From contig NZ_JALKBG010000006.1 in assembly GCF_023016155.1 (NCBI RefSeq), positions 1 through 64,000 of the forward strand: a stretch of 64,000 bases of DNA. Direction: 5' to 3'. Under the pieces are notes generated by a model. That model did not search any database. It had not been told where the DNA came from and saw only the letters and a program-made list of their open reading frames with translations. Position 1 is the first letter of the stretch. Each line of letters starts with the position of its first letter. The translations under genes and the position numbers were made by a program. Of this stretch, positions 1-64,000 are shown piece after piece. This DNA is from Aliiroseovarius sp. F20344. Its GTDB lineage: Bacteria; Pseudomonadota; Alphaproteobacteria; Rhodobacterales; Rhodobacteraceae.

Positions 1-1093
<1,093 letters not shown>

Positions 1094-1099
1094 TCCGCG

Positions 1100-2002
1100 A
1101 TGAGCGCTTGGCTCACCTCACTCGAGGGCACCTCGGCCGGGCATGATCTGGCGCTTGCGCTTGCGCTGTTTGCAGCTTTCTTGCATGCGCTTTTTGGTGC
1201 GCTGCAAAAGGGACGGCACGATCCGTGGTTGTCGCGTGGTGCAATCGATCTGAGCTATGGCGTGATCGCAGCCCCGTTTGCATTGTTCGTGGTTCCTTGG
1301 CCCGAACCGCATATGTGGCCAATCTTCGGCGTCGTGTTCGTGATCCACGTGGGCTACAAGCTCGCGCAGAGCTATACCTATGTTCTGGGTTCCTACACCG
1401 TGGTCTATCCCGTTGTGCGCGGAACTGGGCCGTTGTTCGCGGTGATTGGTGCTGGTTATCTGTTTGGCGAGACTTTCACGGTTATTCAATGGATTGGCGT
1501 GCTCACTCTGGTCGCGGGGATTTTCGCGCTGGCGGCTTACAACCTGCGTCACTGGCCCCTTGGCCGAGACAAGCTGAAACCGGCCCTTGCAATGGCAGTG
1601 CTGACCGGCGGGTTCGTCGCTGCCTACACCACCTACGACGCCTATGGCATTCGCGCGACGGCGGACCCTTTTACCTTTCTGGCATGGTTCTTTTTTATCG
1701 ACGGTTTCTTCATGCCCGTTATTGCAGGGGTCCGTTGGTGGAATATGGCAGAACGCCCGGCGCTTGGCCCCCTTATGGGGCGTGGTTTGATCGGCGCGTT
1801 TGTTGCCTATTTCAGCTTTGGCTCCATCATGTTGGCCACAAGGCTGGACAGCGTGGGCGAGGCGGCCGTGCTGCGCGAGACCTCGACCGTGTTTGCAGCC
1901 CTGATTGGCTGGATCGTGCTGGGTGAAAAGGTTGGTCCGCGTCGCCTGACAATGATGGCTTTGATCGCGGCAGGGGCCGTGATAGTGGAACTGGGCGGAT
2001 GA
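1100..2002 (+). CDS. EamA/DMT-superfamily transporter
   Basis: 300-residue inner-membrane protein with about ten hydrophobic segments arranged as two repeats, as in the drug/metabolite transporter superfamily. The C-terminal half carries the typical pattern SVGEAAVLRETSTVFAALIGWIVLGEK followed by a last helix, in which an RE(T/S)S pair and an LGEK turn precede the final segment. Substrate is unknown; these proteins move amino acids or other small metabolites out of or into the cell. The ATG lies 7 bases after the ftsY stop and the gene is followed closely by ispZ, so it is probably co-transcribed. Start chosen because the protein begins shortly before the first hydrophobic segment. Confidence 0.85.
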   Translation: MSAWLTSLEGTSAGHDLALALALFAAFLHALFGALQKGRHDPWLSRGAIDLSYGVIAAPFALFVVPWPEPHMWPIFGVVFVIHVGYKLAQSYTYVLGSYTVVYPVVRGTGPLFAVIGAGYLFGETFTVIQWIGVLTLVAGIFALAAYNLRHWPLGRDKLKPALAMAVLTGGFVAAYTTYDAYGIRATADPFTFLAWFFFIDGFFMPVIAGVRWWNMAERPALGPLMGRGLIGAFVAYFSFGSIMLATRLDSVGEAAVLRETSTVFAALIGWIVLGEKVGPRRLTMMALIAAGAVIVELGG

Positions 2003-2012
2003 AGGAGATCCT

Positions 2013-2624
2013 ATGACCGAGAAACAGGTAAATCCCGCCCTGCGCGGCGCATTGGAATACGGACCAATCATCCTGTTCTTTGCGGCCTATACCTTCTTGA
2101 AAGACCAGACCTTTACGGTTGCAGGGACCGAGTATTCGGGCTTTGTCGCTGTCACTGCGATGTTCATCCCGCTTCTGGTTTTGTCCACACTTGCCATGTG
2201 GAGGCTGACGGGCCATCTGTCGAAGATGCAGATCGTCACGCTTGTGCTGGTTGTCGGCTTTGGCGGCCTGTCGATCTGGTTCAACGACGAACGCTTCTTC
2301 AAGATGAAACCGACCATGATTTACCTGTTGTTTGCGGGTCTTCTTGGCTTTGGCCTGATGCGCGGTGAAAGTTATCTTGAGGCCGTGATGGACAAGGCGC
2401 TTCCGCTGGAGCGCGAAGGCTGGATGATCCTAACCAAACGGCTCGCGTTCTTCTTCCTGGCGCTTGCGTGCGCGAACGAGGTGATCTGGCGCATGATGTC
2501 CACCGATGCCTGGGTGAACTTCAAAACCTTCGGCCTGCCACTTGGAACGATTGCGTTCTTCATGTCGCAAGCGGGGATATTCAAGAAATATGGAACCGAA
2601 GAAGACGCGGCAGATCAAGGATAG
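2013..2624 (+). CDS. ispZ: Inner-membrane septation protein A family (YciB/IspZ)
   Basis: 203-residue polytopic protein of the YciB/IspZ family, which in other proteobacteria interacts with cell-elongation and division proteins and affects envelope integrity. Visible features are an N-terminal NPALRGALEYGPIILFFAAY segment and the family pattern LSIWFNDERFFKMKPT followed by further hydrophobic helices (about five in total). A strong ribosome-binding site, AAGGAG, sits 7 bases before the ATG. It is the last gene of the ftsY-EamA-ispZ string, and an 11-bp inverted repeat overlaps its stop. Family assignment is firm; the molecular function of the family is not settled. Confidence 0.9.
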   Translation: MTEKQVNPALRGALEYGPIILFFAAYTFLKDQTFTVAGTEYSGFVAVTAMFIPLLVLSTLAMWRLTGHLSKMQIVTLVLVVGFGGLSIWFNDERFFKMKPTMIYLLFAGLLGFGLMRGESYLEAVMDKALPLEREGWMILTKRLAFFFLALACANEVIWRMMSTDAWVNFKTFGLPLGTIAFFMSQAGIFKKYGTEEDAADQG

Positions 2625-2635
2625 GCCGCGTCTTC
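2601..2635. terminator. Inverted repeat between convergent ispZ and GST genes
   Basis: A perfect 11-bp stem (GAAGACGCGGC / GCCGCGTCTTC) with a 13-base loop overlaps the ispZ stop codon and lies just before the end of the convergent GST gene. No clear U-run follows on either strand, so it may act as a transcript-end stabiliser or a weak bidirectional terminator. Confidence 0.5.
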
Positions 2636-2639
2636 AAAC

Positions 2640-3341
2640 TTAACGTTTGAAAAGCAAACTCTGCGCCTTTTTATCCGTCTGCAAATTGCTACGTTGGGTT
2701 TCTGCAACGGCGCGACCGCGCTGAACCGCAGGCCGCGCGCCGACTTCATCCAACCAACGCGCAAAATGCGGCTTATCTTCAATCGTCTGCTGTTGCCCCT
2801 CCCAAAGTGACGCCCAGCCCCAGCAAGCCATGTCCGCAATCGAATAGAAATCACCTGCCAGATAGCGCGTTTCAGCCAAGCGGTGATCCATGACGCCATA
2901 AAGCCGTGCAACTTCGGTGCGATAACGATCCTTGGCATATGGAAGATCATGCGGAGGATCCATTGCAGGGGCGTATTTCAAGAAATGATGCGCTTGACCC
3001 GCCATTGGTCCAAGCCCGCCCATTTGCCACATCAACCATTGATCCACGGCCACCCGATCGCGTTCAGTTTCGCCATAAAACTGTCCGGTTTTGCGCGCGA
3101 GGTATTGAAGTATCGCCCCGCTCTCAAAGATCGAAATCGGGTCGCCATCCGGTCCATCAGGGTCAATGATGGCAGGCATCCGATTGTTTGGAGCGATTTT
3201 CAGGAAGTCAGGTTCGAATTGATCGCCCGCGCCAATGTTGATCAGCTTCACCTCATAGGGCAGGTTCATCTCTTCTAATGCGATCGAGATTTTCCAGCCG
3301 TTAGGCGTCGGCCAATAGTAAAGCTCAATGGGTTTGGTCAT
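2640..3341 (-). CDS. Glutathione S-transferase family protein (YfcG/Nu-class-like)
   Basis: Cytosolic GST-fold protein of 233 residues. The thioredoxin-like N-terminal domain begins IELYYWPTPNGWKISIALEE, a pattern seen in YfcG/Ure2-like GSTs (TPNGWK in place of the usual catalytic Tyr/Ser region). The glutathione-binding FESGAILQYLA segment is at about residues 70-80. The C-terminal all-helical domain carries QWLMWQMGGLGPMAGQ, also typical of this subgroup. The start is the second of two adjacent ATGs (3344 and 3341) because AAGGA precedes it by 6 bases. Members can act as disulfide-bond oxidoreductases using glutathione. The precise substrate cannot be read from the sequence. Confidence 0.88.
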   Translation of the reverse strand: MTKPIELYYWPTPNGWKISIALEEMNLPYEVKLINIGAGDQFEPDFLKIAPNNRMPAIIDPDGPDGDPISIFESGAILQYLARKTGQFYGETERDRVAVDQWLMWQMGGLGPMAGQAHHFLKYAPAMDPPHDLPYAKDRYRTEVARLYGVMDHRLAETRYLAGDFYSIADMACWGWASLWEGQQQTIEDKPHFARWLDEVGARPAVQRGRAVAETQRSNLQTDKKAQSLLFKR

Positions 3342-3470
3342 CATGTTTCCTTTCGCGTGCCCAGAGGATGGCAGGCTAATGCGAAATGGCAAGTATGCAG
3401 TTTTCACGATATGGCGAGCCGTTCTTTAGCGGCTCTTGACGCCTTAGTTTGCAGGCGCTAGGGCTGTGTC

Positions 3471-3530
3471 CGAGGAGATTTGTTCACCGGATTGCGGGCC
3501 TCGTTAAACAAGCCGCTAAAGAGGTCAGGG
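3471..3530 (+). promoter_or_regulatory. SAM-II riboswitch upstream of metZ
   Basis: The leader of metZ matches the SAM-II fold by eye. P1 arms CGAGG (3471-3475) and CCTCG (3499-3503) pair. The loop contains GATTTG...CACCGGATTGC, and the 3' part carries the conserved GCTAAA (3515-3520) followed by GAGGT, whose GGT can pair with ACC at 3486-3488 to form the pseudoknot. SAM-II aptamers precede metA/metZ-type genes in alphaproteobacteria and lower expression when S-adenosylmethionine is plentiful. It is followed by an intrinsic terminator, which suggests transcriptional control here. Confidence 0.88.
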
Positions 3531-3558
3531 ATCGGACGGAGCATATCCGCCACACATA

Positions 3559-3593
3559 CCCCCGACGCTCTTGATGCGGTGGGGGTTTTTTTT
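3559..3593 (+). terminator. Intrinsic terminator in the metZ leader (riboswitch expression platform)
   Basis: A GC-rich hairpin (CCCCCGACGC ... GCGGTGGGGG, with one internal mismatch) is followed by eight T residues at 3586-3593, 18 bases before the metZ start. It lies between the SAM-II aptamer and the gene, so read-through probably depends on the aptamer state. Confidence 0.85.
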
Positions 3594-3611
3594 GTGCGAA
3601 AGGAACGCGCG

Positions 3612-4790
3612 ATGACGAAATGGGGAAAACGGACCGAAGCCGTGCACAGCGGAGTGCGGCGCAGCCAATTCGGAGAGCTGTCCGAAGCCATGTTCATGAC
3701 ACAGGCTTTTTCCTATGACAGTGCCGAAGCTGCAGAAGCTCGCTTTATCGAAAGTGGACATGATGAGTTCATCTATGCCCGCTACGGCAACCCAACCAAT
3801 CGCATGTTCGAAGACCGGATCGCGGCCCTGGAAGGTACCGAAGACGCGTTTGCCTGCGCTTCAGGAATGGCTGCTGTGAACGGTGCCTTGATGGCGCTGA
3901 CGCAGGCGGGTGATCACGTGGTGTCGTCGCGGGCATTGTTTGGATCGTGCCTGTATTTGCTCGAAGATATTCTGGGCCGATTTGGCGTCGAAATCACGCT
4001 GGTCGATGGCACCGACAATGCCGAGTGGAATGACGCGATTCGCCCGGACACAAAATTGGTGTTCCTTGAGGCGATTTCGAATCCTACGCTAGAGGTGATC
4101 GATCTGGATCACGTCGTGAAACTGGCACATGCCAATGGGGCGCTGGTTGTGGTGGACAACGCCATGCCGACACCTGTGTTCTCCTATGCCACGAAGCTGG
4201 GGGCCGATCTTGTGGTCTATTCGACCACCAAACATGTCGACGGGCAGGGGCGCATGTTGGGTGGTGCAATCTGCGGCTCGCGTGATCTGATCCGTGGCCC
4301 GATTGAGACTTACGTGAAGCACACCGGCGGGGCGATCAATCCGTTTGCAGCATGGACGCACCTGAAGGCGTTGGAAACGCTTGATCTGCGCGTGCGGGCC
4401 CAAGCTGACGCCGCGATGAAAGTTGCGGAAGCTTTGGCAGATCACCCAAAACTGTCGCGTATGAGCTACCCGCAGCACCCATCGCATCCGCAGCACGCGA
4501 TCTCGATGCAGCAATCCCCATCTGGCGGTACCGTGCTTGCAGTCGAGGTGAAAGGTGGGAAAGAGGCATGTTTCCGCTTCCTCAATGCGCTTGAGATATT
4601 CATCATCTCAAACAACTTTGCCGATGCGAAATCCATCGCTACGCATCCCGCAACAACCACCCACCAACGCCTGCCGCAAGAGCAGAAAGACATATTGGGA
4701 ATTTCGGACGGGTTGGTGCGTTTGTCGATCGGGCTGGAGGACGTGGAAGACCTGATCACGGACCTTATGAACGGCTTGGACGCGGTCTGA
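3612..4790 (+). CDS. metZ: O-succinylhomoserine sulfhydrylase (PLP enzyme)
   Basis: Converts O-succinylhomoserine and sulfide to homocysteine in methionine synthesis. 392 residues of the Cys/Met metabolism PLP family: the cofactor-binding region contains SGMAAVNGAL (phosphate binding), VVVDNAMPTP, and the Schiff-base lysine in YSTTKHVDGQGRMLGG. The C-terminus ends in DGLVRLSIGLEDVEDLI, the family signature. Start is the ATG at 3612 with AAAGGA 7 bases upstream; an in-frame TTG at 3480 lies inside the riboswitch and is rejected. Expression is probably controlled by the SAM-II riboswitch and terminator in the leader. O-acetylhomoserine as substrate cannot be excluded from sequence alone. Confidence 0.93.
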   Translation: MTKWGKRTEAVHSGVRRSQFGELSEAMFMTQAFSYDSAEAAEARFIESGHDEFIYARYGNPTNRMFEDRIAALEGTEDAFACASGMAAVNGALMALTQAGDHVVSSRALFGSCLYLLEDILGRFGVEITLVDGTDNAEWNDAIRPDTKLVFLEAISNPTLEVIDLDHVVKLAHANGALVVVDNAMPTPVFSYATKLGADLVVYSTTKHVDGQGRMLGGAICGSRDLIRGPIETYVKHTGGAINPFAAWTHLKALETLDLRVRAQADAAMKVAEALADHPKLSRMSYPQHPSHPQHAISMQQSPSGGTVLAVEVKGGKEACFRFLNALEIFIISNNFADAKSIATHPATTTHQRLPQEQKDILGISDGLVRLSIGLEDVEDLITDLMNGLDAV

Positions 4791-4814
4791 TCTGTCGCAT
4801 TTTGCCCTTCGCGT

Positions 4815-4843
4815 TTGGCGTTTATATGCCAAATGAATATGCT
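4815..4843 (+). promoter_or_regulatory. Candidate promoter of folE2 within a long inverted repeat
   Basis: TTGGCG (4815-4820) and TATGCT (4838-4843) are 17 bp apart, 35 bases before the folE2 ATG. The promoter is framed by a 9-bp inverted repeat, CTGTCGCAT (4792-4800) and ATGCGACAG (4850-4858), and contains TTTGGC...GCCAAA. No match to a known Zur box was seen. Assignment is by eye. Confidence 0.4.
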
Positions 4844-4877
4844 ATAGGCATGCGACAGCAGGATCGGAGGGTTCGCC

Positions 4878-5984
4878 ATGAACCAGATGAAGCGCAAGAG
4901 TGGGGATGCAGTGGGCAAGTCCGAAGCGAAGGATGCCCTTGAAACCCTGCGCAACTGGGCGTCAAGCGCGGACCCGGTCGAGGTTGCAGCACTCGACCCG
5001 GCGATTGCGCGCCTTTTGCCGTTTGCCGATCTGCCCAACTATCCTGAGCTTAGCCGGCACTATCCCGATGATTTTGCGCCGGATGCGGACTACAAGGCAT
5101 CCATGCCGGATCTGCAAAACGGTCCGGCCAGCCTGATTCAAGGCGCAAAGCGACACATCCAGCATGTGGGGATTTCGAACTTCCGCCTGCCTCTTCGCTA
5201 TCATACTCGTGATGGATCGGACGTGACGCTTGAAACCTCGGTCACCGGAACAGTGAGCCTTGAGGCGGGCAAAAAGGGCATCAACATGTCGCGCATCATG
5301 CGCAGCTTTTACGCCCATGCCGAAAAGACCTTCAGTTTCGACGTGATCGAAGCGGCTCTGGACGACTACAAGACTGATCTGGAAAGCTTGGACGCCCGTA
5401 TTGAAATGCGTTTTTCCTACCCTGCGCGGGTGGAAAGCCTGCGGTCAGGCCTGTCAGGCTATCAGTATTACGACATTGCGCTTGAACTTGTCGAGCATCG
5501 CGGCAAACGGCGCAAGTTTATGCACTTGGACTATGTCTACAGCTCGACCTGCCCGTGTTCGCTTGAACTGTCGGAACATGCCCGCCAGATGCGGGGACAG
5601 CTGGCCACTCCGCACTCGCAGCGCTCGGTCGCACGGATTTCGGTTGAGAAAATACATCAGCCAACGGGCACGCTTTGGTTTGAAGATCTGATTGATCTGT
5701 GCCGTGTCGCAGTGCCAACCGAAACGCAGGTGATGGTGAAGCGTGAAGACGAACAGGCCTTTGCCGAACTGAACGCCGCCAACCCGATCTTTGTCGAGGA
5801 CGCTGCGCGTTTGTTCTGCGAGCAATTGCAACAGGATGACCGGATTGGAGATTTCCGAATTGTTGCCAGCCATCAAGAGAGTCTGCACAGCCATGACGCC
5901 GTGTCGATCCTGATCGAAGGCGACACGTTCGAGGCGGAAAGCCTTGATCCCAAGCTCTTTTCGACCCTGTTTCATGTGGGCTAA
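4878..5984 (+). CDS. folE2: GTP cyclohydrolase FolE2 (type IB)
   Basis: Catalyses the first step of tetrahydrofolate synthesis, GTP to 7,8-dihydroneopterin triphosphate, using an enzyme fold that is less strictly zinc dependent than FolE. 368 residues, slightly longer than usual. The family pattern is clear: HIQHVGISNFRLPLRY near residue 90, DLESLDARIEMRFSYPA, and the conserved Cys motif YSSTCPCSLELSEHARQM with the metal-binding Cys-Pro-Cys, followed by ATPHSQRSVARISV. The ATG has GGAGGG 6 bases upstream. It stands alone between metZ and trkH, on the same strand. The other folate genes folB and folP are about 11 kb downstream. Confidence 0.95.
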   Translation: MNQMKRKSGDAVGKSEAKDALETLRNWASSADPVEVAALDPAIARLLPFADLPNYPELSRHYPDDFAPDADYKASMPDLQNGPASLIQGAKRHIQHVGISNFRLPLRYHTRDGSDVTLETSVTGTVSLEAGKKGINMSRIMRSFYAHAEKTFSFDVIEAALDDYKTDLESLDARIEMRFSYPARVESLRSGLSGYQYYDIALELVEHRGKRRKFMHLDYVYSSTCPCSLELSEHARQMRGQLATPHSQRSVARISVEKIHQPTGTLWFEDLIDLCRVAVPTETQVMVKREDEQAFAELNAANPIFVEDAARLFCEQLQQDDRIGDFRIVASHQESLHSHDAVSILIEGDTFEAESLDPKLFSTLFHVG

Positions 5985-6056
5985 TGGGTGACACTGCGCG
6001 CAGGCAAAGCACTCTGATGCTTGACACTCTGCACGCGTAAAGCCAACCCTGCGCCC

Positions 6057-7505
6057 ATGTTGGACCTGCGACCAGTCATCTATGTTATCGGGCTTCTTGT
6101 CGCCGTTTTGGGCGTCACAATGCTGATTCCGGTCGTGGTTGATCTGATCGACAACAATGCCGATTGGAAGGTGTTCCTACAGAGTGCAATCGTGACCATC
6201 CTAATCGGCGGGTCCATGGCCTTGGCCACAGCAAACGGTGTCGGCAAAGGGCTGACAATTCAGCAAACTTTCCTTTTGACCACTGGTGTGTGGGTGGCGC
6301 TGCCCATTTTCGGAGCCATCCCATTTCTGCTGGCCGAGATTGACGCCCGCCCCGTAGACGCGTTTTTCGAAGCCATGTCGGGCCTGACCACCACGGGGTC
6401 AACTGTCCTGTCTGGGCTGGATGAAATGCCCAAGGGGTTGTTGTTCTGGCGTGGACTTTTGCAGTGGTTTGGAGGCATCGGGATCATTGTTGTGGCCATG
6501 GTTTTTCTGCCGGAACTCCGTGTTGGTGGTATGCAAATTTTCCGGTCTGAAGGCTTTGATACATTTGGAAAAATTCTACCCCGCGCGACCGAAATCTCAT
6601 CCCGAATTTCGGTGATCTATTTCACGCTGACCGCGCTTTGCGCCTTGGCCTATTTTTCGCTGGGGATGAGCTTTTTCGATGCTGTCACTCACGCGATGAC
6701 CACAATCGCTACGGGGGGCTATGCCAACTACGATGCATCCTTTGGAGCGTTTGGGCCGGGGCCTGAATATGCCGCAGTGGTCTTTATGTTGCTGGCTGCG
6801 TTGCCCTTTGTGCGCTACGTGCAAATCCTTCAGGGCACGGCACGTCCGTTGTTGCATGACCCACAAGTGCGCGCATTTTTCATGACGCTGGTGGTGATTG
6901 TTCTGATCATGACCCTGTGGCGTTGGCTGGCTGCTGGGCAGTTCAGCGAAGAGGCCCTGCGCAAGACATTGTTCAACCTAACCTCGATCCTCACGGGTAC
7001 AGGCTATGCGTCACAGGACTACATGACATGGGGTGGGTTCCCTGTGGTGATGTTTTTCTTTGTCGGCTTGATTGGGGGCTGCGCGGGCTCAACTGCCTGT
7101 TCGATCAAGGTATTCCGCTATCAGCTGCTGCTGTCTTCGATCAAAGCGCAGATTCAGTCGATTCACTCGCCCCACGGGATTTTCACGCCGCGCTATGGCG
7201 GGCGTCGTGTGGATGACGACGTTTTATCCTCGGTCATGGGTTTTTTCGTGTTCTTTGTGGTGACGCTGGGTGCGACGGCTGTGTTGTTGGGGCTGACCGG
7301 GTTGGACTTCACCACGTCCCTGTCTGGCGCGGCTGCGGCCCTTGCAAACATTGGTCCCGGCTTGGGGGATCTGATTGGGCCGTCTGGCAACTTTGCAGGC
7401 CTCAGCGATACGGCCAAATGGATCTTGATTGTCGCAATGCTTATTGGGCGGTTGGAGCTTTTAGCCGTGTTCGTTCTGTTCACAGTGACCTTCTGGCGCG
7501 GATAA
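6057..7505 (+). CDS. trkH: TrkH-family potassium uptake membrane subunit
   Basis: 482-residue K+ channel-forming subunit of Trk/Ktr-type potassium uptake. The four selectivity-filter loops can be read in order: SGLTTTGSTVL (about residue 100), TTIATGGYANY, SILTGTGYASQD and ANIGPGLGDLIG, each preceded by a pore helix and flanked by membrane segments. The basic segment between repeats and the long hydrophobic stretches fit the family. The ATG at 6057 was chosen; a TTG at 6021 would add 12 residues without a hydrophobic segment, and neither start has a strong ribosome-binding site. The cytosolic partner TrkA is not nearby. The gene converges on the next gene with a terminator between. Confidence 0.93.
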   Translation: MLDLRPVIYVIGLLVAVLGVTMLIPVVVDLIDNNADWKVFLQSAIVTILIGGSMALATANGVGKGLTIQQTFLLTTGVWVALPIFGAIPFLLAEIDARPVDAFFEAMSGLTTTGSTVLSGLDEMPKGLLFWRGLLQWFGGIGIIVVAMVFLPELRVGGMQIFRSEGFDTFGKILPRATEISSRISVIYFTLTALCALAYFSLGMSFFDAVTHAMTTIATGGYANYDASFGAFGPGPEYAAVVFMLLAALPFVRYVQILQGTARPLLHDPQVRAFFMTLVVIVLIMTLWRWLAAGQFSEEALRKTLFNLTSILTGTGYASQDYMTWGGFPVVMFFFVGLIGGCAGSTACSIKVFRYQLLLSSIKAQIQSIHSPHGIFTPRYGGRRVDDDVLSSVMGFFVFFVVTLGATAVLLGLTGLDFTTSLSGAAAALANIGPGLGDLIGPSGNFAGLSDTAKWILIVAMLIGRLELLAVFVLFTVTFWRG

Positions 7506-7517
7506 ACGTCCCAGATA

Positions 7518-7547
7518 GAAAAAGCCCGGACCGCTTGGGTCCGAGCC
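7518..7547 (-). terminator. Intrinsic terminator for the minus-strand pseudoprotease gene
   Basis: Read on the minus strand, a hairpin with CGGACC/GGTCCG stem (extended by GC/GGGC pairs) is followed by five T residues. It lies between the convergent trkH and the 7577-9415 gene. Confidence 0.75.
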
Positions 7548-7576
7548 TCAATGTGTTCACGCAACTGATTAGGTTG

Positions 7577-9415
7577 TTACTTCCAGCAACTGACCAAAAC
7601 TGTCATATCCGCAGCCTTGGTGTTCAGCTCGACCGGGTCAATCGATGTGACGCTGTCTGTTGTGCTGGCTGTCACGCCGTTGTCACCAAGGAATTCGGAC
7701 ACTTTGGCCGCATCCATGGCGAAGCTGGTATCGGTCGGAAGCGAGCGTCCGTTGGTGCCTCCGGCCGGCAACAGCATCCCCATCACAGACCCGCCTGCAT
7801 CCAGCACCGGTCCACCCGCATCGCCGGGTAGGGCGGCCAGGGTCAAGCGCGACAGATCGGCCTCGCCATTCAGGCCCGTTAGTTCCGACAACGTGCCAAA
7901 GGTCAGGCTGGGTGCGCTTAGGCGCCCTTCGTAGGAAAATCCGGCAACCGCCACATCTGATTTCAGGCGCGGCTCTGACGTCAGGAAGGATGCAAACGAA
8001 ATGGGCGCTTGGGCCGTAGCGGGCTCGAGCAGAGCAAGGCCAAGGTCTTCCTCAACGGCCACAACATTAGCCTCAAACTCATCGTTGATGGAAATGCGAG
8101 CGCAAGACTGGACAGCTTCAGAAGTCGTCAGGATGCGTCCAGAGCCATCAACATAGAACCCAGAACGGGACAGGTCAGGGGTGCGGATTTCCAAGCCGGA
8201 CAGAAGGTCCAGACTTTGCGTGGCTGCATCAAGACCTGCATCATCGGCCAGGGCTTGCGGCCCCAACGAAGCGAAGCTGGCTTTCATGTCACCAAGCGCT
8301 AGGTTGCGCCGCTTTTCGTCGCCCTTGGGCCAAACAAGAGTGAAGCCCTTAACAGTGCCATCCACCAGTTTGACCTGAGTGAAGGATGTGATCTTGTCAT
8401 CCTCGCCTTCGATTGTGAATCCGTTCTTTCCACGTTCACGTGGACCCTCGGTCGGGACAATCTCAAGCGTTTGCAGAATGTCATAAAGGCCGTAGAGCGT
8501 GTTTTGATCACCCGTTTGGCTGATCATCACAAGCTTAACACCGCTGTCGCCTTTTGTTTTGAAGTGGACAAACGGGGCTTCGTAGCGATCAAATTCCACC
8601 ATTGCAGCCGGGATGGCCATTGCAAGGCCCGCGCCCAGATCCTCGTATGCGGCCATGCCCACTGCGTCCAAAACGGATTGGTAATTGTCCAATAGGGCAG
8701 TGCGCTGGCGGGTGGTCAGAACACCGGTTGGTTCATATCCGTAATCCCCTTGCCAAGCGGCCATAGAGCGCCGGGTGCCGGCCCCAAACGCGCCATCAAT
8801 CGACGAGGTGTAGTAGCCTTCCCACTTCAACGCGACTTGAAGCGCCTTGCGGGCGTCACGGTCCAGCTGGCGTTCGCTGGCCAGTGCTTCGCGCTTGGTT
8901 TCCTCTTGAATCAATTCGACGGTGGGTTCTGTTGTTTGGGTCGGGGCAGGCGCTGCCGTTTCAGTTTGAACCTCGGGTTGTGGCGCTGGTGCTTCAGGCG
9001 TCTCGATCGGGGCCGCTGTCAGTGTACTTTCCCCAATAGGCCAATACTGCTGGCGAAGCTGCCTTGAGAACGCGATGAAGCTGTCTTGGGGAATAAGGCC
9101 CGCATTCTTGAGATTGCGCAACTGCACGTCGGCGGCCTGAGGTGTGTAGGGCCCAAGGACAATGGCGTACCAGTTTCCACCAATTCGGAACCCATTCACG
9201 CCTTCAAGACGCGCGGCGTAACGGCGGGCACTGGCCTCGGCCTCACGCAGCGAGGGTTGGGCTTCGACCTGAATCCAACGCACTGACTGAGAATTGGTAG
9301 ATTGTTGTGCGACAGCAGGCTGGGCAGCCACAATGGCGACCGCACTGGTTGCAGCAATCGTGGACATACAGGGAAGAAGGCCAGTGGCCAATGCAAGGGC
9401 AAATTGTTTGGTCAT
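7577..9415 (-). CDS. Secreted SPOR/peptidoglycan-binding protein with degenerate trypsin-like domain
   Basis: 612 residues. A signal peptide (MTKQFALALATGLLP... to about residue 37, ending AVAQQ) sends it to the periplasm. Residues about 45-120 look like a SPOR domain (VEAQPSLREAEASARRYAARL, WYAIVLGPY), which binds denuded glycan at division sites. Residues about 185-235 form a PG_binding_1 domain (LQVALKWEGYYTSSIDGAFGAGTRRSMAAWQ). The C-terminal 200 residues resemble a trypsin/HtrA-type fold: ILTTSEAVQSC, DLGLALLEP, GDAGGPVLDAGG. The usual catalytic Ser (GDSGGP) is Ala and the usual His region (TAAH/TNAH) reads TSEA, so it is probably not a protease. The ATG has AGAGGATCT upstream. It likely has a structural or sensing role at the cell wall. 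Confidence 0.8.
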   Translation of the reverse strand: MTKQFALALATGLLPCMSTIAATSAVAIVAAQPAVAQQSTNSQSVRWIQVEAQPSLREAEASARRYAARLEGVNGFRIGGNWYAIVLGPYTPQAADVQLRNLKNAGLIPQDSFIAFSRQLRQQYWPIGESTLTAAPIETPEAPAPQPEVQTETAAPAPTQTTEPTVELIQEETKREALASERQLDRDARKALQVALKWEGYYTSSIDGAFGAGTRRSMAAWQGDYGYEPTGVLTTRQRTALLDNYQSVLDAVGMAAYEDLGAGLAMAIPAAMVEFDRYEAPFVHFKTKGDSGVKLVMISQTGDQNTLYGLYDILQTLEIVPTEGPRERGKNGFTIEGEDDKITSFTQVKLVDGTVKGFTLVWPKGDEKRRNLALGDMKASFASLGPQALADDAGLDAATQSLDLLSGLEIRTPDLSRSGFYVDGSGRILTTSEAVQSCARISINDEFEANVVAVEEDLGLALLEPATAQAPISFASFLTSEPRLKSDVAVAGFSYEGRLSAPSLTFGTLSELTGLNGEADLSRLTLAALPGDAGGPVLDAGGSVMGMLLPAGGTNGRSLPTDTSFAMDAAKVSEFLGDNGVTASTTDSVTSIDPVELNTKAADMTVLVSCWK

Positions 9416-9628
9416 AGATCCTCTTAGCCAATAGGCGAATTGGGCTGAATTTCGCGCAAGTAACACACCGGCCCCCGATAAGGTCAATATCAGCTTGACG
9501 CCTTTCGGAAATTTCTACGGCAAAATGGCGGGTTTTCCCAACCCTTGTACCCGTTTCCCGCGTTGACCCTGTCCGGGCCAGCGCCTATTGAGTGGCAAGT
9601 TTTGCATAAACCAGTTCAGGGCAGCGCT

Positions 9629-10573
9629 ATGGCCACGACCAAGACCAAACCTCAGTGCTTTCAGGAAATCATCCTGCGGCTTCAGAATTACTGGGCTGAA
9701 AAGGGCTGTGCGGTGATGCAGCCCTATGACCTTGAGGTCGGCGCAGGCACCTTCCACCCGGCCACCACATTGCGGTCGCTGGGATCTAAGCCGTGGGCTG
9801 CGGCCTATGTGCAGCCTTCGCGCCGCCCCACGGACGGGCGCTATGGTGAGAACCCAAACCGTCTGCAGCACTACTATCAGTATCAGGTGCTGATCAAACC
9901 AAGCCCGCCCGATTTGCAGGAGCTGTACCTGGGGTCGCTTGAAGCCATCGGCATCGACATGGACATGCATGACATCCGCTTTGTTGAGGATGACTGGGAA
10001 AGCCCCACGCTTGGTGCTTGGGGACTGGGCTGGGAAGTCTGGTGCGACGGCATGGAAGTCAGCCAGTTTACCTATTTCCAACAAGTTGGCGGTCATGACT
10101 GCAAGCCTGTTTCAGGCGAGCTGACTTACGGGCTAGAGCGTTTGGCGATGTACATTCTGGGCGTCGATCACGTCATGGATATGCCTTTCAACGCGCCGGA
10201 TGCCTTGATCCCTCTGACTTATGGTGACGTGTTCAAACAGACCGAGGAAGAATACGCCCGCTGGAACTTTGATGTTGCCAACACCGAAGTTCTGTTGCGT
10301 CACTTCGAAGAGGCCGAGGCCGAATGCCGCGCGATTTTGGACCAAGAACATGTGGACCCCAAAACCGGCAAGCGTATCGTCATGGCGCACCCCGCTTATG
10401 ACCAGTGCATCAAGGCATCGCATCTGTTCAACCTTCTGGACGCGCGTGGGGTGATCTCGGTTACCGAACGTCAGGCCTATATTGGGCGCGTGCGGGCGCT
10501 TGCCAAACAATGCGCAGATGCGTTTATCCAAACCACCGCCGGTGGCTGGGCCTCTGATGGGGACGCGGCGTGA
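9629..10573 (+). CDS. glyQ: Glycyl-tRNA synthetase alpha subunit
   Basis: Catalytic alpha chain of the heterotetrameric (alpha2beta2) class II glycyl-tRNA synthetase; forms glycyl-adenylate and charges tRNA-Gly. 314 residues. The family start [24 protein letters not shown] is followed by [14 protein letters not shown], the motif 2 loop [16 protein letters not shown], and [13 protein letters not shown] near residue 170. The ATG at 9629 gives the usual family N-terminus; the frame remains open upstream to 9545 but that part is not conserved-looking. It is followed, with a 4-base overlap, by a small membrane protein gene and then glyS, so all three are probably one operon. Confidence 0.97.
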
Positions 10574-11037
10574 GCGGCCGTCTGGTAGGGAGTTTTATCG
10601 TGGGACTTGCCCTTATTGCAGGCGCAGCGATCTATTGGTTGCAACTTTACGCCTTTTACGACGAGGTTTCGGCCGAAGATGGTGTCCGTATGACCAATCT
10701 GGTCACCGGCCAGCCTGAAATCGTGCTCTATGACAGTTTCAAAGGGATTGACGCCGACAGCTCGCCCTTGCGCTATCGCGGGTGTTTCACCACCACGATG
10801 AGCCTTGCTATGCTGACCGAGACGTTTGAACCCTACGAAGAAGCCACCCCTTTGACTGCACCCGGTTGGTTTGACTGCTTTGATGCCGTTGCCATTGGTG
10901 CCGCCATCGAAAACGGCGAAGCTTTGGCCTTCCTTGGTGAACGCGATATCAAAGATGGGGTCGACCGCGTTGTCGCCATCTTCCCTGATGGCCGGGGCTT
11001 CGTCTGGCATCAGTTGAACGAAAAATATAGCGAGTAA
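10570..11037 (+). CDS. DUF6446-like membrane-anchored protein between glyQ and glyS
   Basis: 155 residues beginning with GTG, which overlaps the glyQ stop (GTGA), indicating translational coupling. One N-terminal membrane helix ([21 protein letters not shown]) is followed by an exported domain of about 125 residues with the pattern [61 protein letters not shown]. Two Cys residues could form a disulfide. I recall such genes between glyQ and glyS in Rhodobacteraceae as DUF6446; no function is known. No enzyme motif is visible. Confidence 0.75.
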
Positions 11038-11042
11038 GCGAT

Positions 11043-13268
11043 ATGCCTGACCTGCTGATTGAACTCTTTTCCGAAGAAATCCCAGCCCGTATGCAAACGC
11101 GTGCCGCTGAGGATCTGAAAAAGCTGGTAACCGATGGTTTGGTCGAGGCTGGTTTGACCTATGCAGGTGCCACCGCCCTGTCGACGCCGCGCCGCCTGAC
11201 GCTGGCCGTCGAAGGTTTGCTGGCTCAGTCCCCTGACACGCGCGAAGAACGCAAGGGCCCGAAAGTGGGCGCGCCGGACAAAGCCATTGAGGGCTTCTTG
11301 CGTGGTGCAGGCGTAACCCGCGATCAGTTGGAAGAGCGCGACACTCCCAAGGGTGCGGTCTACTTCGCCACGATCGAAAAACAGGGCCGACCGGCGGCGG
11401 ATATCATCGCCGAGGTTCTGGAACACGCCATCCGTAACTTCCCGTGGCCCAAATCGATGCGCTGGGGGTCGGGCAGCTTGCGCTGGGTACGTCCGCTGCA
11501 TTCGATTCTGTGCATTTTGACGGACGAAGCCGGAACCAATGTGGTCCCGCTTGATATTGATGGCATCACATCAGGCGACACCACCGAGGGTCACCGTTTT
11601 ATGGCGCCGGGCCGCTTTGTCGTGACTGGCTTTGCCGATTATGAAGCCAAGCTGAAAGCCGCCAAAGTGATCTTGTCGCCCGCTGAACGCGCCGATCACA
11701 TCTGGGCCGAAGCGCAGAATGCAGCCTTTGCCCAAGGGCTTGAGATCGTCGAAGACAAAGGCCTGTTGGCCGAGGTTGCTGGCTTGGTTGAATGGCCCGT
11801 CGTGCTGATGGGCGACATAGCCGAGGACTTTATCCACCTGCCGCCGGAAGTGCTGCAAAGCTCGATGCGTGAGCATCAGAAGTTCTTTTCCGTAAAGAAC
11901 CCCAAAACGGACCGGATCGAGAAGTTCATCACCGTCGCCAACCGCGAAACAGCAGATCACGGGGCCACCATTCTTGCCGGGAATCAGAAGGTTCTTTTCG
12001 CACGTTTGGCCGATGCTAAGTTCTTCTGGGAAAACGACATTCGCGTTGCTGAAGCCGGCGGGAAACCATGGCTTGACAGCCTTGGAAATGTGACCTTCCA
12101 CAACAAGCTTGGCACTCAAGCAGATCGTATCGACCGCATTGCGTCGATGACCCGAGCGATTGCGCCTGCGATTGGTGCGAATGCGGATCTGGCTGAACAG
12201 GCTGCACGTTGGGCCAAGGCCGACCTAAGCTCGGAAATGGTGTATGAGTTCCCGGAATTGCAGGGTCTTATGGGCAAATACTATGCCGCACCTGCTGGTT
12301 ACCCCACAGAAGTGGCCGATGCAGCGCTGGAGCATTATTCGCCGCTGGGGCCGTCTGATGACGTGCCTTCTGCGCCAGTGTCCGTTGCCGTCGCCATGGC
12401 AGATAAGCTTGATACCCTGACTGGGTTCTGGGCGATTGATGAAAAGCCCACTGGATCAAAAGACCCGTTTGCATTGCGCCGTGCTGCGCTAGGCGTGATC
12501 CGGTTGGTTCTGGAAAATGATTTGCGCGTTGGGCTGGATCAGCTTTTCGATGCCCAGCTTTTGCGTCACGAGATTGAGTTGAACGAAAACGGCGACGTTC
12601 GTGCGGCGCTGTTGCATGATCTGGACAATGAGATTGCGGATCACGGCGTGTTCGGTGCGGCCATTCGCACGGTGCTGGATCACTTTGATGGGGATCTTTC
12701 TAAGCATCTTGAAGGGGTGAAGGCCAGCTTGCCGGATACGTCAAGCGATCTACTGGGCTTCTTTCATGACCGCTTGAAGGTTTACCTCCGCGACAAAGGC
12801 ATTCGTCACGATGTGATTGATGCTTGTCTTGCCATGCCAGGCAATGACGACCTGACGCTTTTGGTAAAACGGGCCGAAGCACTGGCCACGTTCTTAACGA
12901 CCGAAGACGGTGAGAACCTGATCCAAGGTGTGAAACGTGCCACCAATATCCTCGCCCAGGCCGAGGAAAAGGATGGGGTTGAATACTCCTATGGTGCGGA
13001 TGTGAAATTTGCGGAAGACGACAGTGAAAAAGCACTGTTTGCAGCACTTGATGCAGCGGAAGCAGCGATTTCACCTGCAATGGAAGCCGAGGATTTTGCC
13101 GCTGCGATGTCGGCAATGGCCGCCTTGCGCGCGCCGATTGATGCTTTCTTTGAGGCCGTTCAGATCAATACGGACAATCAGATCCTGCGCCGCAACCGCC
13201 TGAACCTTCTGTCGCGTATTCGTGTGACATGCGCTGGCGTGGCTGATCTGTCCAAGATCGAAGGCTAA
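11043..13268 (+). CDS. glyS: Glycyl-tRNA synthetase beta subunit
   Basis: Beta chain of tetrameric glycyl-tRNA synthetase, needed for tRNA binding. 741 residues, a little longer than the roughly 690 of enteric homologues. Diagnostic stretches are the N-terminal LLIELFSEEIPARMQ, KSMRWGSGSLRWVRPLH at about residue 140, the HD-like region QSSMREHQKFFSV, and the C-terminal anticodon-binding part ending in RRNRLNLLSRI. The ATG lies 5 bases after the preceding stop; the ribosome-binding site is weak (GAGTAAG), consistent with coupling to the upstream gene. Ends before a hairpin at 13307. Confidence 0.97.
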   Translation: MPDLLIELFSEEIPARMQTRAAEDLKKLVTDGLVEAGLTYAGATALSTPRRLTLAVEGLLAQSPDTREERKGPKVGAPDKAIEGFLRGAGVTRDQLEERDTPKGAVYFATIEKQGRPAADIIAEVLEHAIRNFPWPKSMRWGSGSLRWVRPLHSILCILTDEAGTNVVPLDIDGITSGDTTEGHRFMAPGRFVVTGFADYEAKLKAAKVILSPAERADHIWAEAQNAAFAQGLEIVEDKGLLAEVAGLVEWPVVLMGDIAEDFIHLPPEVLQSSMREHQKFFSVKNPKTDRIEKFITVANRETADHGATILAGNQKVLFARLADAKFFWENDIRVAEAGGKPWLDSLGNVTFHNKLGTQADRIDRIASMTRAIAPAIGANADLAEQAARWAKADLSSEMVYEFPELQGLMGKYYAAPAGYPTEVADAALEHYSPLGPSDDVPSAPVSVAVAMADKLDTLTGFWAIDEKPTGSKDPFALRRAALGVIRLVLENDLRVGLDQLFDAQLLRHEIELNENGDVRAALLHDLDNEIADHGVFGAAIRTVLDHFDGDLSKHLEGVKASLPDTSSDLLGFFHDRLKVYLRDKGIRHDVIDACLAMPGNDDLTLLVKRAEALATFLTTEDGENLIQGVKRATNILAQAEEKDGVEYSYGADVKFAEDDSEKALFAALDAAEAAISPAMEAEDFAAAMSAMAALRAPIDAFFEAVQINTDNQILRRNRLNLLSRIRVTCAGVADLSKIEG

Positions 13269-13306
13269 TCAAAGCTTCTGCTGACCTGACCAAGCTAGAC
13301 CTTGTG

Positions 13307-13325
13307 TAGCGCGCTTTGCGCGCTA
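13307..13325 (+). terminator. Hairpin between glyS and the PPDK gene
   Basis: A perfect 8-bp stem, TAGCGCGC-TTT-GCGCGCTA, lies 39 bases after the glyS stop. Only TTGTG follows, so termination would be weak or it may be an RNA stability element. Confidence 0.5.
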
Positions 13326-13352
13326 TTGTGATGGTCGAAAGGCGGTGCTGCG

Positions 13353-15911
13353 GTGCAGAAAGAAGTTTCCTCTGGCTTTGTCGAGATCACGCCCACGGCA
13401 GAGATCGATGCCAAACGTCATGGCGGGCGGGCCAAGTGCCTTCAACGCCTGATCCGGCTGGATATGCCGGTGCCGCGGACGATTGCGCTGGATTTCGGTG
13501 CTGTACACGGTGTTTCCGCAGGCGACATGCCAGACCTTGACCAGATGTTGACCCTTTTCGGGGCCGAGCCGCTGGTCTCCGTGCGTCCTTCATCCGAGGA
13601 TCCAGATTGGGGTGGGCCCGGCGCGATCCTGAATATCGGCATGAATGATGCGGTGCACGCCAAGCTGTGTAAAACGCATGGAGAAACCGCTGCAAACGCC
13701 CTTTATCTGCGATTCATTCAATCCTACGCGGTCCATGTTGGCCGCCTTGACCCTGATGAGTTCGAGATCTTCTCGTCCCCGACCGCAGATGCACTGCGCG
13801 CGGCGCTGGAGTTGTACGAAGAAGAAACAGACGAATACTTCCCGCAGGACCCAAAAGAACAACTGGCCGAGATTTTGCGCTCCATGGCGCGGGCTTGGGA
13901 GGGCACAACGGCACGGTTGCTGCGGCAAGCCAAGGGAGCGCCAGCGGATGCGGGACTGGGCTTGGTAGTGCAGAAGATGGTGCTTGGGGTTGGTCAAGGG
14001 ATTTGTGGGTCCGGCGTGATTCAATTCGTCAACGGCGTGACCGGGCATCGCGAGATTCGTGGCCGTTATTTGTGCAAAAGTCAGGGACGTGACGCGCTGA
14101 CTGAGGCCGAAGATCGGGACGTCATGTATTTGACCAGAGATCCGCGCGGTCGCTCGATCGAAGAAGTGTTGCCTGAAAACTTTGCGGACCTTCTGCGCTA
14201 TGGGGATCTGTGCCGGACACGATTGCGCGAAGAGATGGAGATCGAATTTACGATCGAGAATGATGAGCTGTTTATACTGGATGCCGTGCGTGTTGCGCGG
14301 GCTGAACGTGCCAATGTGCGCATCGCTGTGAGCCTTGCCAAGGACAAAGTCATATCGCGCGAAGAAGCCGTTTTGCGCATTCCACCGCGCGCATTGACGG
14401 AATTGCTGCACAGTCAAATTGATCCTGAGGGGACGCGGGATGCATTTTCGCACGGGATTGCAGCAAGTCCAGGGGCCGCGACCGGAAAGATTGTGTTCAA
14501 TGCACGCGCTGCACAGGCGATGGCCGCGCAGGGGGAAGATTGTATCCTTGTACGGCGCGAGACCTCGCCCGAAGATATTCGCGGCATGCACGCCGCCAAA
14601 GGCATTTTGACCATCCGTGGCGGGATCACGAGCCACGCTGCCGTGATCGCGCGCGGCCTTGGTCTGCCTTGTGTTGTCGGGGCCGGGGATCTTGTGCTCG
14701 ACAAAAAGAAAGGCAAGCTCAAGGCTGCTGATGGCCGCGAGTTCGGCGAGGGCGACGTGATCTCGATCGACGGATCGGTTGGTGAAGCCTTGGCAGGTGC
14801 AGTCGATATGCTTCCACCCGAACTTGGAGATAGTTTTCAAACACTTATGACCTGGGCGGATTCGTTTCGTGACATCGGCGTGCGCGCCAATGCGGACACT
14901 CCCCCTGACGCACGCAACGCCCGAATGTTTGCGGCCGAAGGGATCGGGCTTTGCCGGACTGAACACATGTTCATCGATGATGACCGTCTGCTGGCCATGC
15001 GCGAGATGATCTTTGCGGATCACGCAGAAGATCGCCGCGCAGCATTGGATCGACTGTTGCCAATGCAGCGGGCGGACTTCACAGAGCTGTTCGAGATCAT
15101 GCAAGGGCAACCCGTTTGCATTCGTCTGTTCGATCCACCTTTGCACGAGTTCTTGCCGCATGGGCGCGAAGGTCTTCGTGAATTGGCCGAGGCCTTGGAC
15201 CTACCCCTGCGCGACGTAGAGCGCCGCGTGGCTGGGCTGCGAGAATTTAACCCGATGCTGGGGATGCGTGGTGTTCGGCTGGGGGTCACCGTGCCCGAGA
15301 TCTATGACATGCAAGCGCGTGCCATTTTCGAGGCGACTATTGATGCATCCAACTCGGGCGCGCCAATTGTCCCCGAGATTATGATCCCATTGGTGTCGGC
15401 CAAGCGAGAAGTTGAGATTGTCAAAGCCCGGATTGATGCCGTGGCCGCCGCGGTTCGCATAGAACGCAGTGCCGAATTTGATTATCGTTTGGGGGTGATG
15501 GTTGAAACGCCCCGGGCCGCATTGCGTGCTGGTGAAATCGCCCAACACGCGTCCTTTATGTCCTTCGGCACCAATGACTTGACTCAGATGACATACGGCC
15601 TGTCACGAGACGATGCCGGACGCTTCATGGGGGAATACGTCGCACAGGGCGTCTATGAAGAAGACCCGTTCCACATGCTGGACGCCGATGGTGTGGGCGA
15701 GCTTCTGCAGATCGGCGCGGACCGAGGGCGTGGTGAAAATGCAGACCTAACTCTGTCGATTTGTGGTGAGCATGGCGGCAATCCTGAAAGCATCCGTTTC
15801 TGCCGTGATGCCGGGTTTGACTATGTTTCTTGTTCGCCGTTTCGGGTGCCAGTCGCGCGTCTGGCGGCGGCGCATTTGGCCATTACATCTCCGCGCGCGG
15901 ACAACGTGTAA
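13353..15911 (+). CDS. ppdK: Pyruvate, phosphate dikinase (PEP-utilising enzyme family)
   Basis: Interconverts pyruvate, ATP and phosphate with PEP, AMP and pyrophosphate. 852 residues. N-terminal ATP-grasp part: VPRTIALDF, a SVRPSSEDPDWGGPGAILN segment (normally S-x-R-S-G), then IEFTIENDELFILDAVR. The swivelling phosphohistidine domain contains GGITSHAAVIARGLGLPCVVGAG near residue 425, with the catalytic His. The C-terminal TIM barrel has GIGLCRTEHMF, MLGMRGVRLG, MIPLVS, SFGTNDLTQMTYGLSRDD and the Cys-containing SICGEHGG, which supplies the active-site Cys. The start is a GTG with AAAGGCGG upstream. The N-terminal glycine-rich region (HGGRAKCLQRL) is more diverged than in classic PPDK, so a specialised paralogue is possible. 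Confidence 0.85.
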   Translation: MQKEVSSGFVEITPTAEIDAKRHGGRAKCLQRLIRLDMPVPRTIALDFGAVHGVSAGDMPDLDQMLTLFGAEPLVSVRPSSEDPDWGGPGAILNIGMNDAVHAKLCKTHGETAANALYLRFIQSYAVHVGRLDPDEFEIFSSPTADALRAALELYEEETDEYFPQDPKEQLAEILRSMARAWEGTTARLLRQAKGAPADAGLGLVVQKMVLGVGQGICGSGVIQFVNGVTGHREIRGRYLCKSQGRDALTEAEDRDVMYLTRDPRGRSIEEVLPENFADLLRYGDLCRTRLREEMEIEFTIENDELFILDAVRVARAERANVRIAVSLAKDKVISREEAVLRIPPRALTELLHSQIDPEGTRDAFSHGIAASPGAATGKIVFNARAAQAMAAQGEDCILVRRETSPEDIRGMHAAKGILTIRGGITSHAAVIARGLGLPCVVGAGDLVLDKKKGKLKAADGREFGEGDVISIDGSVGEALAGAVDMLPPELGDSFQTLMTWADSFRDIGVRANADTPPDARNARMFAAEGIGLCRTEHMFIDDDRLLAMREMIFADHAEDRRAALDRLLPMQRADFTELFEIMQGQPVCIRLFDPPLHEFLPHGREGLRELAEALDLPLRDVERRVAGLREFNPMLGMRGVRLGVTVPEIYDMQARAIFEATIDASNSGAPIVPEIMIPLVSAKREVEIVKARIDAVAAAVRIERSAEFDYRLGVMVETPRAALRAGEIAQHASFMSFGTNDLTQMTYGLSRDDAGRFMGEYVAQGVYEEDPFHMLDADGVGELLQIGADRGRGENADLTLSICGEHGGNPESIRFCRDAGFDYVSCSPFRVPVARLAAAHLAITSPRADNV

Positions 15912-15980
15912 GGGCGTAGGACTAGACGCAGCACGCGCAATCGCATAGGACTCCCGCGCAGTTCTAGGGAAGTTTGTTCG

Positions 15981-16640
15981 ATGCGTATCAAGTGGAAATC
16001 TCAGTTTTTCGCCGTTTTCGTCGCTGTTACGGGGGTGGCCTCACCTTCTTTGGCGTCTGAAACGGACGCTTCAGTTAACCCATTCGGCGCCGCACTTTTA
16101 CAAGAACACAACGGACTTGGCGCAATGGGTGGCGAGAAGCTTACAGCTATATCCGTCCTGCCAAAAGCATCTGAAGCCTCTGAAACTGCACCAAAAGAAT
16201 TCGACAGAACAATCGCGTGGCTTACTGCGCAACCAGTCCCCAAGCAAGATGCTGAATGGAACTGTCTGACCGAAGCGCTCTATTTCGAAGCCCGGGGCGA
16301 AACCGTGCAGGGACAATTTGCAGTCGCAGAAGTAATCCTGAATCGTGTTGACCATTCCCGATTCCCGAACTCGATCTGTGGTGTGATCAATCAGGGAACC
16401 GGCAAGAAATACGCTTGTCAATTCACCTACACCTGTGATGGACGCGAAGAAGTTATCAACGAAGCCGCCATCCACAATCGGTTGGGACGTATCGCCCGTG
16501 CGATGATTGATGGCGCTCCTCGTGATTTGACCCACGGGGCAACGCATTACCACACCACAGCTGTTTCACCCCGTTGGGCCAGTCGGTTTCAAAAAACCGC
16601 GTCAATCGGGGTGCATCGCTTCTATCGGATGCCCGGTTAA
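15981..16640 (+). CDS. Secreted SleB/CwlJ-type cell-wall hydrolase
   Basis: 219 residues with an N-terminal signal peptide (FFAVFVAVTGVASPSLASE). The C-terminal 120 residues are a Hydrolase_2 (SleB/CwlJ) domain: WNCLTEALYFEARGE, GQFAVAEVILNRV, FPNSICGVINQGTG, CQFTYTCDGR and ATHYHTTAVSP RW, including the glutamate in ALYFEARGE that is the likely catalytic acid of this lytic-transglycosylase-like fold. It should cut peptidoglycan glycan strands in the periplasm. AGGGAAG precedes the ATG by 9 bases. It stands alone between ppdK and folB. In non-spore-formers such genes are thought to act in growth or division. Confidence 0.9.
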   Translation: MRIKWKSQFFAVFVAVTGVASPSLASETDASVNPFGAALLQEHNGLGAMGGEKLTAISVLPKASEASETAPKEFDRTIAWLTAQPVPKQDAEWNCLTEALYFEARGETVQGQFAVAEVILNRVDHSRFPNSICGVINQGTGKKYACQFTYTCDGREEVINEAAIHNRLGRIARAMIDGAPRDLTHGATHYHTTAVSPRWASRFQKTASIGVHRFYRMPG

Positions 16641-16730
16641 CGACGCAGGAACACGCTCGCGCGTCGCTTTGGGCTGGCGTTCAGGGATGGGTTCGGGGCA
16701 TGGTCCTGCCAAGTTTGAAAGGGACATGTG

Positions 16731-17630
16731 ATGAGCGAGGCCAGCTTGGCATTTTCGAAGCTTGAAGATCGCGCCAACGCAATGGCGACAGGCGAACCAG
16801 CGGATCGCATCTCGGTGCGCGACCATGTGGTGGATGTCGAAATCGGTGCGTTTCAGGCCGAACGTGGCGTCACACAACGGCTTAGCTTCAGTGTCGTGGT
16901 CGAAGTTGCAGACCATGGTGGGGCCGCGACCGACGACGTAGATGACATTCTATCCTATGACACAATCACCGAAGCGATCATGGCCGAGCTGGAGGCCGAG
17001 CGCCTGAACCTTTTGGAAACCCTGGCCGAGCGGATTGCGCACCGACTGCTGCAAGCCCCACAGCCTCAGCGCGTGTTCGTACGCATTGAAAAGCTGGATC
17101 GTGGGCCGGGCAAGTTGGGGGTCGAAATTGTTCGCGACCGTTCCAGCGCCGTTTCAGATGTTGCTGCTGCGCAAGCCCCTTCGCCGACTGTTGTTTTTCT
17201 TTCATTATCGGCTGTGAATGCCCCTGAAGCCGGCGCATTTCTTGACAGTTTGGAACATGACGGAATTCCAACTATTCTGTGCGTTGATGCTGGTGCAAAA
17301 TCGTCAGATACAGGCTGGGCAGCGCGCAATATTGCCCTTCTGGAAGCAGATCAGGCTGCTTGGCGGCTTGCACAGGCACATGAACGTGCCGTGCCGGTTG
17401 GTACGCGAACGGAACTGGATTGGGGTTTGAAGAACGGACAGTTGAGCGTTTGGGCCCCATCCAAGATGGTTTTGGATGCAACCGACGCACCGAAGACAAC
17501 TGATCCAATCGATTTGGCTTTGTGGTTCGCGAAAGAGGTTCAAGCCAGCCAGATCCTTTGGGTGGGCTGTGACGTGCCAGATGCCATCGATATCAATTCG
17601 GCCACCGTTAAGCTTGAGGAATTGGCATGA
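16731..17630 (+). CDS. folB: Dihydroneopterin aldolase FolB with long C-terminal extension
   Basis: Residues about 20-125 form a dihydroneopterin aldolase domain (RISVRDHVVDVEIGAFQAERGVTQR... SYDTITEAI... LLETLAERIAHRLL), which converts dihydroneopterin to 6-hydroxymethyl-dihydropterin in folate synthesis. The usual family length is about 120 residues, yet this protein has 299. The remaining 170 residues (PTVVFLSLSAVNAPEAGAF...ILWVGCDVPDAI) resemble no domain I recognise and look like an alpha/beta fold with alternating hydrophobic strands. The ATG at 16731 has GAAAGGGA 8 bases upstream. Its stop overlaps the folP start by 4 bases (ATGA), indicating an operon folB-folP-glmM. Confidence 0.85.
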   Translation: MSEASLAFSKLEDRANAMATGEPADRISVRDHVVDVEIGAFQAERGVTQRLSFSVVVEVADHGGAATDDVDDILSYDTITEAIMAELEAERLNLLETLAERIAHRLLQAPQPQRVFVRIEKLDRGPGKLGVEIVRDRSSAVSDVAAAQAPSPTVVFLSLSAVNAPEAGAFLDSLEHDGIPTILCVDAGAKSSDTGWAARNIALLEADQAAWRLAQAHERAVPVGTRTELDWGLKNGQLSVWAPSKMVLDATDAPKTTDPIDLALWFAKEVQASQILWVGCDVPDAIDINSATVKLEELA

Positions 17631-18631
17631 CGTATCGCACTCAGCCTATTGCCCGGACGGGGCGTCCTTTTTCTGGCCTTGCCCTATGTGGCAGCGACAG
17701 CCTGTGGTTCGATCAGGTTTTGGAGCGCCAACGCGGGGGTGAAACACGTGCTGTTCCGCTGTCTGATGTTGATCAGGAGACAGTTAGCCGCTTAAGAGAT
17801 CTGCGCCCCACGCTTTGCGGGATGACATTGAACCAGCCCCGTTTGATGGGCATTTTGAACGTCACCCCTGACAGCTTCTCGGACGGAGGAGAGCTGGATA
17901 CGCTTGAAGCGGCCGTTACGCGAGCTCGTGAAATGGCTGGCGACACGGACATCTTGGATGTCGGTGGGGAAAGCACCCGCCCAGGCGCAGACGAAGTGGA
18001 TATAGAAGAAGAAATCCGCCGAACGGCCCCGGTGATCGAGGCAATCCGGGCTGCTGGCATAACCACACCAATCTCAATCGACACCCGAAAGGCTCGTGTT
18101 GCTGAGGCAGCATTGGATGCGGGTGCGGATATCGTGAACGATGTATCCGCGTTTTCCTTCGATCCTGAGCTCGCTGACCTAGTGGCTGAGCGCGACGTGC
18201 CTGTTTGCTTGATGCATTCGAAAGGTAGACCGGAAACGATGCAGGACGATCCCCGTTATGACGACGTTCTGTTTGATGTCATGGATTATTTGGAAGAACG
18301 TATCAGCTTTGCAGAAGCAAAAGGCATTCGGCGCGAGCGGATCATAACCGACCCCGGCATCGGGTTTGGTAAGACTTTGGAACACAATGTGACTTTGCTG
18401 CGTAACCTTGCGCTGCTACATGATCTTGGGCTGCCGGTATTGCTTGGTGTGTCGCGAAAGCGGTTCATTGGAACGATCGGACAGGCTGATGTGGCCCGCG
18501 ATCGGGTGGCCGGGTCAGTCGCCGTCGCGATGCACGGAATTGCACAGGGCATGCAGATTTTGCGGGTCCATGATACATTTGAAACTCGGCAGGCATTGCG
18601 CCTTCACGCGGCCATGACCGAGAAGAAATAA
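17627..18631 (+). CDS. folP: Dihydropteroate synthase
   Basis: Condenses 6-hydroxymethyl-dihydropterin pyrophosphate with p-aminobenzoate; the sulfonamide target. 334 residues, longer than the usual 280 because of about 65 extra N-terminal residues before the barrel. Signatures: LMGILNVTPDSFSDGG, DILDVGGESTRPGA, ISIDTRKARVAEAAL, VNDVSA, MHSKG and TDPGIGFGKTLEHN, then the C-terminal SRKRFIG. The ATG overlaps the folB stop. glmM follows after 21 bases, a gene order (folP-glmM) also seen in gammaproteobacteria. The three genes probably form one transcript. Confidence 0.96.
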   Translation: MTYRTQPIARTGRPFSGLALCGSDSLWFDQVLERQRGGETRAVPLSDVDQETVSRLRDLRPTLCGMTLNQPRLMGILNVTPDSFSDGGELDTLEAAVTRAREMAGDTDILDVGGESTRPGADEVDIEEEIRRTAPVIEAIRAAGITTPISIDTRKARVAEAALDAGADIVNDVSAFSFDPELADLVAERDVPVCLMHSKGRPETMQDDPRYDDVLFDVMDYLEERISFAEAKGIRRERIITDPGIGFGKTLEHNVTLLRNLALLHDLGLPVLLGVSRKRFIGTIGQADVARDRVAGSVAVAMHGIAQGMQILRVHDTFETRQALRLHAAMTEKK

Positions 18632-18652
18632 GAAAAGTAAGAGGTAGGCAGC

Positions 18653-19999
18653 ATGGTCGAGAAATTATTCGGAACCGATGGGGTTCGCGGGCTGGCAAAT
18701 TCGTGGCCCATGACCGCCGAGATGGCTTTGAAGCTGGGTGCTGCCGCAGGTCGTCACTTCCGCCGTGATCATTCGAACGGACACCGTGTGGTGATTGGGA
18801 AAGACACGCGTTTGTCCGGTTACATGCTGGAAAATGCGCTGACGGCTGGCCTGACTTCAACCGGTATGAACGTATTGCTTTTGGGGCCGGTGCCAACCCC
18901 TGCGGTTGGTCGGATGACGCTTTCTATGCGGGCTGATCTGGGGATCATGATTTCGGCTTCGCACAATCCGTTCCATGACAATGGCATCAAGTTTTTTGGC
19001 CCGGATGGTTTCAAGCTGTCAGATGAGGACGAGGCCGAGATTGAGCGCATGGTGCATGAAGGCGTCGATCCGGTGCAGCCTCAGAATATTGGTCGCGCCA
19101 AACGGATTGAAGAGGCCAGGCAGCGGTACACAGAATACCTGAAGACCACCTTCCCGAAGAACAAGCGCCTGAGCGGGATCAAGGTTGTGATCGACTGTGC
19201 CAATGGCGCAGCCTATCGCGCAGCGCCTGACGCCTTGTGGGAACTCGGTGCTGACATCATTCCGGTGGGTGTTTCACCGGATGGGACGAACATTAACAAG
19301 GGCTGTGGGTCGACCGACACGGCTCTAGCCGCGCGCACCGTGGTTGAGACCGGGGCCGATCTTGGCATCTGCCTGGATGGTGACGCTGATCGCATCATGA
19401 TCATCGATGAAAAAGGGCAGGTGGCTGATGGCGACCAAATCATGGCGCTGTTTGCCTCGCACTGGGCGTCAGAAGATCGTCTGAAGGGCGGCAAATTGGT
19501 CGCTACCGTGATGTCGAACTTGGGACTAGAGCGTCACATGGCCGGGCAGGGGCTGGAGCTTCTGCGCACCAAGGTTGGCGATCGTCACGTTGTCGAGGCA
19601 ATGCGCGCTGGCGGATATAATCTGGGCGGCGAGCAGTCCGGCCACATTGTGATGAGCGACTACGCCACCACGGGTGATGGCCTACTTGCGGGGCTTCAGT
19701 TTTTGGCCTGCATGGTGGAAACAGGAAAACCCGCGTCAGAGCTGTGCCAAGTCTTTGAAACCGTGCCGCAACTCCTCAAAAACGTGCGGTATACGCTGGG
19801 GCAAACGCCGCTGGAAACAGACCGTGTTAAGGCTGTGATCGCGGATGCCGAAGTCAAGCTGAATGGCAAAGGTCGTTTGTTGATCCGCAAATCCGGCACC
19901 GAACCCCTAATCCGGGTGATGGCGGAATGCGAAGATGACGCGCTGCTTACAAATGTCGTGGATGGAATTGTTGCCGAGGTTGAAGCCGCGACAGCTTAA
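18653..19999 (+). CDS. glmM: Phosphoglucosamine mutase
   Basis: Converts glucosamine-6-phosphate to glucosamine-1-phosphate on the way to UDP-GlcNAc for peptidoglycan and lipopolysaccharide. 448 residues, normal length. Visible motifs: LFGTDGVRG near the N-terminus, the phosphoserine loop [20 protein letters not shown] at about residue 100, the Mg-binding DGDADR, the sugar-binding GGEQSGH, and the C-terminal phosphate-binding [12 protein letters not shown]. It has AAGAGGTAGGC before the ATG. Last gene of folB-folP-glmM. Its TAA shares bases with the stop of the convergent EamA gene. Confidence 0.97.
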
Positions 20000-20898
20000 C
20001 GACCGATCAGCATCTTGCGCAAACTGAACCATTGGCTGATGGCCAATCCGGTCATGATCAGCGCAAGCGCTGCGAAGAACCGCAGCGGCAGTGTCTCGGA
20101 CAAGATCCACGCGCCGAACACCATCGACCATGCGGGCACTTGGTAATTCACCAGCGTCATGAAGACCGAACCGGCGCTGCGGATGATCGCCACCCGCAGC
20201 AGAGTGGCCAACGCTGTGGGGAGCAGCCCCAATGCGACGATGGCCAAGCCGGATCTGGTGCCTTCCCAAGCGGGCCAGCCTTCGGTGGCAATCATGATTG
20301 GCAGCAGGATGGCGGACCCAACCACAAGCGTCAGTGTGGCCAAGACAACCGGATCGATGGGCGGGCAACGTCGGGTCAGGATCGACGCGACAGAATAGCA
20401 GAACGCCGCGCCAATGCAGGCCAACTGAGCCAATGGTTCAGCGCCTTGCCCCAATTGTGCAAGGCCCGGCCCGATCAAAACCAAAGCGCCGCTAAATCCA
20501 AGTGTCACCCCGATGAATTTACGCGCGTTTAGCGGCTCGTCCGAGAAGAAATGGGCCAGAGGCAACACCATCAAAGGGATGGCCGCCATCGTTAGGCCGG
20601 CAAAGGCCGATGGCACGTATTGCTGCCCCCAGCTTAATAACAAGAACGGCAAGGCAGTCGAGAGTATCCCGATGATCGCGATCGACCACCAAAGGGCCGC
20701 ACTGAATCCCGGCATCTTTTTTCCCGTCGCGCACATCAGCACCCAAAGCGCCAATGCGCCCAGCGTGGTGCGGGCGGTGGCAACGGTGACGGGGCCATAG
20801 CCCTCAAGAGCGATGGCGACGACCATGAAAGTGCCGCCCCAAATCAGGCCAAGTGTCACGACGCCCGCCCAGTCGCGGGATGTGGGGTTGTCTGTCAT
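19996..20898 (-). CDS. EamA/DMT-family transporter
   Basis: 300-residue, ten-helix membrane protein. The two EamA repeats are visible: [39 protein letters not shown] at the start and [39 protein letters not shown] in the second half, ending with a short basic tail. Probably a small-metabolite exporter; the substrate is unknown. The ATG at 20898 is preferred over a TTG four codons upstream (20910). It converges on glmM with a 4-base overlap (TTAA serves both stop codons). It lies downstream of ilvC on the same strand, separated by a terminator. Confidence 0.85.
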
Positions 20899-20912
20899 TG
20901 GTGCTCTCAACG

Positions 20913-20940
20913 AAAAGGGGCGCCCGCAATCGGACGCCCC
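20913..20940 (-). terminator. Terminator after ilvC
   Basis: On the minus strand GGGGCG and CGCCCC form a stem around a 12-base loop, followed directly by TTTT. It lies about 50 bases after the ilvC stop and just before the start of the EamA gene. Confidence 0.75.
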
Positions 20941-20987
20941 ACTTGACCTGTCTGCGCGGTGGAAATCAACCCGCCGCGTTTCGGGTC

Positions 20988-22040
<1,053 letters not shown>

Positions 22041-22149
22041 TCAACACGCATCATAGGCAGCCGGTGTGTGCTTTCGAGTGGGAAATGAATGAAAACCCGC
22101 GCTAAGATGAAGGTTTTTATTCTCCAGAAGTCGTGATAGTGACAAATTC

Positions 22150-22605
22150 ATGCTTGATGATCTTGATAGACGCATACTCAGACAGATGCAGGCCGATCCT
22201 ACAATGGCGGGTGCGGATTTGGCGGATCGTGTGGGGTTGTCCGTTGCCCGCCTGACGCGGCGCGTTGATCGGCTGCGTGATCAAGATATTCTGCGCGGAC
22301 CCCGCACGGTGATCAATTGGCGTGCTATGGGATATGAGGTTGAGGTGAGCTTGCGGGTGACGCTTGATAAAACCCAACCCCGTGCCTTTGACGACTTTAT
22401 CGAAGCAGCTCGCGCCATTCCTGAGGTGATCGAAATCCAAACCTTTGTCGGACGTGTTGACGTGCGTCTTTCGGTCATTGCGCGCGACATGGCCCATTAT
22501 CAGGCGATCTATCGCGATCAAATCCTATCTCTGCCGCATATCGCAGACATTGAAGCCTTGATGCACGTGGCGCGGATCAAATCTGATGAAAGCCTGCCGC
22601 TATGA
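22150..22605 (+). CDS. Lrp/AsnC-family regulator (first of an overlapping pair)
   Basis: 151 residues. N-terminal winged HTH: LDDLDRRILRQMQADPTMAGADLADRVGLSVARLTRRVDRLRDQDIL. C-terminal RAM-type ligand-binding domain: VEVSLRVTLDKTQPRAFDDFIEAARAIPEVIEIQTFVGRVDVRL. These proteins form octamers that sense amino acids. Its stop overlaps the start of the second regulator (ATGA), so the two are translated together and may form hetero-oligomers. Divergent from ilvC, with an AT-rich 139-bp gap; regulation of ilvC or of the downstream aminotransferase is plausible but unproven. Confidence 0.92.
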   Translation: MLDDLDRRILRQMQADPTMAGADLADRVGLSVARLTRRVDRLRDQDILRGPRTVINWRAMGYEVEVSLRVTLDKTQPRAFDDFIEAARAIPEVIEIQTFVGRVDVRLSVIARDMAHYQAIYRDQILSLPHIADIEALMHVARIKSDESLPL

Positions 22606-23057
22606 TCGATCTGGACGACACCGATTTCGCCTTGCTGCGATTGCTATCCGAAGATGCAACGTGGTCCGCTGGCGCGTTGGGGCGTGAAGTTGGGCTGAGC
22701 CAACCCGCCACGTGGCGCCGTATCAAACGCCTGACTGATCAAGGCGTGATCGTGGGGCGCCGACTTGATTTGGATCGCGAGGCATTGGGCTTCGGCGTGA
22801 CGGTATTTCTGGGCGTGAAACTTGCCACCAAAGGGCGGGTCAGTCTGGATGATTTCGAACGCGCTGTGTCGGCGATCCCCGAAGTGCAAACAGTCGAACA
22901 CGTGCTGGGGTTGTACGACTATCGCCTGCGTGTTGTGGCCCGCGACATCGCGGATTTCGAACGCGTGTTGCGCCGTCGGATCATGACCATGCCCGGCGTT
23001 GGAGATGTTGAAGCCAACGTGCTTTTGTCCGAAGAACGCCGCCCCGGGCCAATTTGA
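22602..23057 (+). CDS. Lrp/AsnC-family regulator (second of pair)
   Basis: 151 residues, the same architecture as the preceding gene: HTH LDDTDFALLRLLSEDATWSAGALGREVGLSQPATWRRIKRLTDQGVI, then the effector domain (GFGVTVFLGVKLATKGRVSLDDFERAVSAIPEVQTVEHVLGLYDYRLRV). The start overlaps the stop of the first regulator. The two proteins are clearly related but well diverged, so this is an old duplication, not a recent one. Sixty bases downstream begins the aminotransferase gene on the same strand. Confidence 0.92.
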   Translation: MIDLDDTDFALLRLLSEDATWSAGALGREVGLSQPATWRRIKRLTDQGVIVGRRLDLDREALGFGVTVFLGVKLATKGRVSLDDFERAVSAIPEVQTVEHVLGLYDYRLRVVARDIADFERVLRRRIMTMPGVGDVEANVLLSEERRPGPI

Positions 23058-23117
23058 CCTCTTCCCTACGCAGGGAATTTGGGCCACGTTATTTCGGCAC
23101 AACGAGGGAGACCAATA

Positions 23118-24245
23118 ATGTCCGCACTTCTGCCCGATATCGACCCAGATGGGATGCTTGAATTCTCGGTCGTATTCACAGACCGGTCCCTGAACCATAT
23201 GTCCACCACCTTTCAGAAGGTGATGAACGATATCTCAGCAACGTTGAAAGATGTTTATAACGCGGACGCTGTGGCCCTTGTTCCAGGCGGAGGTACCTAT
23301 GCGATGGAGGCAGTGGCCCGCCAATTTGCCACTGGCAAACGGGTCATGGTCATTCGCAACGGGTTCTTCTCCTTCCGTTGGAGCCAGATATTTGAGGTGG
23401 GGTCGATCCCATCCGCTGAAACCGTGATGAAAGCGCGCCGCGTGGGCAACGCACCGGATGCGCCGTTCGCTCCAGCGCCGATCGACGAGGTCGTTGCGAA
23501 AATCCGGGAAGAGAAGCCGGACGTTGTGTTTGCCCCGCATGTCGAAACCGCCTCGGGCATGATATTGCCCGATGATTACATCACAGCCGTGGCCGCGGCC
23601 GTGCACGGTGTGGGCGGGATCTTCGTTCTGGACTGCATTGCATCGGGCTGTGCGTGGGTCGACATGAAAGCAACCGGCGTGGACGTGTTGATCTCGGCCC
23701 CTCAAAAGGGATGGTCGGCGCAGCCCTCTGCTGGTCTGGTCATGATGAACGACAATGCGCGGGACATGGCGAAGGCCGCGACCTCGACCTCGTTCGCGGT
23801 GGATCTGGGCAAGTGGCTGTCGATCATGGAGGCCTATGAGGGCGGTGGGCATGCGTATCACGCGACGATGCCCACGGATGCTTTGCGGGCCTTCCGCGAT
23901 GCAACGCTGGAAACCAAAGATTACGGGTTTGAGAAACTGCGTGATGCGCAATGGGAGCAGGGCCGGCGCGTGCGCGCCCTATTGGCGCAAAACGGCATCA
24001 AGTCCGTTGCTGCCGAGGGGTTTGAAGCGCCCGGCGTGGTCGTATCCTATACCGCAGATCCCGACATTAAGGCCGGCAAGGCTTTCGCTGCCGAAGGGGT
24101 GCAGATTGCTGCTGGTGTGCCGCTTATGTGCGACGAGGGCGAGGACTATTCATCCTTCCGCCTTGGGCTGTTTGGGCTCGACAAGCTTTACGATGTTGAC
24201 GCCAGCGTCGCACGGTTGGAAGCTGTACTGTCCAAAGTGCTGTAG
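23118..24245 (+). CDS. Class V PLP-dependent aminotransferase
   Basis: 375 residues. The fold-type I, class V pattern is visible: ALVPGGGTYAMEAVARQF (phosphate and cofactor-ring binding), VFAPHVETASGMILP, VLDCIASGCAW, and the likely Schiff-base lysine in SAPQKGWSAQPSAGLVMM. The C-terminus carries a FRLGLFGLDKLYDVDASV segment typical of alanine-glyoxylate or serine-glyoxylate type enzymes. Substrate is unknown; the neighbouring Lrp/AsnC pair suggests an amino acid. The ATG at 23118 has GGGAG 10 bases upstream; a GTG-type extension from 23079 is not needed. Confidence 0.85.
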   Translation: MSALLPDIDPDGMLEFSVVFTDRSLNHMSTTFQKVMNDISATLKDVYNADAVALVPGGGTYAMEAVARQFATGKRVMVIRNGFFSFRWSQIFEVGSIPSAETVMKARRVGNAPDAPFAPAPIDEVVAKIREEKPDVVFAPHVETASGMILPDDYITAVAAAVHGVGGIFVLDCIASGCAWVDMKATGVDVLISAPQKGWSAQPSAGLVMMNDNARDMAKAATSTSFAVDLGKWLSIMEAYEGGGHAYHATMPTDALRAFRDATLETKDYGFEKLRDAQWEQGRRVRALLAQNGIKSVAAEGFEAPGVVVSYTADPDIKAGKAFAAEGVQIAAGVPLMCDEGEDYSSFRLGLFGLDKLYDVDASVARLEAVLSKVL

Positions 24246-24253
24246 GACTGATT

Positions 24254-24274
24254 GCGCGGGGGATGGCCCCGCGC
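24254..24274. terminator. GC hairpin between convergent genes
   Basis: A perfect 8-bp stem, GCGCGGGG-loop GATGG-CCCCGCGC, lies in the 45-bp space between the aminotransferase and the small membrane protein. There is no U-run, so it may be a transcript-end stabiliser serving both strands. Confidence 0.5.
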
Positions 24275-24290
24275 ATCCAGCTAAAGTGAT

Positions 24291-24491
24291 CTAGCCTTTA
24301 CCGCCTGCCATGGTGATCAGCAGCAGATAGATCACCGGAACGGTCGACAGGGCGACAAGTCCAATTCCGGCAACGCCTTTGATAAGGAAGCCCGCAACAA
24401 GGGCCGCCACGATCGCACCCATGATTGCAAAGGCAATTTTTTCCGCTCGCGCGTCTTTTGCTTTCTGTTCGGGGCTCAGTTCCGTCGCCAT
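24291..24491 (-). CDS. Small two-helix membrane protein
   Basis: 66 residues: a charged N-terminus (ATELSPEQKAKDARAEK), then two hydrophobic segments, IAFAIMGAIVAALVAGFLI and LVALSTVPVIYLLLITMAG, joined by a short loop. Both termini are predicted on the cytosolic side. The ATG at 24491 has GGAG 7 bases upstream, better than an upstream alternative codon at 24509. Function unknown; no family recognised. It lies downstream of the UbiH-type gene on the same strand, with about 95 bases between. Confidence 0.65.
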   Translation of the reverse strand: MATELSPEQKAKDARAEKIAFAIMGAIVAALVAGFLIKGVAGIGLVALSTVPVIYLLLITMAGGKG

Positions 24492-24587
24492 GTCATTTCT
24501 CCTGTTCACGTTGCAGGATGCGTATCCTTCATGTGTTCAAAGAACTGAATGCGACAAATCTGTCATGTGGCGGCGTGCCGCAGGGGG

Positions 24588-25787
24588 TCAGTTTGGGCCA
24601 AGACCTGCGCGCATCACACGTTTGCGCATTGGGGCCACGTCATGCACGGCTTTCAACCCCAACAGTCGCACCGTTTGCATCACGCCGTCGCCCGAGCGTG
24701 TGACCCGATTAAACAAATCAATCGCGCGTGCGCGTCGTGCGATATCGGTTGCCCGTGCGCTATCGTAGGCTTTCATCATGCTGGGATCGCCCAAGCTGTC
24801 CGGATTGGCCTCTGCCAGTTCCAGAAGGGCGATGACGTCATTCAGCGACGTGTTTAATCCTTGTGCGCCAATCGGCGGCAGGGCATGGGCGGCTTCGGCG
24901 ACGACAGCGACGCGGCCGGATACCAGTTGATCCGCTGTCTGCGTGATAATCGGCCAAATGGATCGGTTGCCTTGCAGCTGCATTCGGCCCAGCAAACCGG
25001 TTGAGCGTTGGAACATCACATCTTCAAATGCGTCAACGTCCATCTCCATCAGCTCAACCGCGCGCGGGCCTTTGTTCATCCAGACGATGGCCGAGGCAGG
25101 TTTTCCGTCCATGTCGGGCAGAGGTACAATAGTGAAGGGGCCGCCCTGATTGTAGATCTCGGTCGAGATGTTGTCGTGCGGAAGCTCATGCGTGACGGTG
25201 AATGCCAGCGATTTTTGACCGTATCGCGTCGTCGAAACAGTAATTTCAGCCGCTTCACGAAGGGGCGAGAATTTGCCATCCGCCGCAATCCCCATGCGAG
25301 CACGTACACGGTCGCCGTTGGTGAGTGTCACGATGATTTCATCGGTGCGCTGCACAATGGATCGAAAGCCGGTCCCGTAAAGGGGCGTGATCAAGGGCTG
25401 CTCTTGAAGGTAGGTCCAAATCTCGCGCCGAACGACCCAATTCATCAGGTTCCAGCCAAAGGGCTCGTCGCCCATATCATCCGAGCGGAAAATCCTCCGG
25501 TCGCGGATTTCAGGGGGCCAACCGGTGGTGTCGATGACTTCAAGTTGGTCTAGCGGTTTGGCATGAGATTTCAAATGGGGCCAAAGGCCAATGCGATCAA
25601 ACAATTGGCGGGCAGGCAGCAGAAACGCTGTAGATCTTAGATCTGATTTCTCGTCATCCGCTGTGGTGACGGGGACAAATGGATCGGCCATGACGACGCT
25701 GAACCCAGCGGCGGCAAAGGCTGCGGCCGTAACCTGACCCGCAATCCCACCACCCGAGATAAAGATGTCAGCGCGATGTTCAGTCAT
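24588..25787 (-). CDS. UbiH/UbiF/COQ6-family FAD-dependent hydroxylase
   Basis: 399-residue flavoprotein monooxygenase of the ubiquinone-biosynthesis family, which hydroxylates the quinone ring. N-terminal dinucleotide-binding motif DIFISGGGIAGQVTAAAFAAAGFSVV; the second FAD motif reads AEAAHALPPIGAQGLNTSLND near residue 280, where the usual GDAAH is AEAAH. Which ring position it hydroxylates cannot be decided here. The start ATG has AGGGGGAAAC upstream. It follows the HAD phosphatase gene by 15 bases on the same strand, so the two may be co-transcribed. Confidence 0.88.
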   Translation of the reverse strand: MTEHRADIFISGGGIAGQVTAAAFAAAGFSVVMADPFVPVTTADDEKSDLRSTAFLLPARQLFDRIGLWPHLKSHAKPLDQLEVIDTTGWPPEIRDRRIFRSDDMGDEPFGWNLMNWVVRREIWTYLQEQPLITPLYGTGFRSIVQRTDEIIVTLTNGDRVRARMGIAADGKFSPLREAAEITVSTTRYGQKSLAFTVTHELPHDNISTEIYNQGGPFTIVPLPDMDGKPASAIVWMNKGPRAVELMEMDVDAFEDVMFQRSTGLLGRMQLQGNRSIWPIITQTADQLVSGRVAVVAEAAHALPPIGAQGLNTSLNDVIALLELAEANPDSLGDPSMMKAYDSARATDIARRARAIDLFNRVTRSGDGVMQTVRLLGLKAVHDVAPMRKRVMRAGLGPN

Positions 25788-25802
25788 GTTTCCCCCTTGG
25801 GA

Positions 25803-26474
25803 TCAGCTTAGCTGGTCCGGGTTTTCAGACGTACCCAGACGGTTCAGAAACGCGGTCAGGTCGTCTGTGTGATGATGGATGTGTTCTGCAGGTTCAGGCT
25901 CTGGCGCGACATGCACGGTTTTCATACCAAGCGCATGCGGGACGGCCAGATTGCGCGGGTCGTCTTCGAACATTGCCGCGGCTTCGGTTTTCACTCCATC
26001 GCGGGCAAAAACGGCCTCGAATGCGGCGCGGTCGGGCTTGGGGTGAAACTCGGCGTGCTCGACCCCATAGACCGCGTCAAACAGACCAGACAGGCCACGT
26101 GCGGACAATACCTGCTCTGCATATGGCGCGGTGCCATTGGTGTACACAATCTTGCGCCCCGGCAAGTTTGAGATCTGGCTTGCCAGCGCAGGATCTGGTT
26201 CAAGCGCATCAAACGAAATGTCATGAACGTCGTGAAGATACGGGGCAGGGTCCACGTCATGTAAGCGCATAAGGCCAGCAAGCGTCGTGCCATGATCACG
26301 CCAGTATTCATTACGCAACCGATCCGCCTCGTCCCGGTCCACACCAAGCTCCTGCATAACCCAATTCGTCATGCGTACCTCAATCTGGTCAAACAGCCGA
26401 ACCCGAGGCGGATAGAGCGTGTTGTCCAGGTCAAAAACCCAGTGACTGACATGTGAAAACAGATCTGCAACCAT
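25803..26474 (-). CDS. HAD-family pyrimidine 5'-nucleotidase-like phosphatase
   Basis: 223 residues. HAD motif I is FDLDNTLYPP (with both aspartates), motif II is in RKIVYTNGTAPYA, a lysine sits in FHPKPDRAAF (motif III), and motif IV is MFEDDPRNLAVP. The FDLDNTLYP start and the all-helical cap place it with the pyrimidine 5'-nucleotidase (SDT1/YjjG-like) subfamily, which dephosphorylates nucleoside monophosphates. The C-terminus has a short His cluster (EHIHHHTDD). The ATG gives MVADLFSH. Probably co-transcribed with the UbiH-type gene. Confidence 0.85.
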   Translation of the reverse strand: MVADLFSHVSHWVFDLDNTLYPPRVRLFDQIEVRMTNWVMQELGVDRDEADRLRNEYWRDHGTTLAGLMRLHDVDPAPYLHDVHDISFDALEPDPALASQISNLPGRKIVYTNGTAPYAEQVLSARGLSGLFDAVYGVEHAEFHPKPDRAAFEAVFARDGVKTEAAAMFEDDPRNLAVPHALGMKTVHVAPEPEPAEHIHHHTDDLTAFLNRLGTSENPDQLS

Positions 26475-26621
26475 GTTCGGACGCTAACCTGACGGGCCAG
26501 CGGGCGAAAGGTCTGAAATGCGAAAATCAGGCACTGCGACGACGCGACACGCGGTTGGTGTTTGCCATGCTCTTGGTGTCGTGCTTATCTGTGCGGATCG
26601 ACATGGGCCGGGAAGGACAGA

Positions 26622-27269
26622 ATGGTGGCTGAAGGAAAACAAGGACAGCGCGACGCGTATGAAATGATCCTTGAGGCAATTGACACAGGGACCTACAAAC
26701 CCGGCGATCGTTTGGTCGAAAACGAATTGGCCGAGCGTTTTGGAGTTTCGCGCACCCCGATCCGTGAAGCGCTTCAACGGCTGGAAACCCAATCCCTTCT
26801 GACGCGGGATGGGCGCAGCCTGATCGTCGCCTCGCTGGATCACAATCAATTGGCCGAGCTTTACGTTGTCCGCTCTGAATTGGAAGGTCTGGCTGCATCT
26901 CTGGCGGCCCAGCATGCCGCGCCGGAGGAAATCCGGGTACTGCGCGAAATGGTGGAAGAAGACCGGCAGCTACTGGACAATCCGTCCGCCTTGGCACGTG
27001 CAAATCGTCGGTTTCACAAGCAGCTGCATCTGGCCTCGCACAATCGCTATCTGGTGCAACAATTGGATCTTGTGCATCGCTCCATGGCGCTGTTGGCGAC
27101 GACCTCATTGGCTGCCGAAGGGCGTAGTGAAGATGCGATTGCCGAACATGACGCCATCGTCACAGCAATTGAGGCGCGGGATCAGGACGCTGCGCGCAAT
27201 GCCTTGCGAAGCCATATCTCGTTGGCGTTTGAAACACGTATCAAACTGGATTCGGCTCTAACGGATTGA
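26622..27269 (+). CDS. GntR-family regulator (FadR/FCD type)
   Basis: 215 residues. N-terminal winged HTH: YEMILEAIDTGTYKPGDRLVENELAERFGVSRTPIREALQRLETQSLL. C-terminal FCD effector domain, all helical, with the metal-binding histidines plausibly in NRRFHKQLH, SHNRYL and AEHDAIVTAIEARD. These repressors usually sense carboxylic acids. The ATG at 26622 has GGGAAGGA 7 bases upstream. Its 3' end overlaps the convergent glycosyltransferase gene by 29 bases. The regulated target is not evident from the immediate neighbours. Confidence 0.9.
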   Translation: MVAEGKQGQRDAYEMILEAIDTGTYKPGDRLVENELAERFGVSRTPIREALQRLETQSLLTRDGRSLIVASLDHNQLAELYVVRSELEGLAASLAAQHAAPEEIRVLREMVEEDRQLLDNPSALARANRRFHKQLHLASHNRYLVQQLDLVHRSMALLATTSLAAEGRSEDAIAEHDAIVTAIEARDQDAARNALRSHISLAFETRIKLDSALTD

Positions 27270-29247
27270 TGTCCGACGTGGCAGGTTGTGCCGCAGGATC
27301 GTGATCGAATTTACCGTGCTGGGTCTTATCCCAGTAAAACGGTTTCGTCATGATTTCCAGAAACCCTTTCATCGCCGCCAGAGATGCCAGTGGATAGTAG
27401 AAATGCAGCGTGGGAACCCAAAAGCGCAACCAGCGGTGTTTGGGAGTGCTGACCGCTTGCACCCCGACAGTGATGGTCAAAAGCTCAGCCGCCATGAAGA
27501 CCGTGCCAAGGACCAACAGAAGGTTATTCGGGGCTACCCCACGTAAGGGATGAGGCAGTCCCAGCGGGAATGCCCAGAACGTCCAAAGGATCGGTGCAAG
27601 CAGGAATTGCGACAACGCGCCCAAGAATAAAATCTGAAACCCCGCAAATTTCCACCAGCCCAATTCTTTACGAAGCTGTCGCGGGTTTCGCATATGCACG
27701 CCATAGGTCATGGCGTAGCCCTTGATCCAGCGCGACCGCTGTTTGATCCATGGCCAGACGCGGCAGTTTGCTTCTTCCTCGGTCACGGTGTCGATCAATT
27801 CGGTTCTGTATCCCCGGCGTGCCAGCCGAATGCCCAGATCCGCATCTTCGGTCACGTTATGGGCGTCCCAGCCGCCCAGTTCCTCAAGCGCTGCACGGCG
27901 GAAGAACAACGTTGTGCCCCCTAGGGGGATGGCAAACCCCATGCGTTCGACCCCGGGAAGGATCGATCCCCACCACGTTGCGTATTCGACAGTGAAGCAG
28001 CGACTTAGCCAGTTGGTGCGGGCGTTGTAGAAATCCAGCTTTCCTTGCAAACACGCGACATCCGGGCCGCGTTCTGAAAAGCGCCGCACAATCTTGTGGA
28101 TCTGATCTGGGTCGGGGGCGTCTTCGGCATCATAAACGCCAATGATCGACCCTTTGCAGAAATCCAGCGCGAAGTTCATGGCGCGTGGCTTGGTTTTTAC
28201 CACTCCGCGCGGAACAACTATTTGCCGCATCCAGCGTGGAAGGTCGGACTGTGCTAAAGTGTGTTGGGTTAAGCTGTCATCTTCTTCAACCACAAGGCAG
28301 ATATCCAAAAGCTCGCGCGGATAGGAGAGGCGTTCCAGCCGTTTGACCAAGCGGCCAGCGATCTCGCGTTCTTTGTAAAGGGGTACAAGGATCGAGACGG
28401 TTGGAAGCTTCAGGAACCCTTGTGGGGATCGAGCAGATACGAATTCGGTTTGTTCTCTTTGGCGGCCGCGGAAGAATTGCCAAGCCGCGATGGCTTTTAG
28501 GGATGAATTCAGAATCAGTGTCACAACGGCCCAACCAACAAGAACGGCAAAGCCTGCATAGCTTGAGACGACGAAAACCGCACTGATTAACAGAACCAAA
28601 GCCAAGCTGAACCGCATCACCGCAGTTTGGCTCCACGTTCGGCAGCTTTCAGAGGCTGCGACCCGACTTTCGGCGCGTTGCGCAAGGCTGCGGTGGCGCA
28701 GATCTACAAGCGTTTTTTGGATGTCTTCTTCCGGAGCGATGGCCAGGTAACACTTCCCCCAAGTTGCGGGGAAATGTTTGGAAAGCTCCGTGAACTGGTC
28801 AGGGCGCGAACAGATCACAATTGTCGCCGCACCCGCCCGTTTCCATGGAACGATGCCATTGCGGATGCAGAACTCTGCCCCGATCTGATCAATTAGGCGC
28901 ACATCGGGCCTTTGCGACGTAAGGTCAGCAATGTCACATCCATATTGGTGCGCCAGCCCAGCATATAGATCGGCTTTGCGCACCCAGCCATTGGCCAGCA
29001 GAATATCCCCGAACCGCGCATCTTCGCGCGCCATTAGGGCGACGGCCATGGCCAAATGCTCGGGCGACAGCGCACCCATTTCCACCAACACCTGCCCCAA
29101 AGGCTTTCGGGTGTTGGCATTGGGGCGGTCAAAGCTGCGGGACGCCGCGCGGACGGCGGTGGTTCCGAAGGCGATGGCTTTGTTGGTTCCTGCCTGAACC
29201 GAAAGCGCATCATTGGGTTGGACGATACGAAGATCTGGGGATGGCAT
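27241..29247 (-). CDS. Membrane GT2 glycosyltransferase with N-terminal MshEN-like domain
   Basis: 668 residues. Residues about 45-175 look like an MshEN/GspE N-terminal domain with two tandem motifs, PLGQVLVEMGALSPEHL and RFGDILLANGWVRKADL, the pattern that binds cyclic di-GMP in MshE-type proteins. Two membrane helices follow (about 210-255). The GT2 catalytic domain (about 275-500) shows VSILVPLYKEREIAGRLV, YDAEDAPDP (DxD), TEDADLGIRLARRG (acid base) and the processive-type QRSRW motif. Four or so C-terminal helices complete it. It probably makes an exported polysaccharide, perhaps under c-di-GMP control. The gene stands alone, converging on the GntR gene with a 29-base overlap. Confidence 0.87.
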   Translation of the reverse strand: MPSPDLRIVQPNDALSVQAGTNKAIAFGTTAVRAASRSFDRPNANTRKPLGQVLVEMGALSPEHLAMAVALMAREDARFGDILLANGWVRKADLYAGLAHQYGCDIADLTSQRPDVRLIDQIGAEFCIRNGIVPWKRAGAATIVICSRPDQFTELSKHFPATWGKCYLAIAPEEDIQKTLVDLRHRSLAQRAESRVAASESCRTWSQTAVMRFSLALVLLISAVFVVSSYAGFAVLVGWAVVTLILNSSLKAIAAWQFFRGRQREQTEFVSARSPQGFLKLPTVSILVPLYKEREIAGRLVKRLERLSYPRELLDICLVVEEDDSLTQHTLAQSDLPRWMRQIVVPRGVVKTKPRAMNFALDFCKGSIIGVYDAEDAPDPDQIHKIVRRFSERGPDVACLQGKLDFYNARTNWLSRCFTVEYATWWGSILPGVERMGFAIPLGGTTLFFRRAALEELGGWDAHNVTEDADLGIRLARRGYRTELIDTVTEEEANCRVWPWIKQRSRWIKGYAMTYGVHMRNPRQLRKELGWWKFAGFQILFLGALSQFLLAPILWTFWAFPLGLPHPLRGVAPNNLLLVLGTVFMAAELLTITVGVQAVSTPKHRWLRFWVPTLHFYYPLASLAAMKGFLEIMTKPFYWDKTQHGKFDHDPAAQPATSDINPLEPNPV

Positions 29248-29298
29248 TTTATGCTCGTTGGACTGTCAGACCAGACGAGCATGATGGTTAAATGGTTA

Positions 29299-29322
29299 AT
29301 GGCGGGTTAACCAACCCGCCAT
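29299..29322. terminator. Perfect hairpin between carA and the glycosyltransferase gene
   Basis: ATGGCGGGTT and AACCCGCCAT form a 10-bp stem with an AACC loop. It lies about 50 bases downstream of the carA stop on the minus strand and upstream of the glycosyltransferase start. No T-run follows, so it may be a weak terminator or a site for a regulator. Confidence 0.45.
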
Positions 29323-29372
29323 CGTGTCTGAAAAGTGCAATTCCGCCACAGGGTTAGCGGCAGATACTGGTA

Positions 29373-30545
29373 TCAGCCGCGCGCATCCATCGCCTCCGAG
29401 AAGCGCTCGAACAGATAGTAGCTGTCCATCGGGCCCGGGCTGGCCTCGGGGTGGTACTGGACCGAGAAGACCGGGCGCGTTTCCATACGGATCCCGCAGT
29501 TTGAGCCGTCAAACAGCGATACATGGGTTTCAATCACGCCCTCGGGCAGGCTGGCGGTATCAACTGCGAACCCGTGGTTCATCGAGGTGATTTCGACCTT
29601 GCCAGTGTCATTGTCCTTGACCGGGTGGTTAGCACCGTGGTGGCCGTGGTTCATCTTAATCGTGCGTGCGCCAAGTGCCAGCGCCAGCATCTGGTGCCCA
29701 AGGCAAATGCCAAAGACAGGAAGGTCCGTGCTGTCGAGGATCGTTTTGATCATTGGCACAGCATACTCACCGGTGGCCGCAGGGTCGCCGGGGCCGTTCG
29801 ACAGGAACACGCCGTCGGGATTGTGGGCCAGAACCTCTTCCGCAGTGGCCGTTGCAGGCAGAACCGTTACGTCACAGCCCGCCGAGGCAAGGCAGCGCAG
29901 GATGTTGCGTTTGGCCCCAAAATCCAATGCCACAACCTTGTGACGGGGGTTTTCCTGCTTGGGATAGCCATCAGGCCAGGCCCAGCGCATTTCATCCCAT
30001 TTGTAGCTTTGCGCACAGGTGACCTCTTTCGCCAGATCCAGTCCCTCAAGACCCGAGAAACCACGCGCTTCGGCGATCAGCGTTTCAATATCGAAGTTTC
30101 CGTCTGGATCATGAGCGATCGCCACATGCGGTGCGCCCTGCTGGCGAATTGCGCGGGTCAGGCGGCGTGTGTCGACGCCACCAATGCCGATGCGTCCGGT
30201 TTTGGCCAACCAATCCACCAAACGTTCAGTCGAACGCCAGTTCGATGGTTCGGTCGGGTCCCACTTAACAACCATACCGGCGGCAACAGGATCAGCCGTT
30301 TCATCATCTTCAGGGTTCACACCCACATTGCCCACATGGGGGAAGGTGAAAGTCACAACCTGCCCGGCATACGAGGGATCTGTCATGATCTCCTGATAGC
30401 CAGTCATTGCTGTGTTAAAGCACAGCTCGGCGGTGGTGATACCGGTGGCTCCGAACCCGTGACCGTAAAAGATCGTGCCGTCAGCAAGAACAAGACAGGC
30501 AGTGGGTTTGGCAGTTTCCTGAGAAGGGGCGGTGGCAGCGGACAT
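29373..30545 (-). CDS. carA: Carbamoyl-phosphate synthase small (glutaminase) subunit
   Basis: Hydrolyses glutamine and channels ammonia to CarB for carbamoyl phosphate used in arginine and pyrimidine synthesis. 390 residues. N-terminal domain: ACLVLADGTIFYGHGFGA, TAMTGYQEIMTDPSYAGQ. C-terminal class I glutaminase: the nucleophile Cys in PVFGICLGHQMLALALGA and the His-Glu pair in VQYHPEASPGP. The ATG at 30545 has GGGAG 7 bases upstream. carB is not in the window. Divergent from the YqeY gene across 189 bases. Confidence 0.97.
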   Translation of the reverse strand: MSAATAPSQETAKPTACLVLADGTIFYGHGFGATGITTAELCFNTAMTGYQEIMTDPSYAGQVVTFTFPHVGNVGVNPEDDETADPVAAGMVVKWDPTEPSNWRSTERLVDWLAKTGRIGIGGVDTRRLTRAIRQQGAPHVAIAHDPDGNFDIETLIAEARGFSGLEGLDLAKEVTCAQSYKWDEMRWAWPDGYPKQENPRHKVVALDFGAKRNILRCLASAGCDVTVLPATATAEEVLAHNPDGVFLSNGPGDPAATGEYAVPMIKTILDSTDLPVFGICLGHQMLALALGARTIKMNHGHHGANHPVKDNDTGKVEITSMNHGFAVDTASLPEGVIETHVSLFDGSNCGIRMETRPVFSVQYHPEASPGPMDSYYLFERFSEAMDARG

Positions 30546-30668
30546 TGAACGACTCCCGATCGACAAATTGGCGCGAACCTAGTTGCGAGGTTCGGTGGGG
30601 TCAAGAGGCGCTTCATGCACAAAAAGCACGGAAAGTTCATTTTGACATGTTAGCGCAAGACAGTTGTG

Positions 30669-30697
30669 TTGATTGCCGGGACGCTTTTCGATAAATA
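30669..30697 (+). promoter_or_regulatory. Candidate promoter of the YqeY gene
   Basis: TTGATT (30669-30674) and TAAATA (30692-30697) are separated by 17 bp, 38 bases before the start codon chosen. A second TTGACA lies further upstream at about 30650. Assigned by eye. Confidence 0.35.
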
Positions 30698-30734
30698 GCC
30701 GTCTTTGTGAACGTCACAGCAGATGGATGGATCC

Positions 30735-31193
30735 ATGGATATGCGCAGCCGCGTGAATGATGCCCTGAAAACGGCGATGAAAAACAAAGATGCCGAGCGT
30801 TTGACCACGCTGCGGTTGATCAATGCCGCGATCAAAGATCAGGACATTGCCCTGCGAGGCAAAGGTGAGGACACTCAGATCTCGGATTCTGATGTGTTGG
30901 CCATTCTTGGAAAGATGGTCAAACAGCGCCAGGAAAGTGCGCGCGCCTATGAAGAAGGCGGACGTCTTGAGCTTGCCGAGAAAGAACTGTCCGAGATTAA
31001 AGTGATCGAAGACTTCCTGCCACGCCAGCTTTCTGATGAAGAAACCGAAGCGGCGGTGGTGTCTGCAATTGCGGAAGTTGGCGCAGACAGCATCCGCGAC
31101 ATGGGCAAGGTGATGGGCGCTTTGAAAGCCAAATTCACAGGCCAGATGGATTTCGGAAAAGTTGGTCCATTGGTGAAGGCCAAACTTGGGTGA
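30735..31193 (+). CDS. GatB/YqeY domain protein
   Basis: 152 residues, all helical, matching the YqeY family: MDMRSRVNDALKTAMKNKDAERLTTLRLINAAIKDQDIA at the start, a central helical bundle with EIKVIEDFLPRQLSDEE, and the C-terminal MGKVMGALKAKFTGQMDFGKV. The domain resembles the tRNA-binding tail of GatB, and stand-alone members are thought to help tRNA-dependent amidation, though this is not proven. The start at 30735 (MDMRS) is preferred to an ATG four codons upstream because it matches the usual family N-terminus. A strong terminator follows. Confidence 0.88.
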   Translation: MDMRSRVNDALKTAMKNKDAERLTTLRLINAAIKDQDIALRGKGEDTQISDSDVLAILGKMVKQRQESARAYEEGGRLELAEKELSEIKVIEDFLPRQLSDEETEAAVVSAIAEVGADSIRDMGKVMGALKAKFTGQMDFGKVGPLVKAKLG

Positions 31194-31217
31194 TCCATCT
31201 GAGATGAAGATGCAAGA

Positions 31218-31244
31218 ATGCGAGGCAGCGGCCTCGCATTTTTT
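31218..31244 (+). terminator. Intrinsic terminator after the YqeY gene
   Basis: A perfect 9-bp stem, ATGCGAGGC-AGCG-GCCTCGCAT, is followed by six T residues (31239-31244). It overlaps the stop codon of the convergent DUF2244 gene. Confidence 0.9.
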
Positions 31245-31758
31245 ATTGGTGAGACTTAATCTGCATAAGCCGTTCCGACAGCTCTGCATGCAGGGCGGGT
31301 CGTTCGTCTTCTGACAGGAACGCGCCCAATTCAACTTCACGTCCGCTGCCCTTGAGCGTGACATAGTCAGGCACAGGACCGCCCGATTTGTGAAGTTGAA
31401 CTGTCACCCAATACGGGTTGCCTTCCCATTTCTGAACCTCCCCGCGCGGGCCGTGCCGGGTAAGGGTCATGTGATCTGACCAGATGCGTAGCTCTTCAAG
31501 AATTTCGCCGTCTTTGTAGCTTTTCTCGATAAAGAACCACAAAGCGCCAAGGGCGGCGAGCCCGAACGGCAGCAGCCCCCAAAGCGCAACGGTGCCAAGA
31601 AACGCCAAGAGGGGAAGCGCCATCATGCCAAAGCCCATTCCCATGATCCAAACGAACCCACGGCGCGGGAGGGAACGGTAGGGCCAAAGGTGCAGCTCTG
31701 CCTTGGGTCGGTTGCGCTGGGCATCTGATTTGTCGGCCTGAACCCACTCGTAGGGCAT
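31243..31758 (-). CDS. DUF2244-family membrane protein
   Basis: 171 residues. A polar N-terminus (MPYEWVQADKSDAQRNRPKAELHLWPYRSLPRRGF) precedes two adjacent membrane helices (VWIMGMGFGMMALPLLAFLG and LLPFGLAALGALWFFIEKSY), followed by a soluble domain ending QLHKSGGPVPDYVTLKGSGREVELGAFLSEDER. This is the layout of DUF2244 proteins, which often sit near cytochrome oxidase genes in alphaproteobacteria; ctaD lies 0.6 kb away here. Function unknown. The frame is open further upstream but the ATG at 31758 gives the family start. Confidence 0.85.
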   Translation of the reverse strand: MPYEWVQADKSDAQRNRPKAELHLWPYRSLPRRGFVWIMGMGFGMMALPLLAFLGTVALWGLLPFGLAALGALWFFIEKSYKDGEILEELRIWSDHMTLTRHGPRGEVQKWEGNPYWVTVQLHKSGGPVPDYVTLKGSGREVELGAFLSEDERPALHAELSERLMQIKSHQ

Positions 31759-31909
31759 TGGGGTGTCCTCGTGTTTTGAACCGGACAACACATCGCAAAT
31801 GATGGGGGGACTTGGCAAGTTCAGGTGGCTGGGTTTCGCCGCTCTCTGGGATGTGATTGGCAATTCAGGGCGACGGATCGCACTCTGCTTTGAAAAGCAG
31901 GAGGTCACG

Positions 31910-32260
31910 ATGCGTTTGTTCTTACTAAGCAGCTTACTAATGGCTGGACCCGCCTTGGCACATGACGCCGTGATCGAAGGCGCGGTGGCACGGGCCAGCG
32001 GATCGGGTTGGTCCTTTAGTGTGACCCTAAGCCATCCAGAGATCGGCTGGGACGATTACGCCGATGGCTGGCGTGTAGAAACAGAGGCAGGTGAGGTGCT
32101 GGGCACCCGCGTGTTGGCGCACCCGCATGCTAATGAGCAACCTTTCACCAGAAGCTTGTCAGGTGTGGCCGTACCAGAGGGCACTGTGACAGTTTGGATC
32201 CGCGCGCGAACAAGTGTGGATGACTGGTCTGATGATCGTTTCAGGCTCGATCTGCCCTGA
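31910..32260 (+). CDS. Small secreted protein of unknown function
   Basis: 116 residues with a clear signal peptide (MRLFLLSSLLMAGPALAHDA, cleavage after ALA). The mature part of about 100 residues looks beta-rich (SGWSFSVTLSHPEIGWDDYADGWRVETEAGEVLGTRVLAHPHANEQPFTRSLSGVAVPEGT), with no Cys and no enzyme motif. It is preceded by an excellent ribosome-binding site (AGGAGGT, 7 bases from the ATG). Divergent from the DUF2244 gene and convergent with ctaD, and separated from the latter by a bidirectional terminator. I know of no named family, although the sequence is clearly a real secreted protein. Confidence 0.75.
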   Translation: MRLFLLSSLLMAGPALAHDAVIEGAVARASGSGWSFSVTLSHPEIGWDDYADGWRVETEAGEVLGTRVLAHPHANEQPFTRSLSGVAVPEGTVTVWIRARTSVDDWSDDRFRLDLP

Positions 32261-32275
32261 AGCATTACAGCCAAA

Positions 32276-32305
32276 GAAAAAGGCCCGGATACTTCCGGGC
32301 CTTTT
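32276..32305. terminator. Bidirectional intrinsic terminator
   Basis: GGCCCGGA-TACT-TCCGGGCC forms a perfect 8-bp stem, with six A residues before it and TTTT after it, so it can serve both the small secreted protein gene and ctaD. Confidence 0.9.
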
Positions 32306-32321
32306 CTAGTTTGATCTTACC

Positions 32322-33995
32322 TTAGTGCGAGTGGCCTTTATCCCACTCTTCCTGCTTGGGCAGGATTTCAAAGGTGTGCTCTGGCGGCGGGGTGGGCAGT
32401 GTCCACTCCAGCGTATCCGCGTATTCGTTCCAGTAGTTGTTCTCGGTCACGCGTTTGCCGCGTGTCAGCGTGTAGAACACGATGCCGATGAAGAACACGA
32501 ACGAAGCGAACGAGATGAACGCGCCATACGAGCTGATCTTGTTCCAGTAAGCGAAGGCTTCCGGGTAGTCGATGTAACGACGGGGCATGCCTTGGCGGCC
32601 CAGGAAGTGCTGCGGGAAGAAGGTCAGGTTTACGCCGATGAAGAAGGTCCAGAAGTGGATCTTACCAGCCCATTCAGGGTACTGGCGACCGGACATCTTG
32701 CCAATCCAGTAGTAGATACCTGCAAAGATACACATCACCGCACCAATCGACATAACGTAGTGGAAGTGAGCAACCACATAGTAGGTGTCGTGATACAGAC
32801 GATCGACGCCAGCCTGAGACAGAACCACGCCGGTTACGCCGCCGATGGTGAACAGGAACAGGAAGCCGAACGCGAACAGCATCGGTGTCTTGAACTCGAT
32901 CGATCCACCCCAAAGCGTTGCAATCCACGAGAAGATTTTAACGCCTGTCGGCACCGCGATAACCATCGTGGCCAGCATGAAGTAGCTTTGCTGCTGCAGC
33001 GACATACCAACGGTGTACATGTGGTGAGCCCACACAACAAAGCCGATCGCGCCGATGGCGATGATCGCCCAAACCATCGGCAGGTAGCCGAAGATCGGTT
33101 TGCGTGCGAAGGTGCCAATAACGTGGCTGATCAGACCGAAGCCTGGCAGGATCACGATGTACACTTCCGGGTGTCCGAAGAACCACAGGATGTGCTGATA
33201 CAGAACCGGGTCACCACCGCCAGCAGGATCAAAGAATGTCCCGCCGAAGTTACGATCAATCAGCAGCATGGTGATAGCGCCTGCCAGAACCGGCAGCGAC
33301 AGAAGGATCAGCCATGCGGTCACAAAGATCGACCAAGCAAACAGCGGCACCTTGAACAGGGTCATGCCCGGGGCACGCATGTTAAGGAAAGTGGTGATGA
33401 TGTTGATCGCACCCAGGATCGATGAGGCACCCGATACGTGGACCGCGAAGATCGCCAGATCCATCGAATATCCGCCCTCGGTCGTGGATAGAGGCGGGTA
33501 TAGAACCCAACCCACACCAGACCCAAGCTGGTCATTACCGCCCGGAGCCAGCAGCGAGGCAACGCCCAGTGCAACACCTGTGGCATAGAGCCAGAAAGAC
33601 AGGTTGTTCATGCGTGGGAAGGCCATGTCGGGGGCACCAATGTGCAGCGGCATGAAGTAGTTGCCGAACCCGCCGAACAGCGCTGGAATGACGACGAAGA
33701 ACATCATCAGGACGCCGTGATACGTGATCATCACGTTCCACAGGTGGCCGTTTGGTGTACATTCGGCAGTTGCATCTGCGATGAAACGAGCGCCCTCAAG
33801 GCACATATATTGAACACCAGGTTCCATAAGCTCCATGCGCATGAAAACGGTGAATGCGACCGAGATGAAACCCGTCAGACCGGCAAGGAACAGGTACAGG
33901 ATACCGATGTCCTTGTGGTTGGTCGACATGAACCACCGGGTAAAGAAACCACGATCGTCGTGGTGGTCGTGGTCGTGGATGGCTGCGTCCGCCAT
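32322..33995 (-). CDS. ctaD: Cytochrome c oxidase subunit I (aa3 type)
   Basis: Catalytic subunit of the aa3-type terminal oxidase, carrying heme a, heme a3 and CuB; reduces oxygen and pumps protons. 557 residues with twelve membrane helices. Clear motifs: [12 protein letters not shown], the heme a ligand His in [12 protein letters not shown], the CuB/Tyr crosslink region [16 protein letters not shown], the two CuB histidines in [10 protein letters not shown], the heme a3/heme a ligands in [10 protein letters not shown], and a K-pathway lysine. The His-rich N-terminus ([11 protein letters not shown]) is common in this family. The other subunits are not adjacent, as in many alphaproteobacteria where ctaD lies apart from ctaC/B/G/E. 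Confidence 0.97.
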
Positions 33996-34111
33996 GTATC
34001 CCTCCCTTTGGGGTTAAACGAGGACAGGGCTGGGAAAATCCCTGCCCGGCTTTTTAACGTGTTTAATATGCCTGGCGGGTCAGGGGCAACGTCGCAATCG
34101 TCGCATTTGCC

Positions 34112-34155
34112 AAAAAAATTGCGCCCTGCACAGGGATTTCCCGGGCAGGGCGCAA
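34112..34155 (-). terminator. Intrinsic terminator after the cytochrome c gene
   Basis: On the minus strand TTGCGCCCTGC and GCAGGGCGCAA form an 11-bp stem around a 15-base loop, followed by seven T residues. It lies between the cytochrome gene and ctaD, so the two are transcribed separately. Confidence 0.9.
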
Positions 34156-34193
34156 CGTTAGCGCTGAAACTCGACCGTTTGGTCGGGTGTCAC

Positions 34194-34667
34194 TTAGTTG
34201 GTTGTGGTCGATTCGGTCTCTGCCGCTTCACCTTCGGCAGCTTCCTCAGCAGGCATTTCGGCCGAGAATGTCGCGAGGAAAGCGATGATGTTTTCAGGCT
34301 TGCCCCATTTGAAGGTCATTTTCGATTTAGCTTTGCTGTCGCCCGTGGCTTCTTTCAGGAAGCCTTTGGGATCTTTGATGTAGGCGGCAAGGTTGTCAGC
34401 ATCCCAGACCAGACCGGCTGTGCCGGCGTCGACGATCGATTTGCCGTATTTGAAGCCTTCAACGCTGCCTGCTGCGCGGCCAACGATGCCGTACAAGTTC
34501 GGGCCGGTTTTGCCGCCTTTGAAGATCACTTCGCCTTCCGGGCTGGCAATCGCGTGGCAGGATTTACATTTTTTGAAGTCTTTTTCGCCTTTCGCAGCAT
34601 CGCCTTCGGCAAACGCGGTGCCGGACAGTGCGATGATCATGGCTGCGGATGAGAGAATCGTTTTCAT
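34194..34667 (-). CDS. Cytochrome c550/c2-type electron carrier
   Basis: 157-residue periplasmic monoheme cytochrome. Signal peptide MKTILSSAAMIIALSGTAFAEG; heme motif CKSCH at about residues 34-38; GPNLYGIVGRAAGS and a methionine ligand in SKMTFKWGKPENIIAFL. The C-terminus has an acidic, alanine-rich tail (MPAEEAAEGEAAETES), as in Paracoccus c550. It most likely carries electrons to the aa3 oxidase whose subunit I gene is next to it on the same strand. The ATG has AGAGGACTACC upstream. Assignment as the main soluble cytochrome c is likely but not certain. Confidence 0.92.
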   Translation of the reverse strand: MKTILSSAAMIIALSGTAFAEGDAAKGEKDFKKCKSCHAIASPEGEVIFKGGKTGPNLYGIVGRAAGSVEGFKYGKSIVDAGTAGLVWDADNLAAYIKDPKGFLKEATGDSKAKSKMTFKWGKPENIIAFLATFSAEMPAEEAAEGEAAETESTTTN

Positions 34668-34781
34668 GGTAGTCCTCTTGCTTGATCACATGCGCCAGAT
34701 GGCGCGAATTCCGGGGGAACCTGCGCTAAATTCACTTTAATTGGAAGGTGTACCTATGTCGCAGGTGCGAAAAGCTGCAAT

Positions 34782-35474
34782 TTAGCGCTGATCAGGGCCG
34801 AACACTTCGTCAAACACACGGCGAAGGGCCACGTCCAGATCTTCCATCGTGACCGGAAGGCCCAAATCCACCAAGCTGGTCACGCCGTGTTCGGAGATCC
34901 CACAGGGGACAATGCCCGAGAAATGTTCAAGGTCCGGTTCCACGTTGATCGAAATCCCGTGAAAGCTGATCCACTTGCGTAGGCGCACGCCGATGGCAGC
35001 GATCTTGTCTTCAGGCGGTTGTCCCAATGCGGTCAATGGTTTGTCGTCGCGCACGACCCAAACTCCAACACGGCCGTCGCGCCGTTCACCCGTGACATTA
35101 AACTCGGCAAGGGTTTTGATGACCCATTCTTCCAGTGCAGCGACGAAGGCCCGCACATCGCGCCCACGTTTGCCTACATCCAGCATGACATAAGCCACCC
35201 GCTGGCCGGGACCGTGATAGGTGTACTGCCCGCCACGTTTGCTTTCAAAGACGGGGAACCGATCCGGCGCGACCAGATCACGTGGATTGGCCGAAGTTCC
35301 CGCCGTATAAAGTGGCGGGTGTTCCAACAACCAGATCAGTTCACCAGCTTCACCGCGCGCCATCGCATTGGCATGCGCCTCCATCCTCGCGACCGCGGTC
35401 TCGTAATCCACCAAATCGCGGGCGACTTCCCATGTGACTGGGGGCATATCCAAAGCGTTGTTCATACCAGTCAT
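34782..35474 (-). CDS. lipB: Lipoyl(octanoyl) transferase
   Basis: Moves octanoyl groups from acyl carrier protein to lipoyl domains, starting lipoate cofactor synthesis. 230 residues. Family motifs: [35 protein letters not shown] with the conserved RGGxxTYHGPGQ, [17 protein letters not shown] with the catalytic Lys, and FSGIVPCGI with the catalytic Cys. Several in-frame ATGs exist; 35474 is chosen because CAGGTG lies 5 bases upstream, while the longer form from 35540 has no typical N-terminus. Lies between cytochrome c and tRNA-Leu; no operon partner. Confidence 0.93.
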
Positions 35475-35540
35475 TTGGCACCTGACGGGGCGCATGTCAA
35501 AACGCACGGGGAAATTCTTTTTGTGTGTCGAATTTTGCAC

Positions 35541-35569
35541 TTCACATCACACGACCCCTTCGCTATGTA
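35541..35569 (+). promoter_or_regulatory. Candidate promoter of tRNA-Leu(GAG)
   Basis: TTCACA (35541-35546) and TATGTA (35564-35569) are 17 bp apart, ending 21 bases before the tRNA. Assigned by eye. Confidence 0.4.
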
Positions 35570-35590
35570 GCGCCTCACCTAGCCTGACAT

Positions 35591-35677
35591 GCGGTCGTGG
35601 CGGAATTGGTAGACGCGCAGCGTTGAGGTCGCTGTGAGGTAACACTCGTGCGGGTTCGAGTCCCGCCGACCGCACCA
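35591..35677 (+). tRNA. tRNA-Leu(GAG)
   Basis: An 87-base gene with encoded CCA. Acceptor arms GCGGTCG and CGACCGC pair fully, with A as discriminator. The anticodon stem CAGCG/CGCTG encloses the loop TTGAGGT (anticodon GAG). A long variable arm and the T-loop GGGTTCGAGTCCC complete a class II tRNA. Confidence 0.97.
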
Positions 35678-35712
35678 TCCCCAAATTTAAACCGAATGAC
35701 GATGCTCGTAGT

Positions 35713-37602
35713 TTATTCTGCGGGCTTTTCTGCTTTCACGTCCTGCATCCGTCCGCGCAGTTGTTCCTGCCATTCCTCCATCATCTCGTCGACACGCGCC
35801 ATGTAGGGCTCGTTTTCCAACGGCGGGATGTTGATGTCGTATAGCTCAGCCAAATCCAGCATCGACTCGCGGTCTGCGGCTTCAAACTCTGCCAACAGCA
35901 TTTCCGCCTGCGGGCGCGTATGGCCCAACGCTTCAAAGACCGAACGGCTGGCCCTGATCGAGCTGTCATAGGTCTCGCGAATGATGTCGCGACATCCAAC
36001 GGACCACAGATCATAGACGTGATTGCGGTCAATAGCGCGCGCAACCAGATGCACGTTGGGGTGATGTTCCACCATGTACCGGACCAATTCCGTGATGGCT
36101 TCTTTGTCATCAATGGCAATGACCAGGACTTTTGCCTCATCAATGCCCGCCGCATGCAACAGATCCGGACGTGTGGCATCCCCGAAATGCACGCTGATAT
36201 GAAAACGGCGCAGCATCTCGAGTTGCTCAGACGAGTAATCCAGCACCGTGGTGTCATACCCTGCACCGCGCAGCGTGCGGTTCACAATCCCGCCAAAGCG
36301 GCCGTGGCCCGCGATGATGATGGGCGCCTCGCCTTCGATCTCGTCAGCTTCGCGTTCGTCTTGATTGCTGTATCTTGGGGCAATCACGCGATCATAGAGG
36401 ATGAACAGGGCAGGGGTCAGCAGCATCGATAGCGCGACGACCAGAAGCAGAAGGTCTGCAATGTCCTGAGGAATAACGGCGTTTGCCACGGTGAAGGACA
36501 GAAGCACGAAGCCAAATTCACCTGCCTGCGCCAGTCCAAGGGCAAACAGCCACTTATCGCCCCCTTGCAATTTGAATGCCCGCCCAAGCACCATCAACAC
36601 GCCGGCTTTCAGTGCAATCAGGCCAAGGGTTAGCCCAATGATCAACGCGAAATTGCTGCCCAGTAGTCCGAAATTGATACCGGCCCCCACGGTGATGAAA
36701 AACACGCCAAGGAAGATGCCCTTGAACGGATCGATATCGCTTTCCAGCTCATGCCTGTATTCGCTGCTGGCCATGACGACGCCTGCAAGGAAGGTGCCCA
36801 GAGCGGGCGAGAGCCCAACCATGGTCATCAGCAGCGCGATGCCTAGAACCATCATAAGCGCCGTGGTGACAAACAACTCGCGCAGCCTTGCTTTGGCGAC
36901 GAAACGGAAGATGGGGGTGGTCAGATAAGTGCCGATGAAGATCACGCCAGCAATGGCGGCCAAAGTGACTAATGCTGTCTGCCAGCCGTTCAACCCGTCG
37001 ACGAGGCTAAGGTTCAGGCCACCGCCATGCCCATCATCGTGCCCATCGCCATGTCCTGCTCCATGCGCAAGTGCATCAGACAGTTCAGGCATAGCCAGCA
37101 ACGGGATCAGCGCCAGCATAGGAATGACCGCGATGTCTTGCATCAAAAGGACCGAGAAGCTGGCCTGCCCTCCGTCCGAGCGCAGAAGTCCCTTTTCACG
37201 CAGAGTTTGGTTGACGATCGCGGTCGAAGACAAGGCCAACACCAGTCCGATCGCAAGCCCAACCGTCATAGGAAGCCCGAAGGCCAGCGAAATGGCCAGC
37301 ACCGCACCTGTCGTGATCCCGATCTGTAATCCGCCCAGCACAAAGATACGGCTACGCATCTCCCACAAGGATTTCGGGTTCATCTCAAGCCCGACAATGA
37401 ACAGCATCATCACAACGCCGAACTCGGCAAAATGCTGAAGCGCAATCACATCCGCCCCTGCCCAGTGCAAGATCGGACTGATCGCTATGCCCGCGACGAG
37501 GTAACCAAGGACCGAACCGAGCCCGAACCGCGAGGCGATCGGAACCGCGATCACGCCTGCAAGGAAGAGAGTGAACGTAATGAGCATGAATTCAGCGGTC
37601 AT
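35713..37602 (-). CDS. CPA2-type cation:proton antiporter with RCK/TrkA-N domain (KefB-like)
   Basis: 629 residues. The N-terminal 390 residues carry about twelve membrane helices of the Na+/H+ exchanger fold (GLGSVLGYLVAGIAISPIL, LALSSTAIVNQTL, LGLAQAGEFGFVLLSF). A histidine-rich cytosolic or periplasmic loop (HGAGHGDGHDDGHGGG) sits at about residues 195-210. The C-terminal TrkA-N domain has IIIAGHGRFGGIVNRTL (nucleotide binding), DYSSEQLEML and FGDATRPDLLHAAG. Such proteins (KefB/KefC, YbaL-like) exchange K+ or Na+ for H+ and are gated by NAD(H) or glutathione adducts. The His-rich loop is unusual. The gene directly abuts the left end of the genomic island. Confidence 0.9.
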   Translation of the reverse strand: MTAEFMLITFTLFLAGVIAVPIASRFGLGSVLGYLVAGIAISPILHWAGADVIALQHFAEFGVVMMLFIVGLEMNPKSLWEMRSRIFVLGGLQIGITTGAVLAISLAFGLPMTVGLAIGLVLALSSTAIVNQTLREKGLLRSDGGQASFSVLLMQDIAVIPMLALIPLLAMPELSDALAHGAGHGDGHDDGHGGGLNLSLVDGLNGWQTALVTLAAIAGVIFIGTYLTTPIFRFVAKARLRELFVTTALMMVLGIALLMTMVGLSPALGTFLAGVVMASSEYRHELESDIDPFKGIFLGVFFITVGAGINFGLLGSNFALIIGLTLGLIALKAGVLMVLGRAFKLQGGDKWLFALGLAQAGEFGFVLLSFTVANAVIPQDIADLLLLVVALSMLLTPALFILYDRVIAPRYSNQDEREADEIEGEAPIIIAGHGRFGGIVNRTLRGAGYDTTVLDYSSEQLEMLRRFHISVHFGDATRPDLLHAAGIDEAKVLVIAIDDKEAITELVRYMVEHHPNVHLVARAIDRNHVYDLWSVGCRDIIRETYDSSIRASRSVFEALGHTRPQAEMLLAEFEAADRESMLDLAELYDINIPPLENEPYMARVDEMMEEWQEQLRGRMQDVKAEKPAE

Positions 37603-37786
37603 GTGGCGGGCCCCTTGTATCTGTAAAAATCATGCCACCCCTGTTCGCGTCAGACCGGCCGTTTCAGCAAAGCCTTGTCTGCGGGGCGGGTCAAGAGCAC
37701 GTCGTTCTGATGTTGATGTGGCATCGAACCGAAAACCGCAGCAATTTTCACTTTTGACCCTTGCCCCTCTTTCACGAGATGGCTAA

Positions 37787-37839
37787 ACGGGTCGACGGAG
37801 ACGTGGCCGAGTGGTCGAAGGCGCTCCCCTGCTAAGGGA
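37787..37839 (+). repeat. Left attachment repeat; orphan 5' half of tRNA-Ser(GCU)
   Basis: Identical over 53 bp to 60214-60266. The tRNA part starts at 37797 and stops after the 3' side of the anticodon stem, so it cannot make a functional tRNA. It is the original 5' half, with the original upstream region to its left. Confidence 0.95.
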
Positions 37840-38153
37840 AGGAAAAGCCCTTGAATTCATTGATAAATACTGATTTTTTTCAAGAGTTGCCATATTCTTG
37901 ACCTCTGCTAAATCTCAACTGTCGTCTAATGCGGAGTGTTTTCGTGCAACAGCCCCAGAATTGAACCGAACCAATATTTGAGTGGGGTCAGCTGCGGAAA
38001 GTGAAACCATGAAGCGCTGAATGAACTGCGAAGCCGTGACAGCTCATTGCAACCCGTGAAAACTGCAAAACTAAATTCAACCCAACTAGAGTTCCCGATC
38101 CAATTCAGACCCTTGCTCAAGCTGTAGGGAACGGCAACAAATGTTCCGACAAC
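37840..38153. other. Left end of island, no gene recognised
   Basis: About 310 bases between the left attachment repeat and the first multicopper oxidase stop codon. A 64-codon open frame on the minus strand (37926-38120) begins MSKGLNWIGNSSW but shows no recognisable family, signal or ribosome-binding site. The stretch includes an AT-rich segment just inside the repeat (GATTTTTTTC at about 37872), as often found at recombinase binding sites. Confidence 0.6.
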
Positions 38154-39611
38154 CTACACCACAGCGAACTGCCCCATCATACCACCGTCTTCATGTTCCA
38201 GTATGTGACAGTGGAACATGTAAGGCAGGCTTTCGCTGGCTGGTCGATCAAATTTCATCAGGATATCGGCCTGACCGTCTATCAGGATCGTGTCTTTCCA
38301 ACCGGTATTCTGAGCCTTGGGTGGGCGCCCATTCTCGCTGAGCACCTGGAACGCGACGCCATGCACATGGAAGGGATGCATCATCATGTCAGCTGTGACT
38401 GACCAGCGTTCCATCTCACCGCGCTGCACGCTCATGTCGATACGGCTCATGTCGAAAGACTGACCGTTGATCGAGAACCGGTTGCCATTGCTACGCATCA
38501 TCATTCCAGGCCCCATGGCCATGTCCAGGGTCACGTTCCGCCTTTTAGCTCCGGCGGGTTCCATGTCAGGCCTGGAGCCACCGAGGTCACCCGGCAGCGC
38601 TGTAATCCTTGCGACCAAAGAGGGATCCACCACGAATGGCAATACTTCGAAGGGCGGCCCGGATGATTGGCGTCCGCCCATCATACCACCACCCATCATG
38701 CCCATGTTGGTGTTCTGTCCACTCAGAAGGGACGCGTTGCCCCCATCCTCAAAATCCACCAGCAGCTCGTAGCGTTCGCCGGGGGCGAGGGTCAGGTCCT
38801 GCAAAGTGATCGGGTGGTCAAGCAATCCCGTATCCGTGCCAACCAAGTGCAGAGGGCGATCGTCCGACATCATCAGCGTGTAAATCCGAGCGTTCGAACC
38901 GTTCAGAAGCCGAAGGCGAACGATGCCTTTGGGCACCACGGCCGTAGTGCCTATTTGTCCGTTGACCAACATTGTATCGCCCAGAAACCCCATCATGCGG
39001 TCTGGCATGGACAAGTTGTAATCCATCCGCCCACGCCGATCAAAGCGCCGGTCCTGAAGCACAAGCGTCAGATCGTCTACGCCATAGGTCGCTGGCAATC
39101 CCCGGTCATCATCCAGCCCATCACTCAGCTGTAAGACGCCGGCCAATCCTTTGTGGACCTGGCGTGCGGTCTCTCCATGGGTGTGGGTGTGATACCAGAC
39201 GGTCGCCGCAGGCTGGTCAATTGGCAGATCCGGCGACCATGTCTTGCCAGGCGCTATGGTTTGATGCGGACCTCCGTCTACATCGCCAGGGATAACCAAC
39301 CCGTGCCAATGAACCGAAATGTGTTCATCCAAACTGTTGGTGATGTCGGCCCTTACCTCTGCTGAATTTGAAACCCGGACAGTTGGCCCAAGGAAGGACT
39401 GGTTGAACCCCCAGGTCTCGCTTGCAGATTGCCCAAGGAATTTCATCTGTCCGGCCTGTGCATTCAACGCAAACTTTCCGTTATTCGTTGCGTCCAGCAA
39501 AGGTGGCATTGCCAAAACCTTGGTCTGTGTTTTCGACATGGAAACGCTTGGTAGGACCGTCGAGACAAGACCCGCACCCAAGCCAGAAATGACATTCCGT
39601 CGTGAAATCAT
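38154..39611 (-). CDS. Periplasmic multicopper oxidase (CueO/CopA-like), Met-rich
   Basis: 485 residues. A Tat-type signal (ISRRNVISGLGAG) exports the folded, copper-loaded protein. All four copper-binding segments are present: HWHG, WYHTHTHGE, HPFHVHG and HCHILEHEDGGMM (type 1 copper, with Met axial ligand). A Met-rich loop (TNMGMMGGGMMGGRQ) near residue 320 and further Met clusters (MDMAMGPGMMMRSNG, ADMMMH) resemble the Cu(I)-binding inserts of CueO. Likely role: oxidation of Cu(I) to the less toxic Cu(II) in the periplasm. Start at 39611, preceded by AAGGA 10 bases upstream; an ATG three codons earlier is possible. Last gene of copA-cueR-mco, downstream of cueR by 12 bases. Confidence 0.92.
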   Translation of the reverse strand: MISRRNVISGLGAGLVSTVLPSVSMSKTQTKVLAMPPLLDATNNGKFALNAQAGQMKFLGQSASETWGFNQSFLGPTVRVSNSAEVRADITNSLDEHISVHWHGLVIPGDVDGGPHQTIAPGKTWSPDLPIDQPAATVWYHTHTHGETARQVHKGLAGVLQLSDGLDDDRGLPATYGVDDLTLVLQDRRFDRRGRMDYNLSMPDRMMGFLGDTMLVNGQIGTTAVVPKGIVRLRLLNGSNARIYTLMMSDDRPLHLVGTDTGLLDHPITLQDLTLAPGERYELLVDFEDGGNASLLSGQNTNMGMMGGGMMGGRQSSGPPFEVLPFVVDPSLVARITALPGDLGGSRPDMEPAGAKRRNVTLDMAMGPGMMMRSNGNRFSINGQSFDMSRIDMSVQRGEMERWSVTADMMMHPFHVHGVAFQVLSENGRPPKAQNTGWKDTILIDGQADILMKFDRPASESLPYMFHCHILEHEDGGMMGQFAVV

Positions 39612-39623
39612 TGTGGGCATTCC

Positions 39624-40043
39624 TTACTTTGTGTCGGGCGCGTTTGACGAATTACCTTCTTCTCCGCTCAACCCCTCAAGAATCGGGCAATTTGGACGGT
39701 GGTCTCCGGCGCATTCCTTTGCGAGATGGGTGAGCGTGGCATGCATCGCTTGAAGGTCGACGATCTTTGCCTCGATCTCTTCGAGGTGTTTGTTCGTGAT
39801 CTCTTTGACATCAGAGCTGGCTCGGGTTTCATCCTCATAAAGGGTCAGAAGCGCTCGACAATCATCAATCGTAAACCCAAGAGCGCGGGCACGGGCCAGA
39901 AAGGTCAGCTTGTGCAAATCACTTTCACGAAACACCCGATAATCATTGGTATCCCGCAAAGGCTTCACCAGTCCGATATCTTCGTAATACCGGATCGTCT
40001 TGGCGCGCAAATTGGTCCTCTTGGCCACGTCTCCAATATTCAT
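39624..40043 (-). CDS. cueR: CueR-type MerR-family copper regulator
   Basis: 139 residues. MerR-type winged HTH at the N-terminus (MNIGDVAKRTNLRAKTIRYYEDIGLVKPLRDTNDYR), a dimerisation helix, then a metal-binding loop CAGDHRPNCPIL with two Cys seven residues apart, as in CueR (Cu+/Ag+/Au+ sensors), not the three-Cys arrangement of ZntR. It activates promoters with a 19-bp spacer by untwisting DNA. Two back-to-back operators of this type sit at 42605-42685 and a third at 49731-49753. AGGAGG precedes the ATG. It lies in one operon with copA (13-base gap) and the multicopper oxidase, giving autoregulation through the copA promoter. Confidence 0.93.
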   Translation of the reverse strand: MNIGDVAKRTNLRAKTIRYYEDIGLVKPLRDTNDYRVFRESDLHKLTFLARARALGFTIDDCRALLTLYEDETRASSDVKEITNKHLEEIEAKIVDLQAMHATLTHLAKECAGDHRPNCPILEGLSGEEGNSSNAPDTK

Positions 40044-40056
40044 GTCGTCCTCCTAT

Positions 40057-42564
40057 TCACTCGGCCAGCGCCGGGCTTAGGGTTGCGGCGGGGGCTTCGT
40101 TTGTCGATTTTGTATCGCTCAGGGCTGGCGTCACCCAACGAAGGCGCAAGGCGTTGGTCAACACAAAGACTGACGACATTGCCATCGCCCCGGCAGCCAG
40201 AACGGGTGACAAGAGCACGCCAAATGCGGGAAATAGAACGCCTGCAGCCACCGGAATGAGCAGCGTGTTGTAGCCAAATGCCCAGAACAGGTTCTGGCGA
40301 ATGTTGCGCATCGTGCGGCCAGAAATGTCGAACGCGTTGACCACTCCTGTCAGATCCCCTGACATCAACACCACATCGGCGGATTCGATTGCGACGTCAG
40401 TGCCCGTCCCGATGGCAACACCGACATCGGCGGCGGCAAGTGCTGGAGCGTCGTTGATCCCGTCACCGACGAAGGCCAGTTTGCCACCCTCGCGTAGCCG
40501 TTCAAGGCTGGCAACTTTCCCCTCCGGTAACACTTCGGCAATAACGACATCGATGCCCAGATCGGCAGCGATGGCATCGGCTGTGCCCTGATTGTCGCCG
40601 GTGATCATGGCAACCTTCAGGCCCAAGCCATGTAGCGCGGAAATCGCCGCCGGAGTGGTCGGTTTGATCGGGTCGGCCACGCCAATCACCGCGGCCACCC
40701 GCCCATCGATTGCGGCATAAAGCGGGGTGCGGCCTTTGCGACCCAAGGCGTCTCCGTTGTCGCCTAAGGCTTCCAGCGACAGGCCTTCGCGGAGCATCAA
40801 GCGATCCGCCCCAACCAACACCTTGCGCCCGTCGACCATCGCCTGCACGCCATACCCGGTGATTGACTGGAAATCGGTGATGTCCGCGATCCCGACATTT
40901 TGCGCCTTGGCAGCACGCAGGATGGCTTCGGCAATCGGGTGTTCAGACCGGGCTTCGACAGCGGCTACAAGGCGCAACACCTCCGCCTCTTCGAAGCCTT
41001 CAGACACCACAAGATCAGTCAGTTCCGGTCGCCCGGCGGTCAGCGTTCCGGTTTTATCGACCGCCACCAAGCGGGCCTCCTGCAGCATCTGCAATGCGTC
41101 ACCTTTGCGGAACAACACCCCCATTTCGGCGGCTCGCCCCGTGCCGACCATGATCGAGGTCGGCGTCGCCAGACCCATTGCGCAGGGGCAGGCGATGATC
41201 AGCACAGCAACCCCGGCCACCAAAGCGTAGCTGAGCGCAGGTTCAGGACCGAACAGGAACCACGCCAAGACCGTTACGGCAGCAGCTGCAATGACAGCGG
41301 GCACAAACCACGCCGTAATTTTATCCACAGCACCTTGGATTGGAAGCTTCGCGCCCTGTGCCTGTTCAACCATCTGGATGATCTGTGCCAGCATCGTATC
41401 TGCACCCACGGCCGTCGCGCGAAATGTCAGCGCTCCGGTGCCATTCACGGTGGCGCCTACGACTGCAGTCCCTTCAGTCTTTTCTACCGGAATGGGTTCG
41501 CCGGTGATCATGCTTTCGTCAACATACGACGCCCCAGTCATGACTTCGCCATCGACGGCAATCTTCTCCCCGGGTCGCACGTGGATCACATCACCCAACA
41601 CAATGTCTTCTATCGGCACCTCGATGATGTCGCTTCCCCGCTCAACACGGGCAACCTTGGGCTGAAGTCCGACCAGCTTGCGGATCGCTTCGCCAGTGCG
41701 ACCCTTCGCACGGGCTTCCAGAAACCGGCCCAAAAGGATCAGCACAACGATCACGGCAGCGGCTTCGTAATACACATTTGCCGTGCCTGCGGGCAGCAGA
41801 CCGGGCGCAAAGGTAGACACGAGTGAAAACCCGTAGGCGGCAGAGGTGCCCAGAGCGACCAGCGAATTCATGTCCGGTGCGCCCTTGAACAGCAGCGGAA
41901 ATCCCTTGGTGTAGAAGCGAAGGCCGGGTCCAAGCAAAACCGCTGTGGTCAGGACAAATTGAACCAAACGACTGTTTTGCATCCCAATTGTGCGATCAAT
42001 CAGCGCGTGCATTCCGGGAACGACGTGGCTGCCCATTTCGACCACAAAAACCGGCAGCGCCAAAAGCGCAGCAATCAGGGTCAGCCAGCCCAATTGGGTG
42101 ATCTCAGCGGCTTTGCGATCCGCCTTGCCGACATCCTCAACCGTTTTTACTTTTGCAGGGTAACCAAGATCGGTTGCTACGCGAGCCAGATCTGCGGGCA
42201 AAACCGCGCCCTCGATATAGCGAACCGTTGCAGCTTCTGTGGCCAGATTGACCTTTGCCTCCAGAACACCGGGGGCTGCTTGCAACGTCCGTTCAACCCG
42301 ACCGACACAGGATGCACAGGTCATGCTCTCGACGTTCAGGATAACCTCAGAGGTCACTGCCGGATACCCGGCCGCGTCAAGGGCTGCGGTTATGCTTACC
42401 AGATCCGCGGGTGCCTGAAATTGCATCTGCGCGGTCTCGCTTGCCAGGTTTACAGCGGCGTCAGAAACGCCGGGCACAGCGGTCAGCGCCTTTTCAACGC
42501 GACCAACACAGGACGCACAGGTCATCCCTTCAACGGACATTTTGATGGTTTTCGGTAGTGACAT
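40057..42564 (-). CDS. copA: Copper-exporting P1B-type ATPase
   Basis: 835 residues. Two N-terminal heavy-metal-associated domains, each with [11 protein letters not shown] (residues about 14 and 80). Eight membrane helices; the metal-transport motif [12 protein letters not shown] in helix 6; phosphorylation site [14 protein letters not shown]-binding [10 protein letters not shown]; hinge [16 protein letters not shown]; and the MSS motif near the end ([28 protein letters not shown]). This is the Cu(I) exporter from cytosol to periplasm. The ATG at 42564 has GGAG 8 bases upstream. It is the first gene after a CueR-type promoter at about 42605-42627. Confidence 0.97.
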
Positions 42565-42601
42565 GCCATGCTCCACGACTCACGTCTTTGACACAAACAT
42601 G

Positions 42602-42627
42602 CGGGGTTCCAGTGAGGGTAAGGTCAA
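42602..42627 (-). promoter_or_regulatory. CueR-type operator/promoter of copA-cueR-mco
   Basis: On the minus strand TTGACC (-35) is followed by TTACCCT-CACT-GGAACCC, the long-spacer dyad expected for CueR, with a weak -10 about 19-20 bp further (CATGTT). It faces the copZ operator back to back, with about 27 bp between the two -35 boxes. The copA ATG is about 35 bases downstream. Confidence 0.8.
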
Positions 42628-42654
42628 GGGCGTTTAATCACAATTACTTGAGTA

Positions 42655-42685
42655 TTGACCTTACCCTGTGGGAACCTCTACGTCC
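42655..42685 (+). promoter_or_regulatory. CueR-type operator/promoter of copZ
   Basis: TTGACC (42655-42660) followed by TTACCCT-GTG-GGAACCT and an 18-19 bp spacer, nearly the same sequence as the divergent copA operator. The copZ ATG is at 42715 with AAAGGAG before it. Confidence 0.8.
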
Positions 42686-42714
42686 GAAAACACCCCAAGA
42701 AAGGAGAGCCCCTC

Positions 42715-42915
42715 ATGACCACTTTCAATGTTCCCGACATGAGCTGCGGCCATTGCACCGGCGCCATCGAAAAGGCTGTAAAAACCGCCGATGCGGGCGC
42801 GGTTCTGAGTTTCGATCTGGAAGCGCGCACTGTGAATGTGACCAGCCAACTCCAAGAAGAAGCCCTCGCAAAAATCTTGGAAGACGAAGGCTATCCCAGC
42901 TCGCGCGTCGCGTGA
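42715..42915 (+). CDS. copZ: Copper chaperone CopZ (heavy-metal-associated domain)
   Basis: 66-residue single HMA domain with the ferredoxin-like pattern and the metal-binding DMSCGHCTGAIEKAV loop (Cys-x-x-Cys). It carries Cu(I) in the cytosol to CopA and can load CueR. The ATG at 42715 has AAAGGAG 8 bases upstream; the frame is open further upstream but that part lies in the operator. Divergent from copA. Only one base separates it from the stop of the next, convergent gene. Confidence 0.93.
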   Translation: MTTFNVPDMSCGHCTGAIEKAVKTADAGAVLSFDLEARTVNVTSQLQEEALAKILEDEGYPSSRVA

Positions 42916-42916
42916 T

Positions 42917-43459
42917 TCAGTGGACCATTTTCCCGGTTGCCATACCCATGTGATGCTCCTGATGGTGAGCGCCGACGGCCATCAGGCCAAAGAACCCTAA
43001 GACGCGAATGGCCTGCTCATCGGTGTCCGATGTTACCGTCCAGATAAGTTGATCACCATTGAGGGCGACTTCGCTGGACCAACCAGTTTCGGCTGTCAGA
43101 AAAGGGGCATGGGCGGGAACCATGCGACTGGCGGCCCCTCCACCTGACCCAGTCGTCGCAATCTGAAATACAGAGCCGCCAGAAACGTGTTCCACGCTGA
43201 CATTTGCATGAGTGACCAGCAGGTCCATATCAACCAGATGGTCGCGCAGGGTGCTGATATCGACCCGCGACCAATCCGTTTTCGGATCAGCCATCAGCAT
43301 CGCCACGATTTCTGAGATTGCAGCAAAAGCACCCTGACCGGGTTCGGTCGGAACTGCTGACACAAGCGCCATTTTTCCGTGATCATGTGAGGTTTGCGCA
43401 TCTGCGGGCGCGACGAAGACGCCCATCGCGAGAAGGGAGTTGAGGACGTGTCTAAGCAT
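42917..43459 (-). CDS. Secreted His/Met-rich protein of unknown function
   Basis: 180 residues with a signal peptide (MLRHVLNSLLAMGVFVAPADAQTS). The mature protein has HDHGK near the start, a domain with VDISTLRDHLVDMDLLVTHANV and a C-terminal AHHQEHHMGMATGKMVH tail. That tail is rich in His and Met and could bind copper. No named domain recognised. AAAGG sits 6 bases before the ATG. It converges on copZ and diverges from the Crp/Fnr regulator with just a short gap, so the two may share a control region. Context (between copZ and the Cu cluster) suggests a periplasmic metal-binding role; this is inference. Confidence 0.8.
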   Translation of the reverse strand: MLRHVLNSLLAMGVFVAPADAQTSHDHGKMALVSAVPTEPGQGAFAAISEIVAMLMADPKTDWSRVDISTLRDHLVDMDLLVTHANVSVEHVSGGSVFQIATTGSGGGAASRMVPAHAPFLTAETGWSSEVALNGDQLIWTVTSDTDEQAIRVLGFFGLMAVGAHHQEHHMGMATGKMVH

Positions 43460-43513
43460 GAATGACCTTTCTGTTCGCTACTTTCACAAACTGGCAAAAA
43501 CTCAAAAAGGGCT

Positions 43514-43531
43514 TTATGATTTCGATCATAA
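43514..43531. promoter_or_regulatory. FNR/CRP-like palindrome at the start of the Crp/Fnr gene
   Basis: TTATGAT-TTCG-ATCATAA is a perfect 7-bp inverted repeat with 4-base spacer, close to the FNR-type TTGAT-N4-ATCAA. It overlaps the candidate start codons (43516, 43531) of the regulator and is 55 bases from the divergent secreted-protein gene. Confidence 0.55.
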
Positions 43532-44118
43532 TGAAGCAAATCACAGATATCCCGCCCCCTTTCGGATCCCTGCCCAGACACGGGGTATCGCTGCGGGAAC
43601 TACGCGTGGGCGATGCCCTGTTTCGGCAGGATGACGCGAGCAGGGCGATGTTCTTTCTTCGAAGTGGGGCGATCAATCTGATCCGGCATACCGAAGCTGG
43701 TCAGAAGGTGACGATGTTCCGCGCCACTTCCGGTGACACGATTGCCGAGCCGTCGGTGTTCTCAGACCACTACCATTGTGATGCGATTTCAGAGCAGCCC
43801 AGCATCGTCTTGTCATTCGACAGGCAGAGCGTGCTGGCGGCAATGACCACGGACAGCGAATTTGCGGCGGCATTTGTGAAGCGGTTAGCTGGTCAGGTTC
43901 AAACCTATCGTCGCCAATTGGAACTGCTCGCGATCCGGTCTGCAAAGGACAGGGTTCTGGCCGGGTTGGCCGACGGGCGGTTGACCGGCACTGTGCTTGA
44001 TTTTGCCGCAGAACTCGGCCTAACGCACGAAAGCGTTTACCGGGCACTGGCCGACCTGACCCGTGACGGGCGGATTGAACATCCCGCCCGTGGAAAATAC
44101 CGACTGAAACCGTGCTGA
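43516..44118 (+). CDS. Crp/Fnr-family transcription regulator
   Basis: 200 residues from the ATG at 43516; an ATG at 43531 is equally plausible, as a palindromic operator-like site overlaps both. The N-terminal cNMP-binding-like beta barrel reads VGDALFRQDDASRAMFFLRSGAINLIRHTEAGQKVTMFRA. The C-terminal HTH is VLDFAAELGLTHESVYRALADLTRDGRIEH. The N-terminal Cys cluster of oxygen-sensing FNR is absent. A His-rich patch (SDHYHCD) lies in the barrel, so a metal, heme or other effector is possible. Its target is not proven; it faces the secreted His/Met protein and converges on the dsbA-like gene. Confidence 0.88.
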   Translation: MISIIMKQITDIPPPFGSLPRHGVSLRELRVGDALFRQDDASRAMFFLRSGAINLIRHTEAGQKVTMFRATSGDTIAEPSVFSDHYHCDAISEQPSIVLSFDRQSVLAAMTTDSEFAAAFVKRLAGQVQTYRRQLELLAIRSAKDRVLAGLADGRLTGTVLDFAAELGLTHESVYRALADLTRDGRIEHPARGKYRLKPC

Positions 44119-44121
44119 GAT

Positions 44122-44847
44122 TCACTGACCGCCGCGTGCTTCAGCCACCAGGCGCTGAAGCTCTTCCAAAGGAACCATTCCTGGCACCATAGAGTCTCCT
44201 ATGACGAACGAGGGCGTTCCATTGAATCCCAGCAGGCGCGCCAGATTCATTGAGATTTCGATATGATCGGTAACCTCGGGGGCCTCCATGTCGGCACGCA
44301 GTTGTTCCAGATCCAGGCCGATCTTTTCTGCCGCAGCCATAACGCTCACCTCCTCCGCACGCCCACGCATGCGCATCATTTCCAGGTGAAACTCTGGATA
44401 CAAGTCCTGCTCCCGCGATGCCAAAGCCGCGCGCGCGGCGAAAACTGATCCATCACTCAGGATTGGCCATTCGCGAAAGACCACACGAACGTCGCTGTCG
44501 GCAGCAATCAGCGCTTCAACTTCGGGCGAGACCTGCTTGCAGTATGGGCAGTTGTAATCGAAGAACTCGACGACCGTTACGTCCCCTTCCGGGTTTCCAA
44601 GCACCGGAGCATTCGGGTCTTGCTCCAACATCACTCGTTGTTCTGACAAGACTCGAGCTGCGTCCTGAGATGCGGCTTGTTCATCGCGCTCCTGCAAGAT
44701 CGCAACGGCCTCCATGATCACTTGTGGGTTTTCCAGAATTGCTTCTAGCGCCAGGCGTTTGACCTCTTCCGCAGTCATCTCCTGGGCGGTCAGTGCCGTG
44801 CCGCTCAGGAGGAACGCAGTTAGACCTAACTTCAAAATGTGTCGCAT
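44122..44847 (-). CDS. DsbA-family periplasmic thiol:disulfide protein (ScsC/Com1-like)
   Basis: 241 residues. Signal peptide MRHILKLGLTAFLLSGTALTAQE, then a helical N-terminal extension of about 75 residues (EEVKRLALEAILENPQVIMEAVAILQERDEQAASQ), as in trimeric ScsC-type proteins. The thioredoxin domain has FFDYNCPYCKQVSPEVEAL with a CPYC active site, and cis-Pro in FNGTPSFVIGDSMVPG. ScsC proteins belong to suppressor-of-copper-sensitivity systems and protect or repair thiols. Last gene of the minus-strand cluster; one base separates it from the upstream cytochrome stop. Confidence 0.9.
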   Translation of the reverse strand: MRHILKLGLTAFLLSGTALTAQEMTAEEVKRLALEAILENPQVIMEAVAILQERDEQAASQDAARVLSEQRVMLEQDPNAPVLGNPEGDVTVVEFFDYNCPYCKQVSPEVEALIAADSDVRVVFREWPILSDGSVFAARAALASREQDLYPEFHLEMMRMRGRAEEVSVMAAAEKIGLDLEQLRADMEAPEVTDHIEISMNLARLLGFNGTPSFVIGDSMVPGMVPLEELQRLVAEARGGQ

Positions 44848-44848
44848 C

Positions 44849-45316
44849 TCAGTTTCCCTTTAGTTGTTCGCCTTCGGTGCGCGTCGCCTGCATTTGCTGA
44901 ACCCGCGAGGACCAAGTGGATTTGATAAAGGCCAAAATGTCCCAGATCTGCTCATCGCTCAGTGTCTCTCCAAATCCAGGCATACCGCTTACAAAGCCAG
45001 TGACCCCGCGCTGTTCCAGAGCCATCTGGCCTCCCATTTTGGTGTAATCGAATAACAGCCCATCACCATGATGCCAGGTGTGACCAAATTCGTCGTGCGG
45101 TGGGGCAGGCAAAGTGCCGTCGTCGTTCGGACTCCTCCAATCTGGCTGTCCTTCCAGTTTAGCCCCGTGGCAAGATGCGCAATTCTCTTGATAGAGAACC
45201 GCCCCGACCGTCGGATCAGAGTCTGCCGGTTGCATTGGTGGGGACGCCTGGGCGACCGCAGTAGCAAGAAAAAAAGCGCCTCCTGCTAAGAGAAGTATCT
45301 GTTTGGTGTTCATCAT
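44849..45316 (-). CDS. Periplasmic monoheme cytochrome c
   Basis: 155 residues. Signal peptide MMNTKQILLLAGGAFFLATAVAQASPP. Heme-binding QENCASCHGAKLEGQPDW, and a Met ligand candidate in GFVSGMPGFGETLSDEQIWDILAFIKSTW, typical of class I cytochromes c. The gene start overlaps the TGA of the second multicopper oxidase (ATGATGA), so the two are translationally coupled and likely functional partners. A His-rich stretch (PPHDEFGHTWHHGDG) lies between. It may pass electrons from, or to, the oxidase. Confidence 0.9.
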   Translation of the reverse strand: MMNTKQILLLAGGAFFLATAVAQASPPMQPADSDPTVGAVLYQENCASCHGAKLEGQPDWRSPNDDGTLPAPPHDEFGHTWHHGDGLLFDYTKMGGQMALEQRGVTGFVSGMPGFGETLSDEQIWDILAFIKSTWSSRVQQMQATRTEGEQLKGN

Positions 45317-46695
45317 GCTGTGACCCTCAACCAAGTTTTCATGCCAGCTGCCTGATGGGACAGCATGTGGCAGTGCAAAAGCCAGTCGCCCGGGTTTTCA
45401 GCCCGGAAAACAATGGTTTGTTCTTGCCCTCGATCCATCATGATCGTGTCGCGTAGCGGACCTAAACTGCCATCAGCCATTTCTTCCTGGAAATGATGCC
45501 CATGCAGGTGCATCGCGTGGGGAAAAGCTGTGTCGTTTCGCATGGGAATTCTCAGAATTTCGCCCTGAGAAAGCTCGATCAGCGGCGTTTCGGGCAAGCC
45601 GGCTACGCCGTTGAAAGTCCAAATCTGGCCGTTGTTCACCAACTCTTGGACAGACATTTCTTCACCCTTCCAGATGCCTTGGCGAAGTCCGCCCATTGCG
45701 CCACCCTCCATGTGAAGTTTTACTTCGCGCGCATCTACGACCTTGGCCATCGGCGTCAGGGGGTTGGGTGGCAAAGCGCTGATTGCGCCGCGGGCAACAC
45801 GCGCGTTGGTGCCAACAACGCTGAAATCGGAAAGGATGAAAGCCTCATCGCCTTCATGAATGGCGATGAGTGCCTGATCGCCGAGGTCAGCGGTGACATC
45901 GAGTATGAAATCCGCCCGCTGAGCTGGTCCCAGTATAGCGTGATCGGCGGCCTTTGGCGCAAGCAAAGGCATGCCATCTAATGCGACGATTGCCCCAACC
46001 ATCCCATGCAAGCCAATCATCATCACCCGGTCGGTCGACACGTTGACCAATCGAACCCGCAAGCGGTCATTGCGTTTGACCTGGTTGAGTGACGGCGTCA
46101 AATGCGAGTGAACAAAATTCCCCATCCGCCCCGCGTGGGTCCAATCATGCATGGCACCGAAATCGTCACTAATTGCGGCGTGCTCCGTTAGCCGCCAATC
46201 GTCGATAACGACGGATATGTCGTGATCCACATCTGGCGGGTCGACCTCATCTACAATCAGGAGACCATACAGACCTCGTGCAACCTGCTCGGTGGACTGA
46301 TTGTGCGAATGATACCAATAGGTGCCCGCGTCCGGCGGGGAAAATTCATAAGTATAATTCTCACCTGGAGCGACGGCATCCTGCGTCATACCCGGGACAC
46401 CGTCCATGGCGTTTGGAATGCGCAACCCGTGCCAATGGATCGACGTAGGTTGAGGAAGTTCATTTACCAAACGTCGTGTTAGTGACTCGCCTTGGCGAAG
46501 TCGGATTTCCGGACCAGGCACTCCACCGTCATACCCCCAGATTTCGGTCTCGGGATATTCGACAGGTGCCAACTGAACCTTACCAAGTCGCGCTGTCAGA
46601 TCCGGCGTGGCGGGTGTCGCCGTTGCTGTATATGGCAGGGTAGACAGGGCCGTTGCCCCGGCCAAAAACTGCCGCCTGTTGACGTTACTCTTCAC
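45313..46695 (-). CDS. Periplasmic multicopper oxidase (second copy)
   Basis: 460 residues with a Tat signal (NRRQFLAGATALS). Copper-binding motifs in order: HWHGLRIP, WYHSHNQST, HAMHLHGHHFQ and HCHMLSHQAAGM. Only about 30 percent similar by eye to the oxidase at 38154, so the two are not recent duplicates. It lacks the long Met-rich loop, although MEGGAMGGLRQG hints at one. It could oxidise Cu(I), or an organic or metal substrate with O2. Coupled by overlapping stop/start to the following cytochrome c; the diheme cytochrome lies 36 bases upstream. Confidence 0.92.
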   Translation of the reverse strand: MKSNVNRRQFLAGATALSTLPYTATATPATPDLTARLGKVQLAPVEYPETEIWGYDGGVPGPEIRLRQGESLTRRLVNELPQPTSIHWHGLRIPNAMDGVPGMTQDAVAPGENYTYEFSPPDAGTYWYHSHNQSTEQVARGLYGLLIVDEVDPPDVDHDISVVIDDWRLTEHAAISDDFGAMHDWTHAGRMGNFVHSHLTPSLNQVKRNDRLRVRLVNVSTDRVMMIGLHGMVGAIVALDGMPLLAPKAADHAILGPAQRADFILDVTADLGDQALIAIHEGDEAFILSDFSVVGTNARVARGAISALPPNPLTPMAKVVDAREVKLHMEGGAMGGLRQGIWKGEEMSVQELVNNGQIWTFNGVAGLPETPLIELSQGEILRIPMRNDTAFPHAMHLHGHHFQEEMADGSLGPLRDTIMMDRGQEQTIVFRAENPGDWLLHCHMLSHQAAGMKTWLRVTA

Positions 46696-46731
46696 GTCTC
46701 GTGTTTCCTTTCGTTAAACTTCGTCACTGCA

Positions 46732-47631
46732 CTATCCCCCTGCATGATTGTCCATCAGGTAGGTCGCAATCGCTTGTCTGTCTGCTTCACTGAGGAAGCT
46801 TGTGCCATACAGAACTACTTCGCCCATTGCCCCACCAAAGGCATCACCATCTGGAGTAAGCCCCGTGCGCAACGCATAGGCGAGGCTGGCTGCATCCCAT
46901 CCTCGCGCCTGTAGCGTCTGAACATCGATCGCGGGCGCCTTGTCACCGCCGGGCAAGGCATCACTACCCATGAAGTGTTCGGTGTCTGAGTTTCGCGCGC
47001 CCGCAAAGTTGCGACCGGTGTGACACGCAGCGCAATGCGTGGCACCCTCGACCAACTCACGTCCCCGGTTCCAAACGTCCCCTTTGCCCTGAATGGGATT
47101 AGTGCGGGGAGGCTCCAAAAACGCGGCTCGCCAGAGTTTCAGCCCCCAGCGCTGATCAAAGGGGAATGCCATCTCATGATCAATTGACGATGTCTCCACC
47201 GGCGGCACAGTCTGGAACGCTGCCCAAAGGTCAGCGATGTCCTGATCCGAGAAATTCGCATAGAACGGATAGGTGAAGGCCGGATAGTATGGCTCTCCCA
47301 TCGGGGACACACCTTGACGCACTGCGCGGGCGAATTGGGCCATACTCCACCGGCCAATCCCGTGATCCGGATCTGTGGTTAGGTTGGGAGAAAACAACGT
47401 CCCGAATGGGGTTTCCAACGCGACGCCACCAGCAAGAGGCAAACCGCCCTCGGCAAAATTGGTGTGGCAGGCAATGCACCCAGACGCCCGTGCCAAGTAG
47501 GCCCCCTGATCCACATTTCCAACGAGGGAAATGGACTCAATGGATGGACCAATCGGCCAAGCGATGACTGCCGCAAGCCCAGCGGATGCCAGCACGGTGC
47601 CTGCCAGGCCAATGCGAAAAAGCTTACGCAT
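46732..47631 (-). CDS. Diheme cytochrome c (alcohol/gluconate dehydrogenase cytochrome subunit-like)
   Basis: 299 residues. An N-terminal hydrophobic segment (RIGLAGTVLASAGLAAVIAWPIG) acts as signal or anchor. Two heme motifs, SGCIACHTNFAEGG and THCAACHTGRNFAG, each in a cytochrome c domain with FSPNLTTDPDHGIGRW between. This pattern is typical of the cytochrome subunits of membrane dehydrogenases. No dehydrogenase subunit is nearby, so it may pass electrons between the multicopper oxidase and another cytochrome. Nine bases separate it from the cytochrome c' stop. Confidence 0.9.
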   Translation of the reverse strand: MRKLFRIGLAGTVLASAGLAAVIAWPIGPSIESISLVGNVDQGAYLARASGCIACHTNFAEGGLPLAGGVALETPFGTLFSPNLTTDPDHGIGRWSMAQFARAVRQGVSPMGEPYYPAFTYPFYANFSDQDIADLWAAFQTVPPVETSSIDHEMAFPFDQRWGLKLWRAAFLEPPRTNPIQGKGDVWNRGRELVEGATHCAACHTGRNFAGARNSDTEHFMGSDALPGGDKAPAIDVQTLQARGWDAASLAYALRTGLTPDGDAFGGAMGEVVLYGTSFLSEADRQAIATYLMDNHAGG

Positions 47632-47640
47632 TGCTTTGCC

Positions 47641-48219
47641 CTACTTCTCAGCTCGGAACCGGGTATGACATGCTGAACAGACCTGACCCAGCATAGTAAA
47701 AACGCCATCGGCTGGCATATCTGCGAAATCCATCATGTTTGAGCTGCCACCCATCATGAAACCGCCACCCATCATAGTGGAACCATTCATCATGGTGGAG
47801 CCGCCCATCATGTTTGCCCTCTGACCAGAGGTTCCGGCCATCATAAGTCCATTTTCGGCTGCCAATTCGAGGCCGTCCGCCACGACGCGTAGTTGCTCTG
47901 CCAATGCCGCGAATTCTTGCCAGTCTTCCCAAACCACATCCTTGGTTTCAGAAGGTGCGCCGCCACTTCCTTCTGGGAACAGGCGGGTCATTGCCTCGCC
48001 GGCATGGTCTCCAATTTTTGCCGCTTCGCTGCGAATGACATCAGCGTCATACGCTGTCTGTCCTTGCATCATGGGCGTCAGCACCTTGACGGCCTCTTTC
48101 ATCACACCCATGCCATCCATGCGCTCTTTCACGATTCCGGTCGCGCCACCATGAGCCAGTGCTGCCATAGCAATTACAGACGCCGTAACAGCGCCAATCG
48201 TCAGTTTCTCGATCTTCAT
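47641..48219 (-). CDS. Cytochrome c' with methionine-rich insert
   Basis: 192 residues. Signal peptide ending in ALAHGG; four-helix-bundle class II cytochrome c with the heme site near the C-terminus, LGQVCSACHTRFRAEK, preceded by helices such as IVKERMDGMGVMKEAVKVLTPM and WEDWQEFAALAEQLRVVADGLELAA. Between the third and fourth helices there is an unusual insert of about 40 residues with Met pairs (MMAG, NMMGG, TMMNG, TMMGGG, FMMGG, NMMD), resembling Cu(I)-binding Met motifs. Classic cytochrome c' proteins bind NO or act in electron transfer. The ATG has AGGAGA upstream. The insert suggests copper binding. Confidence 0.88.
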   Translation of the reverse strand: MKIEKLTIGAVTASVIAMAALAHGGATGIVKERMDGMGVMKEAVKVLTPMMQGQTAYDADVIRSEAAKIGDHAGEAMTRLFPEGSGGAPSETKDVVWEDWQEFAALAEQLRVVADGLELAAENGLMMAGTSGQRANMMGGSTMMNGSTMMGGGFMMGGSSNMMDFADMPADGVFTMLGQVCSACHTRFRAEK

Positions 48220-48247
48220 AGTTTATCTCCTGTCCGAAAACATCGAC

Positions 48248-48264
48248 GCGCGGAGAATCCGCGC
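48248..48264 (-). terminator. Hairpin between the His-rich protein and cytochrome c' genes
   Basis: GCGCGGA-TTC-TCCGCGC forms a perfect 7-bp stem with a 3-base loop in the 58-bp gap. There is no U-run directly after it, so it may be an RNA processing or attenuation site rather than a strong terminator. Confidence 0.4.
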
Positions 48265-48277
48265 AGGTTCGTGTTGT

Positions 48278-48616
48278 TCAGATCAGGATTCGGGGCGGTG
48301 GCGGATCGAAAGAAGATGGCACCGGGGAGGCCTCAGTTGCCTCGGGAAGGCCGTGTCGCGCCGATCGATCATCGAACTGTGGCGCTGTCGGAGATGAGGA
48401 AACGATTGCTGGACCAGAACAGAACGCGCCACCGTGACAATGTCCTTCGTGATCATTCGCGATGTGTTGGGTCTCAACAGCAATAACAGCGGCTTCCACG
48501 ACCTGAACATGCTTTCCATGCGCCAAAGCAGGTTCACCCAACGCAAAAAGGCCGACAAAAAACACGCCGATCAAAATGAGCGATTGCCCAAATTTGTTGC
48601 CAAAGAAGATACTCAA
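48278..48616 (-). CDS. Small secreted His-rich protein
   Basis: 112 residues from a TTG start. Hydrophobic segment (LILIGVFFVGLFALGEPALAHG) likely a signal peptide. The mature part has HIANDHEGHCHGGAFCSG, with His and Cys suitable for binding metal, and a Pro-rich C-terminus. The frame begins 3 bases after the stop of the preceding cytochrome c gene, which supports co-transcription; a clear ribosome-binding site is missing. No family recognised. It is probably real because of its signal, context and metal-ligand content, but shorter starts are possible. Confidence 0.6.
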   Translation of the reverse strand: MSIFFGNKFGQSLILIGVFFVGLFALGEPALAHGKHVQVVEAAVIAVETQHIANDHEGHCHGGAFCSGPAIVSSSPTAPQFDDRSARHGLPEATEASPVPSSFDPPPPRILI

Positions 48617-48619
48617 CGT

Positions 48620-49063
48620 TCAGTTTATCCCATTTTCACGCTGTAATTCTCTCACATAGGAAACGATGGTTGCAATATCAGCGTTGGTCAAGCCTTCGAC
48701 TGGCGGCATGTCGCCAAAAGGCCAGTGGTGCGCCTTGACCCCGCGCTGCGCTGCAAGAACAAATGCCATATCAGCATGATGGCTGGGCTCATAGATCTTG
48801 TGGACCAATGGGGGCGCAGTCCCCTGTTGCCCGGCTGCATTCTCACCGTGGCAACTGGCGCAAACCGCATCAAAGGCTCGCTTGCCCATGACGGATTGTC
48901 CGCTCAACACAGCTGGCAAACGGACATCCACCATTGCTGCGCCTGGTTTGGGTTGAGCGGCAACCTCGCTGGGTTTCTCCCCGGTAGGGAGCTGTAAAAA
49001 CCAGACTCCCGCAATCACCACCGCTGTGACGGCTGCGTATGTGATCAATCTTTTTTGCGCCAT
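48620..49063 (-). CDS. Membrane-anchored monoheme cytochrome c
   Basis: 147 residues from the ATG at 49063. An N-terminal hydrophobic helix (LITYAAVTAVVIAGVWFLQLP) is probably an anchor. The cytochrome domain has GKRAFDAVCASCHGENAAGQQG and a Met ligand candidate in GDMPPVEGLTNADIATIVSYVREL. A His pair, PSHHADMAFV, and VKAHHWPFGDM precede the distal ligand. Upstream in-frame ATG at 49090 would lengthen it by 9 residues; the shorter start gives a normal signal. The gene begins 30 bases after the L,D-transpeptidase stop, in the same direction. Confidence 0.88.
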   Translation of the reverse strand: MAQKRLITYAAVTAVVIAGVWFLQLPTGEKPSEVAAQPKPGAAMVDVRLPAVLSGQSVMGKRAFDAVCASCHGENAAGQQGTAPPLVHKIYEPSHHADMAFVLAAQRGVKAHHWPFGDMPPVEGLTNADIATIVSYVRELQRENGIN

Positions 49064-49093
49064 TTTTCGTTCTTTCCCTTGCTCGGACATCAA

Positions 49094-49663
49094 TCAAATC
49101 AGTTTTACCTGTGTGCCAATCTTAGCGAGGGCGAATAACTCCTGTATCTGTTCGTTGTAGAGTCCAATGCATCCGTTTGACGACCGACGCCCGATTTTGC
49201 GCGTATCATTGGTTCCATGGACCCGATAATACTGCCAGCTGAGATAGAGCGCGTGCGTGCCCAATGGATTCTGTGGTCCTGGGCCAACGTAGTCCGGCCA
49301 CTCCGGGTTGCGCTCTTTCATGGACGGCGTTGGTCGCCAAGACGGCCCATTTACCTTCCGAACGACACGGGTGTATCCCAACCGGGTAAGGTCCTCTGTC
49401 AGTGGCACGCTAGTGGGATAGATTTTCGATACTCGACCATCCTCGGACCAATATTGCAGCATCCTTGATGATGTATCTGACAGGATAACCCCGTTCTCAA
49501 GTGTCTCGAAATGATCCTGCCAACGATGGGTTCGGAATGATGAAATATTTCTCTGAACCTCACTTTCGACCGCGTCTGCTTGTGCAAAAGCCATCGGAGC
49601 TGGAAGCACGCATCCAGCCGCCACTCCTGCTATGAACCGTCTTCTGGACGTATCGCTGCTCAT
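49094..49663 (-). CDS. L,D-transpeptidase (YkuD domain) in copper cluster
   Basis: 189 residues. Tat-type signal (TSRRRFIAGVAAGCVLPAPMAFAQ) and a YkuD catalytic domain: WYLSW-like strands, QYYRVHGTNDTRKIG, and SSNGCIGLYNEQIQELF with the catalytic Cys and the conserved HGTN and SxGC motifs. L,D-transpeptidases make 3-3 peptidoglycan crosslinks or attach lipoproteins. This enzyme class is known to be inhibited by copper, which makes its placement first in a CueR-type operon notable. Start at 49663 with GGAAG upstream; a longer frame to 49753 would run through the operator. Confidence 0.88.
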   Translation of the reverse strand: MSSDTSRRRFIAGVAAGCVLPAPMAFAQADAVESEVQRNISSFRTHRWQDHFETLENGVILSDTSSRMLQYWSEDGRVSKIYPTSVPLTEDLTRLGYTRVVRKVNGPSWRPTPSMKERNPEWPDYVGPGPQNPLGTHALYLSWQYYRVHGTNDTRKIGRRSSNGCIGLYNEQIQELFALAKIGTQVKLI

Positions 49664-49730
49664 TTCTAATCTTCCAATCTGCTTCGATCCTCTGCCCGTC
49701 CATGAATGGTGGGCTGGTTGGTGTGTTGAT

Positions 49731-49753
49731 GGGTTCCCCAATGGGAAGGTCAA
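49731..49753 (-). promoter_or_regulatory. CueR-type operator at the head of the periplasmic cytochrome/oxidase cluster
   Basis: Minus strand: TTGACC followed by TTCCC-ATTG-GGGAA, a perfect 5-bp inverted repeat with 4-base centre, then CC and a 19-bp spacer to a weak -10. It matches the copA/copZ operators at the -35 and the TT(A/C)CC...GGAACC dyad. It lies 68 bases upstream of the L,D-transpeptidase ATG and probably drives genes from 49663 down to 44122. Confidence 0.72.
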
Positions 49754-50076
49754 CAGGTATTATCTTCACGAAATGGTGAGTAATGGGTGTGCGGTATTGG
49801 TAGAAAAAACACTATTTTAACCGCATTTCGGCCATTCAGATAACTCACAGAGAAGGTCTGCTTATCGCACGTATTGGTCGTCAGTGCGTCGCGCATCTTC
49901 AGCCACTTTAGGCTCAATGCAGACCCTAGCAGCAGTTGCGAACACGGCAAGGGGCTGAAGAACACTCACGGCCCTTAGCCGCCATTCACACCTATCGCGG
50001 CGAAAGTCAGGTTTGAGCCCAAAGCTCCGAGTTTCTGCGCCATAGCGAAGGCCTGCTTTGCAATTTTCCTACCTGT
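49754..50076. other. Intergenic stretch, no gene recognised
   Basis: About 320 bases between the CueR-type operator and the ICMT-like gene. Short open frames are present on both strands, but none shows a family, signal or good ribosome-binding site. Confidence 0.6.
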
Positions 50077-50628
50077 CTACAAGAACCGTCTGACCCTCCC
50101 TTTGTATTCCTCAAACGCTGACCCGTATTGCTCCTTGAGCCATGGTTCCTCGGCGAAGGGCGCGGCGACCAGAACTGCGGTTCCGGCGAGACCAACGATT
50201 GCGACCCCAACTGAAGCGCAAAGCACGATCCAACCTACAATCATGGCAATGTCCGCCACATACTGTGGATTGCGAGAATAGCGATACATGCCGCTTGTTC
50301 GGAGCAGTCCTTTTGCGCCTCCGGTCTGCGCTATTCCGAACTGTGCGACCTCTGACCACACGATGATGTTGCCAGCAAGGATGAGGGGGATGCCAACGCC
50401 GAACCGCAGCCATGTCGGGACTGGCAAACTTCCCCATTCCATGAAACCAAGGACGATCAGGACACCAAAGAGGGTGAATGTTGGAACCCAGACCAAAATA
50501 GGTGTCACTGTGGTGTAGCGATTTGGTGGCCAAATGCGGCGCTCAGGATATGCGATGGACCACAGCATGGCAGCAAACGTGCCTGCTGCGATCACAACGC
50601 CGATGAGGGCTAATATCGCCTGCATCAT
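50077..50628 (-). CDS. Isoprenylcysteine carboxyl methyltransferase-like membrane protein
   Basis: 183 residues, about five membrane helices. The C-terminal half carries the ICMT/PEMT family pattern: LLRTSGMYRYSRNPQYVADI, then PFAEEPWLKEQYGSAFEEYKGRVRRFL, which binds S-adenosylmethionine. Such bacterial proteins often sit next to heavy-metal exporters and their substrate is unknown (they may methylate a metabolite or lipid). The start overlaps the stop of the cation transporter (ATGA). Third gene of the MerR-controlled operon. Confidence 0.87.
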   Translation of the reverse strand: MMQAILALIGVVIAAGTFAAMLWSIAYPERRIWPPNRYTTVTPILVWVPTFTLFGVLIVLGFMEWGSLPVPTWLRFGVGIPLILAGNIIVWSEVAQFGIAQTGGAKGLLRTSGMYRYSRNPQYVADIAMIVGWIVLCASVGVAIVGLAGTAVLVAAPFAEEPWLKEQYGSAFEEYKGRVRRFL

Positions 50629-51260
50629 GCGGCCTCATGCTCATGCTCGGTTATTTCCCGCCGTTCTGCCAAGGCTTGGCGGACGATCTGGAAGGCCGAT
50701 GACAGGAACAATCCGGCCATGATCGTTGCCACGATGAGGTCAGGCCAACCGGTTGCCGTGCCCCACACACCAAGCGCCGCAAACATCACTGCCACGTTCC
50801 CAATGGCGTCATTGCGTGAGCACAACCACACCGACCGAACATTGGCGTCGCCGTCCTTGTAGCGGACCAACAGTAGCACGCTTGCCAGATTGGTTAGCAA
50901 TGCAAGAAGGCCGACAATACCCATGATCTCGGCGGTGGGGACTCCGACATAGAACACGCGATAGACGGTCGATCCAAACACCCAAAAGCCCATCAAAAGA
51001 AGACTGATGCCTTTGAACAGTGCCGCGTTCGTCCGAGCGCGAAGCGAGGCCCCGATGACCGCAAGTGAAATCCCATAGGTCAGCGCGTCGCCCGCAAAGT
51101 CGAGGGCGTCAGCTTGCAACGCCTGAGACTTGGCCAGATGGCCTGCTGTCATCTCGACAAAGAACATCGTCGCGTTGAGAGCGATGACGATCCACAACCG
51201 TCTTTTGTAGTCATCTGAAACGCCGTCAAACTTGGCGTCATGTCCGCAGCAACCAGCCAT
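50625..51260 (-). CDS. CDF-type cation transporter
   Basis: 211 residues, six membrane helices, with the cation diffusion facilitator fold. Helix 2 holds QADALDFAGDALTYG (two Asp at the usual site). In helix 5 the usual HxxxD is CSRND, so a Cys stands in place of the first His. The N-terminal AGCCGHDAKFDG adds two Cys and a His. Loss of a His and gain of Cys suggest a different metal preference (Zn, Cd, Co or Hg cannot be separated). No C-terminal cytosolic domain. Start chosen at 51260, with GGAGGCG 5 bases upstream; overlap with the preceding stop (TGATG). Likely metal exporter of the ZntR-like operon. Confidence 0.85.
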   Translation of the reverse strand: MAGCCGHDAKFDGVSDDYKRRLWIVIALNATMFFVEMTAGHLAKSQALQADALDFAGDALTYGISLAVIGASLRARTNAALFKGISLLLMGFWVFGSTVYRVFYVGVPTAEIMGIVGLLALLTNLASVLLLVRYKDGDANVRSVWLCSRNDAIGNVAVMFAALGVWGTATGWPDLIVATIMAGLFLSSAFQIVRQALAERREITEHEHEAA

Positions 51261-52030
51261 CACACCGCCTCCTTTTCCATCGCAATGGTCTTGGCAGGCA
51301 GAAGATTGGTATCCCCACCAGGTATCTTCGGGACACGTCCCGAACGGATCTGCGCAACCCGTCTGTTCATCCAATGTCGAATAAACAGTCGATGGACCAA
51401 CCCGCGAAACCCGGTAAGTTGCCGATGGTTTGCATAGAAGGCATCTGGGCTATCAAAGACTCCGAAATCCCGATTGATCCCTGTCTTTTGGATGTAGGTG
51501 CTTTGACCAGCCCAAGCGACGTTCGGCGCTTGCAGGCAATCGGTTCCAGCTCCGTATGCGCAAAGCGAAGAGCGCTCGGGAAACGCGGCTTGAAGCGCAG
51601 ACAAAACGCCTTGATCCAGAATGAAGCCCTCCAGCTCTAACCATTCTCCGCGATACTGGACCTCGACCCACGAATGGATGATGTTGCGTGGGGCAAGCGG
51701 ATAGACCAGCTCTGGCACCACGCCTCGTTGCAACGCTTTGTTGATGGTAAAGCCGCGAAATCGGCAAGGGATGCTTAAGGCGCGCAGCAATGCCATGAGC
51801 AGCGTGCCCTTGGTATTGCACTGGCCGTAGCCATCCTCCAGCACCTGTGAGGCGGGCAAGGCATCGTCAGAATTGTAGCCGAACAAGACTTCGTTGCGGA
51901 CATAGTCATAGGCTGCGCCGATGCGCTCGCCTTCATCCAGCTCTGCCCATCCTCGTTGCGCGATGAGTGCTTGTATCGGTTTGGATCCATAGTCGAGGAA
52001 CGGCGTTTGAGATAGATAATCGTGGGACAT
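51260..52030 (-). CDS. Transglutaminase-like protein
   Basis: 256 residues. A transglutaminase-type Cys protease-like core: EDGYGQCNTKGTLLMALLRAL with the Cys, NIIHSWVEVQYRGEWLELEG with His and Asp neighbours. Many bacterial members act as peptidases or crosslinkers; the substrate is unknown. No signal peptide (MSHDYLSQ start), so probably cytosolic. It is first in an operon with the CDF transporter and the ICMT-like gene, behind a MerR-type promoter. The link to metal export is unexplained. Confidence 0.85.
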   Translation of the reverse strand: MSHDYLSQTPFLDYGSKPIQALIAQRGWAELDEGERIGAAYDYVRNEVLFGYNSDDALPASQVLEDGYGQCNTKGTLLMALLRALSIPCRFRGFTINKALQRGVVPELVYPLAPRNIIHSWVEVQYRGEWLELEGFILDQGVLSALQAAFPERSSLCAYGAGTDCLQAPNVAWAGQSTYIQKTGINRDFGVFDSPDAFYANHRQLTGFRGLVHRLFIRHWMNRRVAQIRSGRVPKIPGGDTNLLPAKTIAMEKEAV

Positions 52031-52058
52031 TTTGAACTCTTCTTCTTTCGTCCTAACT

Positions 52059-52089
52059 CATATAGGGTCTCTAGTAACTAGAGGTTCAA
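52059..52089 (-). promoter_or_regulatory. MerR-type promoter of the transglutaminase-CDF-ICMT operon
   Basis: Minus strand: TTGAAC (-35, 52084-52089), a 19-bp spacer holding CTCTAG-TTA-CTAGAG, and TATATG (-10, 52059-52064). A long spacer with a dyad between the boxes is the hallmark of promoters activated by MerR-family proteins. The ZntR-like gene diverges from it, starting at 52099. Confidence 0.88.
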
Positions 52090-52098
52090 GAGGTTTTT

Positions 52099-52515
52099 AT
52101 GTTTTCCATCGGTGAGCTTTCAAAACGCACAAAGGTCAAGGTTCCGACCATCCGGTATTATGAAGATATGGGGCTATTGCCTGAGGCGGAGCGCACATCG
52201 GGTAATCAACGACGATATGACAAGGCTGGATTGGAACGGCTCAGCTTTATACGGCATGCGCGCGATCTGGGGTTCTCGATTGAAGCGATCTCGTCGTTGA
52301 TCGAACTGCAGGAGCATCCGGATCGGTCCTGCGAAACTGCGACGGACATCGCCATGTCTCAGCTTGACGATGTCCGCGCGAAGATCAAACGCCTCAAAAC
52401 GCTCGAAAAGGAACTCAGCCGGATATCGAAAGGATGCGACGGCGAGGGCGTTTCGGAAGACTGCTATGTGCTGGCATCGTTGGCCGACCACAACCTGTGC
52501 GACCGTGAACACTAA
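52099..52515 (+). CDS. MerR-family regulator, ZntR-like
   Basis: 138 residues. HTH: MFSIGELSKRTKVKVPTIRYYEDMGLLPEAERTSGNQRRYD. The effector end has a Cys after the HTH (DRSCETATDI), then GCDGEGVSEDCYVLASLADHNLC. The Cys at about 78 and the C-x-n-C loop fit the Zn/Cd/Pb-sensing ZntR/CadR type, whereas CueR has just two Cys. It most likely activates the divergent 52059 promoter when the metal is present. The ATG follows AGAGG. Divergent transcription of regulator and target operon is the usual layout. Confidence 0.9.
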   Translation: MFSIGELSKRTKVKVPTIRYYEDMGLLPEAERTSGNQRRYDKAGLERLSFIRHARDLGFSIEAISSLIELQEHPDRSCETATDIAMSQLDDVRAKIKRLKTLEKELSRISKGCDGEGVSEDCYVLASLADHNLCDREH

Positions 52516-52750
52516 AACCGTCAATGCGGACATTGGACTGCCGAGAACGAACGACAGAAATGTCCCGCACAGGAGCCGTTGGAGCAATCCGCAGCGAATG
52601 GCCGCTCTCCGCCCTTGGTTCCATTTCCTTAATGTGCACCGATCACAAATCTGCCTTTGACGAAATGTGCAGACAATGACAGCTAGTCACCTGCCGCGCC
52701 ATGTCGCGCACCACCCCAGGCAATTTGATTGCGAGGGATCCCACCTAGCC
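52516..52750. other. Spacer between ZntR-like gene and integrase
   Basis: 235 bases with no plausible gene. It separates the metal cargo from the mobility genes. Confidence 0.5.
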
Positions 52751-53842
52751 TTAAACAGCGACCTTTTCTCCAAATTTGTAGTTTCTCCCAGCTCGGCCTT
52801 GAAAGTCCCAGCCATGCGCTAAAAGGCGATCCTTGAGGTCGCTAGGGTAGAGTTTCACATACTTATTGGCCGTTTCCGCTTTTGCCCAGCCGCCACGTTT
52901 CATGAGTAGGTCAAAACTATTCTGTGATGCGAACCAAGTGGCCCAGGTGTGTCGCAATACATATGGTGTCACCTCATCTCCAAGGCCTGCGGCTTTCCTC
53001 ACGGTGTCGAAAGCAGCTTTCATCTGGCCTCCCCCATTGTTTCGGATTACGTATGGTTTTCCATTAGGAGCCAAGAACGCAGGTCCGTTGGTTGGCAATT
53101 CTCGCATGAGGTCCCAAGACCGAGGCGCTACATAGGCCCAGCGCGGTCGAGCTTCAGTCTTGGCCTTTGAAATCCATACTTCATCAGAGCCGGGGTTGAG
53201 GTCAGAGGCATCCACTTCGAACATTTCGCCGGGACCAGCGCCACTTCCGATCATGAAAGCGATCTTCTGCAATGTGCGCCGCTTTGGATCAAAGCCTCCA
53301 ACAACATTGTCGTCATTAGCTGCTTTCAAAAGGCACTCTGCTTCCTCCGGGGTGAGCCAACGGACGCGGCTGCTTTTTTCGCGTTTAACAGCGGTCCATT
53401 CACGTCGTGCATGGTTGATCACAGCACGCACCGGCACAACGAGTTGCCTGTGCACTGTGTCCTGTTTGACTTTGGGGTAAAGATCCTTTTTCAACAACTC
53501 GATGACAGCGTCGTCAATTGCATCAATCCTAATGTCATCAGGAATGCTCTTGTTTTTCTTCAGTGCAGCGACGATGCGCTTGAGAAAACGGGCCTCTCCA
53601 TTATCGTCCAGATAGTTTGCGGCGGCCACCACGAAAAAGGGCTCTTCTTTTTTCGCATCCTTTTGTTTGAGTTCTTCTTCCCAAAGAGACCGGTAGAGCG
53701 CCTCCGCTTCCTTCTTTGCCAGGTTCAGGCTGCTTTTTCCACGAACGCGAAGGCGGCGTCTAAGTCGTTGATTGCCGATCGTGAAGCTGACCGTCCAGCG
53801 CTCCGCTTCTTTGTTCCACTTTGGGTGCCAAGGTTCGGACAT
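52751..53842 (-). CDS. Tyrosine recombinase/integrase with altered catalytic residues
   Basis: 363 residues: an N-terminal arm-binding segment (WNKEAERWTVSFTIGNQRLRRRLRVRGK), a core-binding helical domain, and the catalytic C-terminus. By eye, the box I position expected to be Arg reads SGAGPGEMFEV (Gly), and the HxxR position reads PYVLRHTW (Tyr in place of the His). The late W in GGWAK and the nucleophile Tyr in TANKYVKLY are kept. It may be a degenerate or unusual integrase. It starts inside the preceding excisionase-like gene, overlapping it by 118 bases in another frame. The start ATG has GAGG upstream. Confidence 0.85.
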   Translation of the reverse strand: MSEPWHPKWNKEAERWTVSFTIGNQRLRRRLRVRGKSSLNLAKKEAEALYRSLWEEELKQKDAKKEEPFFVVAAANYLDDNGEARFLKRIVAALKKNKSIPDDIRIDAIDDAVIELLKKDLYPKVKQDTVHRQLVVPVRAVINHARREWTAVKREKSSRVRWLTPEEAECLLKAANDDNVVGGFDPKRRTLQKIAFMIGSGAGPGEMFEVDASDLNPGSDEVWISKAKTEARPRWAYVAPRSWDLMRELPTNGPAFLAPNGKPYVIRNNGGGQMKAAFDTVRKAAGLGDEVTPYVLRHTWATWFASQNSFDLLMKRGGWAKAETANKYVKLYPSDLKDRLLAHGWDFQGRAGRNYKFGEKVAV

Positions 53843-54036
53843 TTCAATGCCTCTCTAATGTTTTTGATGTTTTCTGGGTAGAATTTGCGTCGCGCGCCAC
53901 GTGGTTCGTGGGTCTCGATGCCGCGGGCTTCGAGGAGCTTGAGGATGTCGAGGAAATGGCGATAACTAACACCTATAACCTCAGCCGCTTCGGCCTGATT
54001 TAGGGGCTGGACGTTCCAATTTGACGCCGTTTCCAT
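53725..54036 (-). CDS. Excisionase-like HTH DNA-binding protein
   Basis: 103 residues: PLNQAEAAEVIGVSYRHFLDILKLLEARGIETHEPRGARRKFYPENIKNIREAL is an AlpA/MerR-like HTH of recombination directionality factors, followed by a basic tail (GTKKRSAGRSASRSA). The ATG at 54036 has GAGGGA upstream. Its 3' end overlaps the integrase start by 118 bases in a different frame, the arrangement of an xis-int pair. A longer frame upstream to 54327 is unlikely because it lacks that start. Confidence 0.72.
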   Translation of the reverse strand: METASNWNVQPLNQAEAAEVIGVSYRHFLDILKLLEARGIETHEPRGARRKFYPENIKNIREALKCPNLGTQSGTKKRSAGRSASRSAINDLDAAFAFVEKAA

Positions 54037-54188
54037 ATTTCCCTCACCTCTCGTAATGCGGTTGCAAATGCTCGGCCTCATGCCGTCACAGCCGTAATTT
54101 GGGTTCGGTTCCGAAAAGAAAAAAACTTGTTTGGATTCGGGTTTGAATCCCGTGGTATCGCCCCGATTTATTTGGCGATTGCGCACAG

Positions 54189-54605
54189 TTAGGTCACGCT
54201 TGCGAACATCAGATCCGTTTGCCGAACGGCCGCCAGCTTGTCGTCTACGGCTCGTTTGGCTGCGCGAAACTCTTTCCAGCGCCATGCGAGGTTTACGAGC
54301 TTGATGACATCGTTGTTTTGCTCCCAAACCGTGTCGACGTCTCCTGAGATCGCCCGATCACCAATGCCGTCGCGGTATTCATTCAGAGCACGGCGGATTT
54401 CATTGCCCATCATCTCGATGAAGTCATCATTGACGCCGTTAAAGCCCTGCCGTTCACGAAGCTGCTCCAGCGTTTCGCGGATGAGATGTTTTGTCGTGCC
54501 CTTCGGAACGCAACCGACCTTCAGCCATTCCTCGGCCAGACGGCGGCCATGGATGATGGCCTCTAAGGTGAGGTTGTGAATTTCACGTTCGATTTCGATA
54601 TGCAT
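54189..54605 (-). CDS. Hypothetical helical protein in island
   Basis: 138 residues, mostly helical and charged (MHIEIEREIHNLTLEAIIHGRRLAEEWL), no Cys cluster, no membrane segment and no known domain. AGGAGATCCTG precedes the ATG, an excellent ribosome-binding site. It lies between the excisionase-like gene and another unknown gene, all on the same strand, so it is probably part of the mobility set. Function unknown. Confidence 0.7.
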   Translation of the reverse strand: MHIEIEREIHNLTLEAIIHGRRLAEEWLKVGCVPKGTTKHLIRETLEQLRERQGFNGVNDDFIEMMGNEIRRALNEYRDGIGDRAISGDVDTVWEQNNDVIKLVNLAWRWKEFRAAKRAVDDKLAAVRQTDLMFASVT

Positions 54606-54685
54606 CAGGATCTCCTGGTAGGTGAGCCAGCGGAATGCGGGCTCTCAAGACGCCAAGCCAGCTCCGGCTCAGCGCGGCCGCAAAA

Positions 54686-55063
54686 TCAAGCGGCTTGGAG
54701 AAGTTTGAAGTCCTGGATGGAGGTGTCGTTGCGCAGACAAAGCAGCTGATCGCTCAGTGCTTCACTCAATAGACACAGATCTGCGACGATGGGTGACGCT
54801 GGATCGATGTCGGCAAAGCACCCGGCTTCGATCCGGTCTGGATCATGCACGTTATGCAACGAGAGCAGCTGGTGCAGGGCATCCAACTCCCGCGCAACCC
54901 GGCGTGTTAGCTCATGAACTGAGGTGATGTCATCCAGCAGCCCTTGCGTGCGTCGCAATGCGGGTTGCCCGCCAAGCAACAACGATGCGTTTTGCAGCGC
55001 CTCTGAATGAGCCAATGCAAATGCCCGCAAATCTTTAAGCGGGTCTTTCGTGAAGTCGAACAT
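54686..55063 (-). CDS. Hypothetical helical protein in island
   Basis: 125 residues from the ATG at 55063 (GAGGAG 6 bases upstream). Start FDFTKDPLKDLRAFALAHSEAL, then helices rich in Leu (QNASLLLGGQPALRRTQGLLDDI, LHQLLSLHNVHDPDR). No known domain. It neighbours the 138-residue protein and the recombinase pair on the same strand. Function unknown. Confidence 0.68.
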   Translation of the reverse strand: MFDFTKDPLKDLRAFALAHSEALQNASLLLGGQPALRRTQGLLDDITSVHELTRRVARELDALHQLLSLHNVHDPDRIEAGCFADIDPASPIVADLCLLSEALSDQLLCLRNDTSIQDFKLLQAA

Positions 55064-55256
55064 GATGTTCTCCTCTTTAGCGCCGCGGCGTTGTGCCATG
55101 GCTTCAAGAGCGACTGTTTGCCTTTCTGCTGGCGCCGATTTTCTGTGTTGGAGGCCGTGGCCTCTCGGGGCTTATCTTGAACCCGGCTGGGATTGTTTTC
55201 TGCGCGGTCTCACCCAAGGGATCGCGCAGAAAGCAGCATCCAGCCGAGGCTCTCTC

Positions 55257-56639
55257 CTACCTGAATTCAAACATCTTAAGGTCGCTTTGTTGTGCGACAT
55301 TCATCAGTTCAGTTTGCCCTTTCATGCGCTGAGCCATCGCCAGAGCATCGTCTTGATAGGCTTTCGCGGTCCCGTGGTGCCGCTGGCCGTTTGCAGCCAT
55401 CGCCATGTCAGTTCCTTCTTGCCCCAGTTCAATTCCAAGGAAGGTGTGCAGAATAGTTCGTGCAATGTGCTCACCGGTTCCGACCGCGGCACGCCACCTG
55501 TCAGATACATAGCCGTAGGCCACCGGTTCGCCGATGTTGGTGATGAACAGGGCACGTTTGTTCGCCAAGCATTCTTCTCGCAACTGGTCGAGCCAAGCTG
55601 GGTCGCACCCGCGTAAGATGAGTGTATCAATGAACACATTGAGCCTTGGGTCGATATCTGCGGCCCAGGGGTATCCACTCTTCGATAGAACAGTTTCGAT
55701 GGTGTAACGCTCGCCGGTCCAGAACAGAGTTTCACCAAAGACGAAGCGTGTATCGGCGAGACGAACGGGCATGACTGAGAACAGCGCCAGGGCTGCCGCA
55801 CGATTGCGCCGTTCCTGCTTGCTGCGTGAACTATGAATCATGGCCACACCGCTGAGGATCTCATGGGCTTGGTTCACCAATTCCACAGGCGAGTAACCAG
55901 TATTCTGCAGATGCTCGAACTTCTTGCTTTTGGCTTTATGCGCTTTGGTCTCGTAGACGCGGGTGAGATCGGCCAATAGTTCGAGTGTTTCATCATCAGC
56001 GGCGGTGTAGCGAGCGAACTTCTGCACAGCAGCGAAAGAAGACCTAAGCGTGGCCGGCGCCAGCTCGCGGGACCGAAGATCGCGGGCGTAGGCCCGCACC
56101 GTGTCCACCGACAATTCGTCAGGTAAGCCGGCAGCCCGCGCCGAGCAGAGAAGCTGGCGCAGTTTCATCTTGTGCGTGTCCATCATGCCCGTTGCTGGAG
56201 GCAACTGTCCATTTCGATCAATACCCGCGTCCATGTCGCCAAATGCTTCGCGCCAAGCAGAGGGGAGATCCTCGAAGTGCACCGACTTTGAGAGGCGGCG
56301 TTTCCCGCTATTGCTTTTCCGGGTAGGCTTCTTACCAAGTGACCGAATGGCTTCTTCCAGCACCAGAACGGATGGATGGCCTGGAAAAACAGCCTCCATC
56401 GCATATCTGAGTTTACGAAGCACGGCCTCTGTTTTTCTATGTCCATTGAAGCGAACAAACTCCTGAACAGTCAGATCTGCGAGTGAAGTCATTTTGCGGG
56501 TTTCGAGAAATGCCAGGAAGTCATCCAGGACCCGAAGCTCATACACGGATGCATTTGTTAGATTGGGATCCCCGATAAGGGGGTCCCAACGCTGATGTTG
56601 AAGAATGTTTTTCTTGGTGCGGTAGTCAGGCGTCTTCAT
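55257..56639 (-). CDS. Tyrosine recombinase (second of an overlapping pair)
   Basis: 460 residues. The catalytic part has SVMPVRLADTRFV (candidate box I Arg), GEHIARTILHTFLGIEL (HxxR pattern), NGQRHHGTAKAYQDDAL with a candidate nucleophile Tyr. The N-terminal half is a helical core-binding domain. Start ATG overlaps the stop of the 587-residue recombinase (ATGA), so the two are translated together and probably act as partners, as in multi-recombinase elements. It is the penultimate integrase gene from the tRNA. Confidence 0.78.
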   Translation of the reverse strand: MKTPDYRTKKNILQHQRWDPLIGDPNLTNASVYELRVLDDFLAFLETRKMTSLADLTVQEFVRFNGHRKTEAVLRKLRYAMEAVFPGHPSVLVLEEAIRSLGKKPTRKSNSGKRRLSKSVHFEDLPSAWREAFGDMDAGIDRNGQLPPATGMMDTHKMKLRQLLCSARAAGLPDELSVDTVRAYARDLRSRELAPATLRSSFAAVQKFARYTAADDETLELLADLTRVYETKAHKAKSKKFEHLQNTGYSPVELVNQAHEILSGVAMIHSSRSKQERRNRAAALALFSVMPVRLADTRFVFGETLFWTGERYTIETVLSKSGYPWAADIDPRLNVFIDTLILRGCDPAWLDQLREECLANKRALFITNIGEPVAYGYVSDRWRAAVGTGEHIARTILHTFLGIELGQEGTDMAMAANGQRHHGTAKAYQDDALAMAQRMKGQTELMNVAQQSDLKMFEFR

Positions 56640-58399
56640 CGACCCACCCCCGACAGGTCGAGAATGTATTCCTGCACTTCAGTGCGTTTGGCGCGCTCGT
56701 TCACCCAAGCGTAATTTCGTCGCACCGTGGCCGGGGTGTCATCGAGCAGCCGTTCGAGAAGATCCCAACGCCCAGGATTGTGTTGAAGAAGTAGCGAGGC
56801 CAATCCATGGCGAAACTGGTGGGGCGTCATGGGAAGACCGACCGCACGGGTATGGCGTTTGAACCAGCTCAGAAAGGTTCTGTATTCCAGCGCCTTACCG
56901 TTCTTAAAGCCGGGAAACAAGTGAACGCTTGCTTCGTAGTTAGGGTAGAGCGGCCTGATCTTCTCAAGATACCAGAGAATAACTTCGAGCCCATTCAGGT
57001 TGCCGGGATTGATCGGAGCCCAGATTTCCACGTCGTTTTTGGTGTGCTCAATCCCCAGATCGATGGTTGCGTGTTTGGTTTTGCCAACCGGCAGGTGGAA
57101 TGTTTTTCCAGGGCCACGGAGCACTAGCTCAAGAGCGCTTTCGATCCGGATTGGCGCCCCTCGTGTTTCGAGTGCGCAGATCGCAGCGACAGTTCCGATC
57201 TGCCGGACTTGTGCGACTTCGTTGTCAGAGGGTTTCCTGCCATCTTTGGAGATCTCGTCGAGCAACTCCTTTGCCTGATTGCGCAATTGAACATGCATCG
57301 ACAGGAACTTCATTGTTTGCTGAGGTGACGCTAGCAGTTGTTCGCAGAACTTTCGATTTTTTGGCGACATGTCGCTGCCGTCCATCTTTCCCCTTTTCAG
57401 GAATCTGTTTGCCTGGAGGTGGTTTTTCATAGGGATTGGATCGACGCCATTGCGCGCCATAACCACATAATTCGACTTGAGATAGTCGTAGGCCGTCCGC
57501 GCCGTGATGTGGCTTTTCTGCCCTTCATGCCTCGACCAATAACGGACAGCGACCGTCGCCTGCTCGGGTGTCATCAAGTCTCGTAAACCTTTGTTGGTGT
57601 TTGGGCTCAGCTCACCGCTTCTGATCAATGTGCTGATGAATTTACGCATTGCCGCAAGTTTGAAATCCACATTTGATTTCGAAACCGCATTTACATATTC
57701 CTGCTCGACTGGGTCGAACTCAGTCAGCGTGGCGTTATGGACCCATTCATTGATCTCGCTGGCGATGTGGGGCGGAATGATGTGCAAGTTTTCCTTCCGT
57801 CGTGGCTTTGGGGCGGGAAATGGCTCAGCAGGGAGAAATCCCAACACGGTTTTATCACGACGCAGTCGGTTCAACGTTTTCAGTGCGCGTTGGAGCGTTT
57901 TCCATTCATTGGTGTCTAACTGCGTAGAAATACTGTCGAGCCAGTCTTGGCTGATCTCGCGGGGTTTCACCTCACTCATCCGCGCGATATCTGCGAGTTT
58001 CTTGATTGGGACGAGAATTTGCTTGGCAGCGGTCTTCTTTTTGCAAGAGGTGACCGCATGAGGTTCTAAAGCACTCAGTAGGTCAGTCCACTCGTCGACG
58101 CGTGCGCGGCGTTCCTTTGCGGCCCTCATGTCACCGTTTGCCCCTTTGACAGCAGCGATGATCTTTCTTCGGGTCGCCTTGTAGGCCCCTTCGGACTTGC
58201 AGAGTGATGGGTTGAAACCATCTATGGGAAGTCGCTGTTTGATCACGACCAGATCGGCGGGGATTTGGCTGAGATCAAGATTGTCTGTCAGGCTGGGATA
58301 GCGTCCAACAGCATTGGCGTAGTCTGTATTGTCTGCGTTTCGCGCCCATGATTGGACGTCTTGCAGTGTCATTGCGGTGATAGGTTTGTGAAAGCTCAT
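56636..58399 (-). CDS. Tyrosine recombinase (first of an overlapping pair)
   Basis: 587 residues, longer than a typical integrase. Catalytic domain near the C-terminus: ETRGAPIRIESALELVL (box I Arg), GKTKHATIDLG (a beta-hairpin Lys candidate), MTPHQFRHGLASLLL (HxxRH), and LLDDTPATVRRNYAWVN (nucleophile Tyr). The large N-terminal part may bind several arm sites. Start ATG has AGAGG upstream. A cluster of TGTCAT/ATGACA motifs lies directly upstream (58413-58664). Its stop overlaps the next recombinase start. Confidence 0.88.
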   Translation of the reverse strand: MSFHKPITAMTLQDVQSWARNADNTDYANAVGRYPSLTDNLDLSQIPADLVVIKQRLPIDGFNPSLCKSEGAYKATRRKIIAAVKGANGDMRAAKERRARVDEWTDLLSALEPHAVTSCKKKTAAKQILVPIKKLADIARMSEVKPREISQDWLDSISTQLDTNEWKTLQRALKTLNRLRRDKTVLGFLPAEPFPAPKPRRKENLHIIPPHIASEINEWVHNATLTEFDPVEQEYVNAVSKSNVDFKLAAMRKFISTLIRSGELSPNTNKGLRDLMTPEQATVAVRYWSRHEGQKSHITARTAYDYLKSNYVVMARNGVDPIPMKNHLQANRFLKRGKMDGSDMSPKNRKFCEQLLASPQQTMKFLSMHVQLRNQAKELLDEISKDGRKPSDNEVAQVRQIGTVAAICALETRGAPIRIESALELVLRGPGKTFHLPVGKTKHATIDLGIEHTKNDVEIWAPINPGNLNGLEVILWYLEKIRPLYPNYEASVHLFPGFKNGKALEYRTFLSWFKRHTRAVGLPMTPHQFRHGLASLLLQHNPGRWDLLERLLDDTPATVRRNYAWVNERAKRTEVQEYILDLSGVGR

Positions 58400-58412
58400 T
58401 TGGGCCTCTTTG

Positions 58413-58664
58413 TTTGTCCGCTAAATGACAAATTGGCCACTATCGTCGAAACCAAAGTGGAAAATGACAAAAGCCCGTGGATTTTCCCGAGCCGAAAATC
58501 CGGGGGTGTTTGTCATTTTGTCCGCTATCGGTGTCATTGACCGTTAGGGACCCAATTCCGCGCCGGATTGTCATTTTTGTGAACGGATGTTGTTCAGTTG
58601 AATGGCGCATCGCGTCGCAAAATCTTTCTCCTGCGACAGGATGGAGATGGGTCCAAATGACGGA
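58413..58664. repeat. Cluster of TGTCAT/ATGACA motifs upstream of recombinase pair
   Basis: ATGACA/TGTCAT cores in AATGACAAA-like contexts occur at about 58424, 58463, 58509, 58530 and 58567, with a related ATGACG at 58656. TTTGTCCGCTA is repeated exactly at 58413-58423 and 58517-58527. Copies lie in both orientations within 250 bases. Likely arm or regulator binding sites; 289 bases between genes hold nothing else. Confidence 0.6.
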
Positions 58665-58688
58665 ACGCAGAAATATTTCCCCAAAGGT

Positions 58689-59228
58689 TTATTCCACCTT
58701 TTTGGGAGGCATGAACATGGCGGCAGAAACTGTCGTTTCAGACTTTCGCAGAGTGTGTGCCTTTCGGCGGGTGCTGGTTTTGGGCAGGTTATGTGTCGCG
58801 CGAAGACTTGGGTGCATCAATTCGATTTGTCGGTTGAACTTCGGCAATTCGCCTGTCAGCCACGCCTCAACTTCGAACGGGAAGATCAGTCTTTTTCGAT
58901 CGCCGACGTGCATGTAATTCGTGAAGGATTGGTCACGATGCTCGCCTGAAAACATTCGCCCAATTGTCTTTTGCGCTTCCCCAGTCTTCAACGCAGTAGC
59001 CGGAACATCCAGCAGAGTTCGCCAGATTTCTGGCGTGTTTGTTGGGAGAGGCGCTGGAAACCCAAGAGCAGACAACAAGCGCACCCGTGGATAACCAGAC
59101 CCACGTTTGGGAATATCCAGCCTTTGCATGAGCGTTCTTGCAAGAGTGTCGCCGCAGTCAAGAAACTCACGGAGCTCCTTTGTGCTGATTAACAAATCGG
59201 TGGTCTGTTCTGGTTGTTCTTGTGACAT
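58689..59228 (-). CDS. DNA-binding-type protein of the recombinase module
   Basis: 179 residues. LLISTKELREFLDCGDTLARTLMQRLDIPKRGSGYPRVRLL looks like a winged HTH that reads a DNA site, followed by a helical middle and a basic tail (RATHNLPKTSTRRKAHTLRKSET). It has AGGGAG 7 bases before the ATG. It is upstream of, and in the same direction as, the recombinase pair, so it may be a directionality or repressor factor. No named family recognised. Confidence 0.68.
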   Translation of the reverse strand: MSQEQPEQTTDLLISTKELREFLDCGDTLARTLMQRLDIPKRGSGYPRVRLLSALGFPAPLPTNTPEIWRTLLDVPATALKTGEAQKTIGRMFSGEHRDQSFTNYMHVGDRKRLIFPFEVEAWLTGELPKFNRQIELMHPSLRATHNLPKTSTRRKAHTLRKSETTVSAAMFMPPKKVE

Positions 59229-60213
59229 GAAAGGCTCCCTGTGTTTCTGTCAGGGAGGTGGGTTCAACCGAGATATCTCAAAGAAGTTTGAGAGGTTTTG
59301 GAGTGCTCATCGCCCCTCTCTTCGCGAGGCGTAATATCGGTTCGTTTTCAGAATATCAAAACGGGGTTTCCGGAACTCACTGGCTGCAAGGACAATCCAA
59401 GATAAAACTTCAATTTTGCTATGGAATGGACAGCGCTAGCCACTCTCAAATTCCTTCCAAATCTTGATCAAAATCCCTGTCCTCGGGCCGCTCTTTCGGC
59501 CTTTCCATGTTTTTCTATTCTTTCCTTTACTTTCGGAGCTCCGATTTTCTCCGCCTTAGCAAAGGCTTACAGGGCACGTGATGCAGTTTTTGCAGGTCGA
59601 AATGCAGTTTTCACAGCCCCAGATGCAATTTTTGCAGCTCTGGATGCAGGTTTTACCGATTGTGATGCAGTTTTTTCAGGTGAGTTTTCCCAATCGTGTG
59701 TGCGGTGGAAATGAGGCACGTCTGCATCAGTGGCGCGAAACGTTCCGGCCCAAAAACTCGAAACACTATTCGCTGGATGGCTCGAGCCAGAAGGACTTCT
59801 ATCGAGAACGAGCAGCAGCGAAGAGTGAGTAGACGTCCGCTTCGAAAGGGCAGGGAATGGAAGATGATCCTCCCCGGTCCACCACCTTCCTTCAATAGAG
59901 AGTGCAAACTCTATTTGTTGCGCGCTCTTTCGTCTTGGGTAGGGAAGTTAGGCTTTGCCTGAGTGTTTCTACAGTGTCGGTTGTGCTGGTTTGCTCGGCT
60001 GAAACTGGGAAATACACGCAGCATGACAGCGGCCAGTATTAGGTATCGCGGAAAACTGCACTCAGACTGGAAGCTGAAGAAATTGCCAAATTCTTGCCAA
60101 ACACTGGTGCGTTTCAGTTCCGATTTGTGCCGAATTCCACAAGCCACTTAAAGCCGAGACTTTTTTTAAAGTAAGCTTTTTTTGGTCTTGTTTCTCAGGT
60201 TTTGCAAACATAT
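59229..60213. other. Right end of island, noncoding region
   Basis: About 985 bases with no credible gene. It holds an array of five 21-bp repeats (59581-59685), AT-rich DNA near 60160-60185, and the promoter for the reconstituted tRNA-Ser. Small open frames on both strands have no family match or ribosome-binding site. It may contain attachment-site accessory sequences or a relic replication region. Confidence 0.65.
59581..59685. repeat. Five 21-bp tandem repeats (ATGCAG...)
   Basis: ATGCAG(T) starts at 59581, 59602, 59623 (ATGCAA), 59644 and 59665, exactly 21 bases apart. The units share a TTTTT(G)CAG core and diverge elsewhere. They are open in some frames, giving heptad-like peptides, but no start or ribosome-binding site supports coding. 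They look iteron-like. Confidence 0.85.
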
Positions 60214-60216
60214 ACG
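60188..60216 (+). promoter_or_regulatory. Island-derived promoter for tRNA-Ser(GCU)
   Basis: TTGTTT (60188-60193) and TATACG (60211-60216) are separated by 17 bp; transcription would begin about at the first base of the tRNA (60224). Only the last bases of the -10 box lie inside the attachment repeat, so the promoter belongs to the element. Confidence 0.6.
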
Positions 60217-60266
60217 GGTCGACGGAGACGTGGCCGAGTGGTCGAAGGCGCTCCCCTGCTAAGGGA
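60214..60266 (+). repeat. Right attachment repeat within tRNA-Ser(GCU)
   Basis: Perfect 53-bp match to 37787-37839, ending after base 43 of the tRNA. The complete tRNA continues to the right. Confidence 0.95.
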
Positions 60267-60313
60267 GTAGGCGGGAAACCGTCTCGAGGGTTCGAATCCC
60301 TTCGTCTCCGCCA
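60224..60313 (+). tRNA. tRNA-Ser(GCU)
   Basis: A 90-base class II tRNA with encoded CCA. Acceptor arms GGAGACG and CGTCTCC pair, with G as discriminator. The anticodon stem CTCCC/GGGAG encloses CTGCTAA, with anticodon GCU for serine codons AGC/AGU. It has a long variable arm and GGGTTCGAATCCC T-arm. It was reconstituted by the island, with its 5' half element-derived. Confidence 0.97.
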
Positions 60314-60724
60314 CAAACCCCGAAAACATTACATTTGTCTTTTTGGCATGGGATTTACCCGCCCAACTGGATGCTATTGGTTGCGACGTCTTACGCTAAG
60401 TTGAGTTTCAACTATTAATCGAGTTTTCGAGTTCATTGTTCGACTTATCTTGAGATTAGTTAGTTTGGTTAGGAAGGCGGACCTTCGCCACAATTCGAAC
60501 CGGTGACCGCAATGAGGGACCGAGTGCCATTCCGCGCAGATGTCAAATGATGGCAAACCCCAAGTCAAAAACCTTTCGGGCAAATACACCGAAGCGCGCA
60601 GCTAAACTCAATTGCGGTTCAGGCGGAATCAATGGAAGAGCAAAGCTATTTCGTTTGAACCCTCATAGGGAAAGCCCCTCCACCGAACCACTAACGCAGG
60701 TTGCGATGGAGGAGGTATTGTCGA
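60314..60724. other. Intergenic stretch after tRNA-Ser
   Basis: About 410 bases without a recognised gene. Open frames are short, and no repeat or transposase remnant was seen. Confidence 0.5.
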
Positions 60725-61519
60725 TCAACTGGCGTCAACAGCACGCTTGGCAAGAACCTTGATCAAATTTGCTCGGTAGTCAGCACTGCCATGCATGTCG
60801 GACATCAACCCGTCGCTATCAACGCTTACACCCTCCGTCGCAGCAGCTGCCCAGTTGCCCGAGAGTGCGGCCTCAAGCCCCTCATGGCGAAAAACGCCAT
60901 CTTCGCCCGCGCCAGTTACCGCGACACGTGTTCCGCCCGCACCGTCGGCAACACAAACTCCGACCAGCGCAAAGAGAGAGGCTGGCTGGCGGAATTTCAT
61001 ATAGGCCGCTTTGGCTGGGGCTGTGACGCGCACTGCGGTGATGATTTCGCCTTCATCAAGCGCTGTGGTGAACAAACCTTCGAAGAAGTCATCGGCAGCG
61101 ATCTCTCGTGTGTTGGTCACGATGGTCGCGCCCAGCGCCAATAACCCAGCAGGGTAATCCGCGGCAGGGTCGTTATTTGCGATAGAACCACCGATAGTAC
61201 CTGCGTAACGTACAGCCGGATCCCCGATCCCACCCGCGAGCGACGCCAATGCAGGGCACAGACGTTGCACATCTGCATTTCCTGCGACATCCGCATGGGT
61301 GGTCGCTGCGCCGATCACAAGCGTATCACCGTCCGTCGTTACGCCTGACATGCCGTCAATCGCGCGCACATCAATCAGATCGCTGGGTGCGGCCAAGTGC
61401 TGTTTCATCGTGGCGAGAAGTGTCTGCCCACCGGCCAGAAGTTTGGCATCCTCACCAGCCGCAAGGGCTGCTAAAACGTCATCGATGCTCGCGGCTTTGG
61501 TATATTTTGTCGGATACAT
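60725..61519 (-). CDS. coxM: CO-dehydrogenase-like medium (FAD) subunit
   Basis: 264 residues of the FAD-binding family of molybdenum hydroxylases. AKLLAGGQTLLATMK (first FAD loop), RYAGTIGGSIANNDPAADYPAGLLAL (second FAD loop), and the C-terminal CO_deh_flav_C domain (SLFALVGVCVADGAGGTRVAVTGAG). It passes electrons from the iron-sulfur subunit to an acceptor. It is last in the S-L-M order seen in form II clusters, 14 bases after coxL. Confidence 0.93.
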   Translation of the reverse strand: MYPTKYTKAASIDDVLAALAAGEDAKLLAGGQTLLATMKQHLAAPSDLIDVRAIDGMSGVTTDGDTLVIGAATTHADVAGNADVQRLCPALASLAGGIGDPAVRYAGTIGGSIANNDPAADYPAGLLALGATIVTNTREIAADDFFEGLFTTALDEGEIITAVRVTAPAKAAYMKFRQPASLFALVGVCVADGAGGTRVAVTGAGEDGVFRHEGLEAALSGNWAAAATEGVSVDSDGLMSDMHGSADYRANLIKVLAKRAVDAS

Positions 61520-61533
61520 AGCTTAATCCTCCC

Positions 61534-63879
61534 TTATTTCGCTGCCTGGATGGCGTTCCAGACCGCCTGCGGGGTTGCTGGCATCGCCAGATCGTTAGTG
61601 CCGATGGCATCGGTGATGGCATTGATAACTGCCGGAGGGGCGCCGATTGCCCCCGCCTCGCCACAGCCTTTAACCCCTAACGGGTTGTTCGGGCTTGGTG
61701 AATCCTCGTGATGGCTGATCGAATAGGATGGCACATCAGCGGCACGCGGCATTGCGTAATCCATGTAAGACCCGTTCAGTAGCTGGCCATCATCATCGTA
61801 AACGACTTGCTCCAGCATTGCCTGACCGATGCCCTGTGTGACACCGCCATGCACCTGACCTTCGACAATCATCGGGTTGATGATGGTTCCGAAGTCATCG
61901 GCTGAGGTGAAGTTGACGATTTCAGTTTCACCCGTTTCGGGGTCCACTTCGACCTCGCAGATGAATGCGCCCGACGGGAAGGAGAAGTTCACGGGATCAA
62001 AGAATGCGGTTTCTTTCAAGCCCGGCTCCATGTCGTCAGGAAGGTTGTGAGCAACATAGGCCGCCAATCCGACCTCGTGCCATGCCATGGATTTGTCGGT
62101 CCCGGCCACTTTCACTTCGCCGCCTTCGATGACGATATCGTCTTCCGAAGCTTCCAGCGTATGCGCTGCGATCTTCTTCACCTTGGCTTCGACCTTATCC
62201 ATTGCCTTGACGACGGCGGACATCCCAACCGGGCCGGAGCGGGAGCCATAGGTCCCCATCCCAAACTGCACTTTGTCGGTGTCGCCATGCACGATCGAGA
62301 CGTTTTCGACAGGCAGGTCAAAACGGTCAGCAACAATCTGGGCGAAGGTCGTTTCATGCCCCTGTCCGTGGCTATGGCTTCCGGTCAGGATCTCAATCGA
62401 GCCTACGGGGTTCACCCGTACCTCGGCACTTTCCCAAAGACCCACGCCCGCGCCCAGTGAACCTGCCGCTTTGGAGGGAGCAAGGCCGCAGGCCTCGATA
62501 AAGGTTGAGTATCCGAGCCCACGCAGCTTTCCGCGTTTCGCAGCTTCTGCCTTACGCGCCGCAAACCCGGACACATCCGCCGAGTCCTGCGCCATTTGCA
62601 GGATCTTCGGAAAGTCGCCTGCATCATACTGCATTAGCACCGGTGTCTGGTGCGGGAACTCCTGCACAAAGTTGCGTCGCCGAAGCTCTGCCGGGTCCAT
62701 GCCCATTTCGCGCGCTGCGGTTTCCATCATCCGTTCGACCAGATAGGTCGCTTCGGGCCGTCCAGCCCCACGATACGCATCAACAGGAACTGTGTTGGTG
62801 TAATAGGTGCGCACGTTGCAGTGGATGTTCTGGATGTTGTACTGGCCTGACATCAGCGGGGCATACAAATACGTCGGCACAGAGCTTGAGAAGAGCGACA
62901 TATACGCGCCGATATTGGCAAGCGTGTCGATCTTAAACCCGGTTATTTTACCGTCCGCGTCAAATCCCATATGTGCGGTCGTCACGTGGTCACGGCCATG
63001 CGCATCGGTCAGGAAGGCCTCGGACCGGTCTGAGGTCCACTTGATCGACCGGTTGGTCTTCATCGATGCCCACAGGCAGGTGATTTCTTCGGGGTAGATG
63101 TAGATCTTCGCCCCAAAGCCACCGCCCACATCAGGTGCGATCACCCGCAGCTTGTGTTCTGGGGCGACGTTGTAGAAAGCCGACAAGACAAGCCGGGCCA
63201 CATGCGGGTTTTGGCTGGTGGTGTAGAGCGTATAGTGCTCTTCTGCGTCGTCATAGGTCGCAATCGCACTACGCGGCTCCATGGGGTTCGGCGACAGGCG
63301 ATTGTTGGTGATGTTCAGCGTTGTGACGTGGGCGGCATTTGCCAACCCGGCATCTGTCGCTGCCTCATCCCCAAGCTCCCAATCATAGATCTGGTTGCCT
63401 GGAGCGTTATCGTGAATTTGCGGCGCGCCATCTGCCATCGCGGCTTCAATATGGGCTGCGACCGGTAGTTCCTCGTAGTCGACTTCGACCGCTTCGGCAG
63501 CGATCCGGGCGAGCGCCTGGGTTTCAGCAATCACGACCGCCACCGCGTCCCCAACATAGCGCACCTTTTCGGTTGCCAAGGCAGACCATGCGCCCATGTT
63601 CATCGGGCTGCCATCTTTCGATGTAATCGCCCAACCGCAGATGATGTTTCCGATGCCGTCACCCGTTAGTTGCTGACCGTTCAACACATCAATCACACCG
63701 TCCATGGCCATAGCTGCAGAGGTATCAATCCCCTTCACCTTCGCATGTGCATAGGGGCTGCGCACGAAGGCGGCATAGGCCTGATTGTCGTTGCGAATAT
63801 CGTCTGTGTATTTGCCTTTTCCGGTTGTGAAACGCTTGTCTTCCTTGCGTTTGACCGGGGCTCCAATTCCATCTTTCAT
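61534..63879 (-). CDS. coxL: Form II CO-dehydrogenase-like large (molybdenum) subunit
   Basis: 781 residues. Molybdopterin-binding subunit of the xanthine oxidase family: RKEDKRFTTGKGKYTDDI at the start, PDVGGGFGAK, QGHETTFAQIVADRF, and the active-site region VDAYRGAGRPEATYL. AYRGAGR marks form II proteins; true CO dehydrogenase (form I) has AYRCSFR, so this enzyme probably oxidises another substrate or CO only poorly. The catalytic Glu is in GVKGCGEAGAIGAP. Start 63879 has GGAGG 8 bases upstream; a GTG at 63903 would overlap the coxS stop. Confidence 0.93.
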   Translation of the reverse strand: MKDGIGAPVKRKEDKRFTTGKGKYTDDIRNDNQAYAAFVRSPYAHAKVKGIDTSAAMAMDGVIDVLNGQQLTGDGIGNIICGWAITSKDGSPMNMGAWSALATEKVRYVGDAVAVVIAETQALARIAAEAVEVDYEELPVAAHIEAAMADGAPQIHDNAPGNQIYDWELGDEAATDAGLANAAHVTTLNITNNRLSPNPMEPRSAIATYDDAEEHYTLYTTSQNPHVARLVLSAFYNVAPEHKLRVIAPDVGGGFGAKIYIYPEEITCLWASMKTNRSIKWTSDRSEAFLTDAHGRDHVTTAHMGFDADGKITGFKIDTLANIGAYMSLFSSSVPTYLYAPLMSGQYNIQNIHCNVRTYYTNTVPVDAYRGAGRPEATYLVERMMETAAREMGMDPAELRRRNFVQEFPHQTPVLMQYDAGDFPKILQMAQDSADVSGFAARKAEAAKRGKLRGLGYSTFIEACGLAPSKAAGSLGAGVGLWESAEVRVNPVGSIEILTGSHSHGQGHETTFAQIVADRFDLPVENVSIVHGDTDKVQFGMGTYGSRSGPVGMSAVVKAMDKVEAKVKKIAAHTLEASEDDIVIEGGEVKVAGTDKSMAWHEVGLAAYVAHNLPDDMEPGLKETAFFDPVNFSFPSGAFICEVEVDPETGETEIVNFTSADDFGTIINPMIVEGQVHGGVTQGIGQAMLEQVVYDDDGQLLNGSYMDYAMPRAADVPSYSISHHEDSPSPNNPLGVKGCGEAGAIGAPPAVINAITDAIGTNDLAMPATPQAVWNAIQAAK

Positions 63880-63899
63880 GTTCTTGTCCTCCGGTTCAT

Positions 63900-64000
63900 T
63901 CACATTTTCGAGGCGGCGTCTTCGACCGACTTCACGATGTTATGGTATCCTGTGCAGCGGCAGATATTGCCCTCCAGCTCGTCACGGATTGCGTCCGAGG
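63900..64000 (-). CDS. coxS: CO-dehydrogenase-like small (2Fe-2S) subunit, partial
   Basis: Only the last 32 codons are in the window: [28 protein letters not shown], matching the second 2Fe-2S cluster motif (CRCTGYxNIV). It carries electrons from the molybdenum centre to CoxM. Stop TGA at 63900-63902, 21 bases before the coxL start. Confidence 0.93.

Follow-up and report, generated by a model that had tools for sequence, protein, structure and literature searches.

On the minus strand of the window, a 64,000-nucleotide stretch of DNA from Aliiroseovarius sp. F20344, we find a gene whose product carries a trypsin-like domain that has kept its fold and lost its complete catalytic triad, and our sequence comparisons strongly support that it belongs to a family-wide pseudoprotease of the Rhodobacteraceae. 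Given the loss of the triad, the protein is predicted to be probably without cutting activity. Its frame begins with an ATG at 9415 and ends with a stop at 7577-7579, encodes 612 amino acids and, by reading, has a Shine-Dalgarno-like AGAGGA ahead of the start codon (Table 1). An earlier sequence-only reading had placed a SPOR and peptidoglycan-binding protein with an inactive trypsin-like domain here, and the open frame and the domain matches agree with it in coordinates, strand and domains, the SPOR match lying below the Pfam cut-off. The Aliiroseovarius genome of the window contains the protein once in full, along with two weak matches to single domains, and the five closest named records, all from Aliiroseovarius, are 79-82% identical. 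We reject a lone decayed gene or pseudogene, given the open frame, the conservation of the protein and its low dN/dS.

Table 1. Features of the gene, its product and its neighbours (window positions)
Feature	Position	Strand	Basis or remark
Whole gene: SPOR-like, PG_binding_1, PsbP/Mog1-like, pseudotrypsin	7577..9415	-	612 aa
Putative N-terminal secretion signal, about residues 1-37, hydrophobic, ending AQPAVAQQ	9305..9415	-	by reading
SPOR-like domain, residues 47-105	9101..9277	-	weak Pfam match, structure model, family scan
PG_binding_1 domain, residues 186-241	8693..8860	-	Pfam
Middle domain, about residues 248-388, PsbP/Mog1-like in model, without Pfam match	8252..8674	-	structure model
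Trypsin_2 domain, residues 418-547	7775..8164	-	Pfam
E433 at catalytic His position (TTSEAV)	8117..8119	-	alignments
G459 at catalytic Asp position (EEDLGLALL)	8039..8041	-	alignments
A533 at catalytic Ser position (GDAGGP)	7817..7819	-	alignments
Cys 438, invariant	8102..8104	-	family alignment
Cys 610, invariant, C-terminal VSCWK tail	7586..7588	-	family alignment
Presumed glyQ (glycyl-tRNA synthetase alpha), divergent neighbour	9545..10573	+	ORF compared by sequence
Presumed trkH-like potassium transporter gene, convergent neighbour	6021..7505	+	56/144 loci

The trypsin-like domain scores well above the Pfam cut-off for Trypsin_2 (56.8 versus 27.6 bits, E 5.5e-15). Alignment to the solved MarP places E433, G459 and A533 at the positions of the catalytic His, Asp and Ser, and eight intact homologues have H, D and S at these very columns in 8/8 cases. 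The sequence-only reading was right about GDAGGP in place of GDSGGP and about TSEA in place of the His motif; its remark that an Asp region remains does not hold, as the catalytic Asp column is the glycine of EEDLGLALL and the D of EED stands two residues earlier. An intact triad under another alignment was sought in three alignments, none of which gives one for this protein, and the structure prediction that had been suggested as a check returns a trypsin/HtrA fold. MarP (Rv3671c) and the Deg/HtrA proteins are the closest solved matches in sequence and fold, but they keep the triad that is lost here; GDAGGP in the structure 3lt3 is, by its title, a Ser343Ala mutant. With 26.6 bits against a cut-off of 250 for the NCBIfam MarP model, the protein is not a member of the MarP family, and no PDZ domain was matched in it by Pfam.

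The loss of the triad extends far beyond this genus. We read the triad in 144 relatives, namely 117 copies from same-family genomes (out of 209 other genomes with a match at E <= 1e-29) and 27 named records; this set includes close kin, two of them alike over the last 300 residues. Letters were present at all three positions in 134 of the 144, where 127 keep no triad residue, six keep one and a single relative, L086, keeps all three. Three of the six retain Ser alone (L147, L071, L083) and three Asp alone (L082, L084, L087). The ten gapped rows comprise four that are cut there (L049, L057, L073, L081) and six that are shortened by a small deletion at the Asp position and have a residue other than D ahead of the LALL-type strand. 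L088 and L089, intact-triad proteins of other make-up, were left out of this count. Once L086 is removed, and counting rows with a letter, E or D fills the His position in 102/140, G the Asp position in 123/133 and A the Ser position in 98/139. That this pattern recurs across the family makes it more than chance.

Around the former active site, conservation is uneven. The scaffold beside the dead Ser is strongly kept (G531 in 133/139, D532 in 130/139 and G534 in 138/139 rows), as are F/Y493, Y495, R523 and P560 elsewhere in the domain. The His and Ser positions themselves come no higher than 97th and 110th among 176 columns, below the median, so the old active site as such is under no special selection, and a binding surface, if there is any, probably lies elsewhere. 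No conserved His occurs in residues 408-612, where the best column reaches 19% His, which makes a relocated Ser-His pair unlikely. Cys 438 is present in 141/141 rows with a letter (three gapped) and Cys 610 in 139/139 (five gapped). Since several intact relatives (L086, L088 and others) have cysteines at comparable places, the two residues likely pair as a disulfide rather than act as nucleophile; a relocated catalytic His or Cys was rejected on these grounds. It is hardly credible, then, that the protein still cuts by means of an active site that has moved or is unorthodox: the E or D that often fills the His column and the intact GD.GG loop would suit such an enzyme, but it would have no conserved His, and its near-invariant cysteines look disulfide-like.

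The phylogeny of the domain points to a single origin of the dead form. In a refined tree built on 55 trypsin domains, from which the three triad columns had been removed and the rows L087, L077, L205, L204, L084, L079 and L191 dropped, one branch parts 47 dead from 8 intact domains with a support of 100/100, and the same branch is recovered in 100% of 200 bootstrap trees. An earlier quick tree had long branches, and both trees use a hand-picked subset of relatives. With the root placed among the intact domains, which is an assumption, the tree contains one triad-loss event. The pseudoprotease proposed by the earlier reading is thus borne out by the loss of the whole triad, by the single branch, by the family-wide occurrence and by the lack of a conserved His column. 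The intact relative L086, seen in one genome (G162), has the same four parts as the dead proteins by profile (SPOR, PG-binding, middle and trypsin parts) as well as both cysteines, and differs from them in its intact H, D and S. L086 corresponds to L212:4569-6809 on the plus strand; glyQ and trkH are absent from its 11-kb contig, and the upstream frame L212:2-2095 looks, by reading, like a heavy-metal P-type ATPase.

Not every relative needs the dead domain: in one genus (G023, G258, G278, G284, G314, G331) the protein at the glyQ-trkH locus has no trypsin match in 6/6 genomes. This protein consists of two SPOR-like stretches, a PG-binding part and the middle domain (L184, L185, L186, L188, L189, L213), and the simplest reading of these sequences is that the trypsin-like domain has been lost there. 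Such a locus would agree with the possible, if somewhat unlikely, alternative that the dead domain is no binding module and merely a passive structural cap, stabilising or spacing the SPOR, PG-binding and PsbP-like parts; the low conservation rank of the His and Ser columns would fit this as well. On the other hand, the retention of F/Y493, Y495, R523 and P560 and the presence of the domain in most relatives suggest more than a cap, even if these residues could also serve the fold. A further relative beside glyQ and trkH, L083, also speaks against a cap: it is shortened to the PsbP-like and pseudotrypsin parts alone, without SPOR or PG-binding matches, and has kept the Ser and lost the His and Asp of the triad.

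Structure prediction and substitution rates both suggest that the dead domain is maintained. Our model of 575 residues reached a mean pLDDT of 92.8 and a pTM of 0.64, so the domains are sure and their mutual arrangement is not. The best matches of the trypsin part are 5jd8 (Z 20.7, rmsd 2.2, 157 residues aligned) and DegS (2qf0, Z 20.6), and in the model the match to this fold runs on to about residue 582, past the end of the Pfam match at 547. Among eight congeneric sequences the median dN/dS of the trypsin-like part is 0.11 (27 of 28 pairs), compared with 0.06 for both SPOR and PG-binding, 0.10 for both the middle domain and the tail, and 0.22 for the linker; all these values are rough, since dS is near saturation. 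Two of the loci used (L150, L153) are among 30 that came from a profile search with the middle domain. The low, if rough, dN/dS indicates purifying selection on the protein, the dead domain included. Taken with the family-wide triad loss, it means that the protein is kept by selection across species, yet one genus does without the domain.

The N-terminal half of the protein suggests where it may act. Judged by eye, the N-terminus resembles a secretion signal, and the protein is thus presumably secreted. PG_binding_1 is matched above the Pfam cut-off (E 5.3e-11, 43 versus 23 bits), and a Pfam scan of 45 family members, our protein included, at E <= 0.05 matched it in 45/45 and listed 12 families. 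SPOR was matched in 23/45 members (best E 8.7e-9); in the protein described here it reaches 16.2 bits against a cut-off of 21 (E 0.014). The model of this region shows strands and helices in the order beta-alpha-beta-beta-alpha-beta, which is the known order of SPOR domains. Together, the SPOR-like domain and PG_binding_1 would anchor the protein to peptidoglycan, while a septal location is suggested solely by the SPOR-like domain, weak as it is in this sequence. FtsN, DamX and RlpA are SPOR-domain proteins. With the SPOR-domain proteins treated in the available part of PMC6895207 our protein shares the SPOR-like domain and, presumably, a place in the envelope facing the peptidoglycan; it differs in having no lytic enzyme domain in Pfam and PG_binding_1, a PsbP-like domain and a dead trypsin instead. 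A 'sporulation domain protein' of Dinoroseobacter, Dshi_0924, is described in the accessible text of PMC7901474 as abundant in vesicles and as an outer-membrane lipoprotein; we compared it by this description alone and do not claim identity. The portion of the DalA paper available to us (PMC10470522) is methods text without bearing on our protein.

The middle domain has no Pfam match, and the PsbP family is absent at E <= 10 in this protein and absent among the 12 families listed for the 45 members at E <= 0.05. Modelled alone (pLDDT 88.8), it resembles PsbP, CyanoP and Mog1, with Foldseek E values starting at 2.6e-5 and Z scores reaching 12.6; PsbP chains stand in the top rows, at Z 11.2-12.6 and an rmsd of 3.3-4.0 over 129-135 residues. 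It shares the fold with these proteins, but identity is just 8-17% in the top rows. A profile of the domain matched 143/149 genomes drawn from the order, all 149 of which belong to the Rhodobacteraceae, and 5/289 genomes from the class, four of them Rhodobacteraceae and one with a match that is weak and partial, at E 1.2e-4 over 36 positions. Bar this one match, the domain is confined to the Rhodobacteraceae among the genomes searched with a profile that might miss very remote forms. The segment 8252-8674 (minus strand) is family-wide yet lacks a Pfam match, and may deserve a family entry of its own, with the PsbP/Mog1 fold.

Within the family, we surveyed 248 Rhodobacteraceae genomes, one per genus. 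Any match at E <= 0.001 was found in 237/248, and a strong match (E <= 1e-29) in 210/248, counted by hand and including the genome of the window and that of L086. The other 38 fall below the strong-match level, 27 with weak matches alone and 11 with none, and therefore the protein is not universal in the family. When 44 genomes (these 38, G162 and five relatives of G023) were searched again with the full profile, 42 matched parts of it, mostly the PG-binding or trypsin stretches. The neighbourhood is stable: glyQ lies upstream in divergent orientation in 132/144 loci, which favours vertical descent. Of the 12 loci without it, seven have two bases or fewer upstream of the frame (L086 among them) and five have more than 1300. 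The trkH-like gene is convergent in 56/144 loci; many loci have little sequence on that side. Between glyQ and glyS, positions 10570-11037 on the plus strand encode a protein of 155 aa with, by eye, an N-terminal membrane-like segment; it is recognisable in 100 of 185 loci, which are partly redundant, of unequal reach and include the 30 from the middle-domain search.

What, then, might a dead protease do at the cell wall? A protease-shaped part that is well preserved without its cutting residues probably holds or regulates partners rather than cuts them, and a binding or regulatory role is our best inference from these sequences. With moderate confidence, we favour a secreted, wall-bound pseudoprotease that would serve as a scaffold or adaptor through its docking modules. 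After secretion, the SPOR-like domain and PG_binding_1 would fix the protein to peptidoglycan, SPOR biasing it toward amidase-treated, septal glycan. The C438-C610 disulfide would pin the dead trypsin fold, which together with the PsbP/Mog1-like domain could form a pair of docking modules for proteins or peptides of the periplasm. In this manner the protein might gather or restrain wall enzymes or a periplasmic protease without cutting. A bolder version, which we regard as unlikely, would make it a division or envelope hub throughout the Rhodobacteraceae and special to them: a formerly active envelope protease like L086 would have become, in one event, a protein-docking module next to the PsbP/Mog1-like one, and the wall-bound adaptor would now signal septal, amidase-processed glycan to wall enzymes.

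Trypsin-fold pseudoproteases are already known in Alphaproteobacteria, MamO foremost, as the accessible part of PMC4794232 describes. According to the same text, MamO has His and Asp in place, Thr instead of Ser, a metal bound via a surface di-His and a transporter domain. Both proteins are alphaproteobacterial and have a trypsin/HtrA fold, and ours, like MamO, is probably inactive and repurposed; here, in contrast, all three triad positions are lost, no conserved His remains and peptidoglycan-binding parts are attached. A MamO-like metal site, i.e. a surface His pair, was rejected, no column in 408-612 exceeding 19% His. MamO is needed for MamE-dependent proteolysis without a triad of its own (PMC4794232, as far as available), and by analogy our protein could activate or restrain an active periplasmic DegP/HtrA-type protease. 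We consider this quite unlikely: the neighbours identified at the loci are glyQ and trkH, and the available text of PMC4794232 traces the activation by MamO to its transporter domain, which is absent here. The genome of the window does encode a possible partner.

This candidate (L003) has an intact triad and is a protein that we take, by its motif, to be DegP-like. Returning to the preferred scaffold or adaptor, what sets it apart from MamO is the combination of full triad loss, the lack of a conserved His and joined wall-binding parts in most of a large family. Among the matches listed in the open-access literature, searched by titles and abstract openings, we found no description of this protein or of a SPOR-trypsin pseudoprotease. 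Automatic annotation, as we would expect, might label it a trypsin-like peptidase and would mislead. Instead, the findings point to a wall-associated, apparently undescribed protein with a PsbP-like domain missed by Pfam. In conclusion, a pseudoprotease present across most of a large family, with one loss event, one intact relative and one domain-less genus, lets one test in tractable strains why dead enzymes persist in bacteria.
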